Source: Acidobacteriota bacterium (GTDB taxonomy: Bacteria; Acidobacteriota; Terriglobia; 20CM-2-55-15). Taken from it: a stretch of 64,000 nt of DNA. The notes under the pieces were generated by a model. The model did not search any database. It had not been told where the DNA came from and saw only the letters and a program-made list of their open reading frames with translations. A program made the translations under genes and the position numbers. Of the stretch, positions 1 to 64,000 are shown in pieces. The DNA is taken from NCBI GenBank assembly GCA_022821145.1, contig JAJEEE010000025.1, positions 82,050 through 146,049 of the forward strand. The letters run 5' to 3'. How positions within the stretch are numbered: position 1 is the first letter of the stretch; every line of letters begins with the position of its first letter.

Positions 1-463
1 CGTCGATACGGACCCCGACGGGCGGCATGACCGACGCGCGGACGCCGCCGCCGTAGTTCCAACCGAACTTGCCCCCGATGGCGGCCAGACCGTCGCCGGC
101 GGCGTACAGGATGCCGGCGCCGGCCGTAACGTAGGGCCGGACCATCGTGGCCGGCGCCTCGAGCCGGAGATTGGTGTGCGCCAGCAGGGCCCAGGCGTTG
201 GAGTCGACGAAGTTGGGGCTGAACGACACCGTGTGCTCGAGTCCGAGCAGCGCGCTGGAGTTGTACAGGCGGACCCCGAAGACGCCGAATTTCCTGGGAT
301 CGGTCAGCGGCTGGCGCACGGTCTCCCGAACCTCGCCGACGGCCGGCGACAGCCGCAGGGCCCCGGGGTTGTGAAAGCCGCCATAGAAAGTGAGGTCCTG
401 GGCGTCGGCGGCGACGGCGCACAGCACGCCGGCCGCGACCAGAAAACAGCGGAAGTACGACAT
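1..463 (-). CDS. Outer-membrane beta-barrel protein (partial, C-terminus outside window)
   Basis: The minus strand reads open from an ATG at 463 to the window edge, giving 154 codons without a stop. The first ~20 residues form a Sec signal peptide (hydrophobic core ending in a DAQ-type cleavage site). The mature part has alternating hydrophobic/polar strands and Gly/Tyr-rich turns (for example AGAGILYAAGDG and GKFGWNYGGGV), as in small OmpA/OmpW-like eight-strand barrels. Function is unknown; a barrel in the outer membrane is inferred. It is divergent from the TPR/barrel gene at 485, with only 21 bp between the two start codons, so the promoters must overlap neighbouring coding sequence. Confidence 0.7.
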   Translation of the reverse strand, partial: MSYFRCFLVAAGVLCAVAADAQDLTFYGGFHNPGALRLSPAVGEVRETVRQPLTDPRKFGVFGVRLYNSSALLGLEHTVSFSPNFVDSNAWALLAHTNLRLEAPATMVRPYVTAGAGILYAAGDGLAAIGGKFGWNYGGGVRASVMPPVGVRID

Positions 464-471
464 CCAGAACC

Positions 472-477
472 TATAAT
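472..477 (+). promoter_or_regulatory. -10 box (TATAAT), probable leaderless start
   Basis: A perfect TATAAT lies 7 nt before the ATG at 485, so transcription would be expected to begin at or next to the start codon. No Shine-Dalgarno sequence precedes the ATG. No convincing -35 was seen. Confidence 0.5.
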
Positions 478-484
478 CGTGCGG

Positions 485-2206
485 ATGCGGGACACCAAAG
501 GTCCATGCGCCATGGCCGTTGCCGTGCTGTGCGCGGCCATCCCGGCCGGCGCGGCGGCAACGGGCCCGGCCGCGTCCCAGCAGGCTCCGGATCCCATCCA
601 GCAAGCACGCGACGCGGAGACGACCACCGAGATACTCGCCGCCATCGAACGGCTTCAAGCGGTGATCGAAACCGCCCCGTCGCCGGACGCCTACCTATAC
701 CTCGGCTTGGCGCATTCCGAGCTGCAACAGTACGTGCGGGCACTCGAGCTGTTCGGCGAAGCCGCCGTTCTCTATCCGGCCGATGCGAGGTTCCTCGCCG
801 AAACCGCCGGCGTCCATCTGGCCGAACGGGACACCGAACGCGCGATCGAGGCGCTCGAGCAGGCGCTGATCGTGGATCCGGCCGACGTGTACGCGTCCGA
901 CCTGCTCGCCTCGATTCGTCTTTCGCAAGGCCAGGTGGAGGCGGCGCTGGGCGTCTGGAACGCGATCGAGCAGCCGCGCATCGAATCGATCTTTCAGAAC
1001 TTCTCGCCTGGATTCCTCGACCGCGCCGCGCCCCGGGCGTTGGCGTTCGGCCGCGGGGACGTCCTCGATTACGTCCGCTGGAAAACGACCGAGGCGCGAT
1101 TGTTCGGCAGCCGGCTCTATTCCAACGTCGGACTGGAGATCGAGCCGGCTCCGGCCCCCGATCGGTACAACGCCATCGTGCGCACGACGGCCCGAGGTCA
1201 ATCGGCATCGGGATTCCTGGCCGGCCTGTTCCGGGGACTGCCGTCGGAAACCGTCCATTTCGACCTGCACGACGTCCGGGATTCCGGGATCGGTTGGCAG
1301 TCCCGCTTTCGGTGGGACGAGGACCGCCGGCTTCTCCAGGGCCGCCTGACCGTGCCGCTCCCCGTGCCCGGACTGCCGGTGCTGGAGATCTACGACACGT
1401 GGCGCCGGGAGCGATGGAACGTCGGCCCGCAGCTTCCCGTCCGGTCCGCGGCGCGTCCGGACTTCGACTACAAGGTCCACGTTCTTGGCGTCGAACTGCA
1501 CGCGGTCCCGCATTACCGGGTCGAGATCCGCGGCGGGTTCGAGTACCGCAACCGGGACGCGGAAGGGGCGATTCCCGGTTTGGCGCTGGACGACCGGAAC
1601 TCGGGCGTGTTCCGGTTCGAAGCCGCCGTGCGCACGACGGACCGGCGGTACAAGAACAAGATCGTGGGCGAAGGCTTCATCGCCCGCGAGTCGGTCCTGG
1701 GCAACTTCGACTTCAGCGGCGGTTCGGTTCGGATCGCCAACCGCTACGAGCTCGACCGGGCGGGCCGTGCAACCGTGGACCTCAGCGTGACGGGAGGCAC
1801 GGCCCGCGGCGAGCTTCCCGTGGACCACTACTTCATCCTGGGCCTCGGCGACGTCGCGAGTCACAGGCTCCGGGCGCACGTGGCGTCGGACCGCGGCCAG
1901 TACGGCCGGTCGCCGATCGGCACGGACTTCGTCCTGACCAACGCCGACGTCCGGTATCGATTGACGACGCTGCCCATGTTCGGAGCCATGGGCCTGCCCT
2001 TCGTCGAAATGCACGCCATGGGCTTCTACGACGCGGCCAAAGTGTTCGACCGGCAGCGCGTCTTCCGCCAGGACCGTTGGTGGCACGACGTCGGGGCCGG
2101 CATACGATTCGAGACGCCCCTGGCGGCGTTAACAGCGTTGTACGGCCGGGACACGGTCGGGCGCGAGAACGCGTTCTACTACTACGTCGAGAGGCGGTTC
2201 TGGTGA
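485..2206 (+). CDS. TPR-containing outer-membrane beta-barrel (D15/surface-antigen-like) protein
   Basis: The 573-residue product starts with a short Sec signal (residues ~10-25, AVAVLCAAIPAGAAA). Residues ~45-180 hold tandem tetratricopeptide helices (ALELFGEAAVLYPADARF and a following repeat). Residues ~250-573 are beta-strand rich, with a C-terminal D15/Omp85-like pattern and a final aromatic residue (VERRFW), the usual BAM targeting signal. It is probably an outer-membrane barrel with a periplasmic TPR domain; its substrate is unknown. The ATG at 485 was chosen because of the -10 box 7 nt upstream; ATG 512 is an alternative. It ends 2 bp before the next ATG, indicating an operon. Confidence 0.7.
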   Translation: MRDTKGPCAMAVAVLCAAIPAGAAATGPAASQQAPDPIQQARDAETTTEILAAIERLQAVIETAPSPDAYLYLGLAHSELQQYVRALELFGEAAVLYPADARFLAETAGVHLAERDTERAIEALEQALIVDPADVYASDLLASIRLSQGQVEAALGVWNAIEQPRIESIFQNFSPGFLDRAAPRALAFGRGDVLDYVRWKTTEARLFGSRLYSNVGLEIEPAPAPDRYNAIVRTTARGQSASGFLAGLFRGLPSETVHFDLHDVRDSGIGWQSRFRWDEDRRLLQGRLTVPLPVPGLPVLEIYDTWRRERWNVGPQLPVRSAARPDFDYKVHVLGVELHAVPHYRVEIRGGFEYRNRDAEGAIPGLALDDRNSGVFRFEAAVRTTDRRYKNKIVGEGFIARESVLGNFDFSGGSVRIANRYELDRAGRATVDLSVTGGTARGELPVDHYFILGLGDVASHRLRAHVASDRGQYGRSPIGTDFVLTNADVRYRLTTLPMFGAMGLPFVEMHAMGFYDAAKVFDRQRVFRQDRWWHDVGAGIRFETPLAALTALYGRDTVGRENAFYYYVERRFW

Positions 2207-2208
2207 CG

Positions 2209-3693
2209 ATGCGAAGTGCCGTGCCCACCCTGATGCTTCTGGCCGCCCTTCCCGCCGGGGGCGCCGATTGGGAACTCGGATTCTCGGCCCGCGGCCTGGT
2301 CATACGCGCCCGTTCCATCGAGACGTCGAACCCGGACGCGCCGCGCATACTGGTCATCGGAGGGATGGCGGGCAACGACGCGACGGTGGGTGCGGTCACG
2401 GCGTTCATGCGGGAGCTGGAAGACACACACCCGGCCGAGCGTCCGATGCACGTGATGGCCATCCCCCTGGGCAACCCTGACGGCCGGGATCTGCAGTTTC
2501 CGCCCGAAGGCGACGCCTATCGAGAAAACGGCGAATCGCACGCGCTGTGGCGATGGATCGGCGTCCACGCTCCGGACCTCGTCATGGTCGTCGGCGACGT
2601 CGACCACGGCCTGGCCGAGGCGTTGTCCGCAGTGGAGGCGGCCGGCGTCGGCCGTATCCCGGCCCTGCGCGTGGCCACGCTCGATCTGGGAAACGTCGCC
2701 GCCGTCCTCCCCTCGGAAGCCGCCGTCGAGATCCGGGGCCGGCTGGATCGGTCTCCGGAGGAGCTGGCCGCGGAGCTCGCGATGGTCTACGGGCGCGAGT
2801 TCGATCAGATCACCTACCTGCCCGGCATGGCGCTGATCGCGCGGATGAGAATGGGCCAGCTCGACGCCGTGGAGCCGCTGGCGGCTCCGTACCTGGACCA
2901 GGACACGCTGACGCGGCCCGGCTCGCTGACGCTGGCCGGCCACCTCGTGTTCGCCGAATTGGCGGATCGCACGGGAGACGTCCGTTACCTCGAGTTGGCC
3001 CGGCGCGCCGCCGATCTGGGATTCGACGAGAACGGCGAGATGTTGGAATCGATGCCGTTCCACGGCGAGATGAGCGACTCGTTCTTCATGGCGGGCCCGC
3101 TGCTGGCCAAGACCGGCAAGCTGATGGGCGACGTCCGGTACTTCGACATGGCCGCCCGCCACATCGAGTTCATGCGCGGGCTGGTCCTTCGGCCCGACGG
3201 GCTCTATCGGCATTCGCCCCTGAGCGAGGCCGCCTGGAGCCGCGGCAACGCGTTTCCGGCCCTGGGGATCGCGTTGACGCTGAGCGATTTTCCACCGGAC
3301 CATCCGGCCTTCGACCGTATGGCCGGGTATTTCCGGGACCACATGGCGGCCCTTGCCGAATTCCAGGACGCCGACGGGATGTGGCGTCAAGTGATCGACA
3401 TTCCCGGCGCCTACGCGGAGTATTCGTCCACGGCGATGATCGGAACCGCCATGTTGCGCGGCATCCGGAACGGATGGCTCGACGCGGGCGAGTACGGGCC
3501 CCGAGCGGATGCGGCATGGCGTGGCGTGTTGACCCGGACACGCTCGGACGGCGTGCTGTTGGACGTCTGCGAGTCCACCAACAGGCAGGAAACGCTGGAC
3601 GACTACCTCCGGCGGAGGGCGATTCTCGATCGTGACGTCCGCGGCGGCGGCATGGCGCTGATGTTCGCCACCGAGATGGCCGGGTTGAATTGA
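2209..3693 (+). CDS. GH88/GH105-like unsaturated glycuronyl hydrolase with degenerate M14-like N-terminal domain
   Basis: This is a 494-residue exported protein (signal ~1-20). Residues ~45-150 resemble the start of M14 zinc carboxypeptidases: a GG-x4-N/D segment (VIGGMAGNDATVG), a NPDG motif, and a helix before PDLVMVVGD. The zinc-binding His/Glu of the first motif are replaced (MAGND) and no later His ligand is evident. Residues ~200-494 match the alpha/alpha barrel of GH105/GH88, with the HGEMSDSFFMAGPLL segment (D290 is the candidate general acid) and the WSRGNAF signature near residue 342. The family removes unsaturated uronic residues from polysaccharide fragments. A GTG at 2203 overlapping the upstream stop is an alternative start. 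It is translationally close to the upstream barrel gene. Confidence 0.65.
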   Translation: MRSAVPTLMLLAALPAGGADWELGFSARGLVIRARSIETSNPDAPRILVIGGMAGNDATVGAVTAFMRELEDTHPAERPMHVMAIPLGNPDGRDLQFPPEGDAYRENGESHALWRWIGVHAPDLVMVVGDVDHGLAEALSAVEAAGVGRIPALRVATLDLGNVAAVLPSEAAVEIRGRLDRSPEELAAELAMVYGREFDQITYLPGMALIARMRMGQLDAVEPLAAPYLDQDTLTRPGSLTLAGHLVFAELADRTGDVRYLELARRAADLGFDENGEMLESMPFHGEMSDSFFMAGPLLAKTGKLMGDVRYFDMAARHIEFMRGLVLRPDGLYRHSPLSEAAWSRGNAFPALGIALTLSDFPPDHPAFDRMAGYFRDHMAALAEFQDADGMWRQVIDIPGAYAEYSSTAMIGTAMLRGIRNGWLDAGEYGPRADAAWRGVLTRTRSDGVLLDVCESTNRQETLDDYLRRRAILDRDVRGGGMALMFATEMAGLN

Positions 3694-3827
3694 TCGCGCG
3701 CTCGATGCGCGGCGACTTCCGGACCGTCGACAAACGTGAGGCCCGACGAATTGTCCGGTGATATCCTTTCGCCTTTATGCGTCCAATGCCGCCGCGGCGC
3801 GGCCGCGGCCGGGAACGGAGAACCAAA

Positions 3828-5306
3828 ATGACCAAGACCTGCATCGCATTGTCGGCCGCGGCCATCCTGCTCGCGGCGTGCGGGGAGCCGGCCCCGCCGG
3901 AGCCGGCCACGCTCATCGCGGACGCGCGGGCCGCGCTCGGCGTCGATCCCGCGACGATCGAGTTCTCGGGAAGCGGACAGGACGCCACGATCGGGCAGCC
4001 CTGGAACATCCAGGAAGGCTGGCCCATGTGGAACGTGACCGACTACAACCGCGTCATCGACTACGCCGCGGGGACGTCGCGGCAGTCCGCGGTGCGCGAG
4101 ATTGCCGATCCCAACAAGCTCGGAGGCGGCGGAGCGCAGCCCGGCTCCGCGCCACAGAACCAGAACTCGACGGTCACCGCCGACAGCGGGTTCACGCAGA
4201 AGCTGCAGATATGGCTCACGCCGCACGGGTTCCTGAACCTGGCCGCCGAGAGCGACCCGTCGATCACGTTGGAGTCGATGGACGGCGTCAGCTACAACGT
4301 GGTTGCGTTCAGCGTGCCGGATGGAGACGTCTCCCACGAGATGCGGGGCTACGTCGACGCCGACACCGACCTGCTCGCGCGCGTCGAGACCTGGGTGGAC
4401 AACCCGGTGTACGGCGACATGCCGATCGAAGCCGAATACGGCGACTACCGGGACTTCGGCGGAACGATGTTCCCGGCCTCCTACGTTCAGAAACAGGGCG
4501 GCTTCGACACGCTCAACCTGACGATCAGCGACGTGGTGCCCGACACGACGGCCTCTGCGGCGCCTCCGGAAGGCGGTGGACGCGGAGGCCGTGGTTTCGG
4601 GGGCCGTGGCGGTCGCGGAGGCCGCGGGGCCGCCGCCGAGCCGGCGCCCCCGTTCGTCGAGGTCGGTGAGGGCATCTTCATTCTGGACGGCGGCTATCAG
4701 GCGGTCGCCGTGGAATTCGAGGAGTTCTCCGTGGTGATCGAAGGCTTGCAGAACGCCGCGCGGACCGCCGAGATCATCGAAACGACGAAGGAAGCGATTC
4801 CGGACAAGCCGATCCGCTACTGGTTGATGACCCACCTGCACTTCGACCATATCGCCGGCATACGCGACATGGTGGCCGAGGGAGCGACGATCGTGACGCA
4901 CCAGGGCAACGTCGCGTTCCTGGAGGACATTCTCGACAACCCGCGGACGATGAATCCGGATCGCCTGGCCGGCGCCCCGGCCGCACCGATGGTCGAAGGC
5001 GCCGGCGACATCTGGGTTCTCGACGACGGGACGCAGATCGTGGAACTCTACAAGCTTGAAGGCAGCCTTCACGCGGACGACATGATGATCGCCTATCTGC
5101 CCGGCATCAACGCGATCGTGGAGGCCGATCTGGCCCAACCGTGGATGAACCCGCCCTTCGGCAGGGCCGGACATCCCTACGTGGTCCACTTTGCCGAGGA
5201 GCTCGAACGGCTCGGCATGGCGTGGGAACAGATCATCCCCGTCCACCGGCCGACGCCGGGCCCCATGGTCTCCAGGGAGGTTTTCCTGGCAGCCGCGGGA
5301 GGGTGA
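3828..5306 (+). CDS. Metallo-beta-lactamase-fold lipoprotein with Arg-Gly-rich linker
   Basis: A lipobox (ILLAAC, Cys18) marks this 492-residue protein as an exported lipoprotein. Residues ~30-245 are a unique beta-rich region. Residues ~248-268 are a Gly/Arg tract. Residues ~275-490 are an MBL fold with HLHFDH at 336-341 and later His residues in GSLHADD and PVHRPTP. The MBL motif binds two metals and supports hydrolysis, but the substrate here is unknown. The ATG at 3828 follows GGAG by 8 nt and starts directly at the signal sequence. An upstream in-frame ATG at 3777 would add 17 Arg-rich residues and is less likely. Confidence 0.75.
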   Translation: MTKTCIALSAAAILLAACGEPAPPEPATLIADARAALGVDPATIEFSGSGQDATIGQPWNIQEGWPMWNVTDYNRVIDYAAGTSRQSAVREIADPNKLGGGGAQPGSAPQNQNSTVTADSGFTQKLQIWLTPHGFLNLAAESDPSITLESMDGVSYNVVAFSVPDGDVSHEMRGYVDADTDLLARVETWVDNPVYGDMPIEAEYGDYRDFGGTMFPASYVQKQGGFDTLNLTISDVVPDTTASAAPPEGGGRGGRGFGGRGGRGGRGAAAEPAPPFVEVGEGIFILDGGYQAVAVEFEEFSVVIEGLQNAARTAEIIETTKEAIPDKPIRYWLMTHLHFDHIAGIRDMVAEGATIVTHQGNVAFLEDILDNPRTMNPDRLAGAPAAPMVEGAGDIWVLDDGTQIVELYKLEGSLHADDMMIAYLPGINAIVEADLAQPWMNPPFGRAGHPYVVHFAEELERLGMAWEQIIPVHRPTPGPMVSREVFLAAAGG

Positions 5307-5327
5307 ACACCCGCTTGGGAGGTTGTG

Positions 5328-5780
5328 ATGAAGACGACGTTGACGGTGACGGCTCTCGGAATCGCCCTTCTGCTCTGTGCGTCGCCGATGCTGGCGCACC
5401 ACGCGTTCTCGGCGGAGTTCGACAACCAGCGCCCGCTCGACATGCGCGGGGTGTTCGTCAAGATGGACTGGGTCAACCCGCACTCCTGGGTTCATTTCGA
5501 GGTGACGCTACCGGACGGTTCGACGGCCGTCTGGGAAGCGGAGACTCCGCCGCCCAACCAGTTGATCCGGCAGGGTTGGCGGCGGACGGATCTGGGCGTG
5601 GGCGACGAAATCGTCGTCCGGGGCTACGCGGCCAAGAACGGCACGACCCGGATGTGGGCGCAGAACGTCACGATCGTGGCGCAGAACGGCCAGGAACTGG
5701 CCGAGCCGCGCCGGGTTCTCAACATGTTCTCCCAGAACCCGGAGGGCGTGCCCGAGGGCCTGCTTCCCGAACGGGACTGA
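5328..5780 (+). CDS. DUF6152 family secreted protein
   Basis: The 150-residue protein has a Sec signal (residues 1-23) followed at once by HHAFSAEFD, the typical mature start of the DUF6152 family. It continues with the NPHSWVHFEV segment and a small beta-barrel-like domain (DEIVVRGYAAKNG). Function is unknown. In this window the domain always lies beside PQQ dehydrogenases and the secreted family encoded at 5805 and 6628. The start is fixed by GGGAGG at 5317-5322. It is followed 24 bp later by the next gene in the same cassette. Confidence 0.8.
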   Translation: MKTTLTVTALGIALLLCASPMLAHHAFSAEFDNQRPLDMRGVFVKMDWVNPHSWVHFEVTLPDGSTAVWEAETPPPNQLIRQGWRRTDLGVGDEIVVRGYAAKNGTTRMWAQNVTIVAQNGQELAEPRRVLNMFSQNPEGVPEGLLPERD

Positions 5781-5804
5781 CGGCACGGGTCCAGGAGTTC
5801 CCAG

Positions 5805-6608
5805 ATGAAAGATCGCTCGCTTGCATGCATGGGCCGCGTCGCATGGGTTGCCGGGTGGCTTGCCCTGGTTTCGCCCATCGCCGATGCCCAGGACTACACG
5901 CCCACGCGCAACCGTCACGGGCAACCGAACTTCGAAGGCATTTGGCAGGTCCTGGACACGGCGCCCCACTTCAACATCGAGCCCCACGCCGCAAGCTACG
6001 GCGTTCCCGCGGGGGCCGGAATCATCGTCGATCCGCCGGACGGCCAGATCCCGTATACGGCGTCGGGTCTGGCCAAGAGGGACGAGAACCGCGCCAATCG
6101 GGCGACGGCCGATCCGATCGCCCGCTGTTACAAGGCCGGCGTCCCGCACCTGATGTATGTACCCTTCCCGTTCCAGATCGTGCAGTCCGAGAACTTCCTG
6201 ACGATCATGTCCGAATACGTGCACAACACCCGCTTCATCTTTCTGGATCGCGAAGACCACTTCGGCGAAGGCGAGATCGATCTGTGGAACGGCGATTCGG
6301 TGGGCCGCTGGGACGGCGACTCGCTTGTGACCGACGTCTTCAACTTTCACCCGGACGTATGGCTGGACCGCTCGGGCAATCACGCCGGCGGCGCGACGCT
6401 GCGGGTGAACGAGCGTTTCACCCTGGTCGACGCCGACACGATCCGGTACGAGGCGACGATGTCGGATCCGGAAGACTTCACCCAACCGTGGACGATCCGG
6501 ACTCACCTCTACCGGCACAAGGATCCCGCGAAGCGGATTCTCGAGTACGAATGCCAGGCCTACCTGGAAACTTCCCTGGGGCCTCCGGCGCTTCCGGAAG
6601 TCGATTAG
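5805..6608 (+). CDS. Conserved secreted protein, DUF6152-partner family (copy 1)
   Basis: This 267-residue protein has a Sec signal ending near ADAQ (residue 29). It has no domain I can name. Marks shared with the next gene and with the C-terminal half of the protein at 13106 are a GRWDGDSLV segment, an NERFTL strand, a RYEATMSDP segment and a DFTQPW motif. These place all three in one family of probably beta-rich periplasmic proteins. It sits between DUF6152 and a paralogue in an apparent operon leading to a PQQ dehydrogenase. A role in the oxidation carried out by that enzyme is inferred from context only. An RBS (CCAGGAG) lies 8 nt before the ATG. Confidence 0.65.
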   Translation: MKDRSLACMGRVAWVAGWLALVSPIADAQDYTPTRNRHGQPNFEGIWQVLDTAPHFNIEPHAASYGVPAGAGIIVDPPDGQIPYTASGLAKRDENRANRATADPIARCYKAGVPHLMYVPFPFQIVQSENFLTIMSEYVHNTRFIFLDREDHFGEGEIDLWNGDSVGRWDGDSLVTDVFNFHPDVWLDRSGNHAGGATLRVNERFTLVDADTIRYEATMSDPEDFTQPWTIRTHLYRHKDPAKRILEYECQAYLETSLGPPALPEVD

Positions 6609-6627
6609 CTTGCGAAGGAGACACGCC

Positions 6628-7527
6628 ATGCGCATCCGGTTCCTGATGACGGCAACCGCCGGTCTCGTGTTGGCCATGGGGGCCGCGCCGGCCGAGGCGC
6701 AGCGCGGCGGCCGAGGCGCTCCGGCCCCGCCTCCGGAGCCCGGCCCGTTCGACCGCCTGCCCGACGGCACGCCCGACCTGAACGGCGTCTGGCGCGTTCG
6801 CGGCGGTCTGGCGAACATCACGCCCAACATCGTTCGCGTCGGCGACACGCCGGTCGAGGGCGACGACCGCGCCATCCCCTACACGCCGGTGTACGCCCAA
6901 CTGCGGGCGGAATCCGACCAGCGGATGTTCGAGGAGCCGGAGCTGCATTGCTACATGTCGGGCGTCCCCAGCCACATGTGGCGGCAGTCGTACCTGGGGG
7001 CGGGGCTGGTGATCCAGCACACCGAGGACTACGTCGTGTTCCTGCACGAGTTCCAGGGCTCGCGCAGGATCGTTCCGCTCGACGCCCGGGAACACATCCA
7101 CGAGGACATCAAGCTGTTCATGGGCGACGGCGTGGGCCATTGGGAAGGCGATACGCTCGTGATCGAGACGACCAACAACAACGCCATCACGTGGCTCGAC
7201 AACAACGGCGACCGCCATTCCGATCAACTGGTCGTGACCGAGCGCTTCACGCCGATCAATCGGAACGCGTGGTCCTACGAAGCGACGTTCGTCGATCCCG
7301 TGGCGTACACGTCTCCGTGGACGATCGCGGCCCCGATGTCGCGCGGCGACAACCCGAACGCCGAGATCCTGGAGTTCGCCTGCATCGAGGGCAACACCGA
7401 CAACCTCAACTACACCACCGAAAGCGGCGGCACGGATGCGCCGGCGCCCAGCGCCGCGCCGGACGAGTTCGAAGCGCCGCCGCCCCCCGTGGGCGGACGC
7501 GGAGGACGCGGCGGGCCGGGCGAGTAG
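6628..7527 (+). CDS. Conserved secreted protein, DUF6152-partner family (copy 2, RG-rich ends)
   Basis: The 299-residue paralogue of the upstream gene has a Sec signal (residues 1-24), then an Arg-Gly-Pro stretch (QRGGRGAPAPPP). The shared core includes DLNGVWRV, GHWEGDTLVIETTN, TERFTPIN and YTSPWTI. The C-terminus is another Gly-Arg tract (GGRGGRGGPGE). The start at 6628 is chosen for the AAGGAG at 6615-6620. Enzymatic function is unknown. The family recurs fused to DUF6152 at 13106, so interaction with the DUF6152 protein at 5328 is a reasonable inference. Confidence 0.65.
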   Translation: MRIRFLMTATAGLVLAMGAAPAEAQRGGRGAPAPPPEPGPFDRLPDGTPDLNGVWRVRGGLANITPNIVRVGDTPVEGDDRAIPYTPVYAQLRAESDQRMFEEPELHCYMSGVPSHMWRQSYLGAGLVIQHTEDYVVFLHEFQGSRRIVPLDAREHIHEDIKLFMGDGVGHWEGDTLVIETTNNNAITWLDNNGDRHSDQLVVTERFTPINRNAWSYEATFVDPVAYTSPWTIAAPMSRGDNPNAEILEFACIEGNTDNLNYTTESGGTDAPAPSAAPDEFEAPPPPVGGRGGRGGPGE

Positions 7528-7614
7528 CCGCCGATACACGGAACACGACTCCGCGGCCGGAGCCGCGCGCGATCGCGGCTCCCAACCGTCCAGGCGTGTT
7601 CGGAAGGCAGGAAC

Positions 7615-9339
7615 ATGTTTTCAGGTTCATTGGCCGCGCTCCTGATGCTGGCGGCCGCGGCACAGGTCCAGGACTACAGCAGCGTGACGACGGAAACGCT
7701 GGAAAGCCCGGACCCGGCCGACTGGCTCTCGTTCAGCCGCACGCTCGACGCCCAGCGCTACAGCCCTCTCGATCAGATCGACCGCGACAACGTCGGCCGG
7801 CTGCAGGTCGCCTGGTCGCGGGGAGCCGGCTCAGGCACCCAGGAAAGCATTCCCCTGGTCCACGACGGCGTCATGTATCTCATCCAACCGGGATCGAACA
7901 TCCTGGCCCTGGACGCCACCAACGGCGATCTCCTCTGGGAGTACGAACGCGAGTACGCCAACCCCAACATGGGCAACACGCGCTCGAAGACGATCGCGAT
8001 CTACGAAGACGTCGTGATCACGACCACGCCGGACTCGTTCGTCGTGGGGCTGGACGCCGCGACGGGCGAGATTCGCTGGGAAACGCGGGCGAACGATCGC
8101 GGACACAGCTCGGGTCCGATCATCGCCGACGGCCGGGTCATCTCCGGCGGCACATGCACGGGCGGCCTCCGCGAAAACTGCTACATCGCCGCGCACGACG
8201 CGCTGACCGGCGAGGAGCTCTGGAAGTTCTACACCGCGCAGGCGCCGGGCGATCCGCCCGCCGACTTCGACAGTTGGGCCGGCGCCCCGGTCGAGACCCG
8301 GCGGGCTTCCACCTGGGGAATGTCCGGTTCCTACGATCCCGAACGACGCCTGGTGTACTGGGGCATCGCCAACCCGACCCCCAACACCCGCCTGGCGCGG
8401 CACGGGGGCGATCCGAACGCGATCCCGCGAACGGCGCCGGCGGACCTCTACAGCAACTCGACGGTCGCGCTTGACGTCGACACGGGCGAGCTGGCCTGGT
8501 ACTACCAGCACCTGCCGGGAGACGACTGGGACCAGGACCTCACGAACGAACGCATCCTGTTGACGACGCCCGTCGATCCCGACCCCGAGCACGTCCGGTG
8601 GATCAATCCCGCCATCGAACCCGGCGAAGTGCGAGACGTGGTGACGGCCATCGGCGAGCCCGGCGGGCTGTGGGTGCTGGACCGCGGCACCGGGGAATTC
8701 CTGTGGGCCACGCCGTTCCCCTACGACATCGACAACTTCGTGATCGCCGACATCGACGTCGAAACCGGCAACGTCTATCCGAACTTCGAGGAGCTGGGCT
8801 TCCAGAACCCCGGGGAACAGCACATCATCTGCTTCTTCAACACCACCAGCTACTGGCCCTCGGCCTACCATCCGGGCACCAACACGCTGTGGGTGCCGTG
8901 GGTGGACAACTGCCTGGACATGACGGCCGGCGACCCGCCCGCGCGGGACAGGCGCGGACCGGTCGTGAACGCCCCGACGCTGGACGAATACGCCGGCGTC
9001 GCCCGGATCGACATGGCCACCGGCCGCATCGACCACGTCTACAAGGGCCGCGCGCCCGGCAACGGCGCCATGCTGGCCACCGCGGGCGGCCTGGTGTTCT
9101 GGGGGGATCTCGACCGCCGATTCCGCGCCTTCGACGTGGACGACGGCGCGATCCTCTGGGAAGGCATCGTGGGCGGACCGATCACGAACAGTACGATCAG
9201 CTACGCCGTCGACGGCAAGCAGTACATCGCGTTGTTCGTGGGCCAGGGCCTGCTGACCGGCCAGTTGATGAACTTGGCCGAGTTGACCGCGCCGCGGGGC
9301 AACAACACGATCGTTGCCTTCGCCCTCCCGGACGAGTAG
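7615..9339 (+). CDS. PQQ-dependent quinoprotein dehydrogenase, periplasmic, no cytochrome domain (copy 1)
   Basis: A 574-residue beta-propeller dehydrogenase with a short signal peptide. Propeller repeats carry the A-x-D-A-x-T/N-G-x-x-x-W pattern (ALDATNGDLLWEYE, ALDVDTGELAWYYQ). The PGDDWDQD segment corresponds to the active-site Asp region of alcohol/methanol dehydrogenases, and the ASTWGMSGSYDPE block is typical of the alcohol group. No CxxCH haem motif is present, so electrons must pass to a separate cytochrome; the diheme cytochromes at 15064 and 21400 are candidates. The vicinal Cys-Cys of methanol dehydrogenase is not seen; Cys residues in GGTCTGG and ENCY could form another disulfide. 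An RBS (GGAAGG) precedes the ATG. Substrate unknown. Confidence 0.85.
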   Translation: MFSGSLAALLMLAAAAQVQDYSSVTTETLESPDPADWLSFSRTLDAQRYSPLDQIDRDNVGRLQVAWSRGAGSGTQESIPLVHDGVMYLIQPGSNILALDATNGDLLWEYEREYANPNMGNTRSKTIAIYEDVVITTTPDSFVVGLDAATGEIRWETRANDRGHSSGPIIADGRVISGGTCTGGLRENCYIAAHDALTGEELWKFYTAQAPGDPPADFDSWAGAPVETRRASTWGMSGSYDPERRLVYWGIANPTPNTRLARHGGDPNAIPRTAPADLYSNSTVALDVDTGELAWYYQHLPGDDWDQDLTNERILLTTPVDPDPEHVRWINPAIEPGEVRDVVTAIGEPGGLWVLDRGTGEFLWATPFPYDIDNFVIADIDVETGNVYPNFEELGFQNPGEQHIICFFNTTSYWPSAYHPGTNTLWVPWVDNCLDMTAGDPPARDRRGPVVNAPTLDEYAGVARIDMATGRIDHVYKGRAPGNGAMLATAGGLVFWGDLDRRFRAFDVDDGAILWEGIVGGPITNSTISYAVDGKQYIALFVGQGLLTGQLMNLAELTAPRGNNTIVAFALPDE

Positions 9340-9429
9340 GGGCTGCCGCGACCGCGGCGTTCAGAAGGTGAGAAATCTATCCCGCCGGGTCATACCGGAA
9401 TTCAACTGTTGCCGCCAAGCGTGACAGAC

Positions 9430-9447
9430 TGTAGTCAATCGGCTACA
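9430..9447. promoter_or_regulatory. Candidate autoregulatory operator / promoter of the toxin-antitoxin pair
   Basis: TGTAG (9430-9434) and CTACA (9443-9447) form a 5-bp inverted repeat around an 8-nt spacer directly before the toxin gene. A TACATT -10-like box (9444-9449) overlaps its right arm and lies 6 nt from the ATG. HigA-type antitoxins normally repress their own promoter through such palindromes. Confidence 0.35.
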
Positions 9448-9455
9448 TTACTAGC

Positions 9456-9803
9456 ATGGTTCGGGTAGTCCACTTCGTATCCGAAGACGGCACGGACTAC
9501 TTCGATGAATGGCTCCAGGACCAAGACGCCGAGACTCGAGCGCGCATCCAGACGCGCATCGACCGGGTCGAGCTGGGCAACTTCGGCGACCACAAGAAGG
9601 TGGGCAAGGGCGTTTCTGAGCTTCGAATCGACTTCGGCCCCGGGTACCGCGTGTACTACGGCCTCGACAGCGAGAAACTGGTGATTCTGCTCGTCGGAGG
9701 AACCAAGAAGCGGCAGTCCCGTGACGTCGTAACGGCCCAGGCCTGTTGGAAGGCGTATAAACAGGAGAAAAGACATGCCCCTGAAAGCACACAGGGCCAG
9801 TGA
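9456..9803 (+). CDS. RelE/HigB-like addiction-module toxin (gp49/PF05973 type)
   Basis: This 115-residue protein fits the 'phage-derived Gp49-like / addiction module killer' family. It has the YFDEWLQDQ start, an ARIQTRIDRVELGNFGDHKKVGKGVSELRI core split over two strands and the GYRVYYG strand. Relatives are ribosome-dependent mRNA interferases. The residues KKRQSRDV near the C-terminal third match the usual basic K-x-x-Q-x-x-D end of the fold; the remaining ~25 residues are an extension that overlaps the antitoxin gene. It overlaps the antitoxin by 29 bp in toxin-first order, as in HigBA-type modules. Confidence 0.8.
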   Translation: MVRVVHFVSEDGTDYFDEWLQDQDAETRARIQTRIDRVELGNFGDHKKVGKGVSELRIDFGPGYRVYYGLDSEKLVILLVGGTKKRQSRDVVTAQACWKAYKQEKRHAPESTQGQ

Positions 9804-10059
9804 CTACCTCAGAACACCTGAAGACATCGCCGCGTACCTGAATGCCGCGCTCGAGGAATCCGACGGCGACCCTCGATTGTTGATGAAGGCCTTTCGCAAC
9901 GTGGCGGCGGCGCAAGGCGGCGTCTCCGAAATCGCGCGTCGAGCCGATGTCGACCGCGTAGGCCTCTCCCGCGGCCTGTCGGGCAACCGGGATCCCCGCC
10001 TCGGCACCGTCACCAAGATCGCGTCCGCCTGCGGGGTGCGGATTCGGTTCGTAGCGTAG
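9775..10059 (+). CDS. HigA-like antitoxin (XRE-type HTH)
   Basis: The 94-residue partner has an N-terminal segment (LRTPEDIAAYLNAALEE) and a helix-turn-helix (VSEIARRADVDRVGLSRGLSG, then GTVTKIASACGV) typical of antitoxins paired with Gp49-like toxins. It should bind the toxin and repress the module. AGGAG at 9762-9766 supports the ATG at 9775. No gene is seen in the 260 bp downstream. Confidence 0.8.
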   Translation: MPLKAHRASDYLRTPEDIAAYLNAALEESDGDPRLLMKAFRNVAAAQGGVSEIARRADVDRVGLSRGLSGNRDPRLGTVTKIASACGVRIRFVA

Positions 10060-10320
10060 TCCGACGGGTGGAGGCGTGATTTCGCTCGACCACGTCGTAA
10101 CCGGGCGGGTGCCTGCCAACGATGGGCTTCGCCGCAAGGCGAGACGACGTGGATGGTTCCTGTAGCCGACCGGTCTGGAAGCGGTATTCGAGGGAACGTG
10201 CGGTGCGGATGTTGTTCGAGCACCGGGGGAGTACGAGTCGCAGTAGGCGGCGATGGGATCGACCGCGCCGGTGATTTCAGGTGCACGTTGACGTATTCGG
10301 CGAACGCGCGGCCGGCGGCG

Positions 10321-10959
10321 TCACTTGCCTGTCGGGGCGGTCGGCAATCGATCCGGCACATAGCCGGCCTCGATCGACATCAACGCTGCACTGAAACCCA
10401 ACACGCCGAGGGCGGGCTCCAGGTAGACTCGATCCGTGACGAAGAACCGGAACGAGAATCGAATCAAGGGCGCCGCGACGGTCTGAGTGGATCGTCGCGT
10501 CACTGTCCGGCCATTGGAATCCCGGTCGACAAAGCGGTGCCTCAAATGGATGGCGCCCATGCCGATGGTGCTGTTCGGCACGAACGGTTTCTGCGGATCG
10601 CGAAAGTCGACGGCCAAGTTGGGTAACGCGATGAAACCATGACTCGTCGATCCCTGACCGTTGTCGTAATCGTTGTCATATAGGTAGATGAATTCGGGGC
10701 GGAACCGCATTCGACCGTACACGTGGTGGGAGTACGATGCGCCGACAGCCAGATAGGTTTCGTCGGAGGGCTCGCCGAAAAGGGAACCGACCAGGAATCC
10801 GAATTCCCGCGTGGCTCTATCCGATTGCGCCCAACCGGCGTTGGGTCCCACCAACGTCGCAACCAGCAAGACCATGACGAATACCGGTCGCGGAGCGCTG
10901 ACGGCCGACGGCGGCGCTTGTCGATCACGACGGGCCATCGACGGTATGGGCAATCTCAT
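10321..10959 (-). CDS. Secreted/outer-membrane beta-barrel protein, unknown function
   Basis: The 212-residue product has a long basic N-region, then a signal core (VFVMVLLVATLVGPNAGWAQ) ending near residue 45. The mature part alternates strands and turns (YLAVGASYSHHVYGRMRFRPEF, split here by a turn, then PNLAVDFRDP and IRFSFRFFVTDRVYLEPALG), consistent with an OmpW/OmpA-like small barrel. I do not recognise a named family. It is divergent from the PQQ gene at 11330 and convergent with the antitoxin, with no other partner. Confidence 0.55.
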   Translation of the reverse strand: MRLPIPSMARRDRQAPPSAVSAPRPVFVMVLLVATLVGPNAGWAQSDRATREFGFLVGSLFGEPSDETYLAVGASYSHHVYGRMRFRPEFIYLYDNDYDNGQGSTSHGFIALPNLAVDFRDPQKPFVPNSTIGMGAIHLRHRFVDRDSNGRTVTRRSTQTVAAPLIRFSFRFFVTDRVYLEPALGVLGFSAALMSIEAGYVPDRLPTAPTGK

Positions 10960-11329
10960 GGCTGTTCTCCGTGTTGAATCGTCGCGCCCATCGCTGAAGC
11001 CGGCATCGAGCCGTATTCGCGATCATATCATCGGCTCGGTTACGCCCTCGCGAACCGAAAACAGGCGACGCGAAACGTCTGAGAGGGGGCTGGCAAGGCG
11101 ACCGAGTAATTCAAGTCCGTTGTTTCCCGTATGTCCCGGGTCTGCGGCGTGTGTCGACCAGCGAACCGGGCGGGACTCCGGAATTTCGGCGCGGGAGCGG
11201 TCGTATCGTGGACCGCGTCGACGAATCCCGTCCAGTCTGTGCGGGCGTCCTCGCTCGTCCTGCCCGTTCGCACCTATAATGAAAGCCGCCTCCAGGGCGA
11301 CGAACTCTTTCCATAGAGGCCAGACGATC
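10960..11329. other. Intergenic region between divergent genes
   Basis: These 370 bp separate the barrel gene (minus) and the second PQQ gene (plus). Apart from the TATAAT at 11275-11280 I see no convincing coding, RNA or repeat element. Short open frames here lack start signals. Confidence 0.5.
11275..11280 (+). promoter_or_regulatory. -10 box (TATAAT) upstream of PQQ dehydrogenase copy 2
   Basis: A perfect TATAAT ends 49 nt before the ATG at 11330, giving an expected leader of about 40 nt. No clear -35 hexamer is visible at 17 nt spacing. Confidence 0.4.
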
Positions 11330-13072
11330 ATGCAGCGCATATGCCGATTCATCGCGGTCCTGGCGGTTCTGCTCGCTGCGCCCGCGCACGCGCAGATCGC
11401 CGACTACACGCCAGTCACCGACGGCATGCTCCTCGATCCGGATCCGGAGGACTGGCTGATGTTCAGCCGGACGTACGACGCGCAGCGTTTCAGTCCCCTC
11501 GACCAGATCCACGCCGGCAACGTCGGAAACCTCGCGATGGCCTGGACGCGCGGGATGCCCGACGGGGCGACCGAAACGATTCCCGTGGTCTACGACGGCG
11601 TGATGTACGTGATCACGCCCGCCGCGACGGTCCAGGCCCTGGACGCGGCCAACGGCGATCTGATCTGGGAATACGAGCGGCCCGACGCGCGGTCGACGCG
11701 GTCGAAAGGCCTGGCGATCTACGAAGACATGATCCTGTACACGGCGCCCGACAGCCACGTCGTGGCCATCGACGCGCGGACCGGCGAGTTGCGCTGGGAA
11801 GCGCCCGCGGAGCGTCGCGGTCATTCCTCGGCGCCGCTGGTGGCCGACGGCAAGGTGATCTCCGGCGGGTCGTGCTTCGGCGATCGCGAGAACTGCTTCA
11901 TGGCCGCGCACGACGCACGCACCGGGGACGAGCTGTGGCGCTTCTACACGACGCCGGCGCCGGGCGAACCGGGCGACGAGACATGGGCGGGCGCGGCCCT
12001 GGAGAACCGCCAGGCGTCGACCTGGGGGCTGCCCGGAAGCTACGACCCGGAGCGGCGTCTCCTGTACTGGGGCGTCGCCAATCCGATGCCCGACTCCCGG
12101 ATGGACCGGCACGACGGCGACCCGGACCGCACGGCGCGTGCGTCTCCGGCCGATCTGTACAGCAACTCGACGCTCGCGCTGGACGTCGATACCGGAGAGC
12201 TGGCCTGGTACTACCAGCACCTGCCGGGCGACGACGCCGACCTGGACCACACGCACGAGCGCACGCTGATCCGGACGCGGGTGGCCCCCGACCCGGAACA
12301 CGTCAAGTGGATCAACCCGACGATCGTTCCGGGTGAAATCCGCGACGTGGCCGTGACACTTCCCGAGGGCGGCGGCATCTTCGTCAACGACCGCGACACC
12401 GGCGAGTTCCTCTGGGCGACGCCGTTTCCCAGCGACGCGCCCGAGATGCTGCTGGAGGACATCGATCCGGAAACCGGACAGACGTTCATCGACTTCGACC
12501 TGGTGTCGAGAGGTCCGGACGAGGTGAGGATCGTCTGCTACTGGAACACGCGCAGCTACTGGCCGACGGCATACCATCCGGGAACCAACTCGCTGTACAC
12601 GTCCTACATCGACAACTGCCGCGAGATATCGACCAGCGGCGGCCGCGGCGGCCGCGGGTCCTGGCGCGTCGTTCCCCGCCCGGGCTCCGATCCGGACGCC
12701 CTGACCGGCATGGCCAAGATCGACATGGAAACCGGCGAGGTGACGCGCTTCGACATGGGACGCGCGCCCGGCAACGGCGCCACGCTGACGACGGCGGGCA
12801 ACCTGGTGTTCCATGGGGACATGAGCCGGCGCTTCAAGGCGTTCGACGCGGAGACCGGCGAGCCGTTGTGGCAGACCGTTCTGGGGGGCAACGTCTCGGT
12901 CAGCACGATCACCTACGCGGTGGACGGCCGGCAGTACGTGGCTGTAATGACCGGAGACAACCCCAAGGTGCCCGAGCTGCTCGGAGTGGCTCCCCAACTG
13001 GAGTTGCCGCGCGGGCACAACGCGGTTTACGTGTTCGCGCTGCCGGCCGCTCGGTCCGAACAGGCGCCGTAG
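11330..13072 (+). CDS. PQQ-dependent quinoprotein dehydrogenase, periplasmic, no cytochrome domain (copy 2)
   Basis: A 580-residue paralogue of the protein at 7615 with a clear Sec signal (residues 1-22, ending AHAQ). The propeller repeats (ALDAANGDLIWEYE, AIDARTGELRWEA), the ASTWGLPGSYDPE block and the PGDDADLDHTHE active-site region are conserved. In copy 1 the last of these reads PGDDWDQD, so the Trp and the second acidic position differ. It carries a GGRGGRGSW insertion at residues ~437-446 that copy 1 lacks. No haem motif is present. The next gene, 33 bp on, encodes the DUF6152 fusion, so this is a second cassette in a different gene order. Substrate unknown. Confidence 0.85.
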   Translation: MQRICRFIAVLAVLLAAPAHAQIADYTPVTDGMLLDPDPEDWLMFSRTYDAQRFSPLDQIHAGNVGNLAMAWTRGMPDGATETIPVVYDGVMYVITPAATVQALDAANGDLIWEYERPDARSTRSKGLAIYEDMILYTAPDSHVVAIDARTGELRWEAPAERRGHSSAPLVADGKVISGGSCFGDRENCFMAAHDARTGDELWRFYTTPAPGEPGDETWAGAALENRQASTWGLPGSYDPERRLLYWGVANPMPDSRMDRHDGDPDRTARASPADLYSNSTLALDVDTGELAWYYQHLPGDDADLDHTHERTLIRTRVAPDPEHVKWINPTIVPGEIRDVAVTLPEGGGIFVNDRDTGEFLWATPFPSDAPEMLLEDIDPETGQTFIDFDLVSRGPDEVRIVCYWNTRSYWPTAYHPGTNSLYTSYIDNCREISTSGGRGGRGSWRVVPRPGSDPDALTGMAKIDMETGEVTRFDMGRAPGNGATLTTAGNLVFHGDMSRRFKAFDAETGEPLWQTVLGGNVSVSTITYAVDGRQYVAVMTGDNPKVPELLGVAPQLELPRGHNAVYVFALPAARSEQAP

Positions 13073-13105
13073 GGTCACCATGGCGCCATGTATGGGAACT
13101 CAAAC

Positions 13106-14161
13106 ATGACTCTACGGACCCTCCTGCCCGTCCTGACCGCGGTTTCATGGTCGTCGCCCGTCGCCTTGGGACACCACAGTTTCGCGGCCAACTTCCAGGT
13201 GGACACCGTCATCGAGCTGGAAGGCGAGGTCATCGCGGTGCGGTGGCAAAACCCCCATATCGAGTTCGACCTTCGGGTTGCCGGCGAGGCCGGGGAAGCA
13301 CGGGTGTGGACAGTGGAGAGCCAAGCCATCAGCGGGCTCCGCGGACGGGGCATCACCGAGCCGTTCGTGAGTCCGGGGGACCGCGTCCGCATCGCGGGCA
13401 ACCCGCCGCGGCGCGAGACCGGCAACGTCTATCTCAGCAACATCCTGCTGGCGGGCGGCGAGGAGCTGGTACTGCGCGGACGCGACGCGGCGCCGCGGTT
13501 CACCGACCGCGCGGCCCCGGACACGGGCGCGCGGTTCGCCACCGAGGGCGACGGCTCGAGCCCCGAGCTGGGACTGTTCCGGGTGTGGACGACGCCCGCG
13601 GCCAGCCCGTTTCCGTTTCCCGAAGACCAGAACCCGGCGCTGGCGCACACCGATTTTCCGTTGACGCCCGAGGCGCGCGCCGTGCTGGAGGCGTTCGATC
13701 CCTTCGCGGACGACCCGACCCTGGATTGCGCCCTCAAGGGCATGCCGACGATCATGGAGCAGCCCTACCCCATGCGGTTCTTCGAGCAGGACGGCAACAT
13801 CGTGATGCACATGGAGGAGTACGACACGATGCGGACGTTCCACATGGGACCCGGCGCGTCGGAGGTCGAACCCGTGCCGGGCATTCTGGGACACTCCGTG
13901 GCGCGCTGGGTGGGCCAGACGCTCATCGTCGAAACGACCCGCGTCGACTGGGGATGGTTCGACACGGTCGGCATCCCCATGAGCGAGGATGCGCGGCTGG
14001 TGGAGTTGTTTACGCTGGCGCCCGACGGCAGCCGGCTGGACTGGCGCATGCGCGTCACCGATCCGGCGACGTTCACCGAGCCGGTCGAATTGTCGAAGTA
14101 TTTCCTGTACGTTCCCGGCGTCGAGGTGCACCCGTTCGACTGCACCGTGAGCGGCGACTGA
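13106..14161 (+). CDS. DUF6152 fused to the DUF6152-partner domain
   Basis: The 351-residue secreted protein has a signal peptide, then HHSFAANFQVD and NPHIEFDLRV (DUF6152, residues ~22-120), followed by a domain (~150-351) similar to the proteins at 5805 and 6628. Shared features are ARWVGQTLIVETTRVD, a VELFTL strand and DPATFTEP. It therefore joins in one chain what cassette 1 makes as separate proteins. ATG 13106 is preferred because GGGAA lies 9 nt upstream and the signal starts there; ATG 13088 would add six residues. Function is unknown and is probably tied to the adjacent PQQ dehydrogenase. Confidence 0.7.
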   Translation: MTLRTLLPVLTAVSWSSPVALGHHSFAANFQVDTVIELEGEVIAVRWQNPHIEFDLRVAGEAGEARVWTVESQAISGLRGRGITEPFVSPGDRVRIAGNPPRRETGNVYLSNILLAGGEELVLRGRDAAPRFTDRAAPDTGARFATEGDGSSPELGLFRVWTTPAASPFPFPEDQNPALAHTDFPLTPEARAVLEAFDPFADDPTLDCALKGMPTIMEQPYPMRFFEQDGNIVMHMEEYDTMRTFHMGPGASEVEPVPGILGHSVARWVGQTLIVETTRVDWGWFDTVGIPMSEDARLVELFTLAPDGSRLDWRMRVTDPATFTEPVELSKYFLYVPGVEVHPFDCTVSGD

Positions 14162-14197
14162 GGGGCGCGCCCCCGGGCATCGAGGACCGGCGCGGCT

Positions 14198-15007
14198 CTA
14201 CCGGTCGCCCAATCCCTCGGTCACTTCGATGTAGGTTCCCGCCGGGTCGGTGAAGAACGCGACCGTCAGGCCGAGGTCGCCGACGGTGCGGGGGCCGTTG
14301 TCGAACTCCACGCCCATCTCGGCCAGATGCGCCGCGAACGCGTCCATGTCGTCCACCTCGAAGCCGATGTGGTCGATCGCGTTGCCGCGGCTCGGCATGG
14401 GCGTGCCGCCCCGCGCCCCGACGAAATCGACGCGCCCGCCGGGCAGGACGGCCGAGGGCAGACCGCGCCGCTCGCCCACCTCGGCTCCGAAGGCCTCCAC
14501 GTACCATGAGCGCAACTCTTCCGGTCCGTCCACGAACAAGTGGATGTGATGGAACTCGATCGGGTTGGGGAGGCCGTCTTCCCGCTGCATCTCGACGCGG
14601 ACGCCGTCGGGCAGGTCCGCGAGGATCTGCCCCGTCTCGGCGTTGTCGAAGAACAGGGTGGCGCCGACTTCCTCGAGCTTCGCGCGAATGTCGTCGTAGC
14701 TCCGGACCGAGAACCCGATGTGGTTGGCCGTCGTGTCGGTCGATGGCGCGCCCGGCGAGCCTTCGGTCAGCAGCAGGTACATTCCCGGGAACTGCAGGAG
14801 CGGCAACGGCCCGGGCCCTTCGACGGCGCCGAGCGTCATCCAGATCTCGCGATGCTGCTCGACGTCCGGTACGGTCAGGTGCACGTGGCCGGTCGAAACG
14901 CCGGACGCGTTCCCCGGAGGGAGCTGCGCCAGGAGCGTCCCCGCGGCCGCCGCGAACGCGACGAGAACCGAAACGTACAACAGGCCGGCATGCTTGCGTA
15001 CAGTCAT
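14198..15007 (-). CDS. Exported VOC-family protein with two glyoxalase-like domains
   Basis: The 269-residue protein has a Sec signal (residues 1-28) and two vicinal-oxygen-chelate modules: residues ~35-140 (HVHLTVPDVEQHREIW ... GMYLLL) and ~148-269 (FHHIHLFVDGPEELRSWY ... HIGFEVDDMDAFAAHL ... GTYIEVTEG). The family includes dioxygenases, glyoxalases and isomerases that bind a metal through His/Glu; candidate ligands are the His of HLFV, the His of DHIGF and the Glu of YIEV. Export of such a protein is unusual. The ATG at 15007 is chosen for the AGAGGTGA that precedes it. It follows the cytochrome gene by 56 bp, probably in one transcript. Confidence 0.75.
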   Translation of the reverse strand: MTVRKHAGLLYVSVLVAFAAAAGTLLAQLPPGNASGVSTGHVHLTVPDVEQHREIWMTLGAVEGPGPLPLLQFPGMYLLLTEGSPGAPSTDTTANHIGFSVRSYDDIRAKLEEVGATLFFDNAETGQILADLPDGVRVEMQREDGLPNPIEFHHIHLFVDGPEELRSWYVEAFGAEVGERRGLPSAVLPGGRVDFVGARGGTPMPSRGNAIDHIGFEVDDMDAFAAHLAEMGVEFDNGPRTVGDLGLTVAFFTDPAGTYIEVTEGLGDR

Positions 15008-15063
15008 GGAGTTCACCTCTTGCTCCGGATCGGACGGGCGGACGGCGACGGCCCGCCGACTCT

Positions 15064-15870
15064 TCATTGTCCGGTCAACGTCGCGAGGTAGCTGACCAGA
15101 TCGGCCAGTTCCCCGACGGTCAATTGCTCCCGGAACGACGGCATCGGCGAATCGACGAGCCCCGACTCGACCAGATCGTCACGGGCGAAGGTCCGGATGC
15201 GCTCGCCGTCGACCAGGATGGACACCGAGTGCGTGTCGTGGTGCAACAACCGGCCCGTCACGGCGGCGGCGCCGGACGGAACGGCGCGGAGGGTCCGGTT
15301 GGCCGGAATCACTTCCGCATTGGGATCGACGACCGACGCAGCCAGCCGATTCCGAATCGCCTCCGCCGTCGGCGGAACGAAACCGCGGCCGCGCCCTCCG
15401 GGAACCGCCCCGACGCTGCTCAGGTCGGGACCGCGCCGGCCGCCCTGCCCGTTCACGCGGTGGCAGTTCATGCACCCGCGCGATTCGAAGATCGCCCGCC
15501 CGCGAGCCGCGTCGCCGCCCGCGCTGGCGTCGGCGAAGCTCACCGTCCCGGACATGGACCGCAGGTAACCGACGACCAGGCCCGCCTGCTCGACACTGAG
15601 ATCGTTCGGCGGCATCCCCGTCCCGTCGACGCCCAACCGGATGATCTCGATCAGTCCCTCGTCGTCGTCGGCCCGGCGGAAAGCGCCCGCCATGAGACTC
15701 GCGCCGGCGATGGCGTCGCCGTCAACGCCGTGGCATCCCGCGCACACCGACTGGTAGATCCGGCCGCCCTCGGCGGCTTCCTCGGGCGTGTAGGCGTGCT
15801 GTGCCGGCGCCGGAACCGCGAGTAGAGCGGCGAGAGCCACGCCGGGAACGCCGATAACGGAAATCTTCAT
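15064..15870 (-). CDS. Periplasmic diheme cytochrome c
   Basis: The 268-residue exported protein (signal to ~residue 24) has two class I cytochrome c domains with CAGCH (near residue 39) and CMNCH (near 129). Downstream Met-containing loops (GTGMPPND and DSPMPSF) are candidate axial ligands. The second domain holds a ~80-residue insertion of the type often found in cytochromes next to PQQ enzymes. It could accept electrons from the quinoprotein dehydrogenases at 7615 and 11330; that is inference from location. The ATG at 15870 is preferred to an upstream GTG at 15885. Confidence 0.8.
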   Translation of the reverse strand: MKISVIGVPGVALAALLAVPAPAQHAYTPEEAAEGGRIYQSVCAGCHGVDGDAIAGASLMAGAFRRADDDEGLIEIIRLGVDGTGMPPNDLSVEQAGLVVGYLRSMSGTVSFADASAGGDAARGRAIFESRGCMNCHRVNGQGGRRGPDLSSVGAVPGGRGRGFVPPTAEAIRNRLAASVVDPNAEVIPANRTLRAVPSGAAAVTGRLLHHDTHSVSILVDGERIRTFARDDLVESGLVDSPMPSFREQLTVGELADLVSYLATLTGQ

Positions 15871-16055
15871 GACTTTCGTATGCACGTCGCCACCATGTTC
15901 GGGAGGTATCGAATGCTACTCCCCGTCGGATTGCGAGGTCAACAACCGGCGTCTCGGAGACGGTTTCGTCGCATTATCGGCGGTACGGCCGCAGGATCCG
16001 CCCTCAAGACACAGTCAACGGCCTCCGTTCGATCGCCAAGACGACGGCCGCATTC

Positions 16056-16502
16056 TCATCGTTCCCGTGCGGATCGCGTTCGGCCTGCCTCCTGCAATTC
16101 CTTCAAGAACCGTGACGGCCTTACGATCGTAGCCGTCTTGTACCGTTGTACGGCCAGCAAGTCGTTGTCGCCACTGACGACCCAACGGGCCCGCCCTTCA
16201 AGAGCTGCCGCGAGAAACTTGTCGTCGTCGGGATCCCGGCATATTTCCATTTCAACCGTCCCACTCACCAGAACAGCCGACTGCGTGAGCGCGCGGATGA
16301 GCGCCGCCGCATCTTGCCGTGTCATCCAGCGGCGCTTCGCAAACTTCTCGTAGAACATCACTCGGCCGATCTCTTCCAATATCGGTGGAGAAAGGACGAG
16401 ATCGAAACGGCCAGTCCGCCAGGCGCGAACGATTCGGTCCTCGGTGCCGCCCTTGATCAGTGTGGCGGAGATCAGAACGTTCGTGTCCAGGACGGCTCGC
16501 AC
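16056..16502 (-). CDS. PIN-domain toxin (COG1569-type putative ribonuclease)
   Basis: The 148-residue protein begins MRAVLDTNVLISATL and has the four acidic clusters of PIN nucleases: D6, the Glu pair in PPILEEIGRV, the Asp cluster in DPDDDKFLAAA and D in SGDNDLLA. PIN toxins cleave RNA in a Mg-dependent way. Translation begins at a GTG 12 bp after the antitoxin stop, so the two are coupled. Confidence 0.8.
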   Translation of the reverse strand: MRAVLDTNVLISATLIKGGTEDRIVRAWRTGRFDLVLSPPILEEIGRVMFYEKFAKRRWMTRQDAAALIRALTQSAVLVSGTVEMEICRDPDDDKFLAAALEGRARWVVSGDNDLLAVQRYKTATIVRPSRFLKELQEAGRTRSARER

Positions 16503-16514
16503 ATGAATACCGCA

Positions 16515-16784
16515 TCAACCCATCCGGACGGCTGCAACGGCGTCGCGGACGATTGCCCGGATTTCCGTAGGCGGCGTTCCTGCGGCCCGATCCTGTGCAG
16601 CGTCGATCAATTCGAAAAGCCGCGTCCGCGCCGCTTCCTTCCGCAGGTCGCGTGTTTCCACATACAATCGCAGCGCCTCGCGGAGCAACTCGGATTTGCT
16701 GCGGTTTTCCTCCTTGGCGATTCGTTCCGCCTTCTTCAGAAGCGGCGGTGGCAGCGAGATGGTGACCAGCTTTCTCGAACTCAT
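16515..16784 (-). CDS. Ribbon-helix-helix antitoxin of the PIN module
   Basis: The 89-residue protein has the RHH pattern: a strand KLVTISLPPPLLKKAERI, then ENRSKSELLREALRLYVE. RHH antitoxins dimerise, bind operator DNA and block the toxin with their C-terminal tails. The ATG at 16784 follows GGAGGAGGC; an in-frame ATG at 16799 is less likely. An imperfect palindrome with TCAT/ATGA ends lies at 16800-16819, where autoregulation would be expected. Confidence 0.8.
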   Translation of the reverse strand: MSSRKLVTISLPPPLLKKAERIAKEENRSKSELLREALRLYVETRDLRKEAARTRLFELIDAAQDRAAGTPPTEIRAIVRDAVAAVRMG

Positions 16785-17040
16785 GGGCGCCTCCTCCATG
16801 TCATACATAGTATTACATGACTCCACATCGCATCGAGCGACCCAAGACAACCGGTACGTTGCCGAATACCGGCCGCCTTACCGCCGTCGCCCGCATGACT
16901 TGGCGTTCCGGCAGCCGTTCGAAACGACCCACTGCGCCACGGCGACACGGAACACGGCGCCGGTATTGCCGTTGTGCATTCGCCGATTGCACTCTATGAT
17001 GCCGGGCACGAGCGCGTCACCGAACGGCGCGCGTTTTCAC

Positions 17041-17673
17041 ATGGCGTTCATCGACGAATCGGTCGGCCGGTATCTGCACGATCTGGTTCCCGAGCGCGAC
17101 CCGGTGCTTGCCGAGATCGAGGCCGCGGCCCGGAAGGAACGCATACCGATCGTCGGGCCCGTCGTCGGGAGGTTCCTCGAACAGTGGGCCCGCGCCATCG
17201 GAGCGCGCCGCGTGTTCGAGATGGGGTCGGCCGTCGGCTACTCCACCATCTGGTGGGCGCGGGCCGTCGGACCCGAAGGGCGGGTCTACTACACCGACGG
17301 CAGCGCATCGAACGCGGACCGCGCGGCCGCGTACCTGCAAGCGGCCGGTCTTGCCGACCGCGTCGAGCTTCTGACCGGCAACGCCCTGGACCTTCTCGCC
17401 GATACCGAGGGCGAGTTCGACATCGTGTTCAACGACGTCGACAAGCATCAATACCCGGCCGTGTATGCGTGCGCGGCCGATCGCGTGCGGGTCGGGGGCC
17501 TGTTCGTGTCGGACAACGCGCTCTGGAGCGGCCGCGTCGCCGATCCGGCTCGTAGGGACGCCGACACGGACGGCGTGCGCGAACTCAACCGCCTTCTCTA
17601 CCAGGACCCGCGGTACGTGACGTCGCTGTCTCCGATGCGGGACGGTGTCCTGGTGGGGTTGCGGGTCCGTTGA
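17041..17673 (+). CDS. Class I SAM-dependent O-methyltransferase (COG4122-like)
   Basis: The 210-residue product fits catechol/caffeoyl-CoA O-methyltransferase-type enzymes: RVFEMGSAVGYSTIWWA (SAM motif I), GRVYYTDGS (acidic loop), RVELLTGNALDLL and FDIVFNDVDKHQYP (metal-binding Asp cluster), then VGGLFVSDNALWSG. It probably methylates a hydroxyl on a small aromatic acceptor using a divalent metal; the acceptor is unknown. The ATG at 17041 starts at the normal N-terminus of the family. A TATGAT near 16992 may be its -10 box. It is followed 16 bp later by the CPBP gene. Confidence 0.8.
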   Translation: MAFIDESVGRYLHDLVPERDPVLAEIEAAARKERIPIVGPVVGRFLEQWARAIGARRVFEMGSAVGYSTIWWARAVGPEGRVYYTDGSASNADRAAAYLQAAGLADRVELLTGNALDLLADTEGEFDIVFNDVDKHQYPAVYACAADRVRVGGLFVSDNALWSGRVADPARRDADTDGVRELNRLLYQDPRYVTSLSPMRDGVLVGLRVR

Positions 17674-17689
17674 CCTGAAAGGGATCGAC

Positions 17690-20600
17690 ATGACGCGCAA
17701 GCCGCTGTTCTGGATTCTCTTCTCCGCGCTGGGGCTGGCGGGCTTCGTCGTGGCCGTCTGGCTGTTTCCCCGGGCGTTGCCGATCGTCGAGCTGGATATC
17801 GAGATGGACCAAGCGGGCGCGGTCGACCGCGCGGCCGTATTGGCCGTCGACAATGGCTGGGATCCCGTCGAAGCGCGGTCGGCCGCGACGTTCGGTCAGC
17901 TCGATTCCGAAGTCCAGACCTATGTCGAATTGGAGGGCGGGGGGCGGGACGCGTTCGTCAACTTGGCGGCCCAGGACATCTACCATCCCTACGTCTGGAC
18001 GGTTCGCCGTTTCCAGGAGGGCGCAATCGAAGAGACCGTCGTCCGGTTCACGCCATCCGGACGCGCCTACGGTTTTCGCCTGCGCCTCTCCGAGGACGAT
18101 CCCGGCGGCGGGAATCTGTCCGATGTCGAAGCGATCACAGTGGCCGCGGCCGCGGCCGCGGAATGGGGTGTGGATCTCACCCCGTATGACCTCCTGGAAT
18201 CCTCGCAGGAAACCCAACCCGGCGGACGCGTCGACCATACGATCGTTTTCGAGCGCAGGGACGTCGATCTCGCGGACGCCGCGTTCCGATTGCGGATCGG
18301 GGTGGCCGGCGCCAGCGCGTCGGAATTGACCCACTTCGTCCAGGTGCCCGAAGCGTTCTCGCAGCGGTTCGCCGACATGCGCGCCGCCAACGACACGATC
18401 GCGCTGGCGTCGCAGGGCGTCTTCCTGCTGGTGTTCGCGATCCTGGCGGCGGGGATCGGCACGGTCGTCCTCATGCGGCGGGGGTGGCTCCTGTGGCGGA
18501 CTCCGTTGGCGTGGGGCGCCGTCACGGCTCTTTTGCTCGGGCTGAACCAGTTGAACGCCCTGCCGCTTTCATGGATCGGCTACGACACCGCCGTCTCGGC
18601 CGGAGTGTTCCTCGTCGGGCAGTTCGGCATCGCGGCCGCGATCGTGCTGGCGGGCACGCCGCTCATCGCGTTTTTCTATCTGGCCGGTGAATCGCTGGGA
18701 CGCCACGCCTTTCCGGGCCACCCGCGCCAATGGCGATTCTGGTCGTCCGAGGTGGCCGCTTCCAACGCGGCGCTGGGCCGGACCGTCGCGGCCTACCTGT
18801 TGGCCGGGGCGCAACTGGGTTACGTCGTCCTGTTCTATCTGGGAACGTCGCGGCTCGACGGCTGGTGGTCGCCCGCCGAATCGCTCGTCCAGCCGGATCT
18901 GCTGGCCACGTACCAGCCGTGGTTGCTCGCCGTATCGAATTCGCTGTTCGCCGCGTTCTGGGAAGAGAGTCTGTTTCGCGCTGTTCCGATCGCGTGCGCG
19001 GCCCTGATCGGGGCGCGATACGGAAGGCCCGGCGCCTGGATCTGGATCACGATCGCGGCCCAGGCCGTGGTGTTCGCGGCCGCACATGCCAACTATCCGC
19101 AGCAGCCTGCCTACGCGCGGGTGATCGAGTTGACGCTGCCGGCCCTGGTGTGGGGCGTCGTCTATCTCTACTACGGTCTGATTCCGACGATCCTGGCTCA
19201 TTTCACTTACGATCTCGCGCTATTCTCGATCCCGCTGTTCGCGTCCGACGCTCCGGGCATCGGCTTCGACCGCGCCGTCGTCATCCTGGTCGGTCTCCTG
19301 CCGCTGGGGATCGTGTTGTTCGCGCGGCGCAAGGGGCGCGCCCGGGCCGACGCCCCCGACTGGGCGTACAACCGGGCGTGGACTCCGCCGACGACCCCGG
19401 CCGTCGCTGCTGGGGAATCCATTTCGGGGCCGTCGGTTCCATCTTCGGCCGCGCCTGGCGAGCGCCCGCCAAGCCGTCTGCCCGTTCCGCGGAACGCGGT
19501 GTACGTCCTGGGCGCGCTGGGCGCCGCCGTCTGGCTGTACTCGCTCGTTTCCCCGAGTGAGGCGCCGACGCTGGATCTGTCGCGCACCGCAGCCGTCCAA
19601 ACAGCCCGCGACGCTCTCGAGGAGCGGGGCGCCCCCGTCGACGGCTGGACGCCGCTGGTCGCCACCCCGTCCCAGCGCGGAGACGATCACCGTTACGTTT
19701 TCCAGGAGGCCGGGGAATCGGCCTACGCCTCTCTCCTGGGGCGGTATCTCGGCGAGTCGCGTTGGCTGGTTCGATTCATCGACTTCCGGGCGGACGCCGA
19801 GGAGCGGGTCGAGGAGTTGCAGGTGCACGTCGGCGCCGGGGGCGAGATCCTGCGCGTTCGGCACGTGCTGCCCGAGGCGCGCGAGGGCGCGCGGTTGGAC
19901 GAAGCCGCGGCCCGTGAATTGGCGTCCAGCGCCGTCGAAGAACGCTTCGGGCTCGATCCGGGAGGTCTGGACGAAGTCGGCGCCGAGCAAACGAGCCGGC
20001 CCAACCGCGGCGACTGGGTTTTCACGTTCGAGGATCCGGAGGCGTTGCCCGGCGTCGAAGGGGCGGGGCGCGTCGTGATCGAGGTCGCCGGCGATGGGAT
20101 CGCGGATGCCAGACGGTTCGTGAACGTTCCGGAAGAATGGGAGCGCGACCGGCGCGACGCGGCCACGCGCCGCACGTTCATCGCCGTCGGCCTGGCCGCG
20201 CTGCTCGTTCTGATCATCGGCGTCGCGGACGTCATGGCCGTTGTCGCGCTGGCCAGGGGCCGCATCGCGGCGCGCGCGCTGCTGACCGTCCTTCCGGGAG
20301 TCCTGGCCGTCATGGTCCTGTCCCAGGCCAACGCGTGGCCGGCCCTCGCCGGCCAATTCGTGTCCGCCCAACCGTGGGGATTTCAGGCCGGCGTGGTCGC
20401 TTTCGGGATCGTCCTGGGCGCCGTCGTTGTCGCGGCGGGCGTGGCGTTGCTGGCGGCCCTGGGACACTCCTGGCACCTAGACAACCGGGTTCCGCGGGCC
20501 CCGGCCTTGGCGGCGGCGGCCGGGTTCATCCCGGTGGGTCTCATCGCGGCGGCCGGCGCCTTTTCCGGCGGTTTCGGCGGCCTGCCTCGGTGGCCCGACG

Positions 20601-21031
20601 TGTCCGGTGCGGTAGCGTATTCTTCGGTCGCGACCGGTGTATTGGGCCCGATCGCTCCCTACGTTCTGTATACGGCCGCGCTACTCTTCCTGGCGGGACT
20701 CGCAATCCGATCGGGCGCCTGGCCGAAGGCGGCGTTGGTGGCCTCCGTGTTGGCGGTGGGTTTCGTCAGCGTTCCCGGGCCCGCGCAGGAATCGTACGCG
20801 ATCTGGATTCTCGCGGGGCTCGGAGGCGGCGCCGTGGTCTACCTTCTCGCCCGATTGGTTTCGGCGGCCCCCGTGCTGGCGCCCGGCATGGCGGCCGTGC
20901 TCATCGGCGTCGAGTCCGCGACCCGGAGCGTCGACGCGGCGTACCCGGGGGCCCGGCTCGGAGGCGTGCTGGGGGTGGTCGTCATCGCCGGCATGGCGGC
21001 GGCCTGGACGCGGGCGCTGTCGCGGAACTAA
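17690..21031 (+). CDS. Very large CPBP (CAAX/Abi-type) intramembrane protease-family protein
   Basis: The 1113-residue polytopic protein contains one signal-anchor helix; an extracytoplasmic domain (~35-230); a CPBP core (~245-560) with EESLFR (E425, E426), FAAAHANY and HFTYD motifs, the usual metal-dependent protease set; a linker rich in Pro/Ala; a second helix near 620; a second extracytoplasmic domain (~640-820) built like the first (both end with a VPE-x(4)-R segment); and about eight more C-terminal helices. CPBP proteins cleave prenylated or signal-type substrates in the membrane; typical members are 200-350 residues, so this one is far larger. Substrate unknown. The start is ATG 17690. 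It overlaps the selenoprotein gene tail-to-tail by 4 bp. Confidence 0.75.
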   Translation: MTRKPLFWILFSALGLAGFVVAVWLFPRALPIVELDIEMDQAGAVDRAAVLAVDNGWDPVEARSAATFGQLDSEVQTYVELEGGGRDAFVNLAAQDIYHPYVWTVRRFQEGAIEETVVRFTPSGRAYGFRLRLSEDDPGGGNLSDVEAITVAAAAAAEWGVDLTPYDLLESSQETQPGGRVDHTIVFERRDVDLADAAFRLRIGVAGASASELTHFVQVPEAFSQRFADMRAANDTIALASQGVFLLVFAILAAGIGTVVLMRRGWLLWRTPLAWGAVTALLLGLNQLNALPLSWIGYDTAVSAGVFLVGQFGIAAAIVLAGTPLIAFFYLAGESLGRHAFPGHPRQWRFWSSEVAASNAALGRTVAAYLLAGAQLGYVVLFYLGTSRLDGWWSPAESLVQPDLLATYQPWLLAVSNSLFAAFWEESLFRAVPIACAALIGARYGRPGAWIWITIAAQAVVFAAAHANYPQQPAYARVIELTLPALVWGVVYLYYGLIPTILAHFTYDLALFSIPLFASDAPGIGFDRAVVILVGLLPLGIVLFARRKGRARADAPDWAYNRAWTPPTTPAVAAGESISGPSVPSSAAPGERPPSRLPVPRNAVYVLGALGAAVWLYSLVSPSEAPTLDLSRTAAVQTARDALEERGAPVDGWTPLVATPSQRGDDHRYVFQEAGESAYASLLGRYLGESRWLVRFIDFRADAEERVEELQVHVGAGGEILRVRHVLPEAREGARLDEAAARELASSAVEERFGLDPGGLDEVGAEQTSRPNRGDWVFTFEDPEALPGVEGAGRVVIEVAGDGIADARRFVNVPEEWERDRRDAATRRTFIAVGLAALLVLIIGVADVMAVVALARGRIAARALLTVLPGVLAVMVLSQANAWPALAGQFVSAQPWGFQAGVVAFGIVLGAVVVAAGVALLAALGHSWHLDNRVPRAPALAAAAGFIPVGLIAAAGAFSGGFGGLPRWPDVSGAVAYSSVATGVLGPIAPYVLYTAALLFLAGLAIRSGAWPKAALVASVLAVGFVSVPGPAQESYAIWILAGLGGGAVVYLLARLVSAAPVLAPGMAAVLIGVESATRSVDAAYPGARLGGVLGVVVIAGMAAAWTRALSRN

Positions 21032-21255
21032 GCGCTCCGTTCCTGCATCGTCCGGACGATCTCGGAGTTCTCCGGGAACCGGCCGGCCTGCTTCTTAGAG
21101 AAGATCAGGTCGCCGTCCAGAACGACGTCGAAGACGCCGCCGCTGCCGCGGATCAACTCCGCTTCGATACCGAACTCATCGGCGATCGCGGCCTTCAGAC
21201 TGGAGGCCTCGGGCAGGTAGTCTCACGGGACGCAATAGGTGATCGAAACGCGCAT
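21028..21255 (-). CDS. SelW/Rdx-family selenoprotein, in-frame UGA read as selenocysteine
   Basis: The minus strand from ATG 21255 encodes 75 residues if TGA at 21225-21223 is read as Sec. The start is MRVSITYCVPU, then DYLPEASSLKAAIADE; the C-terminal half has GSGGVFDVVLDG and LIFSKKQAGRFPENSEI. This is the complete Rdx (SelT/SelW/SelH) domain with a CxxU redox motif where most relatives have CxxC. AGGAGG stands 7 nt before the ATG, and a TATCAT -10-like box is at 21283-21278. A hairpin suited to a bacterial SECIS follows the UGA, and selA lies at 46640. Coding resumes without any frame change after the UGA, against random decay. Ordinary gene calling misses this gene. A TGC-to-TGA sequencing error is the main alternative. 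Confidence 0.85.
21190..21208 (-). promoter_or_regulatory. Candidate bacterial SECIS hairpin
   Basis: On the minus strand, 14 nt after the UGA, GGCCTCC and GAAGGCC pair (six of seven positions) around the 5-nt loop AGTCT. The loop contains the G-U pair of bases typical for SelB recognition. Its distance from the UGA agrees with known bacterial SECIS elements, which lie within the coding sequence. Confidence 0.6.
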
Positions 21256-21399
21256 CGGCTGCCTCCTCTCGCGTTCCATGATACGCCCAGACGGCCGTTG
21301 CCCGGGCTTGTGTCCGCGCCGATTCCACGGTATTTTTGTGCCCTCGGATCCGGAATTCAATACGGCGGATCATCACGACACGCAGTCGGGAGGGCCCAG

Positions 21400-22287
21400 G
21401 TGAAGACTCTGACATTGTTGACGACTCTGCTCTTGCCGCTCGCCGGCGCGGCGGCGGCGCAAGATCGCGAAGCCATGCTCGAGCGCGGCGAATACCTGGT
21501 CGAGACCATCGCCGGATGCGGCAACTGCCACACGCCGCATCTGCCCGACGGTTCGCTGGATCCCGAGATGGCGCTGGCGGGCGCCTTCGTGATCGAGGAA
21601 CCGGTGTTCCGGGCATTCGCGCCCAACATCACGCCCGACGTCGAGACGGGAATCGGCGACTGGACGGAAGACGAGATCGTTCGCGCGCTGCGCGACGGGG
21701 TCCGGCCCGACGGCCGCGTGCTCGGCCCGCCCATGTCCTTCGCCTGGTACCGTGACATATCCGACACCGACGCCTACGCCATCGCGGCGTATCTGAAGAC
21801 CGTGCCCGCCATTCGCAACGAGGTCGAGCTGAGCACGTTCCAGATCCCGTTGCCCGGCTACGGGCCGCCCGTCGAAAACGTTCCCGACGTCCCGAGGGAC
21901 GACATCATCGCGTACGGCGAGTACCTGGCCGGCCCCGTCGGGCATTGCATGGACTGCCACACCACGTATGTCGCAGGCGTGATCGACATGGACCAGCTCG
22001 GGCGGGGCGGCAACGTCTATCCGCGCGTGTTCGGTTTCGAGTGGGCGACGGTGTCGGCGAACATCACGCCCCACGAGGACGGGATCGGGAACTGGACCGA
22101 CGAGGAAATCAAGCGCGCGATCACCGACGGGATCGGCCGTGAAGGACAAGAGCTGCGGCCGGCGATGCCGTTCGGCCTGTACCAGGGGATCACCGAGGAA
22201 GACCTGGACGCGATCGTGGCCTATCTCCGGTCCATACCGCCGCTGAGCGCGGCGCCCGCGCCCGTCGAGGAAGAAGAGGACGAGTAG
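21400..22287 (+). CDS. Periplasmic diheme cytochrome c
   Basis: This 295-residue protein starts at GTG 21400, with GGGAGG 7 nt upstream, and has a Sec signal (residues 1-20). Two cytochrome c domains contain CGNCH (~residue 40) and CMDCH (~187). Each is followed by a related segment (NITPDVETGIGDWTEDEIVRA and NITPHEDGIGNWTDEEIKRA share the same pattern) and a Met motif (PPMSFAWY, PAMPFGLY). This internal duplication is typical of the cytochrome subunits of membrane alcohol/aldehyde dehydrogenases. It is a plausible electron acceptor for the PQQ enzymes. It ends in an acidic tail (EEEEDE). Confidence 0.85.
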   Translation: MKTLTLLTTLLLPLAGAAAAQDREAMLERGEYLVETIAGCGNCHTPHLPDGSLDPEMALAGAFVIEEPVFRAFAPNITPDVETGIGDWTEDEIVRALRDGVRPDGRVLGPPMSFAWYRDISDTDAYAIAAYLKTVPAIRNEVELSTFQIPLPGYGPPVENVPDVPRDDIIAYGEYLAGPVGHCMDCHTTYVAGVIDMDQLGRGGNVYPRVFGFEWATVSANITPHEDGIGNWTDEEIKRAITDGIGREGQELRPAMPFGLYQGITEEDLDAIVAYLRSIPPLSAAPAPVEEEEDE

Positions 22288-22309
22288 CGGTCCGGCGCCT
22301 GCCGCGGCG

Positions 22310-22720
22310 TCACGCGCCGCGGCTTCCGCCGCCGGACGCCGCCAGGATCCGGATCAACTCGCGGTTGGCGGCGGGAAACTCCAGGCCCTCGAGCTCCGAA
22401 GGCCTCACCCAACGCCATTCGGCCACGCCGAGCGCCCGCGGCTCGCCGTGGATGATGGCGCAATCGAAGAACCGCAGGTGCACGGCGCGTTCCGGATAAA
22501 CGTGCCGGTGCTCGAAAACAAGCGAACCGGCGCGGACCGTGACGCCCAGTTCTTCCTGGATCTCGCGCACAAGGGCGTCCGCGGGGCTTTCGCCGCCCTC
22601 GATCTTCCCACCCGGAAACTCCCACAGGCCGCCCAGGTGCGCACCCGGCGGACGGCGTGTGACCAGGACGCGGCCGTCCCGCCGGATGACGGCGGCCGCG
22701 ACGGCGACGGCGTCAGACAT
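22310..22720 (-). CDS. NUDIX hydrolase, MutT-like
   Basis: The 136-residue protein has a full Nudix box: GG at the start, E in the GGES turn, then REIQEELGV, following the WEFPGGK strand typical of 8-oxo-dGTP diphosphatases (MutT). It probably cleans oxidised nucleotides from the pool. The C-terminal WRWVRPSELEGLEFPAAN segment also fits MutT. The gene overlaps the end of the upstream lipocalin-like gene by 8 bp and is the last gene of this ABC operon. Confidence 0.85.
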   Translation of the reverse strand: MSDAVAVAAAVIRRDGRVLVTRRPPGAHLGGLWEFPGGKIEGGESPADALVREIQEELGVTVRAGSLVFEHRHVYPERAVHLRFFDCAIIHGEPRALGVAEWRWVRPSELEGLEFPAANRELIRILAASGGGSRGA

Positions 22721-23795
22721 CGGGACGGTGACCTTCGCCGTATCCGGTCAACTCCACGTACCCGCGCCCGCGGACGGGTTGACCCCTCCACGTGCCCTCG
22801 ACCCGCACGGCGCCCTCCCAGTAGGGGAACCCGGCGGACCGCGTCGTCGCCATTTCCTGGTTGTCCATCAGCGGCGTCACCACCAGGCGCGTGTCCAGGT
22901 CCGGAACGGAAACGATCCAGTCCAGCCGGTAGACCGCGCCCGTGGCATCGCTTTCCCAGTCGCGCAACGATTCCACGGTGAAGTCGCCGGAGGTCAGGTG
23001 TTCCGCGGCCCCGTCCTCCGCGACGATCGTCCCGCTCGAGTTCGCGTCGATACCGCCGCCCGCCAGGCGCATCTGGTAGAGCATGAGCTCTTCGCCGTTG
23101 TCCAACTGGAAACTGAACCAGTCCCAGCCCAACTGTTCGTCGGCCAACTGGTTGGTCCCGAACTCGTGATCCATCCAGCTCTCGCCAGTCACGGCGACCG
23201 CCTGGCCATCGATGGAAACCAACCCGGCCGTCGACATGCGCGTCATTGAGTAGTAGTGCGAAGCCTGACCGGCGCCGTCGGCCTTCTGGCTGACGCCGTC
23301 GACGCCGTGGATAACGGGCGGTTTCGTCGCGCGCAGCTCCAGCTCCAGCAGGACGCCGCCGGCGTAGGCGCGCAACCTCATGCCGCCGTCATCTTCCAGC
23401 CGCGCCGTCCAGCTTCCGTTGGCGACATCGAGCGTGTCCACCGACGCCCGGGCGATGCCGGGCCCCTCGCGGTTGACCCGTTCGAAGAAGCGGAACCGCC
23501 CCGAATCGATCTCGCTCAACGCGAAGTGCGCCACGTGCAGGTCCCGCACGTTCCACGCGGATGGATTGACGGCGACGCTGTCCATGCCGATCCTGAAGAA
23601 GGTCAACTCATAGCCGAAGCGTCGGCCGTCCTCGGCGTCGAGGTGCCCGGTGTAATACCACCATTCCAACTTGTAGTCGAGATGAGCGCCGTGGTCCCTC
23701 GGGAACGCGTATTCGTATCCCGGAAGCGCCCGCAGATAGACCGGTTCGGTGACCTGCGCCGCCCAGACCGCCGCGATCAGCGCCGGGTAGATCAT
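22713..23795 (-). CDS. AttH/CrtC-like secreted lipocalin-domain protein
   Basis: The 360-residue protein has a short signal peptide (MIYPALIAAVWA) and two lipocalin-like halves. Marks of the CrtC/AttH family are LEWWYYTGHL, GYELTFFRIG, AHFALSE, SWMDHEFGTNQ and WDWFSFQL. Some relatives hydrate carotenoids; those encoded with ABC genes (AttEFGH) are exported proteins of unclear job. The start overlaps the permease stop (ATGA). Together with the permease and ATPase upstream this is an AttEFGH-like unit. Confidence 0.8.
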   Translation of the reverse strand: MIYPALIAAVWAAQVTEPVYLRALPGYEYAFPRDHGAHLDYKLEWWYYTGHLDAEDGRRFGYELTFFRIGMDSVAVNPSAWNVRDLHVAHFALSEIDSGRFRFFERVNREGPGIARASVDTLDVANGSWTARLEDDGGMRLRAYAGGVLLELELRATKPPVIHGVDGVSQKADGAGQASHYYSMTRMSTAGLVSIDGQAVAVTGESWMDHEFGTNQLADEQLGWDWFSFQLDNGEELMLYQMRLAGGGIDANSSGTIVAEDGAAEHLTSGDFTVESLRDWESDATGAVYRLDWIVSVPDLDTRLVVTPLMDNQEMATTRSAGFPYWEGAVRVEGTWRGQPVRGRGYVELTGYGEGHRPDV

Positions 23796-26398
23796 TCGGC
23801 CCGTATCCCTTCGATGGGATCCAGCTTCAGCGCGAGCGCCGCCGGATAGAGCCCCGCCGCGAGGGTGGCGATCAGCACCATCGCCAGCGACTGCGCCAGG
23901 AAACCGGCCGGCACCGTGAACTGGATGGTCCACCCGAACGACTGGAAGTTGATGACGTAGACCAGCAGCAGCGACAACACACCGCCCAGAAGGAGCCCGA
24001 TGACGCCGCCCAGGACACCGACCAGCCCCGATTCGATCATGACGATACGGCCGATCTGGCGGCGGGACGCCCCGATGAAGCGCAACGCGGCCAGTTCGCG
24101 CCGCCGTTCCAGGATCAGCGCGGCCAGCATGTTGGCGATGCCCATCACGGCGACGGCCAGCGCGACGACTTCCAGCGCGTAGGTCACTTCGAACGTCTGG
24201 TCGAACACGCGCAGGATCTGCTCCCTCAATTCCCCGTTCGTGGCGATGCGCGCCCGGACTCCGTCAAGCCGCGCCGTGATTTCGCGCCGGACCGCTTCCG
24301 CGTCGGACCCCGGTTCGAGATAGACGGCCACCGTGCTGACCGCCTCGTCCGCGAACCGCTCAAGGTAGGTCCCGCGGTCCATCACCACCAGGCCGCCGTC
24401 GCTGGAGTAGTCGTAGAAAACGCCGGCGATCTCGAACGGCCGGAGCCCCTCCGGCGCGGGCAGGGCCACCGAATCGCCGCGTCCCAGCCCATGCCGCACC
24501 GCGAACGGTTCGGAAACCGCCACGCGATCGTGTCCGATCAAGTCCCGGGCGACTTCCGCAGTGCCCCGGCCGTCCATGAACTGCAGGCCGGCGCGGGCCG
24601 CGACAACGTCGAATTGCCCGGCGCCCAGGGTCGTGGGAAATCCGTTGTAATCGATATCGACCCTGCGGTAGCGGTCGATCTCTTCGATGCCGGGAACGCC
24701 GTCGAGCGCCGCAAGCGTTTCGGGCGCCACAGCGTTCGCTCCGTCACGCCCGGACGCGGCGGGCCTCACGTAGAGGTCGCCGCGGAGCGTCTGATCCACC
24801 CACACCACGACCGTATCCCTGAAGCTGGCCACCATGATGACCATGCTCGCCAGCATCGCCATCGCGATCGACAGGGAGATGACGGCGACGGCCACGCGCG
24901 GCAGGCGTCCCTGGATGGTTTCGACGGCCAGGGTTCCCTCTACGGGGCGGGCCCGGACGATGACGGGCCGGACCACGGCCGTGAGAGCCCGGATGATGAG
25001 GGGCGACAACAAGCTGAAACCGGCGATGAAGGCCACGCCGGCCGTGTATCCGAACACCGGCAAGCCGTCCACGGCGGGCGCGAGGCCGAGCGCGGCGCCC
25101 AGCGCCAGCGCCGCGACGCCCGCCAGCGGACGCAGCCGAGAGGACGCGCGCGGCCGCATCCCGCTCCGAATCGTCTCGATGGGCGACACGCCGGTCGCCC
25201 GCAACGCCGGCCCCGCTCCGGAAACGGCGGCCAGCGCGCCGCCGAGCAGTATCATTTCCAGGTACAACCCGGGCGCGGGGCCGCTTCCCGAGCCCGCGCC
25301 GGCCATGCCGGTGTACAGCATGGCGAGCGTGCGCGACACCAGCGCCCCGGCGGCTCGCGCCAGGAACTCGCCGATCCATATGCCCGCGACGGCGCCGACC
25401 ACCCCGAACGCCAGGGCCTCGGCCAGGAACATCCAGCCGATCGCGCGCCGCGAGACGCCGAGCGTCCGGAGCGCTCCGATTTCACCGTGGCGCCGAACGA
25501 CGGCGATGTTCAGGGTGTTGTAGATCAGGATCATCCCGACCACGAGCGCGATGTAGGACAGGGCCGTCAGGTTGTAGCGGAAGGCGCGCGTCATCCGCTC
25601 GGCGTCGCCGGCGTCATCCTCGGGTGAGTCGACGACGACGGACGCCGGCAACTGGTCCGCGATCCGTGAGGCCACGGCGTCGGCCATCGCAGGATCGTCC
25701 AGAACCACCTCGATCCGGTCGATTTCGCCCGTCCGCCGCATGACGCGCTGGGCCGCGGCGATGTCCATGAAGACGATGCGGCCGTCGAACGCCTCGGCGA
25801 CCCCGCTGGGGTTCAGCACGGCGAGCACCGACAGCTCGTGTTCGCGGTTGCCGGCGAGCAGGTTCACCGAGTCGCCTTCCGACGCGTTCCACTCCTCGGC
25901 CAGAACGCGCGGCACGAGCAGGGCGTCGGGGGAAGTGAGCAGGTCGATGAAGCGTTCCCGGTCGATGTCGAGCCCCAGGTCGCCGCGGCCCCCGGAATCG
26001 GTGGAGGTGGAGTAGGTACGGAACGGCGCTTCCGACAACATGTCCACGCCGAAGAGCCGGATCGTGGCCTGGCCGAACACGGCCTCACCGCCGGGAACGA
26101 TCCGCTGCACCCGGCCCTCGAGAATGGCCGTCATGGCGCCGACGTCCCACACCCAGGCCAGCTCGCCCATCAGCGTTTCGTCCAGCGGCCGTCCGTTGGC
26201 CGAGATCCGCAGGTCGGCCTGCCCGTTCAGCAGCTCCATGCTGTCGGAGAAGGACGCGATGGCCCGGTCGTTGGACAACTGCACAGCGACGACCACCGCG
26301 ATGCCCAGCGCCACGCCCGACAGCGTCAGCAGCGTGCGGGCCGGGTTGCGGGCCAGATCGCGCAGAATCGCCTGGTTGAAAAGCCTGAGGAACGTCAT
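23792..26398 (-). CDS. FtsX/MacB-type ABC transporter permease (duplicated, AttFG-like fusion)
   Basis: The 868-residue permease has an N-terminal helix, a periplasmic MacB-type domain (~40-270), a three-helix FtsX domain (~280-410), a middle helix pair, a second periplasmic domain (~530-730), and a second FtsX domain ending at the C-terminus (VMGIANMLAALILERRRELA, then RQIGRIVMIESG). Such proteins pull lipids or lipoproteins across the envelope rather than form a channel. The protein carries both permease units in one chain, where AttF and AttG are separate. Start and stop both overlap neighbours by 4 bp. Confidence 0.85.
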   Translation of the reverse strand: MTFLRLFNQAILRDLARNPARTLLTLSGVALGIAVVVAVQLSNDRAIASFSDSMELLNGQADLRISANGRPLDETLMGELAWVWDVGAMTAILEGRVQRIVPGGEAVFGQATIRLFGVDMLSEAPFRTYSTSTDSGGRGDLGLDIDRERFIDLLTSPDALLVPRVLAEEWNASEGDSVNLLAGNREHELSVLAVLNPSGVAEAFDGRIVFMDIAAAQRVMRRTGEIDRIEVVLDDPAMADAVASRIADQLPASVVVDSPEDDAGDAERMTRAFRYNLTALSYIALVVGMILIYNTLNIAVVRRHGEIGALRTLGVSRRAIGWMFLAEALAFGVVGAVAGIWIGEFLARAAGALVSRTLAMLYTGMAGAGSGSGPAPGLYLEMILLGGALAAVSGAGPALRATGVSPIETIRSGMRPRASSRLRPLAGVAALALGAALGLAPAVDGLPVFGYTAGVAFIAGFSLLSPLIIRALTAVVRPVIVRARPVEGTLAVETIQGRLPRVAVAVISLSIAMAMLASMVIMVASFRDTVVVWVDQTLRGDLYVRPAASGRDGANAVAPETLAALDGVPGIEEIDRYRRVDIDYNGFPTTLGAGQFDVVAARAGLQFMDGRGTAEVARDLIGHDRVAVSEPFAVRHGLGRGDSVALPAPEGLRPFEIAGVFYDYSSDGGLVVMDRGTYLERFADEAVSTVAVYLEPGSDAEAVRREITARLDGVRARIATNGELREQILRVFDQTFEVTYALEVVALAVAVMGIANMLAALILERRRELAALRFIGASRRQIGRIVMIESGLVGVLGGVIGLLLGGVLSLLLVYVINFQSFGWTIQFTVPAGFLAQSLAMVLIATLAAGLYPAALALKLDPIEGIRAE

Positions 26399-27057
26399 TG
26401 CAGGCGGCCGTCTTTCATCCGAAGCGTGCGGCCGGCGAAGGCGGCGGCCTCGGCCGAATGCGTCGCCATGACGACGGCCGTGCCGGCTTCGGTCAACTTC
26501 GCCAGAAGCTCCAGCACAACGCGCCCGTTTTCGGAATCCAGGTTGCCGGTGGGTTCGTCGGCGACCACCAGGGCCGGCCGGTGGACGACCGCGCGCGCGA
26601 TGGCCGTGCGCTGCAACTCGCCGCCGGAGAGCTGGCCGGGCGGGGATGCGCGGCGGTGCTCCAACCCCATCGACGCCAGGATCTCGCCGACGCGACGCCG
26701 GTCCACGCCGCGGCCGTTGGTCAGCAGCAGCGGCAGGGCCACGTTCTCTTCAACGGTCAGCGTGGGGAGCAGGTGGAAGAACTGGAAGACGAAGCCGATG
26801 CGCGTCCGCCGAAGACCGGTCAGCTCTTCCTCGGTCAGCCGGTGAACGGGCGTGTCTTCGATCCAGGCCTCACCGCGCGTGGGCCGGTCCATCGCCCCCA
26901 GGATGTGGAGCAACGACGACTTGCCGCACCCGCTGGGCCCCATCAGCGCGAGGAATTGGCCGGGCTCAACGGCCATCGAGACGCCGTCCACGGCGGTGAC
27001 CGGCTCGCCCTCGGCGTCGTAGACCTTGGTGACGTTGGACACCCGCGCCACTGGCAT
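26395..27057 (-). CDS. ABC transporter ATPase, LolD/MacB type (AttE-like)
   Basis: The 220-residue ATPase has Walker A (GPSGCGKSS), the Q-loop in FVFQFFHLLPTLTVEEN, the signature LSGGELQR, Walker B (LVVADEPTGNLD) and the switch His (ATHS). The TVEEN-x(4)-P segment is typical of the LolD/MacB/FtsE subgroup that drives FtsX-type permeases. It is the first gene of the ABC operon, and its stop overlaps the permease start. A TACCAT box 6 nt before its ATG and the absence of an RBS point to a leaderless mRNA. Confidence 0.9.
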   Translation of the reverse strand: MPVARVSNVTKVYDAEGEPVTAVDGVSMAVEPGQFLALMGPSGCGKSSLLHILGAMDRPTRGEAWIEDTPVHRLTEEELTGLRRTRIGFVFQFFHLLPTLTVEENVALPLLLTNGRGVDRRRVGEILASMGLEHRRASPPGQLSGGELQRTAIARAVVHRPALVVADEPTGNLDSENGRVVLELLAKLTEAGTAVVMATHSAEAAAFAGRTLRMKDGRLQ

Positions 27058-27063
27058 GCCGGG

Positions 27064-27069
27064 ATGGTA
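27064..27069 (-). promoter_or_regulatory. -10 box (TACCAT, extended TGC) of the ABC operon
   Basis: On the minus strand TGCTACCAT ends 6 nt before the ATG at 27057. This geometry would place the transcription start at the start codon. No ribosome binding site is present. Confidence 0.4.
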
Positions 27070-27071
27070 GC

Positions 27072-27231
27072 ATGCGGGAAGACTGGGAGATGCCGAGGCG
27101 CTGGAAGGCCAGATTCGTCTATGCGGTTGGTGGCCGTGAGTGTTTTGTGCGTCGACCGCGTCGAATCGGCTTCGTGCGTTTCCCGGGAACACACGCCGAG
27201 TACGCGCGCCGAGCGCGCGGCGATCGATGCA
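27072..27231 (+). pseudogene. Decayed HigB-like toxin remnant upstream of HigA
   Basis: The frame beginning at 27072 contains FVYAVGGRECFV and IGFVRFPGTHAEYAR. These resemble the C-terminal strands of HigB toxins (a VFNIGGN-like strand, then a FIRF-x-GTHAEYD motif), but the ~50 N-terminal residues of HigB are missing or shortened and the reading frame runs past the expected end. It lies directly before a HigA gene, where a HigB gene would be expected. The similarity is short and could be chance in GC-rich sequence. Confidence 0.35.
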
Positions 27232-27252
27232 TCCCGAATCCAAGGGGTTGTT

Positions 27253-27627
27253 TTGACGATCAGACGGATCAAGAGCGAAGCCGACTACGAGTCCGCGTTG
27301 AAGACGATTGACGGACTGATGGGCGCCCCGGCCGATACTCCCGAAGGGGACGCGCTGGAAGTCCTGGTGACGCTCGTCGAGGCATACGAAGTCGAGCGAT
27401 GGAAGATCGAGGCCCCGGACCCGATCGCGGCGATCGAGCACATCATGGAAGCCCGCGGTCTGCTGCAGAGAGACTTCGCGGCGCTCATCGGTTCGCAACC
27501 TCGCGCCTCGGAGGTACTCAACCGTCGGCGCCCGCTCACTCTGCCGATGATCCGCACCCTGTCGCTCGAGTGGAACCTCCCGGCCGACGTGCTTGTCCGG
27601 GAATACAGTCTGGCCGAGAGTCGATGA
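27253..27627 (+). CDS. HigA-like antitoxin (COG5499), TTG start
   Basis: The 124-residue protein matches the HigA family throughout: RRIKSEADYESALKTID, then TPEGDALEVLVTLVEAYE, the PDPIAAIEHIMEARGL helix, and an XRE-type HTH (RDFAALIGSQPRASEVLNRR then PLTLPMIRTL). It starts at TTG 27253 with AAGGGG 6 nt upstream; no ATG or GTG fits the family N-terminus. It should repress its promoter. No intact toxin gene is next to it, so it may be an orphan or act on another toxin. Confidence 0.75.
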   Translation: MTIRRIKSEADYESALKTIDGLMGAPADTPEGDALEVLVTLVEAYEVERWKIEAPDPIAAIEHIMEARGLLQRDFAALIGSQPRASEVLNRRRPLTLPMIRTLSLEWNLPADVLVREYSLAESR

Positions 27628-27741
27628 CGCAGCGGTTTCAAAGTGACGGACGTGCCGAACGCTGATCCTGCTAACAGATCTACGGATTCAACGTCGAAGG
27701 CTGGCAACTGCAGTCGTCAGGAATTCGCAGGAGGTTTAGAG

Positions 27742-28101
27742 ATGAGAATCGTCGTTCTCGTTGGCGCGACCGCGATGTGTGGGGTGATGTTCAACGTTCC
27801 GATCCACGCACAAGATGGCCTGGAATCACTTCGGTCAATTGACGAGATCATTGACAGAGGAGTCGAGGGCGACAATCGGCTTATACTCGACGTCCTCACG
27901 GAGGCGCCTGTCGAGGAACTCTTGGCGATCTCCGAGCAATTGATCCGTGAGAACGCGGCAAATGACACCATAGTGCCGCTAGTCAGAATCACCTTCTATT
28001 ATCCCGATGAAGCTGGCACCGACGCTATGCCTCGATACAGATTCGAACGCTCAATATTGAATTTCGCAGAAATTCGAGAGCGTCGAGGACTGCGGAACTA
28101 G
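27742..28101 (+). CDS. Small secreted protein, unknown function
   Basis: The 119-residue protein has a Sec signal (residues 1-23, ending IHAQ) and a helical mature part (IDEIIDRGVEGDNRLILDVL and VEELLAISEQLIRE) with no Cys and no family I recognise. A strong AGGAGG at 27729-27734 supports the ATG at 27742. Base composition is clearly less GC-rich than its neighbours, hinting at recent acquisition. It is convergent with the giant regulator gene, 29 bp away. Confidence 0.55.
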   Translation: MRIVVLVGATAMCGVMFNVPIHAQDGLESLRSIDEIIDRGVEGDNRLILDVLTEAPVEELLAISEQLIRENAANDTIVPLVRITFYYPDEAGTDAMPRYRFERSILNFAEIRERRGLRN

Positions 28102-28130
28102 AATACGATGCATCCCGCCTGACACGCGGC

Positions 28131-31100
28131 TCACGCGTCCGGTCCGCGCGCGTATTTTTGCACCGGCAGCTTGCGGTACGGGCGGAAGTCCGGTTGGCAA
28201 CGATTCCTTCGGAGGAAGTCCATGAACTTCCGGTACTCCGTGTCCTTGACCCGAAACAACGAAGCCAGCGACTTGTAGGATCCACGCGTCGCCCGCAACC
28301 CCACGTCCATCAGCGCCATGACCTTCTCTCTGGATATGTCACGCTCCTTGTAGCGCGTGTGAACAGCGCTCCAGAAGTTCTGGCGGCCATCGCGAATGTC
28401 CTCGAACCATTCCTGAATTTCGTCCTCTCGATCGACGTCGACGAGACCCGTGTCGACCGCGACTCTGCGGATCGTCGCACCGTCGGTCGTCATGAAATAG
28501 GAGCGTTCCACCACGTTCTTCAATTCACGGATGTTCCCCGGGAAACTGCAGGCCGACAAGTTCTCCATGGCCACAGGGGCCAGCTTCTTGCGTGTGCCGT
28601 GCATCGAATTCAATCGACGGATGAAGTCGTGTGCGAGTTCCGGAATATCCTCGCGTCGTTGCCTGAGCGGCGGCACCTGGACATGAAGCACTTTGAGCCG
28701 GTACAGGAGGTCTCCGCGGAACTCTCCCTGTCGGACCAGTTTCTCCAGGTTCTGATTCGTAGCCGCGATCAACCGCACATCCACAGGCCGGCCCGTGGTG
28801 TCGCCGACCCTTCGGACTTCCCGTTCCTCGAGAACACGCAGCAACTTGGCCTGCAGGGACGGGCTCATGTTGGATATTTCGTCCAGGAACAACGTGCCGC
28901 CCGTCGCTTCCTCGATCAGCCCGTGGCGATCGACGCTGGCGCCCGTAAAGGCGCCTCGCCGGCTGCCGAACAACTCGCTCTCTATCAAGGTCTCCGACAC
29001 GGATCCGCAATCCACCGTGACCAGGGATCTTCCCGAGCGCGAGCTGTTCGCGTGTATGGCTTGAGCGACGAGTTCCTTGCCGGTGCCGCTCTCGCCTTCG
29101 ATCAGAACGGTCGCGGTGCTTCCGGCCGCGATCCGTATCAACTTGCGGACGCGCGTGATGGCTCGCGACGATCCGATGATTTCCGGAAACTCGGAATCGA
29201 CCGATTCGGGTTTCGTCTTCGCAGGGACCGACTCGAGCGTTGCGGCCAAGGCGCTTGAAGCGATGCCTCCGAGAGCCACCAGGTAATCGATTTCCAGCTC
29301 CGGCAGCGTTCGATCGGACCGCTCGACGTATAGACCGCCGAATTGGGATTTCCGGTATGCAAAAGGGATCCAGGCAACGAACGGCGGTCCGGGTCGCGTG
29401 GTCGGGCGGACATCGTGACGGCCGAAGAACGTTCGTTCCGGGAAACGTTTGTGAAGGCTCGCGATTCTCCGACACGTGCCGGCGTCGAGATTGGCCTTCT
29501 TTGGAAGGAAGTCTTCGGCGTCGTGCACATTGAGATAAACGACGAAGCGCTGGCGAGAAAGCCGCGACACGGCTCGGATGATCGCCTTCGCACACTCGTC
29601 GATGTCCGACGCTCCGGAAAGTGACGTTGAGGCGTCGCGGAGAGCCTTCAGATAGTCGTGAATCAGAGTGTGAGACACACTCGGCGCAGATCGGAGTTCC
29701 GTCGAGGGCTTCATCCCTTCGAGCATCTCACGCGCCTCCTTTCTCCATGAGCTGTTCAGATAGGGTCCACGGCTTCGCGCGGGTATCTGTCCGGCAAGCT
29801 CCGTTGCGATATCCGCGGCCGCCTTTGCGTGTTCGTAGGCCCTGGACGCGTTCCCGCGCGAGCGCTCGACCGCCGCGATCAGGACTTCCGCTTCGGCCTG
29901 GATTTCCGGTTCCGGAAGACGTTGGGCCATCCGCCTCGCGACCGTTGCATAACGGATCCGGTCGCGACGGCTCTCCAACGCTTGCGCGATTCTCAACGCG
30001 ATGCGCGGCCGATGAACGCCCAAATCGAAACGCCGCGCCAACCGCGCCGCTTCACGGAGCCCGGCGCGCGCTGCGTCGATCTCATTCGATCGGAGACGCG
30101 ACTCGGCGATCACGATGAGAATTCGGCACTGCTGATGTCGCGTCCCCAGCTTCAACGACGTTGCCAGGGCCGCCTCGAGACCAGCGGTTCGATTCATGCC
30201 GGGCGGCCCGGCGAGCCCGGAAATCAACGCGAGCTCGACACGCATGAAGTCGGCCCCCATCATGGGGTTCGACCGCAGCGACTCGACGGCTTCGCGAAAT
30301 CTCGCTGTCTGATGCGTTCGGCGATACAGTTCGGCGGCCGTCAGCGCCGTCAGCGTCCGGGCCAAGCCGGTCGTCCGCCCGCGCAGCCTTCGTTTGGCCG
30401 ACGCGATCGACTCCTGCGCGGCGGCGTAGCGGCCGGTGTACGTTTCCAATACCGCCTTGTTGGCCGCCAGAATGGCCAAGTGCGTTCTCTCCGCATGTCC
30501 GTAGACGCCAGACCGGAGGAGCAGCGCCTCCCCCCGAGAGAACGACGGAACGGCTTCGATGAAACGCCCCGTCACAGTCTGGCAAGCTCCAAGACTCCTC
30601 AGATTGACCGCCTCCGTGACGACGAGTTTCCGTTCACGGGCCAGATGGACAGCCCGCTCGTGACAATCGATCGCCTCGGCAATCCGTCCGAGTTGACTCA
30701 GACACATGCCCCGGTTCTCCAGGGCGCTTGGCGCAAGACCGGCGTTCCGAGAAGTCTCGATCCGATCGAACGCGTCCATGGCCGCGAGCGCTTCGGCCGG
30801 TCGGTGCAGAACCGCAAGGACGCCTGCCTTCCGGACCAGGTAACCTCGTTTATCCACGAGTGAAAGGTTGCGAGACAGGGAGTCGCACCGTTGCAATATC
30901 GCGACGGCGGCAGCCGAGCGTCCGGACGCCGCATATGCGTTCCCAAGTTGCATCAACGCTTCGAAGAGCGAACGAGATTCGATCTCCGGATGAAGAACAG
31001 CGGCCTCCAGATCGCGCACATGGTTCTCCGGACGATCGGGATCGCACGCACAGAGCCCCCGATATAGCTGGACACGCAGCGCCGGACTCAGCCCGTTCCG

Positions 31101-33218
31101 GGTCCGGATCCGATTCAAGATTCTTCTGGCCGGTTGAACCTTGCCGACTTGTACGAGACATTCGGCGTACGACAGGTCCAAGTGCGCGGGGACTTCCCGC
31201 TTGAGCCGTCGATAGAGCGTTCGCGTCGTCGAGAGAAGTTCGGTTGCCGAGTGGAAATCGCGTTGGTTCAATCGTCGATTCGAGGAACCTTCGTAGGCCG
31301 ATATGGCTTCGCTCGTCAGATTCGAATTCGAAGCGTGAAAGCCGAGGCGCTCGTCGTCCGGTTTTTCGCACGCCAGATCCCGATACAGCCACTGATGCAG
31401 ATTTCGCCGGCGTGTGCGATCGACGCTGTCGTGGATCGCCTCGCGGACGCCGTCATGGCGGTAAGCCACGAGTTCGTCCCGTTCCTCGACGATTCCACAG
31501 TCCTGGAGTGCGGCGACCGAGGACGGCAAAGCGCGAACCCCCATCCCGGCCGCGGCTCGTTCCAGGAGCCGTCGGGGCATCGGTTCGGAATGGCATGACA
31601 GGATCTCGGCCACCCGGCGAACCTCCGGAGCCAAAGCCCGGAACGTCCGGAGCAGGAGATCTCGACTCCGAGGAAGCAGTCGACGCGTTCTGGCGCCTTC
31701 GTACCGGGAATACTCTTCCACGAGCAACGGGATCCCGCCGCTCTGGTGGGCGATCCATTCCAGCCGGTCCGTGTCGAGGCTGACACTTCTTGCCATCGAC
31801 AGCGTTTCGGACTTCGAGAGCGGGCCCAAGCGAATGCGGCCGGCGGTTACGTCCGGTCGTGGATCGTCCACCAACAGTTGGCGCAGCAGGAGTGGCGTTC
31901 TGTTGGATCGTGCAGTGAAGACGAAGATCCACGATGACTCGCCGGCCCGCAGCAGGAGTTGTTCCATCACCCGAACGGTTCCGTCGTCCCACCAATGACT
32001 GTCGTCGAAAACGACGCGGAATGGCGAGAACCGCCGCGACAGGCGTATCAAGGCCCCCGCCAGGTCCGCGACCATCTTCTCCGTAGTCGGTGGGGATGCA
32101 CCTGAATCGCCTCGCGCCGGCACGGGCAAATCCGGGAGAAGACGGGCAATTGTCGCTTCGTAGGCTCGTCCTTCCGATTCGAACCAATCGGCGAGGGCTG
32201 TCTCCTGTCGCTTGAAACACTGATCGATGACTTGAAGAATCGGCTCAAAGCATCGGTCGTTGCGCTCGTGTGACCGGACAACGAAGACGGCCCGTTGACG
32301 AAATTCCGCGCGGAAGGCCAATTCTCGAATGAAGCGGGTCTTTCCGACCCCCGCGTCCGCTTCCACGATCGCGGCGGCAACGCCTGGTTTGCTTTCGTTC
32401 AGCAACTTCATCATGGTCTTCAACTCGCCTCGTCGTCCGACGAGCGCGGCGCGTTCCGCGGCCATCGTGTTCAAACATCGACCGGACACCCACTCCGAGA
32501 GTGCCTGGCGCCGTACGGAACCTGACGGGTCGATCAAACGCATGACGAAGCAGGAGAAGTTCCGCGTCACGTCCGCGGCTTCGTGGAGGGGAACCGGAGC
32601 GGCGTGGAGATACTTGTAACGCAGCAGATCAACGTTCGAGTCGTTGAAGATCGTGCGTCGCGCATAACTCTGGTAGAGGGTGGCGCCGAGCGAGTACAGG
32701 TCGGCATCGAGGCGTGGCTGCCCCCCGAGAAGCAATTCGGGCGCGGTGAAGTGGACGGCGCTCGCATCCAGGTGCTCCGGCCGGGTTCGAGGCAAGCCCC
32801 CGTCGACGAGTTGGACATCGTCGCGGTCGACGAGAATGTTGCTTGGCTTGATGCGTCCGTGGACGAATCCGTGCCGCTGAAGGAGACGACACGCCGCTAT
32901 GAGCGCTTCAACCCGGTTGTCTGACGGTTGATCGACGGGCCACGGTACGTGATCGGAATGAACCCGAACAGAGTAGAAATCTCCCCGTGGCGTATATCCC
33001 GCGTAATCGAGGCGCGAGAGCTGACGGTGCTGGAATCCGCGGCTCCAAGCCAGTTGTCTTTCCAACCCGGTCCCGCTGACGAACGTGCCGGCCCGGACGC
33101 ACTTGACGACTACCGCGTCAGCGTCGGTCCAACGGTCCCGGGCAAGGAACGAGACCATGTTCCCAGATCTGCGAAGAACCTTGTGGACCTCGAAGCGGTT
33201 TATCAGAAAGCGCTGCAT
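28131..33218 (-). CDS. Giant hybrid regulator: pseudokinase - AAA ATPase - TPR - GAF - sigma54 AAA+ activator
   Basis: This 1695-residue protein has: (1) a Ser/Thr kinase fold (~8-250) with a candidate Lys39 and an APE-like motif (159-161), but HGRIKPSN (120-127) has Arg122 where the catalytic Asp should be, and DGG (139-141) replaces DFG, so it is probably kinase-dead; (2) a STAND/AAA_16 ATPase (~255-600) with EADAGVGKTR; (3) helical TPR-like repeats (~640-1130); (4) a GAF-like domain (~1180-1310); (5) a sigma54-interaction AAA+ domain with GESGTGKE (1375-1382), GAFTGA (1422-1427) and GGTLFLDEI; (6) a C-terminal helical DNA-binding region (~1625-1675, GSYKSLASLFRVKDTEYRKF). GAFTGA is what contacts sigma54. 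Signal and targets are unknown. The upstream region carries a matching promoter and repeats. Confidence 0.85.
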   Translation of the reverse strand: MQRFLINRFEVHKVLRRSGNMVSFLARDRWTDADAVVVKCVRAGTFVSGTGLERQLAWSRGFQHRQLSRLDYAGYTPRGDFYSVRVHSDHVPWPVDQPSDNRVEALIAACRLLQRHGFVHGRIKPSNILVDRDDVQLVDGGLPRTRPEHLDASAVHFTAPELLLGGQPRLDADLYSLGATLYQSYARRTIFNDSNVDLLRYKYLHAAPVPLHEAADVTRNFSCFVMRLIDPSGSVRRQALSEWVSGRCLNTMAAERAALVGRRGELKTMMKLLNESKPGVAAAIVEADAGVGKTRFIRELAFRAEFRQRAVFVVRSHERNDRCFEPILQVIDQCFKRQETALADWFESEGRAYEATIARLLPDLPVPARGDSGASPPTTEKMVADLAGALIRLSRRFSPFRVVFDDSHWWDDGTVRVMEQLLLRAGESSWIFVFTARSNRTPLLLRQLLVDDPRPDVTAGRIRLGPLSKSETLSMARSVSLDTDRLEWIAHQSGGIPLLVEEYSRYEGARTRRLLPRSRDLLLRTFRALAPEVRRVAEILSCHSEPMPRRLLERAAAGMGVRALPSSVAALQDCGIVEERDELVAYRHDGVREAIHDSVDRTRRRNLHQWLYRDLACEKPDDERLGFHASNSNLTSEAISAYEGSSNRRLNQRDFHSATELLSTTRTLYRRLKREVPAHLDLSYAECLVQVGKVQPARRILNRIRTRNGLSPALRVQLYRGLCACDPDRPENHVRDLEAAVLHPEIESRSLFEALMQLGNAYAASGRSAAAVAILQRCDSLSRNLSLVDKRGYLVRKAGVLAVLHRPAEALAAMDAFDRIETSRNAGLAPSALENRGMCLSQLGRIAEAIDCHERAVHLARERKLVVTEAVNLRSLGACQTVTGRFIEAVPSFSRGEALLLRSGVYGHAERTHLAILAANKAVLETYTGRYAAAQESIASAKRRLRGRTTGLARTLTALTAAELYRRTHQTARFREAVESLRSNPMMGADFMRVELALISGLAGPPGMNRTAGLEAALATSLKLGTRHQQCRILIVIAESRLRSNEIDAARAGLREAARLARRFDLGVHRPRIALRIAQALESRRDRIRYATVARRMAQRLPEPEIQAEAEVLIAAVERSRGNASRAYEHAKAAADIATELAGQIPARSRGPYLNSSWRKEAREMLEGMKPSTELRSAPSVSHTLIHDYLKALRDASTSLSGASDIDECAKAIIRAVSRLSRQRFVVYLNVHDAEDFLPKKANLDAGTCRRIASLHKRFPERTFFGRHDVRPTTRPGPPFVAWIPFAYRKSQFGGLYVERSDRTLPELEIDYLVALGGIASSALAATLESVPAKTKPESVDSEFPEIIGSSRAITRVRKLIRIAAGSTATVLIEGESGTGKELVAQAIHANSSRSGRSLVTVDCGSVSETLIESELFGSRRGAFTGASVDRHGLIEEATGGTLFLDEISNMSPSLQAKLLRVLEEREVRRVGDTTGRPVDVRLIAATNQNLEKLVRQGEFRGDLLYRLKVLHVQVPPLRQRREDIPELAHDFIRRLNSMHGTRKKLAPVAMENLSACSFPGNIRELKNVVERSYFMTTDGATIRRVAVDTGLVDVDREDEIQEWFEDIRDGRQNFWSAVHTRYKERDISREKVMALMDVGLRATRGSYKSLASLFRVKDTEYRKFMDFLRRNRCQPDFRPYRKLPVQKYARGPDA

Positions 33219-33261
33219 GAATCACGGAATCGGTTGTGTGGTGATCGGTGACACCCTGCCT

Positions 33262-33277
33262 TGCATTTCAGATGCCA
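33262..33277 (-). promoter_or_regulatory. Candidate sigma54 promoter (-24/-12) of the giant regulator
   Basis: On the minus strand TGGCATCTGAAATGCA has GG and GC separated by 10 nt, close to the sigma54 consensus (TGGCAC-N5-TTGCW; two mismatches). Transcription would start near 33251, about 33 nt before the ATG at 33218. The downstream gene encodes a GAFTGA activator, which makes autoregulation plausible. Confidence 0.5.
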
Positions 33278-33338
33278 GAACGACAATTCATGTGTTTGAT
33301 GGGTTTCCGAGAAATCGTGACTGAAAGAACACCGATGT

Positions 33339-33388
33339 GTCACATAATATTCGCTATAACCCGGCACTTTATGTAACGATTATGTGAC
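33339..33388. promoter_or_regulatory. Candidate upstream activator sites: inverted/direct TTATGTRAC repeats
   Basis: GTCACATAAT (33339-33348) and ATTATGTGAC (33379-33388) are perfect 10-bp inverted repeats with centres 40 bp apart. A third copy, TTATGTAAC (33369-33377), lies in direct orientation 11 bp before the last. They lie ~88-137 bp upstream of the predicted sigma54 start, the usual range for enhancer binding sites. Confidence 0.5.
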
Positions 33389-33647
33389 TAACACAGCACT
33401 TTTAAGCCGATAGAGGCCGTCATTGGCAACGCAACTCTGAGGACATGGCGCGTTCGCAGCCCCCCTGACGCGTCGTTCCCAACTGTGGAAGGGGGGTCTG
33501 CGACCGACCGTCACCCCGCCGGGGGCGGGAATGCGCCTGGCCGCCGGCGGGCTTGAACGTCTCGGCCGGATGCGCCGTCACCGAACCTACCCAAACTCCC
33601 CGCCCCTCGGATAGAATGGCCGCATTCCCATCGGACGGCCCCGACCC

Positions 33648-34607
33648 ATGATCCAGGTCGAGAACCTCACCAAGAAATTCAACGGAACCCCCGCGGTCTC
33701 GGACGTGTCCTTCAGCGTCGAGGACGGCGAGGTCCTCGGCTTCCTGGGCCCGAACGGCGCGGGCAAGACGACCACCATGCGCGCCATCACGGGCTTCCTG
33801 CCGGCCACTTCCGGCCGCGTCACCGTCGGAGGCTTCGACGTTTTCGCCTCGCCCATCGAAGCGCGACGGCGGATCGGTTACCTCCCCGAGCATCCGCCGC
33901 TGTATCCCGAGATGACCGTCGACGGCTACCTGCGCTTCGTCGCCCGGATCAAGGGAGTGCCGTCGTCCGATCTGCGTTTCGAGTTGGACCGCGTCATGGA
34001 TACGGCCCGGATCGATGACATGGGCGGGCGGATCATCTCCCGCCTCTCCCGGGGCTACCGTCAGCGGGTCGGGCTGGCCCAGGCGCTCGTCGGCGACCCG
34101 CCGGTGCTGATTCTGGACGAGCCCACGGTCGGGCTCGACCCGAAGCAGATCCACGAGGTGCGCGAGTTGATCCGGAGCTGGAAGGGACGGCACACGGTCG
34201 TGCTGTCGACGCACATCCTGCCCGAGGTCGAGCAGACCTGCCATCGCGTGGCCATCATCGCCCGGGGCCGCATCGTGGCCGTCGGCACGCCCGCCCACCT
34301 GGTCGAACGACTGGAGCGCTCCGCCCGGATCGTCATGGACGTGGCCGCGCCGGCCGGCGAGGCCGCCGCCGCGCTCGGCGGCGTTCCCGGCGTGGCGGAC
34401 GTCCGCGTGCTCGATGCGTCCGACGGGCGGGCGCGTCTCGAGGTCGAGGCCGCCGGGGTCGGCGCGGACGTCGAACCCGAGCTGGCGCGCGCGATCGTCG
34501 AACGAGGGTGGGGGCTGTTCGGGATGCAGTCGTCGACGATGAGCCTGGAGGACATTTTCCTCGAGCTGACCACCGACGAGCCGCCCGGCGGCGAGGCGGG
34601 GTCGTGA
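33648..34607 (+). CDS. ABC transporter ATPase, GldA-like
   Basis: The 319-residue ATPase has Walker A (GPNGAGKTTT), a Q-loop region (YLPEHPPLYPEMTV), the signature SRGYRQR (degenerate LSGGQ), Walker B (VLILDEPTVGLDP) and the switch His (STHIL), followed by an ~80-residue C-terminal domain. This layout and the following genes match the GldA-GldF-GldG exporter group. Energises the permease encoded 4 bp overlapping downstream. Translation starts at ATG 33648 with no evident RBS. Confidence 0.88.
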   Translation: MIQVENLTKKFNGTPAVSDVSFSVEDGEVLGFLGPNGAGKTTTMRAITGFLPATSGRVTVGGFDVFASPIEARRRIGYLPEHPPLYPEMTVDGYLRFVARIKGVPSSDLRFELDRVMDTARIDDMGGRIISRLSRGYRQRVGLAQALVGDPPVLILDEPTVGLDPKQIHEVRELIRSWKGRHTVVLSTHILPEVEQTCHRVAIIARGRIVAVGTPAHLVERLERSARIVMDVAAPAGEAAAALGGVPGVADVRVLDASDGRARLEVEAAGVGADVEPELARAIVERGWGLFGMQSSTMSLEDIFLELTTDEPPGGEAGS

Positions 34608-35380
34608 GAAACGTCCTCACCATCGTCGGGCGCGAGTTGCGCAGCTACTTCGTGTCGCCCGTGGCATACGTCGTCTTGGGGGTGTTCGTCCTCTTGTCCG
34701 GCGTTTTCTTTCAGGCCATTCTGGTCCAGACGCTCCAGATGGTGCAGACCATCCAGGCCCAGAGCTTCGGCGGCACGCCCCAGCCCATCGACGTGCCCGG
34801 GGAGATCAGTCGCCAGTACTTCGGGACGCTCGGCGTGATCCTGCTCTTTATGCTGCCGATGATCACGATGGGGCTGTTCGCGGAGGAGAGGAAACGCGGG
34901 ACCATCGAGTTGCTCCTGACCGCGCCGGTCACCGATCTGCAGCTCGTCGCGGGCAAGTTCGGCGCGGCCGTCGCCTTCTATGCGGTCCTGCTCGGGGTGA
35001 CGACGGCCCCGATCTCGATACTGTTCCTGTATGCCGACCCGGTCTTGGGGCCGCTGGCGACCGCCTACCTCGGTCTATTGCTGTACGGCGCGAGCCTTCT
35101 CGCGCTGGGACTGTTCGTCTCGACGCTGACCGATAACCAGATCGTGGCGGGGGTCATGACGTTCGGTCTCATCCTGTGGCTCTGGATCGTCGACGTCCTG
35201 GGCGGGGCGGCCGCCGGAACCACACGCGCCGTATTGACCCACCTTTCGATCCTGACGCCTCTGGGCGACTTCATGAACGGCGTGCTGGCGGTGTCGAACC
35301 TGATCTTCTACATGTCGCTGGCGACGCTCGGGCTGTTTCTCACCTACCGATCGATCGACGCGTGGCGGTGGAAAGGATGA
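34604..35380 (+). CDS. ABC-2 type permease, GldF-like
   Basis: The 258-residue protein has six predicted membrane helices with an ABC-2 pattern, including MGLFAEERKRGTIELLLTAP (the conserved coupling segment after helix 2) and the VAYVVLGVFVLLSGVFF first helix. GTG at 34604 overlaps the ATPase stop (GTGA). A periplasmic loop of ~50 residues follows helix 1 (MVQTIQAQSFGG region). It forms the membrane channel part of a GldAFG-like system. Confidence 0.88.
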   Translation: MRNVLTIVGRELRSYFVSPVAYVVLGVFVLLSGVFFQAILVQTLQMVQTIQAQSFGGTPQPIDVPGEISRQYFGTLGVILLFMLPMITMGLFAEERKRGTIELLLTAPVTDLQLVAGKFGAAVAFYAVLLGVTTAPISILFLYADPVLGPLATAYLGLLLYGASLLALGLFVSTLTDNQIVAGVMTFGLILWLWIVDVLGGAAAGTTRAVLTHLSILTPLGDFMNGVLAVSNLIFYMSLATLGLFLTYRSIDAWRWKG

Positions 35381-36843
35381 AACGCAGCCGCTTGTCCCGT
35401 TACGGGGCCAATTCCCTGTTCTCGGTCGCGCTCCTGGTCGGCACTCTCGGCATCGTCAACTATCTCGCCGTCCGGCACGACCGGCGGTGGGACATGACCG
35501 CCGAGGGACTCAACACGCTGGCGGAGCAATCCATGGTTGCGGCCGACGCCATCGTCGACGACGTCCTGATCCGCGCGTTCTATCCGGGCGGCGACGACGG
35601 CGCCCTGCGGCGCCTGCTCGAACTCTACGAGGACCGGAACCCGCGGATCCGCCACGAGTTCATCGATCCGGACCGTCAGCCGCAACTCGCCGAGCAATTC
35701 GAGGTGACCGAGTACGGCCTGACCGCCAACCCGTTGACCGGCCAAGGTCTCGCGTTCGGCACGCTGATCCTGGAACGGGGCGAGCGGATGGAACGGGTCG
35801 AAACGGGGGCGCCGGCCAGCGAGGAGGACATCACCAACGCGCTGATCCGACTGGCGCGGGATCGATTCGAGACCGTTTACTTCATCGAAGGGCACGGCGA
35901 GAAGACCGTCCAGGGCCAGGAACCGGACGGATTGGACACGGCGCGCGCCCGCCTGGAGCGCGAGGGATACACGGTGGGGACCATCAACCTGATCGTCGAC
36001 CAAGCCGTTCCCGACGATGCGTCGGTTCTGGTCTGGCCGGGGCCGCGGACCGAGCCGTTCGACGAGGAAGTCGCGATGGTCGACGCCTACCTGAACGATG
36101 GAGGCAGTGTTCTGGTCATGCTCGATCCGCCTCCCGCGGCGTCGCTGGGGTCGCTGCTGTCGCGATGGTCGATCGAGCCCGGCGACGACTTCGTCGTCGA
36201 CGTCAACCCGCTGGGCCGGTTGATGGGCATCGGCCCGGAAGTGCCGCTGGTTACCGAGTACACCTTCCATGCCATTACGAGCCGCATGCACGGATTGATG
36301 ACGTTCTTTCCGCTGGCGCGCTCCATCACGGGCGTCGGGGCGCCTGACGGGGCGGTCACCACGCTCGAACTCTTGAGGTCGAGCGCGCGCAGTTGGGCCG
36401 AAACGGACCTGGAGAGCACCGAGGCCGGGTTGGACCCGGAAGTGGACCGTGCCGGGCCCGTGGGCATCGGGGTCGTGGCGACGGCCGATTCGGCCGCCGG
36501 TCCGGAGAGCGCGGAATCCGCGCGACTGGTCGTGCTGGGCGACTCGGACTTCGCCGGTAACGGCTTCTTCCCGCAGCAGGGCAATGGGGACCTTTTTCTC
36601 AACATCGTGCGCTGGCTGGCCGAGGACGAGAGTTTCATTGCCGTTTCCGTGCGGGCGCCCGATGATCGGCCGTTACTCCTGACCCCCACCGGGGCGGCCG
36701 TTACCGGGTACCTGGCCATATGGCTTCCACTGGCCACAATCGTGGCTGCGGGAATCGTGGTTTGGTGGACGCGCCGCGAGGACGCGGCCAAATCGCGCCG
36801 CGAGGACGCGGCCAATCCGCGCCGCGAGGACGCGGCGTCGTGA
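35377..36843 (+). CDS. GldG-like ABC auxiliary protein with C-terminal tandem repeats
   Basis: The 488-residue protein has an N-terminal signal-anchor helix, a large periplasmic domain with the GldG/IFT52-like segments TVYFIEGHGEKT and GSVLVMLDPPP, and a C-terminal helix (residues ~440-462), followed by a cytoplasmic tail with three copies of RREDAA-x-x. In other bacteria this family partners GldA/GldF. The cargo here is unknown; gliding itself is not implied because the family is widespread. ATGA overlap with the permease and GTGA overlap with the next gene show tight coupling. Confidence 0.8.
   Translation: MKRSRLSRYGANSLFSVALLVGTLGIVNYLAVRHDRRWDMTAEGLNTLAEQSMVAADAIVDDVLIRAFYPGGDDGALRRLLELYEDRNPRIRHEFIDPDRQPQLAEQFEVTEYGLTANPLTGQGLAFGTLILERGERMERVETGAPASEEDITNALIRLARDRFETVYFIEGHGEKTVQGQEPDGLDTARARLEREGYTVGTINLIVDQAVPDDASVLVWPGPRTEPFDEEVAMVDAYLNDGGSVLVMLDPPPAASLGSLLSRWSIEPGDDFVVDVNPLGRLMGIGPEVPLVTEYTFHAITSRMHGLMTFFPLARSITGVGAPDGAVTTLELLRSSARSWAETDLESTEAGLDPEVDRAGPVGIGVVATADSAAGPESAESARLVVLGDSDFAGNGFFPQQGNGDLFLNIVRWLAEDESFIAVSVRAPDDRPLLLTPTGAAVTGYLAIWLPLATIVAAGIVVWWTRREDAAKSRREDAANPRREDAAS
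36772..36840 (+). repeat. 24-bp tandem repeat, about three copies, in-frame
   Basis: Three near-identical units begin at 36772, 36796 and 36820; each starts CGCCGCGAGGACGCGGC and encodes RREDAA plus two variable residues. The last unit is shortened and contains the stop/start overlap with the next gene. Slippage in such repeats would change tail length in 8-residue steps. Confidence 0.8.
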
Positions 36844-38162
36844 GATTCAAGGGCACGGCGGTCCTGTTCGCCGTTTTTGCCGCGCTGGCGGGCTGGGTGT
36901 ACTGGACCGACGTCCGCGGGCGAGAGGGCCGCGAACGGCGGGAAGCTGCAGCCCGACGGATCCTGGATGTCGATGCGGACGCGATCGTCGAGCTTCGGTT
37001 GACCTACCCCGGCCGGTCGATCGCCGCGCGCCGGGCCGGCGCCGGATGGGAGTTCATCGAGCCGCCAGGCCTGGAAGCCGATCCGGCGGCCTGGGACACC
37101 GCGGCCGCGAACATAGGGCGGATCGACCGCGACGACACGGTCGCCGCGGACGCGGCCGATCTGGCCGTCTACGGGTTGGATCCCCCCGCCGTCCGCGTGA
37201 GCGTCCACCTGGAAGGCGGGACGGTCGAAGAAATCCACTTCGGCAACGCCAATCCCCGCGGCGCGTTTCGCTATGCGATGCTCTCGTCGAACCCGGAGGT
37301 TTTCCTGGCGGCCTCGTCGTGGGCCTCGCTCTTCGAAAAGTCCACGACGGACCTGAGGGACAGGACCGTCTTGCGGTTCGACCCGGACTCCGTGGAATCC
37401 ATCGAGGTCCGCGGCGCCAACCCGTTGCGCATCGTGCGCGACCCGGAGGGCTGGCGCCTGTCGGCGCCGATCGACGCGCGCGCCGACGATGGGCAAGTCG
37501 ACGCGCTGTTGTCGGCAATGCAGTTCGCTCGCGCGCGGGACTTCGCCGACGACGCCGAACTGGAAACCCCCGCCTGGGAAATCGAACTGAACGCCGGCGA
37601 GCGGGCGCACGTGTTGCTCCTCGCTCGTCCGGCCCAAGAACTGCAGGGGGCAATCCATGCCCGCGACGCGTCGCGCGAGCCGGTCTTCGTCGTCGACCCG
37701 GAAATCGCGCGGATCCTGGCCGAACCCCTGCTGGCGTGGCGCGACCGCCGCATCGCCATCTTCGACCGCGCCGCCGTCGGCGGACTCGCCATATCCAGCG
37801 CCGACGACTCGATCACGCTGCGTCGTTCCGACGAGAATTGGCGGACGACGAACTCGATTCCAGTCGACGGAACTCGCGTTTCGGCCATGCTCGACGCGCT
37901 CGAGTTCGAGGAGGCGGTCGACATCGTGGACGTCCCGGCGGCAACGGCGGCGTTTGGGCTCGACAACCCCCGCCTGCGCGTGGTTCTGACCGATGCGGGC
38001 GGCGCCGCACTGGTGCAGGGCGCCTTCGGCGCCGAGGCCGGCGGCGCGGACCGTGTGTACTGGCGGTCCGGGGGCGATGCGGCCGTCAAGGTGGTGTCCA
38101 GGGGCGTCTTCGACCGTTTCGACGTGACGGAGGCGGAACTGGGTCCGGCACAGGGGCCGTAG
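36840..38162 (+). CDS. DUF4340-family protein of the GldAFG-like operon
   Basis: The 440-residue protein has one N-terminal helix (TAVLFAVFAALAGWVYWTD) and a periplasmic part with repeated DUF4340 modules: the pattern of an IVELRLTY-type strand, WEFIEPPGLEAD, then a YGLDPPAVRVSV block recurs as a second AFGLDNPRLRVVL block near residue 375. DUF4340 proteins are typically encoded after GldG homologues. Function unknown. Start GTG 36840 overlaps the upstream stop. This is the last gene of the operon. Confidence 0.8.
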   Translation: MRFKGTAVLFAVFAALAGWVYWTDVRGREGRERREAAARRILDVDADAIVELRLTYPGRSIAARRAGAGWEFIEPPGLEADPAAWDTAAANIGRIDRDDTVAADAADLAVYGLDPPAVRVSVHLEGGTVEEIHFGNANPRGAFRYAMLSSNPEVFLAASSWASLFEKSTTDLRDRTVLRFDPDSVESIEVRGANPLRIVRDPEGWRLSAPIDARADDGQVDALLSAMQFARARDFADDAELETPAWEIELNAGERAHVLLLARPAQELQGAIHARDASREPVFVVDPEIARILAEPLLAWRDRRIAIFDRAAVGGLAISSADDSITLRRSDENWRTTNSIPVDGTRVSAMLDALEFEEAVDIVDVPAATAAFGLDNPRLRVVLTDAGGAALVQGAFGAEAGGADRVYWRSGGDAAVKVVSRGVFDRFDVTEAELGPAQGP

Positions 38163-38379
38163 GTCCGAGCGAAACGTCCCATCGCGCGAGTCGGCCCCGC
38201 CGGTTCGCGCCGCGTTTCGACTTGGACGCCGCGCGTTAAAATCCCGAATGCCGGATCGTTTCTATGATTTTTGGAATATTCGGCGATGGCTCATCTCACC
38301 AAGTGACACGTTCGAAAGCGTTTACAGTTCGGCAATGGAATTGCTTGTATCAGTACGTACCGCGAAGTCTCCGTAGCCC
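38163..38379. other. AT-richer non-coding stretch after the ABC operon
   Basis: No gene is apparent. It contains promoter-like sequences on the plus strand: TATGAT (38263-38268), and TTTACA followed 18 nt later by TTGTAT (about 38318-38348). These could drive a small RNA ending at the terminator at 38561-38595. Short open frames here have no start signals and no family resemblance. Confidence 0.4.
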
Positions 38380-38596
38380 CGCCGGTCGACGGTCCGGCGA
38401 GAAATCGAGAGTCCGGTGGAGGTCACCACGAGTGGGCGGTGGACGGACCGCCCGGCGGGGCGAGTGGGTGGTGGAGGAGCGGGACACACCGCGTCGCGGG
38501 TATCTCGATCGAAGGAGCTCTCGGGTTCCGAAGAATTGGCAAGACAACTGGTTATTCTTGAGGCGTGGCCAACAGTCGAAGGCCACGCCTTTTTTG
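38380..38596 (+). ncRNA. Candidate structured small RNA ending in an intrinsic terminator
   Basis: This GC-rich segment folds on paper: hairpin CGCCGG/CCGGCG (38380-38385/38394-38399), an outer pairing ATCGAGA/TCTCGAT (38404-38410/38503-38509), inside it a perfect 7-bp hairpin GGGCGGT/ACCGCCC (38434-38440/38447-38453), and at the end a 10-bp terminator stem with a T tract. No open frame fits. I could not match it to RNase P RNA, tmRNA, SRP RNA or 6S RNA by their conserved sequences, so the class is unknown. It could instead be a leader or terminator of the upstream operon. Confidence 0.4.
38561..38595 (+). terminator. Rho-independent terminator
   Basis: A perfect 10-bp stem AGGCGTGGCC (38561-38570) and GGCCACGCCT (38581-38590) encloses the loop AACAGTCGAA and is followed by a run of T to 38595. 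It is strong and single-sided (plus strand). Confidence 0.9.
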
Positions 38597-38681
38597 TGGA
38601 ATCTTCTCGCAATGTCTCGGGGGTTATCATTGTCCATGTAAATGTTGTGTAACCCATCGTTTTTCGTGGACGTATGCACTA

Positions 38682-39245
38682 ATGGAACTTGACCGCGAAC
38701 TGATCGTTCGCGCGCAGCGGGGCGAGGCGGAAGCGCAGGAAGACGTCGTCTCCCGGTTGGCGCCGCTGGTGTTCCGGCTGGCCAGCCGGTTCTATCGTTC
38801 GCGGGAAGACGTGGAAGATGCGGCGCAGGAAGCGTTTTCGCGGTTCTTCCTCAAGATCGACCAGATCCGTCCGGACGACAACGTTTCGGGCTGGATGTCA
38901 CGGGTCACGGTCAACGTCTGTTACGACCGACTGAGGAAGCTCCGGCGGGAGCGTTCGGGGATGGACGAGTTCCGGGCGGAAACGCACGCGCGCCCGGCGC
39001 GCTGGTCCGACGCGTACGACGATGTCCGGGCCGCGGTCGACAACCTGGACGTCAGACTGCGCGCGCCGTTGCTGCTCAAGGAAATCGAGGGGTTGTCCGT
39101 GAAGGAGGTGGCGGCGATGATGGGCCTCAGCCAGTCCAATGTCAAGATCCGCCTGTACCGCGCGAGGAAAAAGCTGGCCGTGGCGCTGGAGAGCCGCCGG
39201 CCGCCGACGCTCCGCGACGATGTGACGGAGGGAACGGAATCATGA
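38682..39245 (+). CDS. ECF-family RNA polymerase sigma factor
   Basis: The 187-residue protein has region 2 (VFRLASRFYRSREDVEDAAQ, then EAFSRFFLKID and SGWMSRVTVNVCYDRLRK) and region 4 (LRAPLLLKEIEGLSVKEVAAMM split before GLSQSNVKIRLYRARKKLA). It directs polymerase to a stress regulon, unknown here. The downstream membrane protein overlaps its stop (ATGA) and is a likely anti-sigma factor. No clear RBS precedes the ATG. It follows the terminator by 86 bp. Confidence 0.9.
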   Translation: MELDRELIVRAQRGEAEAQEDVVSRLAPLVFRLASRFYRSREDVEDAAQEAFSRFFLKIDQIRPDDNVSGWMSRVTVNVCYDRLRKLRRERSGMDEFRAETHARPARWSDAYDDVRAAVDNLDVRLRAPLLLKEIEGLSVKEVAAMMGLSQSNVKIRLYRARKKLAVALESRRPPTLRDDVTEGTES

Positions 39246-39607
39246 ACGAATGGCTGCCGAGGGACTTCATCGAGCGGGAACGCCAACGCGTGTTCGAGCC
39301 GGACGTGGACTTCGCGCGCCGAACGGTGGCGCGAATCGGCCGGAACGCCACCGTAGCGGGATGGGTCTGGGACTATGTGCCGTCGTTCGCCGGTCCGATC
39401 ATGGCGGCGTCCACGGTGATGGTGCTGGCGCTGATCGGTTTCCAATGGATGACGCCGGCGCCGTTCCCGGACGCGAACGTCGGGATCGTCGACGCATACC
39501 TCCAGGTGGACGCCGCTCCGGCCGAGGAGTGGCTGTACCGTGACGACGCGCTACCGGAAGGCGAAGACCTGTTGATCGAGATCAGCATGGCGGGTGGTCT
39601 GCGATGA
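39242..39607 (+). CDS. Single-pass membrane protein, putative anti-sigma factor
   Basis: The 121-residue protein has an N-terminal cytoplasmic part of ~50 residues, one membrane helix (IMAASTVMVLALIGFQWM) and a short acidic periplasmic tail. No zinc-binding HxxxCxxC is present and I know no named family. Its position, overlapping both the ECF sigma gene and the Spy-like gene by 4 bp, suggests the anti-sigma role seen in CnrYXH-like systems. Confidence 0.6.
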   Translation: MNEWLPRDFIERERQRVFEPDVDFARRTVARIGRNATVAGWVWDYVPSFAGPIMAASTVMVLALIGFQWMTPAPFPDANVGIVDAYLQVDAAPAEEWLYRDDALPEGEDLLIEISMAGGLR

Positions 39608-40011
39608 CCCGGCCGCTTCAGGCGAAGCTCTTGATCCTGGCTGTGTTCGCCTTGGGTGCGGTCTCGGGCGCCGTGATAAAGGACGTGTACGACACCCGAT
39701 CCCGGAGCGCTTTTCCCGGCCAGGCCGAACGCGGAGGCCGGGGCGTCGGCCCCGAGTCCTTTCAGCGGTTCGAGGAGTTTCTCGAGCTTGACGCGGACCA
39801 ACGGGCCCGCCTCGACGCGATCCTGGAGGCGTCGGGCGAGAGCTACCGCGCGCTCCGCGCCGAAACCCGTCCGATGTACCAGGACATCCGCGAGCAGTCG
39901 ATGGCCGAGATCCGAGCCATCCTGACCGACGAGCAGGCGGCACGCTACGACGAATGGATCCGCCGGATCGAGGAATTCCGCGGGCGTGGCGGGCGCGGCG
40001 CCGACGAATAG
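39604..40011 (+). CDS. Spy/CpxP/CnrX-like periplasmic sensor protein
   Basis: The 135-residue protein has an N-terminal signal/anchor helix (LLILAVFALGAVSGAVI), then a helical hairpin with the LTxxQ-type motif (ILTDEQAARYDEWI) characteristic of LTXXQ/heavy-metal-resistance proteins. Two Arg-Gly runs flank it (AERGGRGVG and RGRGGRGADE). Such proteins act as periplasmic chaperones or sense metals or misfolded proteins and control the ECF sigma through the anti-sigma protein. Confidence 0.75.
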   Translation: MTRPLQAKLLILAVFALGAVSGAVIKDVYDTRSRSAFPGQAERGGRGVGPESFQRFEEFLELDADQRARLDAILEASGESYRALRAETRPMYQDIREQSMAEIRAILTDEQAARYDEWIRRIEEFRGRGGRGADE

Positions 40012-40116
40012 CATCGACGCCCCGGGGCGACTCCCCGCTCCCGAGACCCGATTCCCACGCTTCGGACCACTTCTGGACGCTCTCCGGTTTCCGATAGTCT
40101 CCGCCAGGTGAAATCG

Positions 40117-41352
40117 ATGGACGAGTTTCGGTACGGTGACGACGGTCTCCAGTGCGAGGACGTCTCGCTGGAGGCGCTGGCCGACGCCGTCGGCACGCCC
40201 ACGTACGTCTACAGCCGGAAGATGCTGGACGAGGCCGTGCACCGATTCGACCGGGCATTCGCGCGGATCCCGCACTTGATCTGCTACAGCATCAAGGCCA
40301 ATTCCAACCTGACCTTGTTGAGACGGTTCGTCGAATGGGGCATCGGCTTCGACGCCGTCTCGGGCGGGGAGATGTACCGCGCATTCCGGGCTGGAGCCGC
40401 TCCGAAACGCGTCGTGTTCTCGGGGGTCGGAAAGACGCGCGACGAAATCCGGTACGCCCTGAACACCGATGTCCTGTTCATCAGCGTCGAGTCGAGGGCC
40501 GAACTGGAGATGATCTCCGCGATCGCGGTCGAGACCGGCCGCGTCGCGCGTGTCGTCCTCCGGGCGAACCCGAACATCGATGCCCGGACGCATCCGTACA
40601 TTTCGACGGGATTGAAGAGCCACAAGTTCGGGATCCGAATCGACGAGGCGCCGCAACTGGCCCAGGAAGCGGCGGCGATGCCTCAGGTAAAGGTCGTCGG
40701 CGTCGGGTGCCACGTCGGTTCGCAGATCACGTCAATCGCTCCGTTCAGGAAGGCCGCCGCCAGCCTTCGCGATCTGGGCCGCTATCTCCAATACCAGGGT
40801 CTGGAACTGGAGTACGTCGATTTCGGCGGCGGCCTGGGAATCCCCTACGGCGGGGAGGCGCCGCCCACTCCCGAAGCCTATGCCGACGCGCTGATCGGTG
40901 TCGGTCAGGACCTGGGACTGACCGTCGTGCTGGAGCCGGGCCGCGCCATCGTCGGGACTTCCGGTATCCTGCTGTGCCGCGTGATCCGGCGGAAGTCGCA
41001 GGGACAGAAGCGATTCGTAATCGTCGACGCCGGCATGAACGACCTGATTCGTCCGCCCTTGTACGGTTCGTTCCATCAGTTGCGTCCCGTCCGCCGGCGT
41101 GAAGGCATGGAGGTGATCGACCTGGTCGGCCCCATCTGCGAATCGACGGACTTCCTTGCCGAGAAGCGGCGGACATACCGCCTGCAGCCCGACGATCTGG
41201 TGGCCGTCATGACGGCCGGCGCGTACGGCTCGGTCCTGGCCTCGAACTACAATGCCCGCCCGCGCCCCGCCGAGGTACTGGTCGACGGCCGAACGTTCAA
41301 CGTCATCCGGCGCCGGGAAAGCTACAAGGACCTGATTCGCCTGGAAGAATAG
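40117..41352 (+). CDS. lysA: Diaminopimelate decarboxylase
   Basis: The 411-residue PLP enzyme converts meso-diaminopimelate to lysine in the final biosynthetic step. Fold-type III marks are YSIKANSN (PLP Lys), the HVGSQI segment with its His, GGGLGIPY, LEPGRAIVG, DAGMNDLIRPPLYG and CESTDF (the catalytic Cys at the dimer interface). AGGTGA 5 nt upstream fixes ATG 40117. A GATAGT at 40093-40098 may be its -10 box. It stands alone, convergent with the anti-sigma gene. Confidence 0.95.
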   Translation: MDEFRYGDDGLQCEDVSLEALADAVGTPTYVYSRKMLDEAVHRFDRAFARIPHLICYSIKANSNLTLLRRFVEWGIGFDAVSGGEMYRAFRAGAAPKRVVFSGVGKTRDEIRYALNTDVLFISVESRAELEMISAIAVETGRVARVVLRANPNIDARTHPYISTGLKSHKFGIRIDEAPQLAQEAAAMPQVKVVGVGCHVGSQITSIAPFRKAAASLRDLGRYLQYQGLELEYVDFGGGLGIPYGGEAPPTPEAYADALIGVGQDLGLTVVLEPGRAIVGTSGILLCRVIRRKSQGQKRFVIVDAGMNDLIRPPLYGSFHQLRPVRRREGMEVIDLVGPICESTDFLAEKRRTYRLQPDDLVAVMTAGAYGSVLASNYNARPRPAEVLVDGRTFNVIRRRESYKDLIRLEE

Positions 41353-41370
41353 GCCGGACGGCCACAGCCG

Positions 41371-42168
41371 CTACCGGGTGACAGGAACTCGGTCGCGCCA
41401 CAGGCGCAGGCTGGCATCGATGGCTGCCGCCAGATCGCCGTTGTCGAGCGTTCCGCGAGCATGGACCGCACCATCGGGGGAGATGATCGTGAATTCCCCG
41501 GGATCCGTTTCCAGCAATGTCGAGGCCCGGTTCGCCATCGTCGGAAAACGGGGCGCGTCCAGATCCACCCCATCGGCGGGCACCGCAAGGAATCGAAGGC
41601 CCGATTCCCCCGCGTAACGCGCATACGAGGCCTCGAAGGCGGCCGCCGTGGCGGCATTGCCGTCGACAACGCCGAGCACCAGCACCGAGCCGGAAAAATC
41701 CTCGAGCGAATGGAAGTAGCCGGCGGAATCCTGGACACGAAACCGCGCAACGGGCGCCGGCGGGGGCTGAAGCGGCGCCTCCGACAGCGCGATCGCGGGT
41801 TCCGGATCCGGGTCGGGCTTGGCGCGCTCGACGTCGGGCACAGCGGTGTCCTTGTCCGCCGTGTCCGGATCGACGGCGTCGGGAGCAAGAGCCGCGTAGC
41901 CGATCCACACGGCCGCGAGCGACGCCGCCGCCACGCCGACCGGACGCAACGGACGGACCACGGGCCGGACGGAACGGGACGCGCGGCTCAGCCGCCGCCT
42001 GAAGTGTTCCGCGACGAGCGCGTCGACCTCGGCGAACGCGGCCAGCTCCGAACGGCAGGCGGCACAGTCCGCGGCATGGCGGTCCAACTCGCCGCGCTCC
42101 GCTGGGGACAGGCTTTCGGAAACGTAGGATTCCAGCCTGGACTCGACCCATTGGCACGATTTCGTCAT
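41371..42168 (-). CDS. Zinc-finger anti-sigma factor with C-terminal thioredoxin-like domain
   Basis: The 265-residue protein starts with a ZAS-type zinc finger (C5, then HAADCAAC), followed by one membrane helix (PVGVAAASLAAVWIGYAALA). A Pro/Asp-rich linker leads to a ~125-residue domain (DSAGYFHSLEDFSGSVLVLG, then LRFLAVPADGVDLD and FTIISPDGAVHARGTL) that reads like an AhpC/TlpA thioredoxin fold without its CxxC. ZAS proteins hold ECF sigma factors. The thioredoxin-like part may sense or bind something in the periplasm. It overlaps its sigma gene by 4 bp. Confidence 0.75.
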   Translation of the reverse strand: MTKSCQWVESRLESYVSESLSPAERGELDRHAADCAACRSELAAFAEVDALVAEHFRRRLSRASRSVRPVVRPLRPVGVAAASLAAVWIGYAALAPDAVDPDTADKDTAVPDVERAKPDPDPEPAIALSEAPLQPPPAPVARFRVQDSAGYFHSLEDFSGSVLVLGVVDGNAATAAAFEASYARYAGESGLRFLAVPADGVDLDAPRFPTMANRASTLLETDPGEFTIISPDGAVHARGTLDNGDLAAAIDASLRLWRDRVPVTR

Positions 42169-42767
42169 CGTTCCGACCTCGCCGCGAGGCTCGGCATGAG
42201 CCTCTTCTTCAGTCGCTTCCGCCCATAGAAGATGCGGGACTTCACCGTTCCCTCCGGGATCTCGAGAATCCGGGCGATCTCGGGTATCGTCAGCCCGTCG
42301 ACAGCCAGCATCAGCAACGGGACGCGGAACTCGTCCGGCAACGCCTCTATTCCGCGGCCCACGTCCAGCAGCGTCTCCAACTCGACCTTGCCCGCCGGGT
42401 CGGCCGCGTCGAACGCCGCCGCGCGCCCGTCGGAATCCTCCCGCTCCAGGTCACCGAACAACACCCAGCGCTTCACCCTGCGGACGAAGCTCCGGTGATG
42501 GTTGATCGACACGCGTACGACGATCCGCGCGAGCCAGACGCGTAGCGGACAGTCCCCCCGGAAATTGGGCAGCCCCTTGTACGCGCGGACCAGGGCCTCC
42601 TGGACGACGTCCTCGGCGTCGTCCACGTTGCGCGTCGTCGCGACCGCGACCTGCATCAGAAACGGCCGATGCTCGCGGGCCGCCAAGTCGAAGTCGATCG
42701 GGGCGTCGCCGGCCCGGGGCGCCCACCCGCTCTTGTTCAAGACACTGTCGGTGGCCGAAGGGTTCAC
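42165..42767 (-). CDS. ECF-family RNA polymerase sigma factor (GTG start)
   Basis: The 200-residue sigma factor has region 2 (HRPFLMQVAVATTRNVDDAE, DVVQEALVRAYKGLPNFRGD, LRVWLARIVVRVSINHHR) and region 4 (PDEFRVPLLMLAVDGLTIPE, IARILEIPEGTVKSRIFYGR). GTG 42767 has AAGGAAA 7 nt upstream. It is located between a TPR protein gene (12 bp upstream) and its zinc-finger anti-sigma gene (ATGA overlap). Confidence 0.9.
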   Translation of the reverse strand: MNPSATDSVLNKSGWAPRAGDAPIDFDLAAREHRPFLMQVAVATTRNVDDAEDVVQEALVRAYKGLPNFRGDCPLRVWLARIVVRVSINHHRSFVRRVKRWVLFGDLEREDSDGRAAAFDAADPAGKVELETLLDVGRGIEALPDEFRVPLLMLAVDGLTIPEIARILEIPEGTVKSRIFYGRKRLKKRLMPSLAARSER

Positions 42768-42779
42768 CAGCGGGTTTCC

Positions 42780-44762
42780 TTAGGGCTCTTGGGGTATCGC
42801 GTCCAGCTTTTCCTGTACGGTCGAGCGCTCTTCCTCGGTCTCGGCCAATTCCAGCGAACGCGCGTACGAATTCCGGGCGTCGTCGAAACGGCCCAACCGC
42901 CGGTACAGGTCGCCGAGGTGCTCGTGCAGCGTCGGGTCGGTGGACGAGAACACGACGGCGCGCCGAAGGTACTCCTCGGCAAGATCGAACTGTTCCAGCC
43001 GGTAATAAACCCAGCCCAGGCTGTCCAGGTAGGCCCCGTTGATCGGATCCGCTTCCACCGCCTGCCGGATCATCTCCAGCGCTTCTTCAAGCTTCTCGCC
43101 GTTATCGGCGAGCATGTACCCCAGGTAGTTGAGAACGGCCGGCTGTTCCGGATCGATGTCCAGGGACCGGCGGAACGCCTGCTCCGCGTCGGCATGACGG
43201 AGTTGCCGCTCCAGAACGGCGCCCTCCAGAAAATGGGTGTATTGCCGCCGGTCCGGAAAGAGATCGAGCATATCGGCGATCAACGCCTCGGCCCGATCCC
43301 ACTGCCGGCCCCCCTCCCGGATACCCACCATCGTTGCGTAGATCTCGTAGTCCGAGTCCGCGCCGTCGAGCATGTCCTCCAACAACGCAACGCCGTCGTC
43401 GGACCGGCCGGTGCGCCCCAGCAGGTCGGCGTATTGCAGGCGCAACTGGAAGTTGCCGGAGAACACCTCCAGCGACGAGCGCGCCTTTTCGAGCGCGCGT
43501 TCCGGCTGTCCGGCGGAGCGGTAGACGTCCACGATGTAGGCGTCGATCATGCCGTCCGCCGGCCTGACGAAGGCCTTCATCTCTTCGAAGGCGGCCACGG
43601 CGGCCTCGTATTCCTCGAGACGCGTATGCAGGCTGGCAATGCGTCCCAGGAACAGCCGCCGCTGTCCACGCTCGGTGTCGGTGTACCGGTTGCCGACCCG
43701 CCGACCCGAGTCCAGCAATTGCCTGAGCCGGACGATCGCGTCCTCGAACAATCCCTCGTCGCGGTCGAGCATGGCCATCGCGAAGCCGATGTCGGGGCTG
43801 CCCGGCACCAGCCTTTCGGCGCGTTCCATGTGCCCGCGGGCTTCGGCGTAGTTCATCCGCTGTTGTTCGATCTGTCCCAGGCGCAACCAGGAAACCGGGT
43901 CGTCCGGCTCACGCTCGGCCAGCTCGGCGTATTTCGCGGCCGAACGGTCCCAGTCCTCGATCACGAACAGGATGCGGGCCAGCTCTCGGTGCAACTCGAT
44001 TTCGTCCCGCCCAAGGCCGGCCGCGGCCTCCAGCGCCTCGGCCGCCCTCTCGAGCGCGTCGATCTGCACGAGAGACTGACCCAGGACGATCCAGGCCGCG
44101 CTGGATTCCGGCTCGCCGGCCAGAAAACCCTCGAGCAACTCGATCGCCTCGTCCACGTTACCCGCACCCAACTGGAGCTCCGCAAGCGCTATGACGCCCT
44201 CCTCGGAACCCGGCTCGACCTGAAGGAAGTCCCGGTAAACGGCCAAGGCGCGTTCGGGTTCGCCGATGGTTCGGTAAAGCCGGCCCAGCATGAGGTAGGC
44301 TTCCGTTTCCTCCGGGCTCAGCCGGACCACGTGCTCCAACGCCTCGATCGCGCTTTCCACGTACTCTGCGGAGATGTCCTGCCCTCCGCTGTTGGAAAGC
44401 AGGCTCGTGTATACGCCGCTCAGAATGCGATGGGCGTCCAGGTTGTCCGGATCGACGTTGACGGCCCGATTCGCGTAGTCGACGGCGTTGCGCCATTCGC
44501 CGCGGCGCGCGTAGCTGGCGGCGATTTCCGAATAGAGCGACGACCGCGTGGGGTCCAGAGACAGGGCGTCCTGGTAGGCGTCCAGAGCGGCGTCCCAACG
44601 GCCGTCGGTCTCCAGCATCCGCCCCCGCAGGAATTGGAAGTACGCCTCGGCGATCGGCGATGGATCGGAAGCCGCGTTTCCGGGGGCGGCCGTGTCCTGG
44701 GCCGCGGCCGGCGCCAGCGTCGCCGCAAGAAGCCCCAGCGCGAATGCATGCATTGTCTTCAT
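42780..44762 (-). CDS. Periplasmic TPR-repeat protein
   Basis: The 660-residue protein has a Sec signal (residues 1-21) and then almost only tetratricopeptide repeats, more than a dozen copies (for example WDAALDAYQDALSLDPT, PERALAVYRDFLQVEPGSEE, AEQAFRRSLDIDPEQPAVLN). TPR solenoids bind partner proteins; the partner is unknown. ATG 44762 is preferred because the signal starts there. Being upstream of the sigma/anti-sigma pair, it may be part of the same envelope response. Confidence 0.8.
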   Translation of the reverse strand: MKTMHAFALGLLAATLAPAAAQDTAAPGNAASDPSPIAEAYFQFLRGRMLETDGRWDAALDAYQDALSLDPTRSSLYSEIAASYARRGEWRNAVDYANRAVNVDPDNLDAHRILSGVYTSLLSNSGGQDISAEYVESAIEALEHVVRLSPEETEAYLMLGRLYRTIGEPERALAVYRDFLQVEPGSEEGVIALAELQLGAGNVDEAIELLEGFLAGEPESSAAWIVLGQSLVQIDALERAAEALEAAAGLGRDEIELHRELARILFVIEDWDRSAAKYAELAEREPDDPVSWLRLGQIEQQRMNYAEARGHMERAERLVPGSPDIGFAMAMLDRDEGLFEDAIVRLRQLLDSGRRVGNRYTDTERGQRRLFLGRIASLHTRLEEYEAAVAAFEEMKAFVRPADGMIDAYIVDVYRSAGQPERALEKARSSLEVFSGNFQLRLQYADLLGRTGRSDDGVALLEDMLDGADSDYEIYATMVGIREGGRQWDRAEALIADMLDLFPDRRQYTHFLEGAVLERQLRHADAEQAFRRSLDIDPEQPAVLNYLGYMLADNGEKLEEALEMIRQAVEADPINGAYLDSLGWVYYRLEQFDLAEEYLRRAVVFSSTDPTLHEHLGDLYRRLGRFDDARNSYARSLELAETEEERSTVQEKLDAIPQEP

Positions 44763-44798
44763 GGACGGTCCCAAGCCCGGGTGTTTCGGCTTTGCCGC

Positions 44799-44804
44799 AT
44801 TATA
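44799..44804 (-). promoter_or_regulatory. -10 box (TATAAT) of the TPR/ECF operon
   Basis: A perfect TATAAT on the minus strand begins 42 nt before the ATG at 44762, giving an expected leader of ~30 nt. The -35 region shows no clear match. Confidence 0.5.
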
Positions 44805-44882
44805 TAGCAGCACCGGCCGGCAACCCGCCGCGAAAGTGGAAGCGGACGCGCCCGGTACCCCGATCGCGCTCCCGACCCACGG

Positions 44883-46466
44883 TCAGTGCCTGAAGTGGCG
44901 GACGCCGGTCAGGACCATCGACATGCCGTGCTCTTCCGCGGCGGCGATCACTTCCGCGTCGTTCTTCGAGCCGCCCGGTTGAATGACGGTCCGCACGCCC
45001 GCCGCGGCGGCGGCGTCCACGCCGTCTCGGAACGGAAAGAACGCATCCGACGCCATGGCCGTTCCATTGGCCGCCCGGCCCGCCTTGTCGACGCTGATCC
45101 GGACCGCGTCGACGCGGCTCATCTGCCCGGCGCCCACGCCGCAGGTCGCCTCGCCCCGGGCCAGCACGATCGCGTTCGATTTGACGTGACGGGCGACCTT
45201 CCAGGCGAACCAAAGGTCGCGCCACTCCTCGACCGACGGCTTGCGCGCCGTCGCCAGGCGCGCGGTCCCGGATCGGATGTCGTCGGACACGTCCCGGTCC
45301 TGGATCAGGATGCCCCCCTCGACGCAGCGGACGTCCATTCCCGCCGCTCCGTCGCGGACTTCCCCGTCGGACAGCTCAAGGACGCGGAGGTTCGGCTTGC
45401 CTTCCAGCACGCGGCGGGCGTCGGCGTCCACTTCGGGCGCCACGATGCACTCGACGAATAGTTTCGCGATCTCCTCGGCCGCCGCGCCGTCCAGCGGCCG
45501 GTTCACCGCGATGATCGAACCGAACGCGGAGACCGGATCGGACGCGTAGGCCTTGCGGTAGGCGTCCAGCACGTCCCGACCCACGGCGGCGCCGCAGGGA
45601 TTGGCGTGCTTGACGATCGCCGCGGCGGGCTCCTCGAACTCGCCGACCACACCGCGGGCCGCGTCCAGGTCCATGAGATTGTTGAAAGACAACGCTTTAC
45701 CCTGGAGCTGGATGGCCGCTCCCAGGCCGTGCGGCGCCACGGAGCCCCATCGATAGAACGCCGCCTTCTGGTGGGGGTTCTCACCGTACCGGGGCTCGGC
45801 CGTCTTCTCGAAGTCCATGAATACACGGGCGGGCGGGCGCGATCCGTCCGGCAGGGCGAATCCTCCTCCGCCGAACTCGACGCCCGACAAGTATTCCGCG
45901 ATCCGGCCGTCGTACCGCGCCGTGTGGGCGAAGGCGTCCCGGGCCAACGCGAACAGGCGCTCCACCGACAACCGCCCCGCGCCCTCGCGCAACGCGTCCA
46001 ACAACGCCGGATAGTCGTCCGGGTCGGTTACCACGGCGACGTCCGTGAAGTTCTTGGCCGCCGACCGCAGCATGGCCGGCCCGCCGATGTCGATGTTCTC
46101 GATGACGTCCTCGAAGCGGACGTCCGGCTTGCGGATCGTCTCGGCGAAGGGGTACAGGTTCACGCATACCAGGTCGATGGTCCCGATTCCGTGATCCGCG
46201 ATCTGCTTGCGGTGCTCGGGATTGTCCCTGAGCGCCAGCAATCCCGCGTGTACCCGTGGGTGCAGCGTCTTGACCCGGCCGTCGAGCATCTCCGGGAAGC
46301 CGGTCATGTCGGAAACTTCGCGGGCCGGCACGCCTTCGGAGGCCAGCAGCCGCGCGGTCGATCCGGTCGACAGGATCTCGACGCCCATGTCGGCCAGCCC
46401 GCGCCCGAACTCCACGATGCCCCGCTTGTCATAAACGCTGATCAGGGCGCGTTCGACTTTCTTCAA
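44883..46466 (-). CDS. purH: Bifunctional AICAR transformylase / IMP cyclohydrolase
   Basis: The 527-residue enzyme catalyses the last two steps of IMP synthesis. The N-terminal cyclohydrolase domain shows [32 protein letters not shown] and [16 protein letters not shown]; the transformylase part shows [29 protein letters not shown] and the C-terminal [12 protein letters not shown]. The start is TTG 46466 with AAGGAG 6 nt upstream; no ATG fits the family N-terminus (a Lys-Lys-VERALIS beginning). It is divergent from selA. Confidence 0.95.
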
Positions 46467-46600
46467 TCCGGACTCCTTTCCCGCGCGGCACCGCGTTTGC
46501 AGTCGTTACGAGGACGCCGCCCGGCCGGCCGATTGTAAAACAAGCACTCCGTGGGCCGAAACGGTCCGTCGGCACGCCCGTGTCCCGTCGGCGGCGGCGG

Positions 46601-46609
46601 TGCTATGAT
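46601..46609 (+). promoter_or_regulatory. Extended -10 box (TGCTATGAT) of selA
   Basis: TATGAT with an upstream TGC lies 30 nt before the selA ATG at 46640. It should give a leader of about 25 nt. No -35 match is obvious, as is normal for extended -10 promoters. Confidence 0.45.
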
Positions 46610-46639
46610 TTCGGGAGGTCGGGTTCCGTCCCGGACGAC

Positions 46640-48010
46640 ATGAACGCCCTGCGGCAGATTCCCCCCGTTCACGAAATCCTGCGGCACGCGAAGCTGCGCG
46701 GAATGGAGCGGATCCTCGAACAGCCGTTCGCGGCGCGTATCGTGGACCAGGTGGTCGACGAGCTACGCGCCGAGTTGAGGGGCGACGCCTCGGAACGATC
46801 GCGCGTGGAGTTGGCGTCCGTCATCGCCGACGACGTTCGTCGGCGCATCGATGCGTTTCTGACGCCGTCGTTGCGGCCCCTGATCAATGCGACGGGCGTC
46901 GTGCTGCACACTAATCTGGGACGGGCGCCACTGCCGGCTTCCGCCGTCGACGGCGCACGGGACATCGCAGCCTCGTATTCGAACCTCGAGTTCGACGCCG
47001 CGTCCGGCCGGCGGGGGAAGCGGGACACCCACGTGGCCCGTTTGCTGTCGGAGTTGCTCGGATGCGAGGCGGCCATTGTCGTCAACAACAACGCGGCGGC
47101 CTTGCTGCTGGTGCTGAATACCCTGGCCGAGGGAGGCGAGGCGCTTGTATCGCGCGGCGAGGAGATCGAGATCGGCGACTCGTTCCGGATTCCGGAGGTC
47201 ATGGCGAAGAGCGGCGCGCGGATCCGCGAAGTCGGCACGACCAATCGCACGCGCATCGAGGATTACCGCTCCGCGGTCGGCCCGGAAACGCGGTTGCTGC
47301 TGCGTGTGCATCCAAGCAACTTCACGGTGGTCGGATTCACCGAACGGCCGTCGCTGGCCCAGTTCGTCGCCCTGGGCCGTGAAACGGGAGTGCCGATGCT
47401 CGAGGATCTGGGCAGCGGGTGCATCGGGGACCTGACGGCGGCCGGCCTGCCCGACGAGCCACGACCGCAGCGAAGCATCGAGTTGGGTGTCGATCTGGTC
47501 TGTTTCAGCGGCGACAAGCTTCTGGGGGGGCCGCAGGCGGGGATCGTCGCCGGACGCAAGCCGCTTGTGGAACGAGTTCGCCGCAACCCGCTGTTCCGTG
47601 CCCTGCGCGTGGACAAGCTGACGCTTGCGACATTGGAATGGGTGTTGCGGGCGCACCTTCGCGGCGACATGGCCGGCATTCCCACATGGCGCATGCTCCG
47701 CGCGACCGATTCGGAACTGAGAGAACGCGCCGAGGCCTTGACACGCCGCCTGGGGCAGGACGCCGTCGTCCCCACGGCGCTCGAGTCGGTTGTGGGCGGC
47801 GGTTCGGTCCCGGAGGGCGCGATGCCGTCCTGGGGGCTGCGCGTCACCCCGGCCGGCGCCTCCCCTCGCCGTTTGGAGCAGCAACTGCGCGAGGGCGCGC
47901 CGTCCGTGGTGGTCCGCATCGAGGACGATGCCGTCCTGCTCGACCTGAGGACGGTGTTTCCCGAAGACGACGACAAGCTTGCCGAGGCGCTGCGCGGCGC
48001 TCTTGCTTGA
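46640..48010 (+). CDS. selA: L-seryl-tRNA(Sec) selenium transferase
   Basis: The 456-residue PLP enzyme converts Ser-tRNA(Sec) to Sec-tRNA(Sec) with selenophosphate. Family marks are INATGVVLHTNLGRAPL, YSNLEFDAASGRRGKRDTHV (20 residues), EAAIVVNNNAAA, HPSNFTVVGFTERP, EDLGSGC and the PLP-Lys segment FSGDKLLGGPQAGI. Length is close to the 463 residues of E. coli SelA. selB, selC and selD are not in the window. The SelW-like gene at 21028 has an in-frame UGA, so the pathway is expected to be active. It is convergent with efp (12 bp apart). Confidence 0.95.
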   Translation: MNALRQIPPVHEILRHAKLRGMERILEQPFAARIVDQVVDELRAELRGDASERSRVELASVIADDVRRRIDAFLTPSLRPLINATGVVLHTNLGRAPLPASAVDGARDIAASYSNLEFDAASGRRGKRDTHVARLLSELLGCEAAIVVNNNAAALLLVLNTLAEGGEALVSRGEEIEIGDSFRIPEVMAKSGARIREVGTTNRTRIEDYRSAVGPETRLLLRVHPSNFTVVGFTERPSLAQFVALGRETGVPMLEDLGSGCIGDLTAAGLPDEPRPQRSIELGVDLVCFSGDKLLGGPQAGIVAGRKPLVERVRRNPLFRALRVDKLTLATLEWVLRAHLRGDMAGIPTWRMLRATDSELRERAEALTRRLGQDAVVPTALESVVGGGSVPEGAMPSWGLRVTPAGASPRRLEQQLREGAPSVVVRIEDDAVLLDLRTVFPEDDDKLAEALRGALA

Positions 48011-48022
48011 GCGCCGGCTCCG

Positions 48023-48586
48023 TCAAGTGCGAACGCGCTCGATGTACTTGCCGTCCGAGGTGTCGATGCGGATGGTTTCGCCCTCCGAGATGAAGTGCGG
48101 CACGGGCACGACGAGCCCGGTTTCGGTGCGCGCCGGCTTCTGAACGTTGCTGACCGTCGCCGACGGCATTCCCGGCTCGGTTTCCACCACCTTGAGGTCC
48201 ACCTTCGGCGGCAGCTCGATACCCACCGGTTTCCCCTCGTGGAACTCGACGCCGATCGTCGAGTTGGGCGTGAGGTATTGCATGGAATCGCCGAGCAACT
48301 CCGTCGTCAGGTGGATCTGGTCGTACGACTCCATGTCCATGAAGTAGTGGTTGCCGCCCTCGCTGTAGAGGTACTCCATCTGCTTCTTGTCCAGCACGGC
48401 CCGGTCGATGGCGTCGTCGGACCGGAATCGATGGTCGATGATGGCGCCCGTCCGCAGGTTCTTGAGCTTCGTCTGCATGTGCCCCCGCCCCTTGCCCGGG
48501 GTGAGGTGCTGATAGTCCACGACGCGGAACAGATCGTCTCCTAGCCGGATGAGGTGGCCGCGGCGCAGCATTGTCGCCTGGATCAT
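48023..48586 (-). CDS. efp: Translation elongation factor P
   Basis: The 187-residue protein has the three OB-type domains of EF-P, which rescues ribosomes stalled at polyproline. The domain I loop carrying the modified Lys is TPGKGRGHMQ. Domain III ends in SEGETIRIDTSDGKYIERV, the standard EF-P C-terminus. AGGAAGGG precedes the ATG at 48586. It lies 34 bp after the peptidase gene, in one direction with it; efp is often paired with a Xaa-Pro peptidase gene. Confidence 0.95.
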   Translation of the reverse strand: MIQATMLRRGHLIRLGDDLFRVVDYQHLTPGKGRGHMQTKLKNLRTGAIIDHRFRSDDAIDRAVLDKKQMEYLYSEGGNHYFMDMESYDQIHLTTELLGDSMQYLTPNSTIGVEFHEGKPVGIELPPKVDLKVVETEPGMPSATVSNVQKPARTETGLVVPVPHFISEGETIRIDTSDGKYIERVRT

Positions 48587-48620
48587 GAAATACCCTTCCT
48601 GTCGATTCGTGTCGATGCGA

Positions 48621-49850
48621 TCAGTCCCGGCCCGCCATCAGCGTTTCGATCTCGTCGATCTCGCGCGGAAAGTCGGACAGCATGCGATAGCCGTCCTCGG
48701 TCACGACCACGTCGTCCTCGATGCGGACGCCGATATTCTCTTCCGGAATGTAAATGCCCGGCTCGACGGTGAACACCATGTTCGGTTCCAGCGGGGCCTG
48801 GGTGCTTCCGACGTCGTGGACGTGGAGTCCGATGTAGTGGCTCGTCCCGTGAATGAAGTACTCGCCGTAACCCGCGTTCTCGATATGCTCCCGCGCGGCG
48901 GAATGGATGCTGTCGGGTCCGCGCAGGCGCGCCCCCGGCCGGACCCGGGCGAGGGCGGCCTTCTGCGCGTCGAGGACGATCTGGTAGATCTCGCGCTGGC
49001 GATCGCTGAACCGGCCGTTGACCGGATACGTCCTCGTGATGTCCGCGGCATAGCCGCTGTATTCGGCGCCGATGTCGACGACGACGAGGTCGCCGTCCTC
49101 CATCCGGCGGTCGTTGCGGTCGTAGTGCAGGATGGTCGAGAACGGTCCGGAACCGACGATCGACGGAAAGGCCGGCCGCTCGGCGCCGGCCCGGCGGAAT
49201 TCAAACTCGATGATCGCCTCGGCCTCGTATTCCGCTGCGCCGGGAGCGATGACGCCGGCGGCGGCCCGATGGGCGTCCATCGTGATCGCGATGGCCCGCT
49301 CCAGCAACGCCAGCTCGGTGTCGGACTTCACCAGGCGCATCGACGCGATCGCCCCGCTCGCGTCCCGGAAACCGGTGTTCCGCGCCGCCCCGCCGGCCAA
49401 CGCCGCGGCGGCCTCCTGTCCGCGAACCGTGAATACGGCGTCCGCTCCGCGGGCCGCGGCCTCGAACCGGACGTCGAACTCGCCGAGCGGCTCCACGTTG
49501 GCCACGCCGGTCGCCTGCTCCGCGCCCGGGCCCGGGCCCAGCTTGACGCCGGTCCACCGCTCTTCAGCCAAGTCGCGTTCGGGGATGAACAGCGTCTCTT
49601 CCACCGCCTCCCCCGTGGAGTCGAGCAGCAGGATGGCGTCGGGCTCGACGAACCCCGTCAGGTAGTAGAAGTCGTTGTCCTGCCGGTATTCCACAAGGTC
49701 GCGGGCGGGCGAGGCGAACACCACGACGACCCCGCCCAGCTCGGCGGCCAGTTGTTGACGCCGGGCCCGATACGTTTCCAGCGGCTCGCGTTCTATGGCC
49801 GTTCCCGGCGCCGCGGCCAGGATCAGCGCTACCAGCACCATTCGTTTCAT
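48621..49850 (-). CDS. Xaa-Pro aminopeptidase (M24B), exported
   Basis: The 409-residue protein has a Sec signal (MKRMVLVALILAAAPGTA), an N-terminal creatinase-type domain (~22-170) and a pita-bread M24 domain. Metal ligands are the Asp pair in VVDIGAEYSGYAADITRT, the His in GTSHYIGLHVHD, and Glu in FTVEPGIYIPEE and in IGVRIEDDVVVT. It removes N-terminal residues before proline. The signal peptide separates it from cytosolic PepP. GAGGGGG precedes the ATG at 49850. The gene is 10 bp after the prenyltransferase. Confidence 0.9.
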   Translation of the reverse strand: MKRMVLVALILAAAPGTAIEREPLETYRARRQQLAAELGGVVVVFASPARDLVEYRQDNDFYYLTGFVEPDAILLLDSTGEAVEETLFIPERDLAEERWTGVKLGPGPGAEQATGVANVEPLGEFDVRFEAAARGADAVFTVRGQEAAAALAGGAARNTGFRDASGAIASMRLVKSDTELALLERAIAITMDAHRAAAGVIAPGAAEYEAEAIIEFEFRRAGAERPAFPSIVGSGPFSTILHYDRNDRRMEDGDLVVVDIGAEYSGYAADITRTYPVNGRFSDRQREIYQIVLDAQKAALARVRPGARLRGPDSIHSAAREHIENAGYGEYFIHGTSHYIGLHVHDVGSTQAPLEPNMVFTVEPGIYIPEENIGVRIEDDVVVTEDGYRMLSDFPREIDEIETLMAGRD

Positions 49851-49860
49851 GGGCACCCCC

Positions 49861-50727
49861 TCACGCGATCAGGACATCGGCCGCGACCGCGGCCAGCAAC
49901 AATATGCTGACATATCCGTTCATGTTGAAGAACGCCACGTCGACGCGGCTCAGGTCGTCGGGTTCGACGAGGCGATGTTCCCAGTACAAGAGCGCGGCCA
50001 CCGCGGCGATCCCGCCGTGGGCGATCCAACCCAGTCCCGCCGTCCGCGCGACGGCGATCAACAGCAGCACCGTGCCCACGTGCGCGGCCGCGGAAACCTT
50101 CAGCGCGACGGCGGCGCCCCAGCGGGCCGGCATCGAGAACAGCCCCGCCCGCCGGTCGAAGTCGATGTCCTGACAGGCGTAGATCAAGTCGAAGCCCGCG
50201 ATCCAGAGCGTGACGGCGGCGGCAAGAAACAGCGGCGTCGGTGAAACGTCGCCGCGTATGGCGATCCATGCGCCGACGGGCGCCAGGCCGATGCCGAAGC
50301 CGAGGGCCAGATGGCTCCACGCCGTGAAACGCTTGGTATAGGAATAGCCGAACAGGATGGCCAGCACGGGCATCGACAGATACAGGCACAGCGGGTTCAA
50401 CATCGCCGCCGAGAACACGAACAGCGCCGACATCACCGCCGTGAACGTAACGGCGAATCCCATGGTCAGACGACCCGCGGGCAGAGCGCGCATCCGGGTG
50501 CGCGGGTTGGCCGCGTCGGCGGCGACGTCCACGATGCGGTTGAAGGTCATGGCCGCGCTGCGGGCCCCGACCATGGCCAGGACGATCCAACCGAGCCCGC
50601 GCCAGGGCGGCAGCCCTTCGGCCGCCAACAGCACGGCGATCAGCGCGAACGGGAGCGCGAACACCGTATGCTCGAAACGGATCATCTCGAGCGTCGTGAC
50701 AAGCCTGTTCCATGGCCGTGCCGTCAT
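49861..50727 (-). CDS. UbiA-family prenyltransferase, MqnP/4-hydroxybenzoate type
   Basis: The 288-residue membrane protein has eight to nine helices and the two Asp-rich prenyl-diphosphate motifs: [15 protein letters not shown] and [17 protein letters not shown]. The [16 protein letters not shown] start is typical of the 'UbiA-like' group that includes MqnP of the futalosine menaquinone pathway. It attaches a polyprenyl chain to an aromatic acid in the membrane. Without other mqn or ubi genes nearby, which quinone is not certain. ATG 50727 has GAGGAT upstream. Confidence 0.85.
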
Positions 50728-50827
50728 GGCGGATCCTCGGCCCCGGGTCCAACCCGCGACGATATCGGACGCGCGACCCGCGGGCCATGAATTTCGATGG
50801 TCACGCAACCCGCGGGAAAAACTCCCG

Positions 50828-50833
50828 TATAGT
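50828..50833 (+). promoter_or_regulatory. -10 box (TATAGT) of larB
   Basis: TATAGT lies 40 nt before the larB ATG. It is in the divergent region shared with the prenyltransferase gene. No -35 match was recognised. Confidence 0.4.
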
Positions 50834-50873
50834 TCGAGAGTCGGGATGGTCGGGAGCCCCCACAAGGGTACGG

Positions 50874-51620
50874 ATGACGCCGGAAGAAATCAAAAGCGTT
50901 CTGGAAGACTACCGGAACGGCAGGCTGTCCATGGACGACGCCGTGGAGAGGTTTCGCACCCTGCCGTTCGAGGACCTCGAGTTCGCCAACGTCGACCATC
51001 ACCGGGTCCTGCGCCAAGGGTATCCCGAAGTCGTCTTCGGCGCCGGCAAGACCGACGGCGAGGTGGTCGAGATCGTGCGCGCCATGCTGGCCCGGGATCA
51101 CAACGTTCTGGTCACGCGAACGAACGCGGTTGTCGGCGAACGAGTGCGCGAGCTCGAGCCCGAGGCTCGATTCCACGAGCGTTCCCGGGCGTTGTCGATC
51201 ATCAGGGACCGGACCGTCCGGGGCCGCGGAACGGTGATGGTGGTTTCGGCCGGGACGTCCGATCTGCCCGTGGCCGAGGAAACAGTCGTCACGCTCGAGA
51301 CGTTGGGTCACACGGTGGATTCGCTCCACGACGTCGGCGTCGCCGGTCTGCACCGACTCCTGGACCGCGGCGAACGGCTGCGGAAGGCACGGGTGCTCGT
51401 CGTCGTGGCGGGGATGGAGGGGGCGCTGCCGAGCGTCGTCGGCGGCCTCGTCGCCGCTCCCGTCGTCGCCGTGCCCACCAGCGTCGGCTACGGCGCCAGC
51501 TTCGGCGGCGTCGCGGCGCTGCTCGGCATGCTGAACTCGTGCGCGGCGAACGTGACGGTCGTCAACATCGACAACGGGTTCGGCGCCGGCGTCGTGGCCG
51601 GCCTCATCAACCGTCTTTGA
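50874..51620 (+). CDS. larB: LarB-like pyridinium biscarboxylic acid mononucleotide synthase
   Basis: The 248-residue protein has the LarB N-terminal segment ([17 protein letters not shown], then [17 protein letters not shown]) and a C-terminal AIRC/PurE-like domain ([47 protein letters not shown]). LarB carboxylates and hydrolyses NaAD in the first step of nickel-pincer cofactor synthesis. larC, larE and a lactate racemase gene are not in this window, so the cofactor's use is unknown. AGGG 6 nt before the ATG. Confidence 0.9.
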
Positions 51621-51795
51621 CGCCCGCGTTGCGTCCTGCCCCTGATCTGTCTGCGGCCGCGCGGATAATGCCGTGGCGGGCGGCGGTCCGGACCGCTCAT
51701 GGCGGGCCAATCCATGCAGCGAATCGCCGAACGCGGGGGCGTGTACAAATCCGCTCCAGGCTGTTAGAGTAACGGTTCCCGTCGCCTGCATCCCG

Positions 51796-53499
51796 ATGAA
51801 AGACGCCGCTCGGTCCATCCGCGATTCGGCGGACATCGTTCGAGTCGTCGGCGACTACGTGCCGCTGAAGAAGAGCGGCGCCAGTCTCAAGGGCCTGTGT
51901 CCGTTCCACGGTGAGAAGACCCCGTCCTTCAACGTCCATCCCGAGAGGCAGTTCTTCCATTGCTTCGGGTGCGGCGCCGGCGGCGACGTCTTCAAGTTCG
52001 TCATGCTCATCGAACAGGTGCCGTTTCCCGACGCGATGCGAATCGTCGCCGAGAAATGCGGAATCCCGATTCCCCAGGCGTCACCGGCAAGCGACCGCGC
52101 GGCCCGGGAACGCGATGCGCTGATCGAAATCCACGAACGCGCCGCGGGGTTCTACCAGAAGCGTCTGGGGGCGGAGGACGCGGCCCCGGCCCGGCGAATT
52201 CTCGAAGAGCGCGGCATCCAGCCGGAGTTCACCCGGAAATTCGGAATCGGTTACGCCCCGTCGTACGGGCTGTTGGAAAGGCTGAAGCCGCCGGACCCGA
52301 CAAAGACCGGGCTCTTCATGGCCAACGATCGGGGCGAGCACTACGACCGCTTCCGCCGCCGCCTGATGTTCCCGATATGGAACGGACGCGGCCAGGTGAT
52401 CGCGTTCGGCGGACGAGTCGTGGGCGACGGACAACCGAAGTACATGAACTCGTCCGAGTCGCCGCTCTATTCCAAATCGCACGTCCTTTACGGGACCCAC
52501 CTGGCCCGAAGCGAGGCGCGAACGGCGGGACGCATCGTCGTGGTCGAAGGCTATTTCGACGTCCTGAGTCTGCATCAGAACGGGATCCGGAACGTGGTCG
52601 CCTCGTGCGGAACGAGCCTGACGTCCCACCAGACGGGTATCCTTTCCCGGTTGGCGCCCGAGGTCGTCGTCAACTACGACCCGGACACCGCCGGCCAACA
52701 AGCCGCGAAACGGTCGATCGAGCTGCTGCTGGCGCAGGGTATGACGGTCCGCATCCTCCGGCTGCCCGGCGGTCTGGACCCCGACGATTTCATCCGCCGC
52801 GAGGGCGCCGACGCGTATCGAACGCTTCTCGACGCGGCCCCGTACTTCTGGGAGCACCTCATCGCCGACGCCGGACGGCGCGAGGATCTTTCCCGGCCCG
52901 AGGTCAAGTCGCGTGTCATCGCCGAGATTCTCGCCTATGCGCGCGGCATCCGGGACCGCATCGTCCAGCTTGAGATTGCCCGGGCGGTCGCCCAAAGCTT
53001 CAAGGTCCCGGATGCCGTTGTGGTCGAGCAACTTCGCGCCGGACGCGAGGCCCGCACACCGGCCGCGACGGCGACCCGATCGAGTCCCCGACTCAGTGAC
53101 GCGGAGAAACAGATCCTTCACGCGGTGGTCAGCGATCCGTCGGTGGCCGAACGATTGACCGAGTTCGTGGCTCACGGCTTCCTGGCCGAAGTCTGGTCGG
53201 GCCGCGTGCTGGAGAGTCTGATACGGAATCCGCGCGGGGACGTCGAACAGGTCGTGAACGCGTTGGACGACGCCTCGCTCGCCCAGGCCATTCGGGCCGC
53301 GATGCTCGAGTCGCCGGGACCGGTGCCGGCGGAAATGGCGCTCGTGTCGATGAGCCGTCTCTATGAACAGCATCTTGCGAGGGAAGAACAGCGATTGGCG
53401 GAGGAACTTCGGCAGTATCCGGGGGCGGCGCCGACGGCGCTCCTGAAACGGAAGATGGAAATCGCGAACCAGAAGGTTCGCCTCCGGCCCAAGCCGTGA
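51796..53499 (+). CDS. dnaG: DNA primase
   Basis: The 567-residue primase has an N-terminal CHC2 zinc-binding domain (LCPFHGEKTPSFNVHPE, then FFHCFGCGAGGDVFKF), an RNA polymerase core and TOPRIM domain (VVEGYFDVLSLHQNG, NYDPDTAGQQA), and a C-terminal helicase-binding region. It makes primers for replication. dnaG followed by rpoD is a conserved pair. A TTAGAGT at 51764-51770 may be its -10 box. Start ATG 51796 matches the family N-terminus (an IRDSADIVRVVGDYV segment). Confidence 0.95.
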   Translation: MKDAARSIRDSADIVRVVGDYVPLKKSGASLKGLCPFHGEKTPSFNVHPERQFFHCFGCGAGGDVFKFVMLIEQVPFPDAMRIVAEKCGIPIPQASPASDRAARERDALIEIHERAAGFYQKRLGAEDAAPARRILEERGIQPEFTRKFGIGYAPSYGLLERLKPPDPTKTGLFMANDRGEHYDRFRRRLMFPIWNGRGQVIAFGGRVVGDGQPKYMNSSESPLYSKSHVLYGTHLARSEARTAGRIVVVEGYFDVLSLHQNGIRNVVASCGTSLTSHQTGILSRLAPEVVVNYDPDTAGQQAAKRSIELLLAQGMTVRILRLPGGLDPDDFIRREGADAYRTLLDAAPYFWEHLIADAGRREDLSRPEVKSRVIAEILAYARGIRDRIVQLEIARAVAQSFKVPDAVVVEQLRAGREARTPAATATRSSPRLSDAEKQILHAVVSDPSVAERLTEFVAHGFLAEVWSGRVLESLIRNPRGDVEQVVNALDDASLAQAIRAAMLESPGPVPAEMALVSMSRLYEQHLAREEQRLAEELRQYPGAAPTALLKRKMEIANQKVRLRPKP

Positions 53500-53527
53500 G
53501 GCGACAGCAATTTTCGACGACGAGCCC

Positions 53528-53555
53528 TTGAAAATGGACAATTCGAAGCTATTCT
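53528..53555 (+). promoter_or_regulatory. Promoter of rpoD (-35 TTGAAA, 16 bp, -10 TATTCT)
   Basis: TTGAAA (53528-53533) and TATTCT (53550-53555) are separated by 16 bp in the 186-bp gap after dnaG. The expected leader is ~125 nt. This is the clearest -35/-10 pair in the window, and indicates rpoD can be transcribed apart from dnaG. Confidence 0.55.
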
Positions 53556-53685
53556 GGTGGATTGTCTCACTCATGTTCGAGAACACTCGCGAGTTTCGGC
53601 GGCCCGGCCGCTCGGCCATGTCGGACGCCGGAGGGGCACGGGCTGTCGATCGGTTGAATCATAGGCAGTGGCTACTCGGAGGACC

Positions 53686-55371
<1,686 letters not shown>

Positions 55372-55415
55372 CCGTCGACGGGCGCGTCGCGTTGGGGGCC
55401 GGCTGGCGAGTTCCG

Positions 55416-55489
55416 GGGCCCATAGCTCAGTTGGTTAGAGCACCCGGCTCATAACCGGACAGTCGTAGGTTCAAGTCCTACTGGGCCCA
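55416..55489 (+). tRNA. tRNA with CAU anticodon, probably tRNA-Ile2 (lysidine type)
   Basis: A 74-nt cloverleaf: acceptor GGGCCCA/TGGGCCC with discriminator A55489, D arm TAGCTCAGTTGGTTAGAGC, anticodon loop CTCATAA (CAT), and T arm with GTAGG-TTCAAGT-CCTAC. The CCA is not encoded. The GGCTCATAACC anticodon arm and the GTAGG/CCTAC T stem resemble tRNA-Ile2 genes, whose C34 is modified by TilS to read AUA, more than elongator tRNA-Met; that choice is by resemblance. It lacks the initiator's C1-A72 mismatch. Confidence 0.9.
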
Positions 55490-55519
55490 TTGGCGGCGGG
55501 AATCCCGCCGCGGCACGTA

Positions 55520-56251
55520 ATGAACGCTGATCTCAAGAAACTGATTCGCCTGCAGGCGGTCGATCTGGCGGTCGACGAGCACCGGACGCGCACGGACGCC
55601 TTTCCAGCCAAATCCCGTGCTCTCGACGACAAGCTGGCGTCGGCGCTCGACGGCGTGGAACGGGCAAAGTCGGACATTCGCGAGAGTCAGGCCCGGCGCA
55701 AGGACCACGAGGCCCGGGTCGCCGACATCGAGGCCCGTGTCGCAAAATACCGGGAACAGTTGATGTCGGTCCGGACCAACGAGGAATACCGGGCGATGAA
55801 CAAGGAGATCGATTTCGGCCGTCAGGCCATCGAGAAGGAAGAGGACCGAATACTGTCGATCATGGAGGAAGCCGACGTCCTTGAGGCGGCGCTCGAGGCG
55901 TCCGAGGCTCTATTGGCCCGGGACCGCGAAATGGTGGCGGCCGAACGCCGGGACCTCGAAGAGCTGAACGCCCGCGATGTGGCCACGCTGGAGGCCTATC
56001 GCGACGAGAGAACGGCGCTGGCGTCCGGCATCGACCCGGACGTCCTTTCCCGCTACGAGCACGTCCGCAAGGCCCGGGGCGGCGTGGCCATCGCACAGGC
56101 CGCCGACGAGACCTGTGTCGTCTGCAACGTCCGAATGCGTCCCCAACGCTTTCAGGACGTGCGTCAGAACGATGCGATCATCCCCTGCGACAGTTGCGGC
56201 CGGATCCTCTACGATCCGGAGAACATGGACCATCCCTTCGAGGTCGCGTAG
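55520..56251 (+). CDS. Coiled-coil zinc-ribbon protein (DUF164/COG1579)
   Basis: The 243-residue protein has a long antiparallel coiled coil (~10-180, with VRTNEEYRAMNKEID, a family signature) and a C-terminal C4 zinc ribbon (CVVCNVRMRP and CDSCGRILY). Members bind nucleic acids or form scaffolds; the exact role is not known. ATG 55520 has no strong RBS. It lies 30 bp after the tRNA and 21 bp before the RNase H gene. Confidence 0.9.
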   Translation: MNADLKKLIRLQAVDLAVDEHRTRTDAFPAKSRALDDKLASALDGVERAKSDIRESQARRKDHEARVADIEARVAKYREQLMSVRTNEEYRAMNKEIDFGRQAIEKEEDRILSIMEEADVLEAALEASEALLARDREMVAAERRDLEELNARDVATLEAYRDERTALASGIDPDVLSRYEHVRKARGGVAIAQAADETCVVCNVRMRPQRFQDVRQNDAIIPCDSCGRILYDPENMDHPFEVA

Positions 56252-56272
56252 CGGCCCGTCGCGTGGAGGCGG

Positions 56273-56689
56273 ATGACGACGACGGTCTATATCGACGGCG
56301 GGTCCAGGGGAAACCCGGGACCGTCCGGGGCCGGCGTCTATTTTCCGGGCCGCGTCCGGATCGCCGAATACCTGGGAATCGGCACCAACAACTTCGCCGA
56401 GTATACGGCGTTGCTCACGGCCCTTCGTTTCGCCGCGGCGATGCGATGCGACGACCTCCACGTCTTCTCCGATTCCGAGCTCGTGGTCAAGCAGATCCGG
56501 GGAGCCTACAAGGTGAAGAACGAGAACATCCGGCCGCTGCACGCGGTGGCCATGGGGTGGGTTCGGGCGATTCCGAGGTTTCGGATCGAGCACGTTCGCC
56601 GCGAGCACAACAAGGACGCCGACCGTCTCGCCAACGACGCGATGGACGCGCGGGCCAACAGCGTGACTTGGGAGCGCGCCGATGCCTGA
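56273..56689 (+). CDS. RNase HI-like protein
   Basis: The 138-residue protein matches the short RNase HI-type family often found next to COG1579 genes: VYIDGGSRGNPGPSGAG (first Asp), NNFAEYTALLTAL (Glu), VFSDSELVVKQI (Asp) and REHNKDADRLANDAM (the fourth Asp). The four catalytic acids are all present, so it should cut RNA in RNA-DNA hybrids. GGAGGCGG precedes the ATG. Its 3' end overlaps leuS by 8 bp. Confidence 0.85.
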   Translation: MTTTVYIDGGSRGNPGPSGAGVYFPGRVRIAEYLGIGTNNFAEYTALLTALRFAAAMRCDDLHVFSDSELVVKQIRGAYKVKNENIRPLHAVAMGWVRAIPRFRIEHVRREHNKDADRLANDAMDARANSVTWERADA

Positions 56690-59114
56690 CGCGGCGTATC
56701 GCTTCGGCGAGATCGAGAAGAAGTGGCGCGACTACTGGGCCCGGGAGCGACTCTACGAGGCCGACGACGGCGATCCGCGGCCCAAGTACTACTGCCTGGA
56801 CATGTTTCCCTACCCGTCGGGTTCGGGCCTCCACGTGGGACATTGGCGCAGCTATGTGCTCCCGGACGCATGGTCCCGATACATGCTGCTGAAGGGTTAC
56901 AACGTCCTGCATCCCATGGGTTGGGACGCCTTCGGACTCCCGGCCGAGAACGACGCCATCAAGACGGGCACGCATCCGGAAGTCAACACGCGGAGGAACA
57001 TCGCCAACTTCAAGCGCCAGCTCGTCGACATGAGCCCGATGTACGACTGGACCCGGGAGATCGACACCACCGACCCGGCCTACTACCGGTGGACGCAGTG
57101 GATCTTTCTCCAGATGTTCAAGAAAGGCCTGGCGTACCGGCAGTTGATGCCGATCAACTGGTGTCCGAGCTGCAAGACGGGGCTCGCGAACGAGGAGGTC
57201 GTCGGCGGAACGTGCGAACGCTGCGGCGCCACCGTCACCGCAAGGGACCTGAAGCAGTGGATGCTCCGGATCACGGCTTACGCCGAGCGTCTGCTGGCCG
57301 GGCTCGACGATCTGGACTGGCCCGAGAAGGTCAAGACGATGCAGCGGAACTGGATCGGCCGCTCCGAGGGCGCCCGGGTCCGTTTCACGGCCCTGGACGC
57401 CCGCGGCGGCGAACACCCGCTGGAAATCTTCACGACACGGGCGGACACGCTGTTCGGAGCCACCTACATGGTCTTGGCGCCGGAGCATCCGCTGGTTCCG
57501 GTCCTGACGACGCCGGACCGGCGCACCGACGTCGAGGCCTATGCGGCGGCCGCGCGCGCCGGGGCCGAGCACGAGCGCACGGAGGCGACGCAGAAGACCG
57601 GACGCTTCACCGGCGCCTTCGCCGTCAACCCCGTCAACGGCGAGAAGATCCCCATTTGGGTGGCCGACTACGTCCTGATGGGATACGGCACCGGGGCGAT
57701 CATGGCCGTTCCCGCGCATGACGTCCGGGACTACGACTTCGCAACGGTTTTCGGGCTGGAAATCCGCGAAGTCATCGCGCCGGCGGAAGGGCGCACGGAG
57801 ATCCCCTGGGTGGGGAACGGAACCATGACGGCCTCGGGCGCGTTCACCGGCATGCGTTCGACGGACGGGCGCCGCGCGGTGGCGCGGTGGCTCGAGGAGC
57901 GAGGCGTCGGCCGCGCCGAAGTGCAGTACCGGCTGCGCGACTGGATTTTCTCCAGGCAGCGCTATTGGGGCGAGCCCATCCCGATCATCCACTGTCCGCG
58001 GTGCGGAGAAGTGCCCGTGCCGGAGGCCGAACTTCCGGTGCGACTGCCGGCCGTGGAACGATACGAACCGACGGGCACCGGTTCCTCACCGTTGGCCGCG
58101 ATCGAGGATTGGGTCCGCGTTCCGTGTCCGGAATGCGGCGGCTCGGCCCGGCGCGAAACCGACACGATGCCGCAGTGGGCGGGATCGTCCTGGTACTTCC
58201 TGCGTTACACGTCCCCGCGGTCGGACGACGCGCTGCTGGGACCGGCGGGCCGTGCGTGGCTTCCGGTCGATATGTACGTCGGCGGCGTCGAGCACGCGAT
58301 CCTGCATCTCCTCTATGCCCGCTTCTTTTCGCTATTCCTCCACGACATCGGGGTGATCGACTTCGAGGAGCCTTTTACCCGCCTTTTCAATCAAGGAATG
58401 ATCACGCGGATGGCCAGTACCGGACGCGTCGAAAAGATGTCGAAGTCCAAGGGCAACACGGTGAATCCCGACGCCCTGGTTGCCAGCCACGGGTGCGACT
58501 CGCTGCGGCTCTACGAGCTCTTCGTCGGTCCGCCCGAGATGGATGCCGTGTGGAACGACGACGGTATCGACGGCGTCCATCGCTTCCTGAAGCGCGCGTG
58601 GAAATGGGTGCTCGACTCGAACGGCCGTTGGGCCGAGGCCCCGTCCCCGGTTGTCGCTTCCCAACGGCACTTGTTGGTCAAGAAGGTGACCGAGCGCCTG
58701 GAGGCTTTCCGACTGAACACCGTCGTCAGCGCGATGATGGAGTTCATCAATGCGGTCCATTCGATCGAAGAACGGCCGGATCGGGAAACGGTCGAGACGT
58801 TCATCATCCTGATCTCTCCCTTCGCGCCGCACTTCGCCGAGGAGTTGTGGGAGCGGACCGGGCACGCCCCCTCCGTCTTCCGTCAAGGATGGCCGGACTG
58901 GGACGACGCGCACACGGTTTCCGAGACGGTCACGATACCGGTCCAGATCAACGGCCGGATGCGTGGGAGATTGACGGTCGATGCGGGAACGTCCGAGGAG
59001 AGCGTGATGGAAGCCGTCCGTCGCGACCCGGCGATATGCCGTCATCTGGACGGCAAGGAGCCGCGGAAAGTCGTCTACGTCCAGGACAAGATTCTCAACC
59101 TGGTCGTGAACTGA
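56682..59114 (+). CDS. leuS: Leucyl-tRNA synthetase
   Basis: The 810-residue class I synthetase has the HIGH-type motif (SGSGLHVGHWRSY), a zinc-type Cys pair (CPSCKTG and CERCGA), the CP1 editing domain (~225-420, with GTGAIMAVPAHDVRDYDF and its conserved Asp), a second Cys module (CPRCGEVPVP), and KMSKSKGN. The C-terminal anticodon-binding domain ends in [11 protein letters not shown]. It charges tRNA-Leu and edits wrongly charged residues. It overlaps pyrC tail-to-tail by 20 bp. Confidence 0.97.
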   Translation: MPDAAYRFGEIEKKWRDYWARERLYEADDGDPRPKYYCLDMFPYPSGSGLHVGHWRSYVLPDAWSRYMLLKGYNVLHPMGWDAFGLPAENDAIKTGTHPEVNTRRNIANFKRQLVDMSPMYDWTREIDTTDPAYYRWTQWIFLQMFKKGLAYRQLMPINWCPSCKTGLANEEVVGGTCERCGATVTARDLKQWMLRITAYAERLLAGLDDLDWPEKVKTMQRNWIGRSEGARVRFTALDARGGEHPLEIFTTRADTLFGATYMVLAPEHPLVPVLTTPDRRTDVEAYAAAARAGAEHERTEATQKTGRFTGAFAVNPVNGEKIPIWVADYVLMGYGTGAIMAVPAHDVRDYDFATVFGLEIREVIAPAEGRTEIPWVGNGTMTASGAFTGMRSTDGRRAVARWLEERGVGRAEVQYRLRDWIFSRQRYWGEPIPIIHCPRCGEVPVPEAELPVRLPAVERYEPTGTGSSPLAAIEDWVRVPCPECGGSARRETDTMPQWAGSSWYFLRYTSPRSDDALLGPAGRAWLPVDMYVGGVEHAILHLLYARFFSLFLHDIGVIDFEEPFTRLFNQGMITRMASTGRVEKMSKSKGNTVNPDALVASHGCDSLRLYELFVGPPEMDAVWNDDGIDGVHRFLKRAWKWVLDSNGRWAEAPSPVVASQRHLLVKKVTERLEAFRLNTVVSAMMEFINAVHSIEERPDRETVETFIILISPFAPHFAEELWERTGHAPSVFRQGWPDWDDAHTVSETVTIPVQINGRMRGRLTVDAGTSEESVMEAVRRDPAICRHLDGKEPRKVVYVQDKILNLVVN

Positions 59115-60408
59115 CGGCGCCTCCCGCGCCGGTTCGGACCGCGCCCGAGGCTTCGCCGTGGACGATGCGGCCGCCTACGATCGTCGCCACGGCCTTGCCG
59201 GTGAACTCCCAACCGTCGAAGGGCGTGTTCCGGCTGAGCGAGCGCGACCGGGAAGCGTCGAACGTCCATTCCCGTTCGGGATCGATCACGGTCAGGTCGG
59301 CGGCCGACCCCTCGAACAACCCCCAGGGATCGACCTTCATGATCCGCTGCGGGTTCGTGGAAAACAACTCGACCAGCCGCGTCAACGGGAGGTCCAGACG
59401 CGTCATGGCCAAGCCGACGGCCGTCTCCAGTCCGGTGACGCCGAACGGCGCACTATCGAACTCCAGCATCTTCAGACTGGCGTGATGCGGCGCGTGATCC
59501 GTGGCGATCGCGTCGATGGTCCCGTCCTCGATCCCGCGTATGCAGGCGTCGCGGTCGGCGGCCGTTCTCAAGGGCGGCTTCATCTTCGCGTGAGTGTCAT
59601 AAGTGGCGACCGCATCCTCGGTCAGGGTGAAGTGATGGGGCGCCACCTCCGCCGTCACCGCAATCCCCCGCTCCTTGGCGCGCCGCACCATGCCGACCGC
59701 TCCCGCCGTGCTCAGATGGGCGACATGGTATCGGGCTCCGGCCACCTGGGCGAGAATCAGATCGCGCGCGACGACGGCGTCTTCGGACGAGGAGGGGATG
59801 CCCTTCAGACCCAGACGCGTCGCCACGGCGCCCTCGTGCATCACCCCGCCCGAGGCGAGATCGGCATCCTCGCAATGCTGGATCACGGGAAGATCGAAGA
59901 TCCTCGAATATTCCAGGGCCCTTCGAAACAGGCGCGCGTCCATGACGGCGTGTCCATCGTCCGAAACGCCGACGATGCCGGCGGCCGCCATTTCTCCGAT
60001 TTCGGCGAGTTTCTCACCGCGCCGTCCCTGGCTGATGGCCCCGATCGGAAACACGCGCGCCGGCGAATGACGCGCCGCTTCGGACGCCACGAACTGGACG
60101 GTCGAAGCACTGTCGACGGCGGGCTCGGTGTTGGGCATGGCCGCGACCGCCGTGAAACCGCCGGCCACCGCGGCTTCACCTCCGGTCCGGATGGTTTCGG
60201 CTTCTTCGTTCCCCGGCTCCCGCAGGTGAACATGGATGTCGAAGAAGCCCGGGGCGACGACCAGACCCTTCGCATCGACCGACGGCAGACCGGGATCGTC
60301 GAAGACGCCGATGCCGGCGACGCGGCCGCCGTCGATCAACACGTCAGCGACTTCATCCAACTCCCGCGCCGGGTCGAGTAGGCGGCCGTGGCGGACGACG
60401 AGTTTCAC
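59095..60408 (-). CDS. pyrC: Dihydroorotase (class I, Bacillus type)
   Basis: The 437-residue zinc amidohydrolase closes carbamoyl-aspartate to dihydroorotate. It has the metal-binding [22 protein letters not shown], the metal-binding His in IQHCED and VAHLSTAG, and DHAPHH (catalytic Asp). GTG 60408 overlaps the pyrB stop (GTGA), so translation is coupled. A final Gly/Ala-rich tail of ~15 residues is read through the end of leuS on the opposite strand. Confidence 0.95.
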
Positions 60409-61337
60409 GCGCCCGCCATCAGGCGGTACAGCACCGCCATCCTCACCGCGACGCCGGACGCGACCTGATCGAGGATCAACGAGCACGGGGCGTCGGCGAC
60501 CGTGTCGTCGATTTCGATCCCGCGGTTGATCGGACCGGGATGCATGACAGCCACATCGGGTCTCGCGCGCCGGACCCGCTGCGGCGTGAGACCGAAGAGG
60601 CGGGCGTATTCCCGCGTCGAGGGGAAGAAGGATTCGTTCATGCGTTCGAACTGGACTCGCAGCATCATCACGACGTCGGCGTCAGCGACCGCCTCGTCCA
60701 TCGAATGGGTGACTCTGAGGCACGCGCCGCCGCTTCCCGCCAGCGCTTCGACCGCGGGCGGAATCAGCGTCGGGGGGGCGCAGAGCCAGACGTTGGAACC
60801 CAGCGCGGTCAGCACGTGCACGTTCGAGCGCGCCACCCGGCTGTGAAGGATGTCGCCGACGATGGCAACCTTCAGTCCTGCGAACCGGCCCTTGTGTTGC
60901 TGGATCGTGAACGCGTCGGACAGGGCCTGGGTCGGATGTTCGTGCGCGCCGTCGCCGGCGTTGACCACCGACGCGTTCGAGTGCCGCGCGATCCACTGCG
61001 GGACGCCCGACGCCTGGTGCCGGATCACGATACAGTCGGGCGACATGGCGTCGAGCGTCCGGGCCATGTCCAACAACGTCTCACCCTTGGAAACGCTGCT
61101 GCCCGCGCCCGACACGTTGATCACGTCCGCCGAGAGCCACTTGCCGGCAACCTCGAACGACGTCCGGGTTCGCGTGGACGACTCGAAGAACAGGTTGACG
61201 ACCGTCTTCCCCCGGAGGGTGGGCACCTTCTTGACCGGCCGTTCGGCAATCTCGCGGAACGCTTCGGCGGAGTCCAGGATCGCGACAATCTCGTCGGAGG
61301 TCATCCCTTCCGTGCCCAGCAGGTCCCGCTTAGCCAT
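60405..61337 (-). CDS. pyrB: Aspartate carbamoyltransferase catalytic chain
   Basis: The 310-residue enzyme transfers a carbamoyl group to aspartate. Marks are [15 protein letters not shown] (carbamoyl-phosphate loop), [16 protein letters not shown] (HPTQ), and [13 protein letters not shown]. There is no regulatory chain gene (pyrI) next to it, as usual in the pyrR-type operon. The start is 2 bp after the pyrR stop. Confidence 0.96.
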
Positions 61338-61339
61338 CG

Positions 61340-61882
61340 TCAGGTCGATACTGTCTCCATCCAGCCGCCGTCCTCGCCGTCGATCTCCGAGACACGGACG
61401 TGGACGACTTCGTCCGTTGTCGTTTCCAGGCGCTGTCCGACGAAGTCGGGCTGGATCGGAAGCTCCCGGAGGCCGCGGTCGATGACGACCGCAAGCTGGA
61501 TCATCCGGGCCCGGCCGTAGTCGTTCAGAGCTTCCAACGCCGCTCGAACCGTCCGACCGGTGTAGAGCACGTCGTCGACGAGAACGACATCCCGGCCGTT
61601 GATGTCGGCCGGTTGATCGGTCTTCCGGACGACCGGTTGGGAGGCCACCATCGTCAGGTCGTCCCGGTAGAGGTTGATGTCCAGCGTGCCGACATCGACC
61701 TGGACACCCCAGTTCTTCATGATCTCGGCCAGACGCCGGGCCAAAGGCACGCCGCGACGTTCGATGCCGATCAGAATGATTGGAGAATCCGGATGGGATT
61801 CAACGATGCTCGACGCCATGACCTGCAGCAGATTTCCCATGGCGCCGGCGTCGAACAACTGGACGCGGGTCGTCGATGCCAT
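61340..61882 (-). CDS. pyrR: PyrR: pyrimidine operon regulator / uracil phosphoribosyltransferase
   Basis: The 180-residue PRT-fold protein has the PRPP motif [18 protein letters not shown] and the [13 protein letters not shown] segment. In Bacillus it binds pyr leader RNA in response to UMP; it also has weak uracil phosphoribosyltransferase activity. ATG 61882 lies 9 nt after a TATAAT box, leaving almost no leader, and only 2 bp separate pyrR from pyrB. So there is no room for the Bacillus-type attenuators; repression by binding near the start codon is an alternative. Confidence 0.93.
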
Positions 61883-61891
61883 TGGCCTTCG

Positions 61892-61901
61892 ATTATATGA
61901 T
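61892..61901. promoter_or_regulatory. Overlapping divergent -10 boxes of pyrRBC and pyrD
   Basis: On the minus strand TATAAT occupies 61897-61892 (pyrR direction). On the plus strand TATGAT occupies 61896-61901 (pyrD direction). They share two base pairs, so the two polymerases cannot bind together. The pyrR start codon is 9 nt and the pyrD start codon 14 nt from its box. Confidence 0.5.
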
Positions 61902-61915
61902 AGGTTCCGAACGAT

Positions 61916-62908
61916 ATGGGGAGCGTTCCAGCTTCGTCGAGCGGCCCGGCTGTTTCCGGCCGTTCGGGACGCGCCCCGGATCTCGCCGTCGAAATCGCCG
62001 GAATCGTGTTCCCGAACCCCGTCCTGCTGGCCAGCGGCACGGCAGGCTACGGCGACGAACTGGCCGGGCTGATCGACCTGCGGCGCGTGGGCGGCATCGC
62101 CGTCAAGGGCACGTCCCCGGAACCCATCGAAGGCCATCCCCCGCCGCGCCTGTTCCCGACACCCTCGGGAATTTTGAATGCCATCGGCCTGCAGAACGTG
62201 GGGGTGGACCGATTCATCGTCGAGAAAATGCCCTTCCTCCGGGCCGCGGGTTGCCCGGTCGTCGTGAACGTCTTCGGGTCGACGATCGAGGACTACGGGA
62301 CCGTCATACGCAAGCTGAACGACTGCGACGGCATCGCCGCCTACGAACTGAACGTCTCCTGCCCGAACACGGAGGAAGGCGGCATCGCCTTCGGCTCGAG
62401 CGCCGGGTCCATCCGCAACCTCGTCGGTCGGACGCGCGCCGCCTCGGCACGGCCCCTATGGGTCAAGCTTTCCCCCAACGTGACCGATATCGCCGCGATG
62501 GCGCGCGCCGCCGAGGAGGCCGGCGCCGACGCGCTGACCGTCGCCAACACCTATTTGGCGATGGCGATCGATCCGGAGACTTACGAACCGCGTATCCGGA
62601 ACGTCACGGCGGGGTTGTCGGGACCCGCGATTCGCCCCATCACGCTTCGGCTCGTCTACCAGTGCCGCCAGGCCGTGGGGATCCCGATCATCGGTCTGGG
62701 CGGCATCGAGCGCGGCGTGGACGCCGTGGAATACCTTCTGGCAGGCGCTTCGGCGGTTCAGGTGGGAACGGCCAGTTTCAAGGATCCCCGCGCCTCGATC
62801 CGCGTGATCGAGGAGCTTGCGGACTTCCTCGCCAGGAAGCGCCTGAGTTCGGTCGCGGATCTGGTCGGCCGGGTGAAGACGGCGTCGTTCGGAGCGCGTC
62901 GATCATAG
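61916..62908 (+). CDS. pyrD: Dihydroorotate dehydrogenase, class 1B catalytic subunit
   Basis: The 330-residue FMN enzyme oxidises dihydroorotate to orotate. Class 1B marks are PVLLASGTAGYG, GIAVKGTSPEPIEGHPPPRL (20 residues), the catalytic Cys in NVSCPNTEEGG, and IGLGGIERGVDAVEYLLAGA (20 residues). It should pair with a PyrK electron-transfer subunit, not present in this window. The first ~20 residues are a Ser/Gly-rich extension. It is divergent from pyrR. Confidence 0.95.
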   Translation: MGSVPASSSGPAVSGRSGRAPDLAVEIAGIVFPNPVLLASGTAGYGDELAGLIDLRRVGGIAVKGTSPEPIEGHPPPRLFPTPSGILNAIGLQNVGVDRFIVEKMPFLRAAGCPVVVNVFGSTIEDYGTVIRKLNDCDGIAAYELNVSCPNTEEGGIAFGSSAGSIRNLVGRTRAASARPLWVKLSPNVTDIAAMARAAEEAGADALTVANTYLAMAIDPETYEPRIRNVTAGLSGPAIRPITLRLVYQCRQAVGIPIIGLGGIERGVDAVEYLLAGASAVQVGTASFKDPRASIRVIEELADFLARKRLSSVADLVGRVKTASFGARRS

Positions 62909-62968
62909 CGGCGTCTCCTCCTTTCGCGGCGCGTCCGCGGCATGCCCTCGAACTCTCACGAGGCACCG

Positions 62969-63505
62969 TTATCCGGCGCCCTGAAACAGCCGGATTCCCG
63001 CGATGCCGGCCGCCCCGGCGTCCCGGATCCGCGCCGCGTTTTCCGTCGTGACGCCGCCGATGGCGTAGACGGGGGTCCGGACGGCGCGGACCGCCTCTCT
63101 GAGCGCGTCGACGCCCACCGCGGTCTTTCCGGGGGTATCGAACACGGGACCGAACACGATGAAGTCGGCGCCCCCGGCCGCGGCGCGCCGGACTTCATCG
63201 AGCGCATGCGTCGAAACGCCGACCCGTCCGATCCAACCGCGGACCGCCGCCGCCGGCAGGCCGTCCCCGGGCAGGTGAACACCGGCGGCGCCGGCCGCCA
63301 GAGCCACATCCAACCGGTCGTTGACGAGCACCTCGGTCGGCGAGTTCCGGGCCAGGCCCACGACATGGCGGACCAGCTCCAGGAGACGTCTGGCGTCCAG
63401 GTCCTTCTCCCGCACCTGAATCATGTCCACGCCGTCGGCCACCGCGCGGCGGGCGCACGCGATCACGTCTCCGCGAGTGCGGTCCGTGACGTAGCAGCGC
63501 CGCAA
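62969..63505 (-). CDS. thiE: Thiamine-phosphate synthase-like protein
   Basis: The 178-residue TIM-barrel protein joins the thiazole and pyrimidine parts of thiamine. Motifs: CYVTDR, DMIQVREKDLDARRL, VLVNDRLDVALAAGAAGVHL (20 residues), STHALDEVRRA, DFIVFGPVFDTPGK, VYAIGGVTTENA. It is somewhat shorter than typical ThiE (~210). The start is TTG 63505, with GAGG overlapping the stop of the gene before; no ATG fits. Some short ThiE-like proteins are TenI, an isomerase, so that is the alternative. Confidence 0.85.
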   Translation of the reverse strand: MRRCYVTDRTRGDVIACARRAVADGVDMIQVREKDLDARRLLELVRHVVGLARNSPTEVLVNDRLDVALAAGAAGVHLPGDGLPAAAVRGWIGRVGVSTHALDEVRRAAAGGADFIVFGPVFDTPGKTAVGVDALREAVRAVRTPVYAIGGVTTENAARIRDAGAAGIAGIRLFQGAG

Positions 63506-63512
63506 CGCGGCC

Positions 63513-63752
63513 TCACGCGCGACGCGGCCGGAAGAAACGACGCGCCGCGGAAACGCCGATCAGGAAGTTCAGACAACCCAGGGCCGCAACGCCGCCGCGG
63601 ATGAGGGGATGCAGCATGAACGCCCGCGATTCCGGGACGTAGGCAAAGAGGAGGTTACTTTCCCAGAGTTCGGTCCAGGGAACGATGATCAGAAAGGCCG
63701 CCAACTCGAAGCAGAACAGGATGGCCACGATTTCGATGGCTCGATTCGTCAC
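63513..63752 (-). CDS. Small two-helix membrane protein, unknown function
   Basis: The 79-residue protein has two hydrophobic segments (IVAILFCFELAAFLIIVPW and GGVAALGCLNFLIGVSAA) joined by a short loop. It ends in a basic tail. I recognise no named family. GTG 63752 is the likely start. It sits between rplS and thiE on one strand and probably shares a transcript with them. Confidence 0.55.
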   Translation of the reverse strand: MTNRAIEIVAILFCFELAAFLIIVPWTELWESNLLFAYVPESRAFMLHPLIRGGVAALGCLNFLIGVSAARRFFRPRRA

Positions 63753-63785
63753 GACGGCAGAGGATCCGGCCGCGCGGTCGGACGG

Positions 63786-64000
63786 CTATCGCTTGAGTTC
63801 CTTGATCCGAGCCGCCTTCCCACGCAGCGCCCGCACGTAGTAGAGCTTTCCGCGCCGGACCCGGCCGCGCCGGACCAACTCGATACGGTCGATCACTTTC
63901 GAATGGAGAGGAAACACGCGCTCGACGCCGTGCCCGAACGAGATCTTCCGAACCGTGAACGTCTCCCGCACGCCCCCGTGCTTCCGCGCGATGCAGACGC
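63786..64000 (-). CDS. rplS: 50S ribosomal protein L19 (partial, N-terminus outside window)
   Basis: The minus strand is open from the window end to the stop at 63786, giving 70 codons. The sequence [20 protein letters not shown], then [19 protein letters not shown] and [20 protein letters not shown], is the conserved C-terminal two-thirds of L19, located at the 30S-50S interface. The start lies beyond base 64000. Confidence 0.97.

Follow-up and report, generated by a model that had tools for sequence, protein, structure and literature searches.

SelW-like selenoproteins with a CxxU motif in the PF10262 domain have been described in bacteria by Zhang et al. 2006 (PMC1794560) and are listed in a 2026 review (PMC13188914). 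Unannotated SelW genes with an in-frame UGA were reported in Epsilonproteobacteria (PMC4607533), and SelW of Campylobacter jejuni (CJnc60), about 80 residues encoded across an in-frame UGA, had been missed by annotation; its full-length product was confirmed by Ribo-seq and by proteomics/mass spectrometry (PMC11955535). The gene analysed here, in a stretch of 64,000 nucleotides from an Acidobacteriota bacterium (the window), is likewise a SelW encoded across an in-frame UGA, in another group of organisms than C. jejuni. It has the same domain, CxxU motif, length, Sec position and downstream bSECIS as the described bacterial SelW-like selenoproteins, and differs from them in sequence divergence only, with no new domain or architecture. 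The description given by the first-pass annotation holds up on nearly every point. The novelty it implied was overstated, since CxxU SelW-like proteins (PF10262) are a catalogued bacterial family; the gene adds a member to selenoproteins described since the 2000s and modelled by NCBIfam. By itself it opens no new biology; a routine gene caller would leave it out or cut it short, and the present analysis corrects this one gene.

We estimate at about 96% the probability that the minus strand from 21255 to 21028 is a working SelW-like selenoprotein gene of the Rdx family, in which selenocysteine is inserted at the UGA by a bSECIS. The features, in window positions, are:

21262..21267, minus strand: Shine-Dalgarno AGGAGG, 6 nt upstream of the ATG (direct reading of the sequence)
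21028..21255, minus strand: probable SelW-like (Rdx) selenoprotein gene, 75 aa and TAG, in-frame TGA read as selenocysteine (translation, PF10262, NF041051, TIGR02174, AlphaFold)
21223..21225, minus strand: predicted selenocysteine codon UGA, residue 11, second redox position of CVPU (TGA in 79 of 80 named homologues, TGC in 1)
21190..21208, minus strand: predicted bSECIS hairpin GGCCUCCA-GUC-UGAAGGCC, 7/8 pairs with one C-A mismatch, apical G 23 nt past the UGA (comparative evidence)
46580..48010, plus strand: selA, selenocysteine synthase (L-seryl-tRNA(Sec) selenium transferase) (TIGR00474 545 bits; PF03841 439 bits)

With TGA read as U, the frame translates as MRVSITYCVPUDYLPEASSLKAAIADEFGIEAELIRGSGGVFDVVLDGDLIFSKKQAGRFPENSEIVRTMQERSA, followed by TAG, and the TGA at 21225-21223 is its single internal stop. 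A ribosome-binding site and an ATG on this strand, then a frame intact to TAG with one TGA at the second redox position, had been claimed from the sequence; the AGGAGG at 21267-21262, 6 nt ahead of the ATG, and the translation agree with it. Downstream of the UGA the GC content by codon position (0.64/0.41/0.88) has the pattern of a coding sequence, and the upstream in-frame stop is a TGA at 21372. The gene stands alone between two plus-strand genes: a CAAX-protease-like gene that ends at 21031, with a tail-to-tail overlap of 4 nt, and, on the other side, a divergent cytochrome c gene that begins near 21400. A scan of 20950-21450 for promoters and terminators found none.

The complete Rdx domain that had been announced is borne out by three models, all above their curated cut-offs: Pfam PF10262 (Rdx) matches residues 2-70 with 67.5 bits (cut-off 22.6), TIGR02174 scores 59.4 (cut-off 34.2), and the Campylobacter-named NF041051 (SelT/SelW/SelH family (seleno)protein) is only just passed, with 88.5 for a cut-off of 88. 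An AlphaFold model, obtained with 30 homologues as input and with Sec11 modelled as Cys, has a pLDDT of 95.7 and the beta-alpha-beta-beta-beta-alpha order of the SelW/Rdx thioredoxin-like fold. The CxxC/CxxU motif that follows strand 1 in such a fold is found as C8-V-P-U11, Cys8 and Sec11 lying between strand 1 (residues 3-8) and helix 1 (residues 14-28). The top PDB matches of the predicted fold are the SelW-related bacterial structures 2fa8, 2obk and 2ojl, with TM mostly 0.89-0.92; 2fa8 of Agrobacterium, 2obk of Pseudomonas and 3dex of Streptomyces have the same fold as the window protein (TM mostly 0.88-0.91, rmsd 1.1-1.6 A), a grouping based solely on fold and sequence. More remote matches are human MIEN1 and mouse SelW: mammalian SELENOW (2npb) and MIEN1/C17orf37 (2ljk) are of the Rdx family and share the thioredoxin-like fold, but are remote from the window protein, at 24-31% identity. 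In eukaryotic selenoprotein genes the SECIS lies in the 3'-UTR, and is not a coding-region bSECIS.

The conservation of the UGA was analysed in 84,980 named species genomes—a set that may omit the window's own genome—scanned on the [IV][FY]SK..RF region, remote from the TGA, which returned 80 loci; because the confirmation query carried Cys at the UGA position, this search was not biased toward TGA. An alignment with the Rdx/SelW families had been proposed as a check; in the homologues TGA turns out to be the rule and Cys rare: the codon aligned with the UGA is TGA in 79/80 and TGC in 1/80. The TGA homologues span Planctomycetota, Myxococcota, Acidobacteriota, Zixibacteria, Desulfobacteria and others, the closest named relatives being about 46-65% identical to the SelW-like protein over the matched segment. 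Within the window's own class, 22 of 299 genomes have an Rdx match interrupted by a single internal stop, which is always TGA. The association of Rdx-TGA with SelA in the class is weak (Fisher p = 0.048) because SelA is common there (217/299 genomes); the one available genome of the same genus (85% complete) has selA and no Rdx match.

The first-pass annotation placed a hairpin 14 nt past the UGA, which stands, with an AGUCU loop, which has to be corrected: the loop proper is GUC (21200-21198), the remainder being the closing A-U pair of a stem formed by 21208-21201 with 21197-21190. The bSECIS model asks for an apical loop of 3-9 nt with a G in the first two positions, at 16-37 nt from the UGA, an MFE <= -7.5 kcal/mol and an upper stem of 4-16 bp (PMC13188914, Fig 2). 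The window hairpin has a loop of 3 nt with the G first, 22 nt from UGA to loop, an MFE of -8.5, and an upper stem of 7 pairs interrupted by a C-A mismatch, two pairs down from the loop, so that a bSECIS check, which had also been proposed, finds a hairpin within the published constraints and supported by covariation. The mismatch is a mild departure, a Lys AAG where relatives carry Glu GAG or Ala GCG; it is found also in the relative L099, most relatives being without it. Folding energy was discarded as evidence for a SECIS: with z from -1.0 to +0.4 it does not, taken alone, set the window hairpin apart from chance, which is what a GC content of 66% would lead one to expect, and comparative evidence was used instead. 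Scanned against Rfam at gathering score, the window gave a tRNA only and no SECIS.

The support for the hairpin comes from comparison with relatives, by which it is far beyond chance. When 89 genes are aligned gap-free from the UGA, with stem positions +15..+22 facing +26..+33, the apical position +23 is G in 89/89, and the stem pairs on average at 6.98/8 positions versus 4.87 +/- 0.11 under synonymous-codon recoding; the window has 7/8 pairs (p = 0.016). The apical Ser codon is AGT in 63/63 cases, versus 8/230 for the Ser codons elsewhere in the same genes. Among 44 diverse sequences, the window being excluded, covariation reaches 0.380 versus 0.160 +/- 0.017 after shuffling, a value matched by 0/500 shuffles; two-sided changes that keep the pair fill 41 cells for 12.4 expected, at 5/8 pairs, and a shift of the register by 1-3 columns lowers covariation to 0.05-0.11. 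A covariance model made from these 44 sequences matches 21225-21184 with 44.7 bits (E = 2e-9), a score that is not purely structural since the model includes conserved coding sequence; its next-best matches have E = 2.9 in the window and E = 0.6 in the genome. With its near-complete retention of Sec and the strict placement of its SECIS apex, the SelW-like family is a good test case for why some redox proteins keep Sec. The sole Cys version among the 80 close homologues, L089 (Planctomycetaceae, JAKFWA010000099.1), has TGC at the Sec codon and AGC, not AGT, as apical Ser codon, as expected once the SECIS function is lost, while 7/8 stem pairs persist.

The genome to which the window belongs (4.18 Mb, 99.3% complete) carries the genes for decoding selenocysteine. 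SelA had been placed 25 kb away and indeed lies about 25.3 kb from the SelW-like gene; the genome search suggested for selB, selC and selD found all three, like selA, above family cut-offs, selB with 380 bits, selD with 360 bits, and selC with 75 bits, the latter called by ARAGORN as a tRNA-SeC with anticodon TCA. These three are on contigs other than that of selA, which is flanked by an EF-P gene (48026-48586, minus strand) and a purH-like AICARFT/IMPCHase gene (44886-46466, minus strand). At least seven further genes with a TGA at a redox-active position were read in this genome; very probably, the source bacterium is a selenocysteine decoder with no fewer than eight proteins that contain this residue.

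A single substitution separates the TGA from TGC or TGT, and a relative, L089, does carry TGC, as one would expect of a pseudogene or of a sequencing or assembly error, in which a codon for Cys, past or present, would have been turned into TGA by a nonsense change or a wrong base. We hold this highly improbable: the TGA stands at the same codon in 79 of 80 independent homologues, the frame downstream of it is intact and coding-like, a specific covarying SECIS lies 3' of the codon, and the Sec machinery is complete. The recurrence of TGA in these homologues and in the 22 genomes of the class excludes, for all practical purposes, that the TGA is a nonsense mutation or a misread base and, together with the covariation of the SECIS, refutes such an explanation in practice. 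Still less probable is a UGA read as another residue than selenocysteine, whether by untargeted readthrough or because UGA has been generally reassigned, for example to Trp. It would also account for a frame that is open only with TGA as sense, but the position aligns with Cys and never with Trp in the SelW-like family; moreover TGA acts as a normal stop at other places in the window (the one at 21372, in frame and upstream of the gene, is an example), the genome has a tRNA-Sec with anticodon TCA, and a SECIS is specific to Sec decoding.

That selenocysteine is actually inserted in the source organism is suggested jointly by the frame, the domain, the TGA conservation, the covarying hairpin, the Sec-decoding genes and the other Sec genes. 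A complex of SelB, GTP and Sec-tRNA(Sec) would bind the bSECIS hairpin just 3' of the UGA, and selenocysteine would go in at residue 11, forming the redox motif Cys8-Val-Pro-Sec11 at the start of helix 1. From its fold and motif, the protein is most likely a cytosolic thiol/selenol oxidoreductase, which would alternate between a Cys-Sec selenylsulfide and the reduced form. It might instead be mainly a selenium-containing regulatory or binding protein, a view that leaves Sec insertion untouched and concerns the function only. Bacterial SelW-like proteins are without an established substrate, and no gene neighbourhood indicative of a pathway is shared with the window: clustering of the ORFs around the 80 homologues gave no neighbour family common with it. 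We nevertheless regard a non-catalytic role as rather unlikely, since Sec is kept almost universally in a CxxU motif where the helix of a thioredoxin-like fold begins, which argues for redox chemistry; the oxidoreductase remains our preferred reading.

In a poorly resolved tree of Rdx sequences (104 rows, 75 columns), the window SelW is placed with a Phycisphaeraceae sequence and a Myxococcota sequence (support 99/85), not with the Rdx-Sec genes of the taxonomic family to which its genome belongs; the Cys homologues of its class, of the RWLLRAAW type, branch as a clade of their own. This position would fit horizontal transfer as well as old paralogy with loss, between which the tree is too short to choose. 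We propose only tentatively that a Sec-encoding SelW gene, with its built-in SECIS, might spread horizontally between Sec-decoding phyla, its role strongly selecting Sec over Cys (79/80).

The further Sec genes of the genome were sought by three family searches only, so that their list is a lower bound: formate dehydrogenase-N alpha (RLUHG), PrxQ (TPGUT), a Prx (TPVUT), three UPxC Prx-like proteins and an AhpD-like protein (CHYUT), with NCBIfam matches for five of the seven. The formate dehydrogenase-N alpha gene (L155, G000:C67:3919-5376) has, besides its RLUHG, a strong SECIS, GGUGGCCAGUCUGGCCGCC, which shares a CAGUCUG apex with the window SelW hairpin. Six genes of the AhpC/TSA family have one internal TGA each; in L162, L163, L165, L166 and L169 it falls at the TPxUT or UPxC redox position, and the sixth (G000:C61:173594-173965) was flagged by its one TGA only. 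The AhpD/CMD-like fragment (L160, G000:C16:3391-3618, minus strand) reads CHYUTRAH with the TGA at the redox position, and scores 39.5 with the known (seleno)protein model NF041238, below the cut-off of 175.

Finally, two genomes of the window genome's family (G007 and G010) carry each a divergent Rdx-like gene with an in-frame TGA, L013 and L014, of the type (M)KVVIRHCxIUASYxPRAARVAALLKxELG. Both are below all NCBIfam cut-offs (46.9 and 41.8 versus 88 for NF041051) and their branch is very long (2.71); they may represent an undescribed subfamily of Rdx selenoproteins.

Follow-up and report, generated by a model that had tools for sequence, protein, structure and literature searches.

Nla28 of Myxococcus xanthus, an activator that works with sigma54, takes part in the regulation of its own operon according to the excerpted text of PMC9765219 and PMC7910581. 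For DVU2894 and DVU1949 of Desulfovibrio vulgaris, both one-component sigma54 activators, autoregulation has been proposed (PMC4641369, likewise in excerpt). Here we describe an acidobacterial locus at which a gene for a sigma54 activator is preceded by a promoter-like element and by three repeat sites. The locus lies on a contig of a 4.18-Mb genome in 89 contigs, from an uncultured lineage, within a 64-kb stretch referred to as the window, and all coordinates are positions in that stretch. Comparison was made with a sister genome, an Acidobacteria MAG, and with more distant relatives. From the sequence we propose that the promoter is probably autoregulated, or else regulated by a cascade.

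Results

The -24/-12 element that the initial annotation had placed facing the activator gene was found there: CTGGCATCTGAAATGCA reads along the minus strand from 33278 to 33262, with GG-N10-GC in a TGGCAC-N5-TTGC-like context, and 43 nt separate it from the activator ATG at 33218. Inspection by eye of the bases before this ATG revealed no Shine-Dalgarno sequence. Transcription from a sigma54 promoter is expected to start about 12 nt downstream of the GC. In the window, 20 sites score at least 10 as sigma54 elements, and the activator's element is one of the two that reach 11. The gene rpoN, whose presence had been suggested as a check, was detected in the genome by profile search (PF04552, E 1.1e-56). 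The stretch 33262-33278 is probably a sigma54 promoter, a candidate whose use in vivo we infer.

The intergenic region between the activator and the divergent ABC gene measures 429 bp and has 58% GC overall, compared with 45.5% in the 222 bp on the activator side (33219-33440), in agreement with the AT-rich island noted earlier. Two further features of the initial annotation were recovered, a perfect 10-bp inverted repeat and a third copy of TTATGTRAC, TTATGTAAC at 33369-33377. On the plus strand the arms of the inverted repeat read GTCACATAAT (33339-33348) and ATTATGTGAC (33379-33388); they are 100% complementary over the 10 bp, with 30 nt between them and their centres 40 bp apart. In the direction of the gene, site 1 (GTCACATAAT) comes first, followed by site 2 (GTTACATAA), site 3 (ATTATGTGAC) and then the promoter; the centres of sites 1 and 2 are 11 bp apart and those of sites 2 and 3 29 bp, and the promoter comes after another 60 bp. 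Read on the gene strand, sites 1 and 2 form direct repeats one helical turn (11 bp) apart, and the inverted site 3 lies 29 and 40 bp from the other two, corresponding to 2.8 and 3.8 turns. Placing the start by the 12-nt rule puts the repeats at about -87 to -136. A 14-bp direct repeat (TAACCCGGCACTTT/TAACACAGCACTTT) was dropped because its second copy carries three changes in the sister species. The features are collected in Table 1.

Table 1. Positions of the features at the activator locus
Feature	Position	Strand	Remarks
Activator C-terminal 115 aa	28134..28478	minus	also present in short paralogue; probable DNA-binding domain with weak resemblance to Fis
Activator gene, 1695 aa	28131..33218	minus	degenerate kinase, AAA_16, TPRs, sigma54 AAA+, lid, C-terminal domain
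Candidate sigma54 -24/-12 element CTGGCATCTGAAATGCA	33262..33278	minus	GG-N10-GC, 11/13 consensus positions, identical in sister species
Repeat site 3, ATTATGTGAC on gene strand	33339..33348	minus	proximal arm of inverted repeat
Repeat site 2, TTATGTAAC (third copy)	33369..33377	plus	motif search
Repeat site 1, ATTATGTGAC	33379..33388	plus	distal arm of inverted repeat
Divergent ABC ATPase gene	33648..34607	plus	-10-like TAGAAT shortly upstream, recurs in relatives

The gene downstream of the promoter had been annotated as a sigma54 activator, and this identification stands. Its sigma54 AAA+ domain is intact (PF00158, E 9.8e-67), with GESGTGKE (Walker A), GAFTGA and LFLDEI (Walker B) all present, and Pfam also reported a kinase domain (E 1.6e-9), AAA_16, TPRs and the lid that accompanies Sigma54_activat. 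The kinase domain was aligned in seven proteins, the window's, four from the same family and two from another family. The HxD aspartate is missing from the window's domain and from the four same-family domains (HGR, HGA, HGR, HGG, HGS) and is retained in the two other-family proteins (HAD, HGD). Since this aspartate has been lost, the kinase is probably inactive, and the fused domain has probably turned into a pseudokinase.

The C-terminal domain occurs in 14 of 151 genomes, among them all 11 of the family, and a second time in the window's genome, in a short orphan paralogue on contig C34. It had no Pfam match. Its structural model is helical (mean pLDDT 78.6), and fold searches with this model returned no useful match among solved structures. 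Alignment to Fis-type tails by hhalign gave the expected register, at a probability of only 18%.

We propose that the activator drives its own promoter through a three-site enhancer in positive feedback, a reading to which we give an even chance. The element at 33262-33278 would serve the activator gene as its sigma54 promoter, whose enhancer would consist of the three TTATGTRAC sites that lie 87-136 bp ahead of the expected start. We infer that the C-terminal domain of the activator itself binds these sites; the DNA would then loop, and the AAA+ domain would melt the complex of sigma54 and polymerase. A signal would switch on the N-terminal sensory part (degenerate kinase, AAA_16, TPR) and thereby raise the activator's own expression.

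Exact TTATGTRAC has three copies in the 4.18-Mb genome, all at the activator promoter, and the reversed control also contains three. The form RTYACATAA adds one further site, in whose 3-kb locus no sigma54 element scores at least 11, and neither exact nor relaxed motif searches gave another target with a sigma54 promoter. The expectation that the motif would give a handle on other targets did not hold up, as the genome search for TTATGTRAC returned the activator locus only; the motif cannot simply serve to read off a regulon. One could go further and see a private feedback switch, the exact enhancer site being found nowhere else in the genome and the activator mainly controlling itself, a view we regard as very improbable.

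Alternatively, the promoter might be driven by a different activator in a cascade, for example by the C34 paralogue, which shares the C-terminal domain. The paralogue is 46% identical to the activator over the AAA+ and C-terminal domains, and activator cascades are reported for Myxococcus in the literature excerpts; against this, the genome search showed exact TTATGTRAC to be absent near the paralogue and a nearby sigma54-like site, and we consider such a cascade unlikely.

The self-driven promoter can be compared with other sigma54-like sites of the genome. Scores were computed for 14 stretches, among them regions around nine other strong sigma54 activators and the sister locus L084. Eight sites reached at least 11, two in L071 and one each in L072, L073, L075, L076, L082 and L084, that of L084 being the sister copy of the activator's element. 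In the regions around these nine activators, several of the sites scoring at least 11 lie near activator genes. Upstream of its own gene such a score is found for the window's activator only (1/10 genes), the other nine reaching 7-10. Both L071 sites, on contig C79, read TGGCATG-N4-TTGCA, with the same -24 element TGGCAT as in the window. Each also carries an inverted repeat of the ACAAGT/ACTTGT type, which begins at -54/-32 in one and at -53/-32 in the other, and they precede genes resembling duplicated orphan permeases and efflux membrane-fusion proteins (named by reading). This pair is likely to form a small regulon; its sites, at L071 8658 and 17452, are 9 kb apart and near a sigma54 activator gene. 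The L072 site has TTCCGGTT/AACCGGAA at -80/-45, and those of L073 and L075 have 7-bp pairs only. The other likely sigma54 promoters of the genome thus share the build of the activator's.

In the sister species the promoter is unchanged (0/72), and all three sites are kept except for one outer base, the last base of site 1 (C to T). The activator differs from its sister copy at 1.9% of bases and 2.8% of third positions; the repeat stretch 33338-33403, with 6 of 66 positions changed, is more diverged than the gene. Because the locus is only about 2% diverged, conservation in the sister gives weak support. Over 27264-38167, divergence from L084 is about 2% in the activator and the ABC gene and 11% in 35380-36843, a sharp change that points to recombination or to unequal constraint.

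A long relative follows an HD/GAF/GGDEF gene in each of four same-family genomes (assigned by Pfam in two of the four and by reading in the others). Ahead of three of these four operons no sigma54 score of at least 9 was found, and the paired repeat motif occurs in none of the four genomes. The paired motif is confined to one genus, the exceptions being five matches with two mismatches each, spread over four genomes from other genera; as far as seen, the arrangement of promoter and repeats would be a feature of the window's genus.

The relatives also encode a family of small peptides with the core (I/V)EELExK(I/V)AP, often followed by DGGETVLPLP, which was seen in no member of the window's genus. 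Of 41 genomes searched for EELExK(I/V)AP, 10 contain it, with 26 matches in total, often in tandem (loci include L129, L141, L140, L132, L147 and L134); the reversed control gave one. In G002, G004, G006 and G032 the peptides lie close to the activator operon, and elsewhere they adjoin aconitase-family and M17 aminopeptidase genes. They had no Pfam match, and a single sub-threshold NCBIfam match concerned one peptide. The idea that relatives of the activator drive the peptides via sigma54 was rejected, the best score upstream of the 26 loci (for two of which the upstream sequence covered barely 50-110 nt) being 10, with none of at least 11. The window's lineage, in which the private switch considered above would have been kept, has neither the HD/GGDEF gene nor the small peptides that are neighbours of the activator gene in relatives.

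The divergent ABC operon was also considered as owner of the repeats. An ABC match is present in all 12 relatives, the best being 53-64% identical in 10 genomes outside the genus and 38% in the eleventh, G014; the upstream comparison covers 11 stretches from those 10 genomes. None of the 11 contains TTATGT/ATGTGAC-type words or an upstream sigma54 score of 10. By eye, a TAGAAT, TAGGAT or TAAAAT box is found near the ABC start in 8 of 11, and the window's own box is GATAGAATGG. Since a -10-like TAGAAT precedes the ABC operon itself and the ABC orthologues are without the repeats, these are more likely the activator's, and the comparison speaks for the activator as the gene to which the distal repeats belong. 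The same orthologues weigh against a reading in which an unrelated transcription factor uses the repeats as operators, controlling either the activator or the ABC operon, and the sigma54 element functions independently of them or has no use. There is room for sigma70-type elements in the AT-rich island (one match, CTGAAA-16-CATAAT, 33321-33348, plus strand) and the sigma54 consensus is not enriched genome-wide, as such a reading would allow, but the repeat distances suit an enhancer, and we find unrelated operators improbable.

Chance was assessed with 5000 dinucleotide shuffles each of the 429-bp intergenic region and the 222-bp stretch. A perfect inverted repeat of at least 10 within 100 bp arose in 179/5000 shuffles of the former, and accompanied by a third copy that matches at 8/9 or better in 11/5000; for the 222-bp stretch these numbers were 78/5000 and 8/5000. 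A gene-strand sigma54 score of at least 11/13 was reached in 24/5000, all of these being local tests of a feature chosen from the 64-kb window, so that the true surprise is smaller. The promoter element and the repeat array are unlikely to arise by local chance. Genome-wide, TGGCAYN5WTGCW matched 6 times and its reversed control 17 times, and the figures for TGGCACRN4TTGCA, one mismatch allowed, were 16 and 49; as the consensus is rarer than in reversed controls, the pattern alone proves nothing. A coincidence of element and repeats in a low-GC intergenic stretch, to which the frequency of the inverted repeat alone, the choice from 64 kb and a paired motif limited to one genus bar scattered two-mismatch matches would be congenial, is highly unlikely given the joint rarity of promoter and array, their textbook spacing and their position facing a sigma54 activator.

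Discussion

Several points count against self-activation: the consensus shows no genome-wide enrichment, the four same-family genomes lack the layout, the C-terminal domain is without a Pfam or useful structure match, and no Shine-Dalgarno was seen. The layout and distances fit the autoregulated activators in print, as the excerpts of PMC9765219, PMC7910581 and PMC4641369 describe them. Full-text literature searches found little on such sigma54 regulators in Acidobacteria, and a plasmid BLAST with the region gave no match. The locus offers a concrete and easily tested candidate promoter and enhancer for a kinase-like, TPR-bearing type of sigma54 activator in Acidobacteria.

Among protein families, NCBIfam NF038230 (GPMC system transcriptional regulator) matches the C-terminal domain (E 3.9e-6), whereas the whole activator, at 190.4 bits, stays far under the curated cut-off of 1200 bits. 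With DVU2894 and DVU1949 the locus shares a proposed autoregulation and an upstream motif, which is conserved in the DVU systems (PMC4641369, in excerpt). The window's motif is a different one and limited to a genus, whereas that of DVU2894 is conserved across orthologues. As with Nla28, short repeated half-sites (8 bp in Nla28) lie upstream of a -24/-12 promoter (PMC9765219, PMC7910581, in excerpt). Nla28, however, is described there as a two-component regulator that has several targets and uses other half-sites, whereas the window's activator has a sensory part of degenerate kinase, AAA_16 and TPRs, and its exact sites are found at its own locus only. Autoregulated sigma54 activators are already in print, as these excerpts attest, and the locus described here would add one candidate to them.
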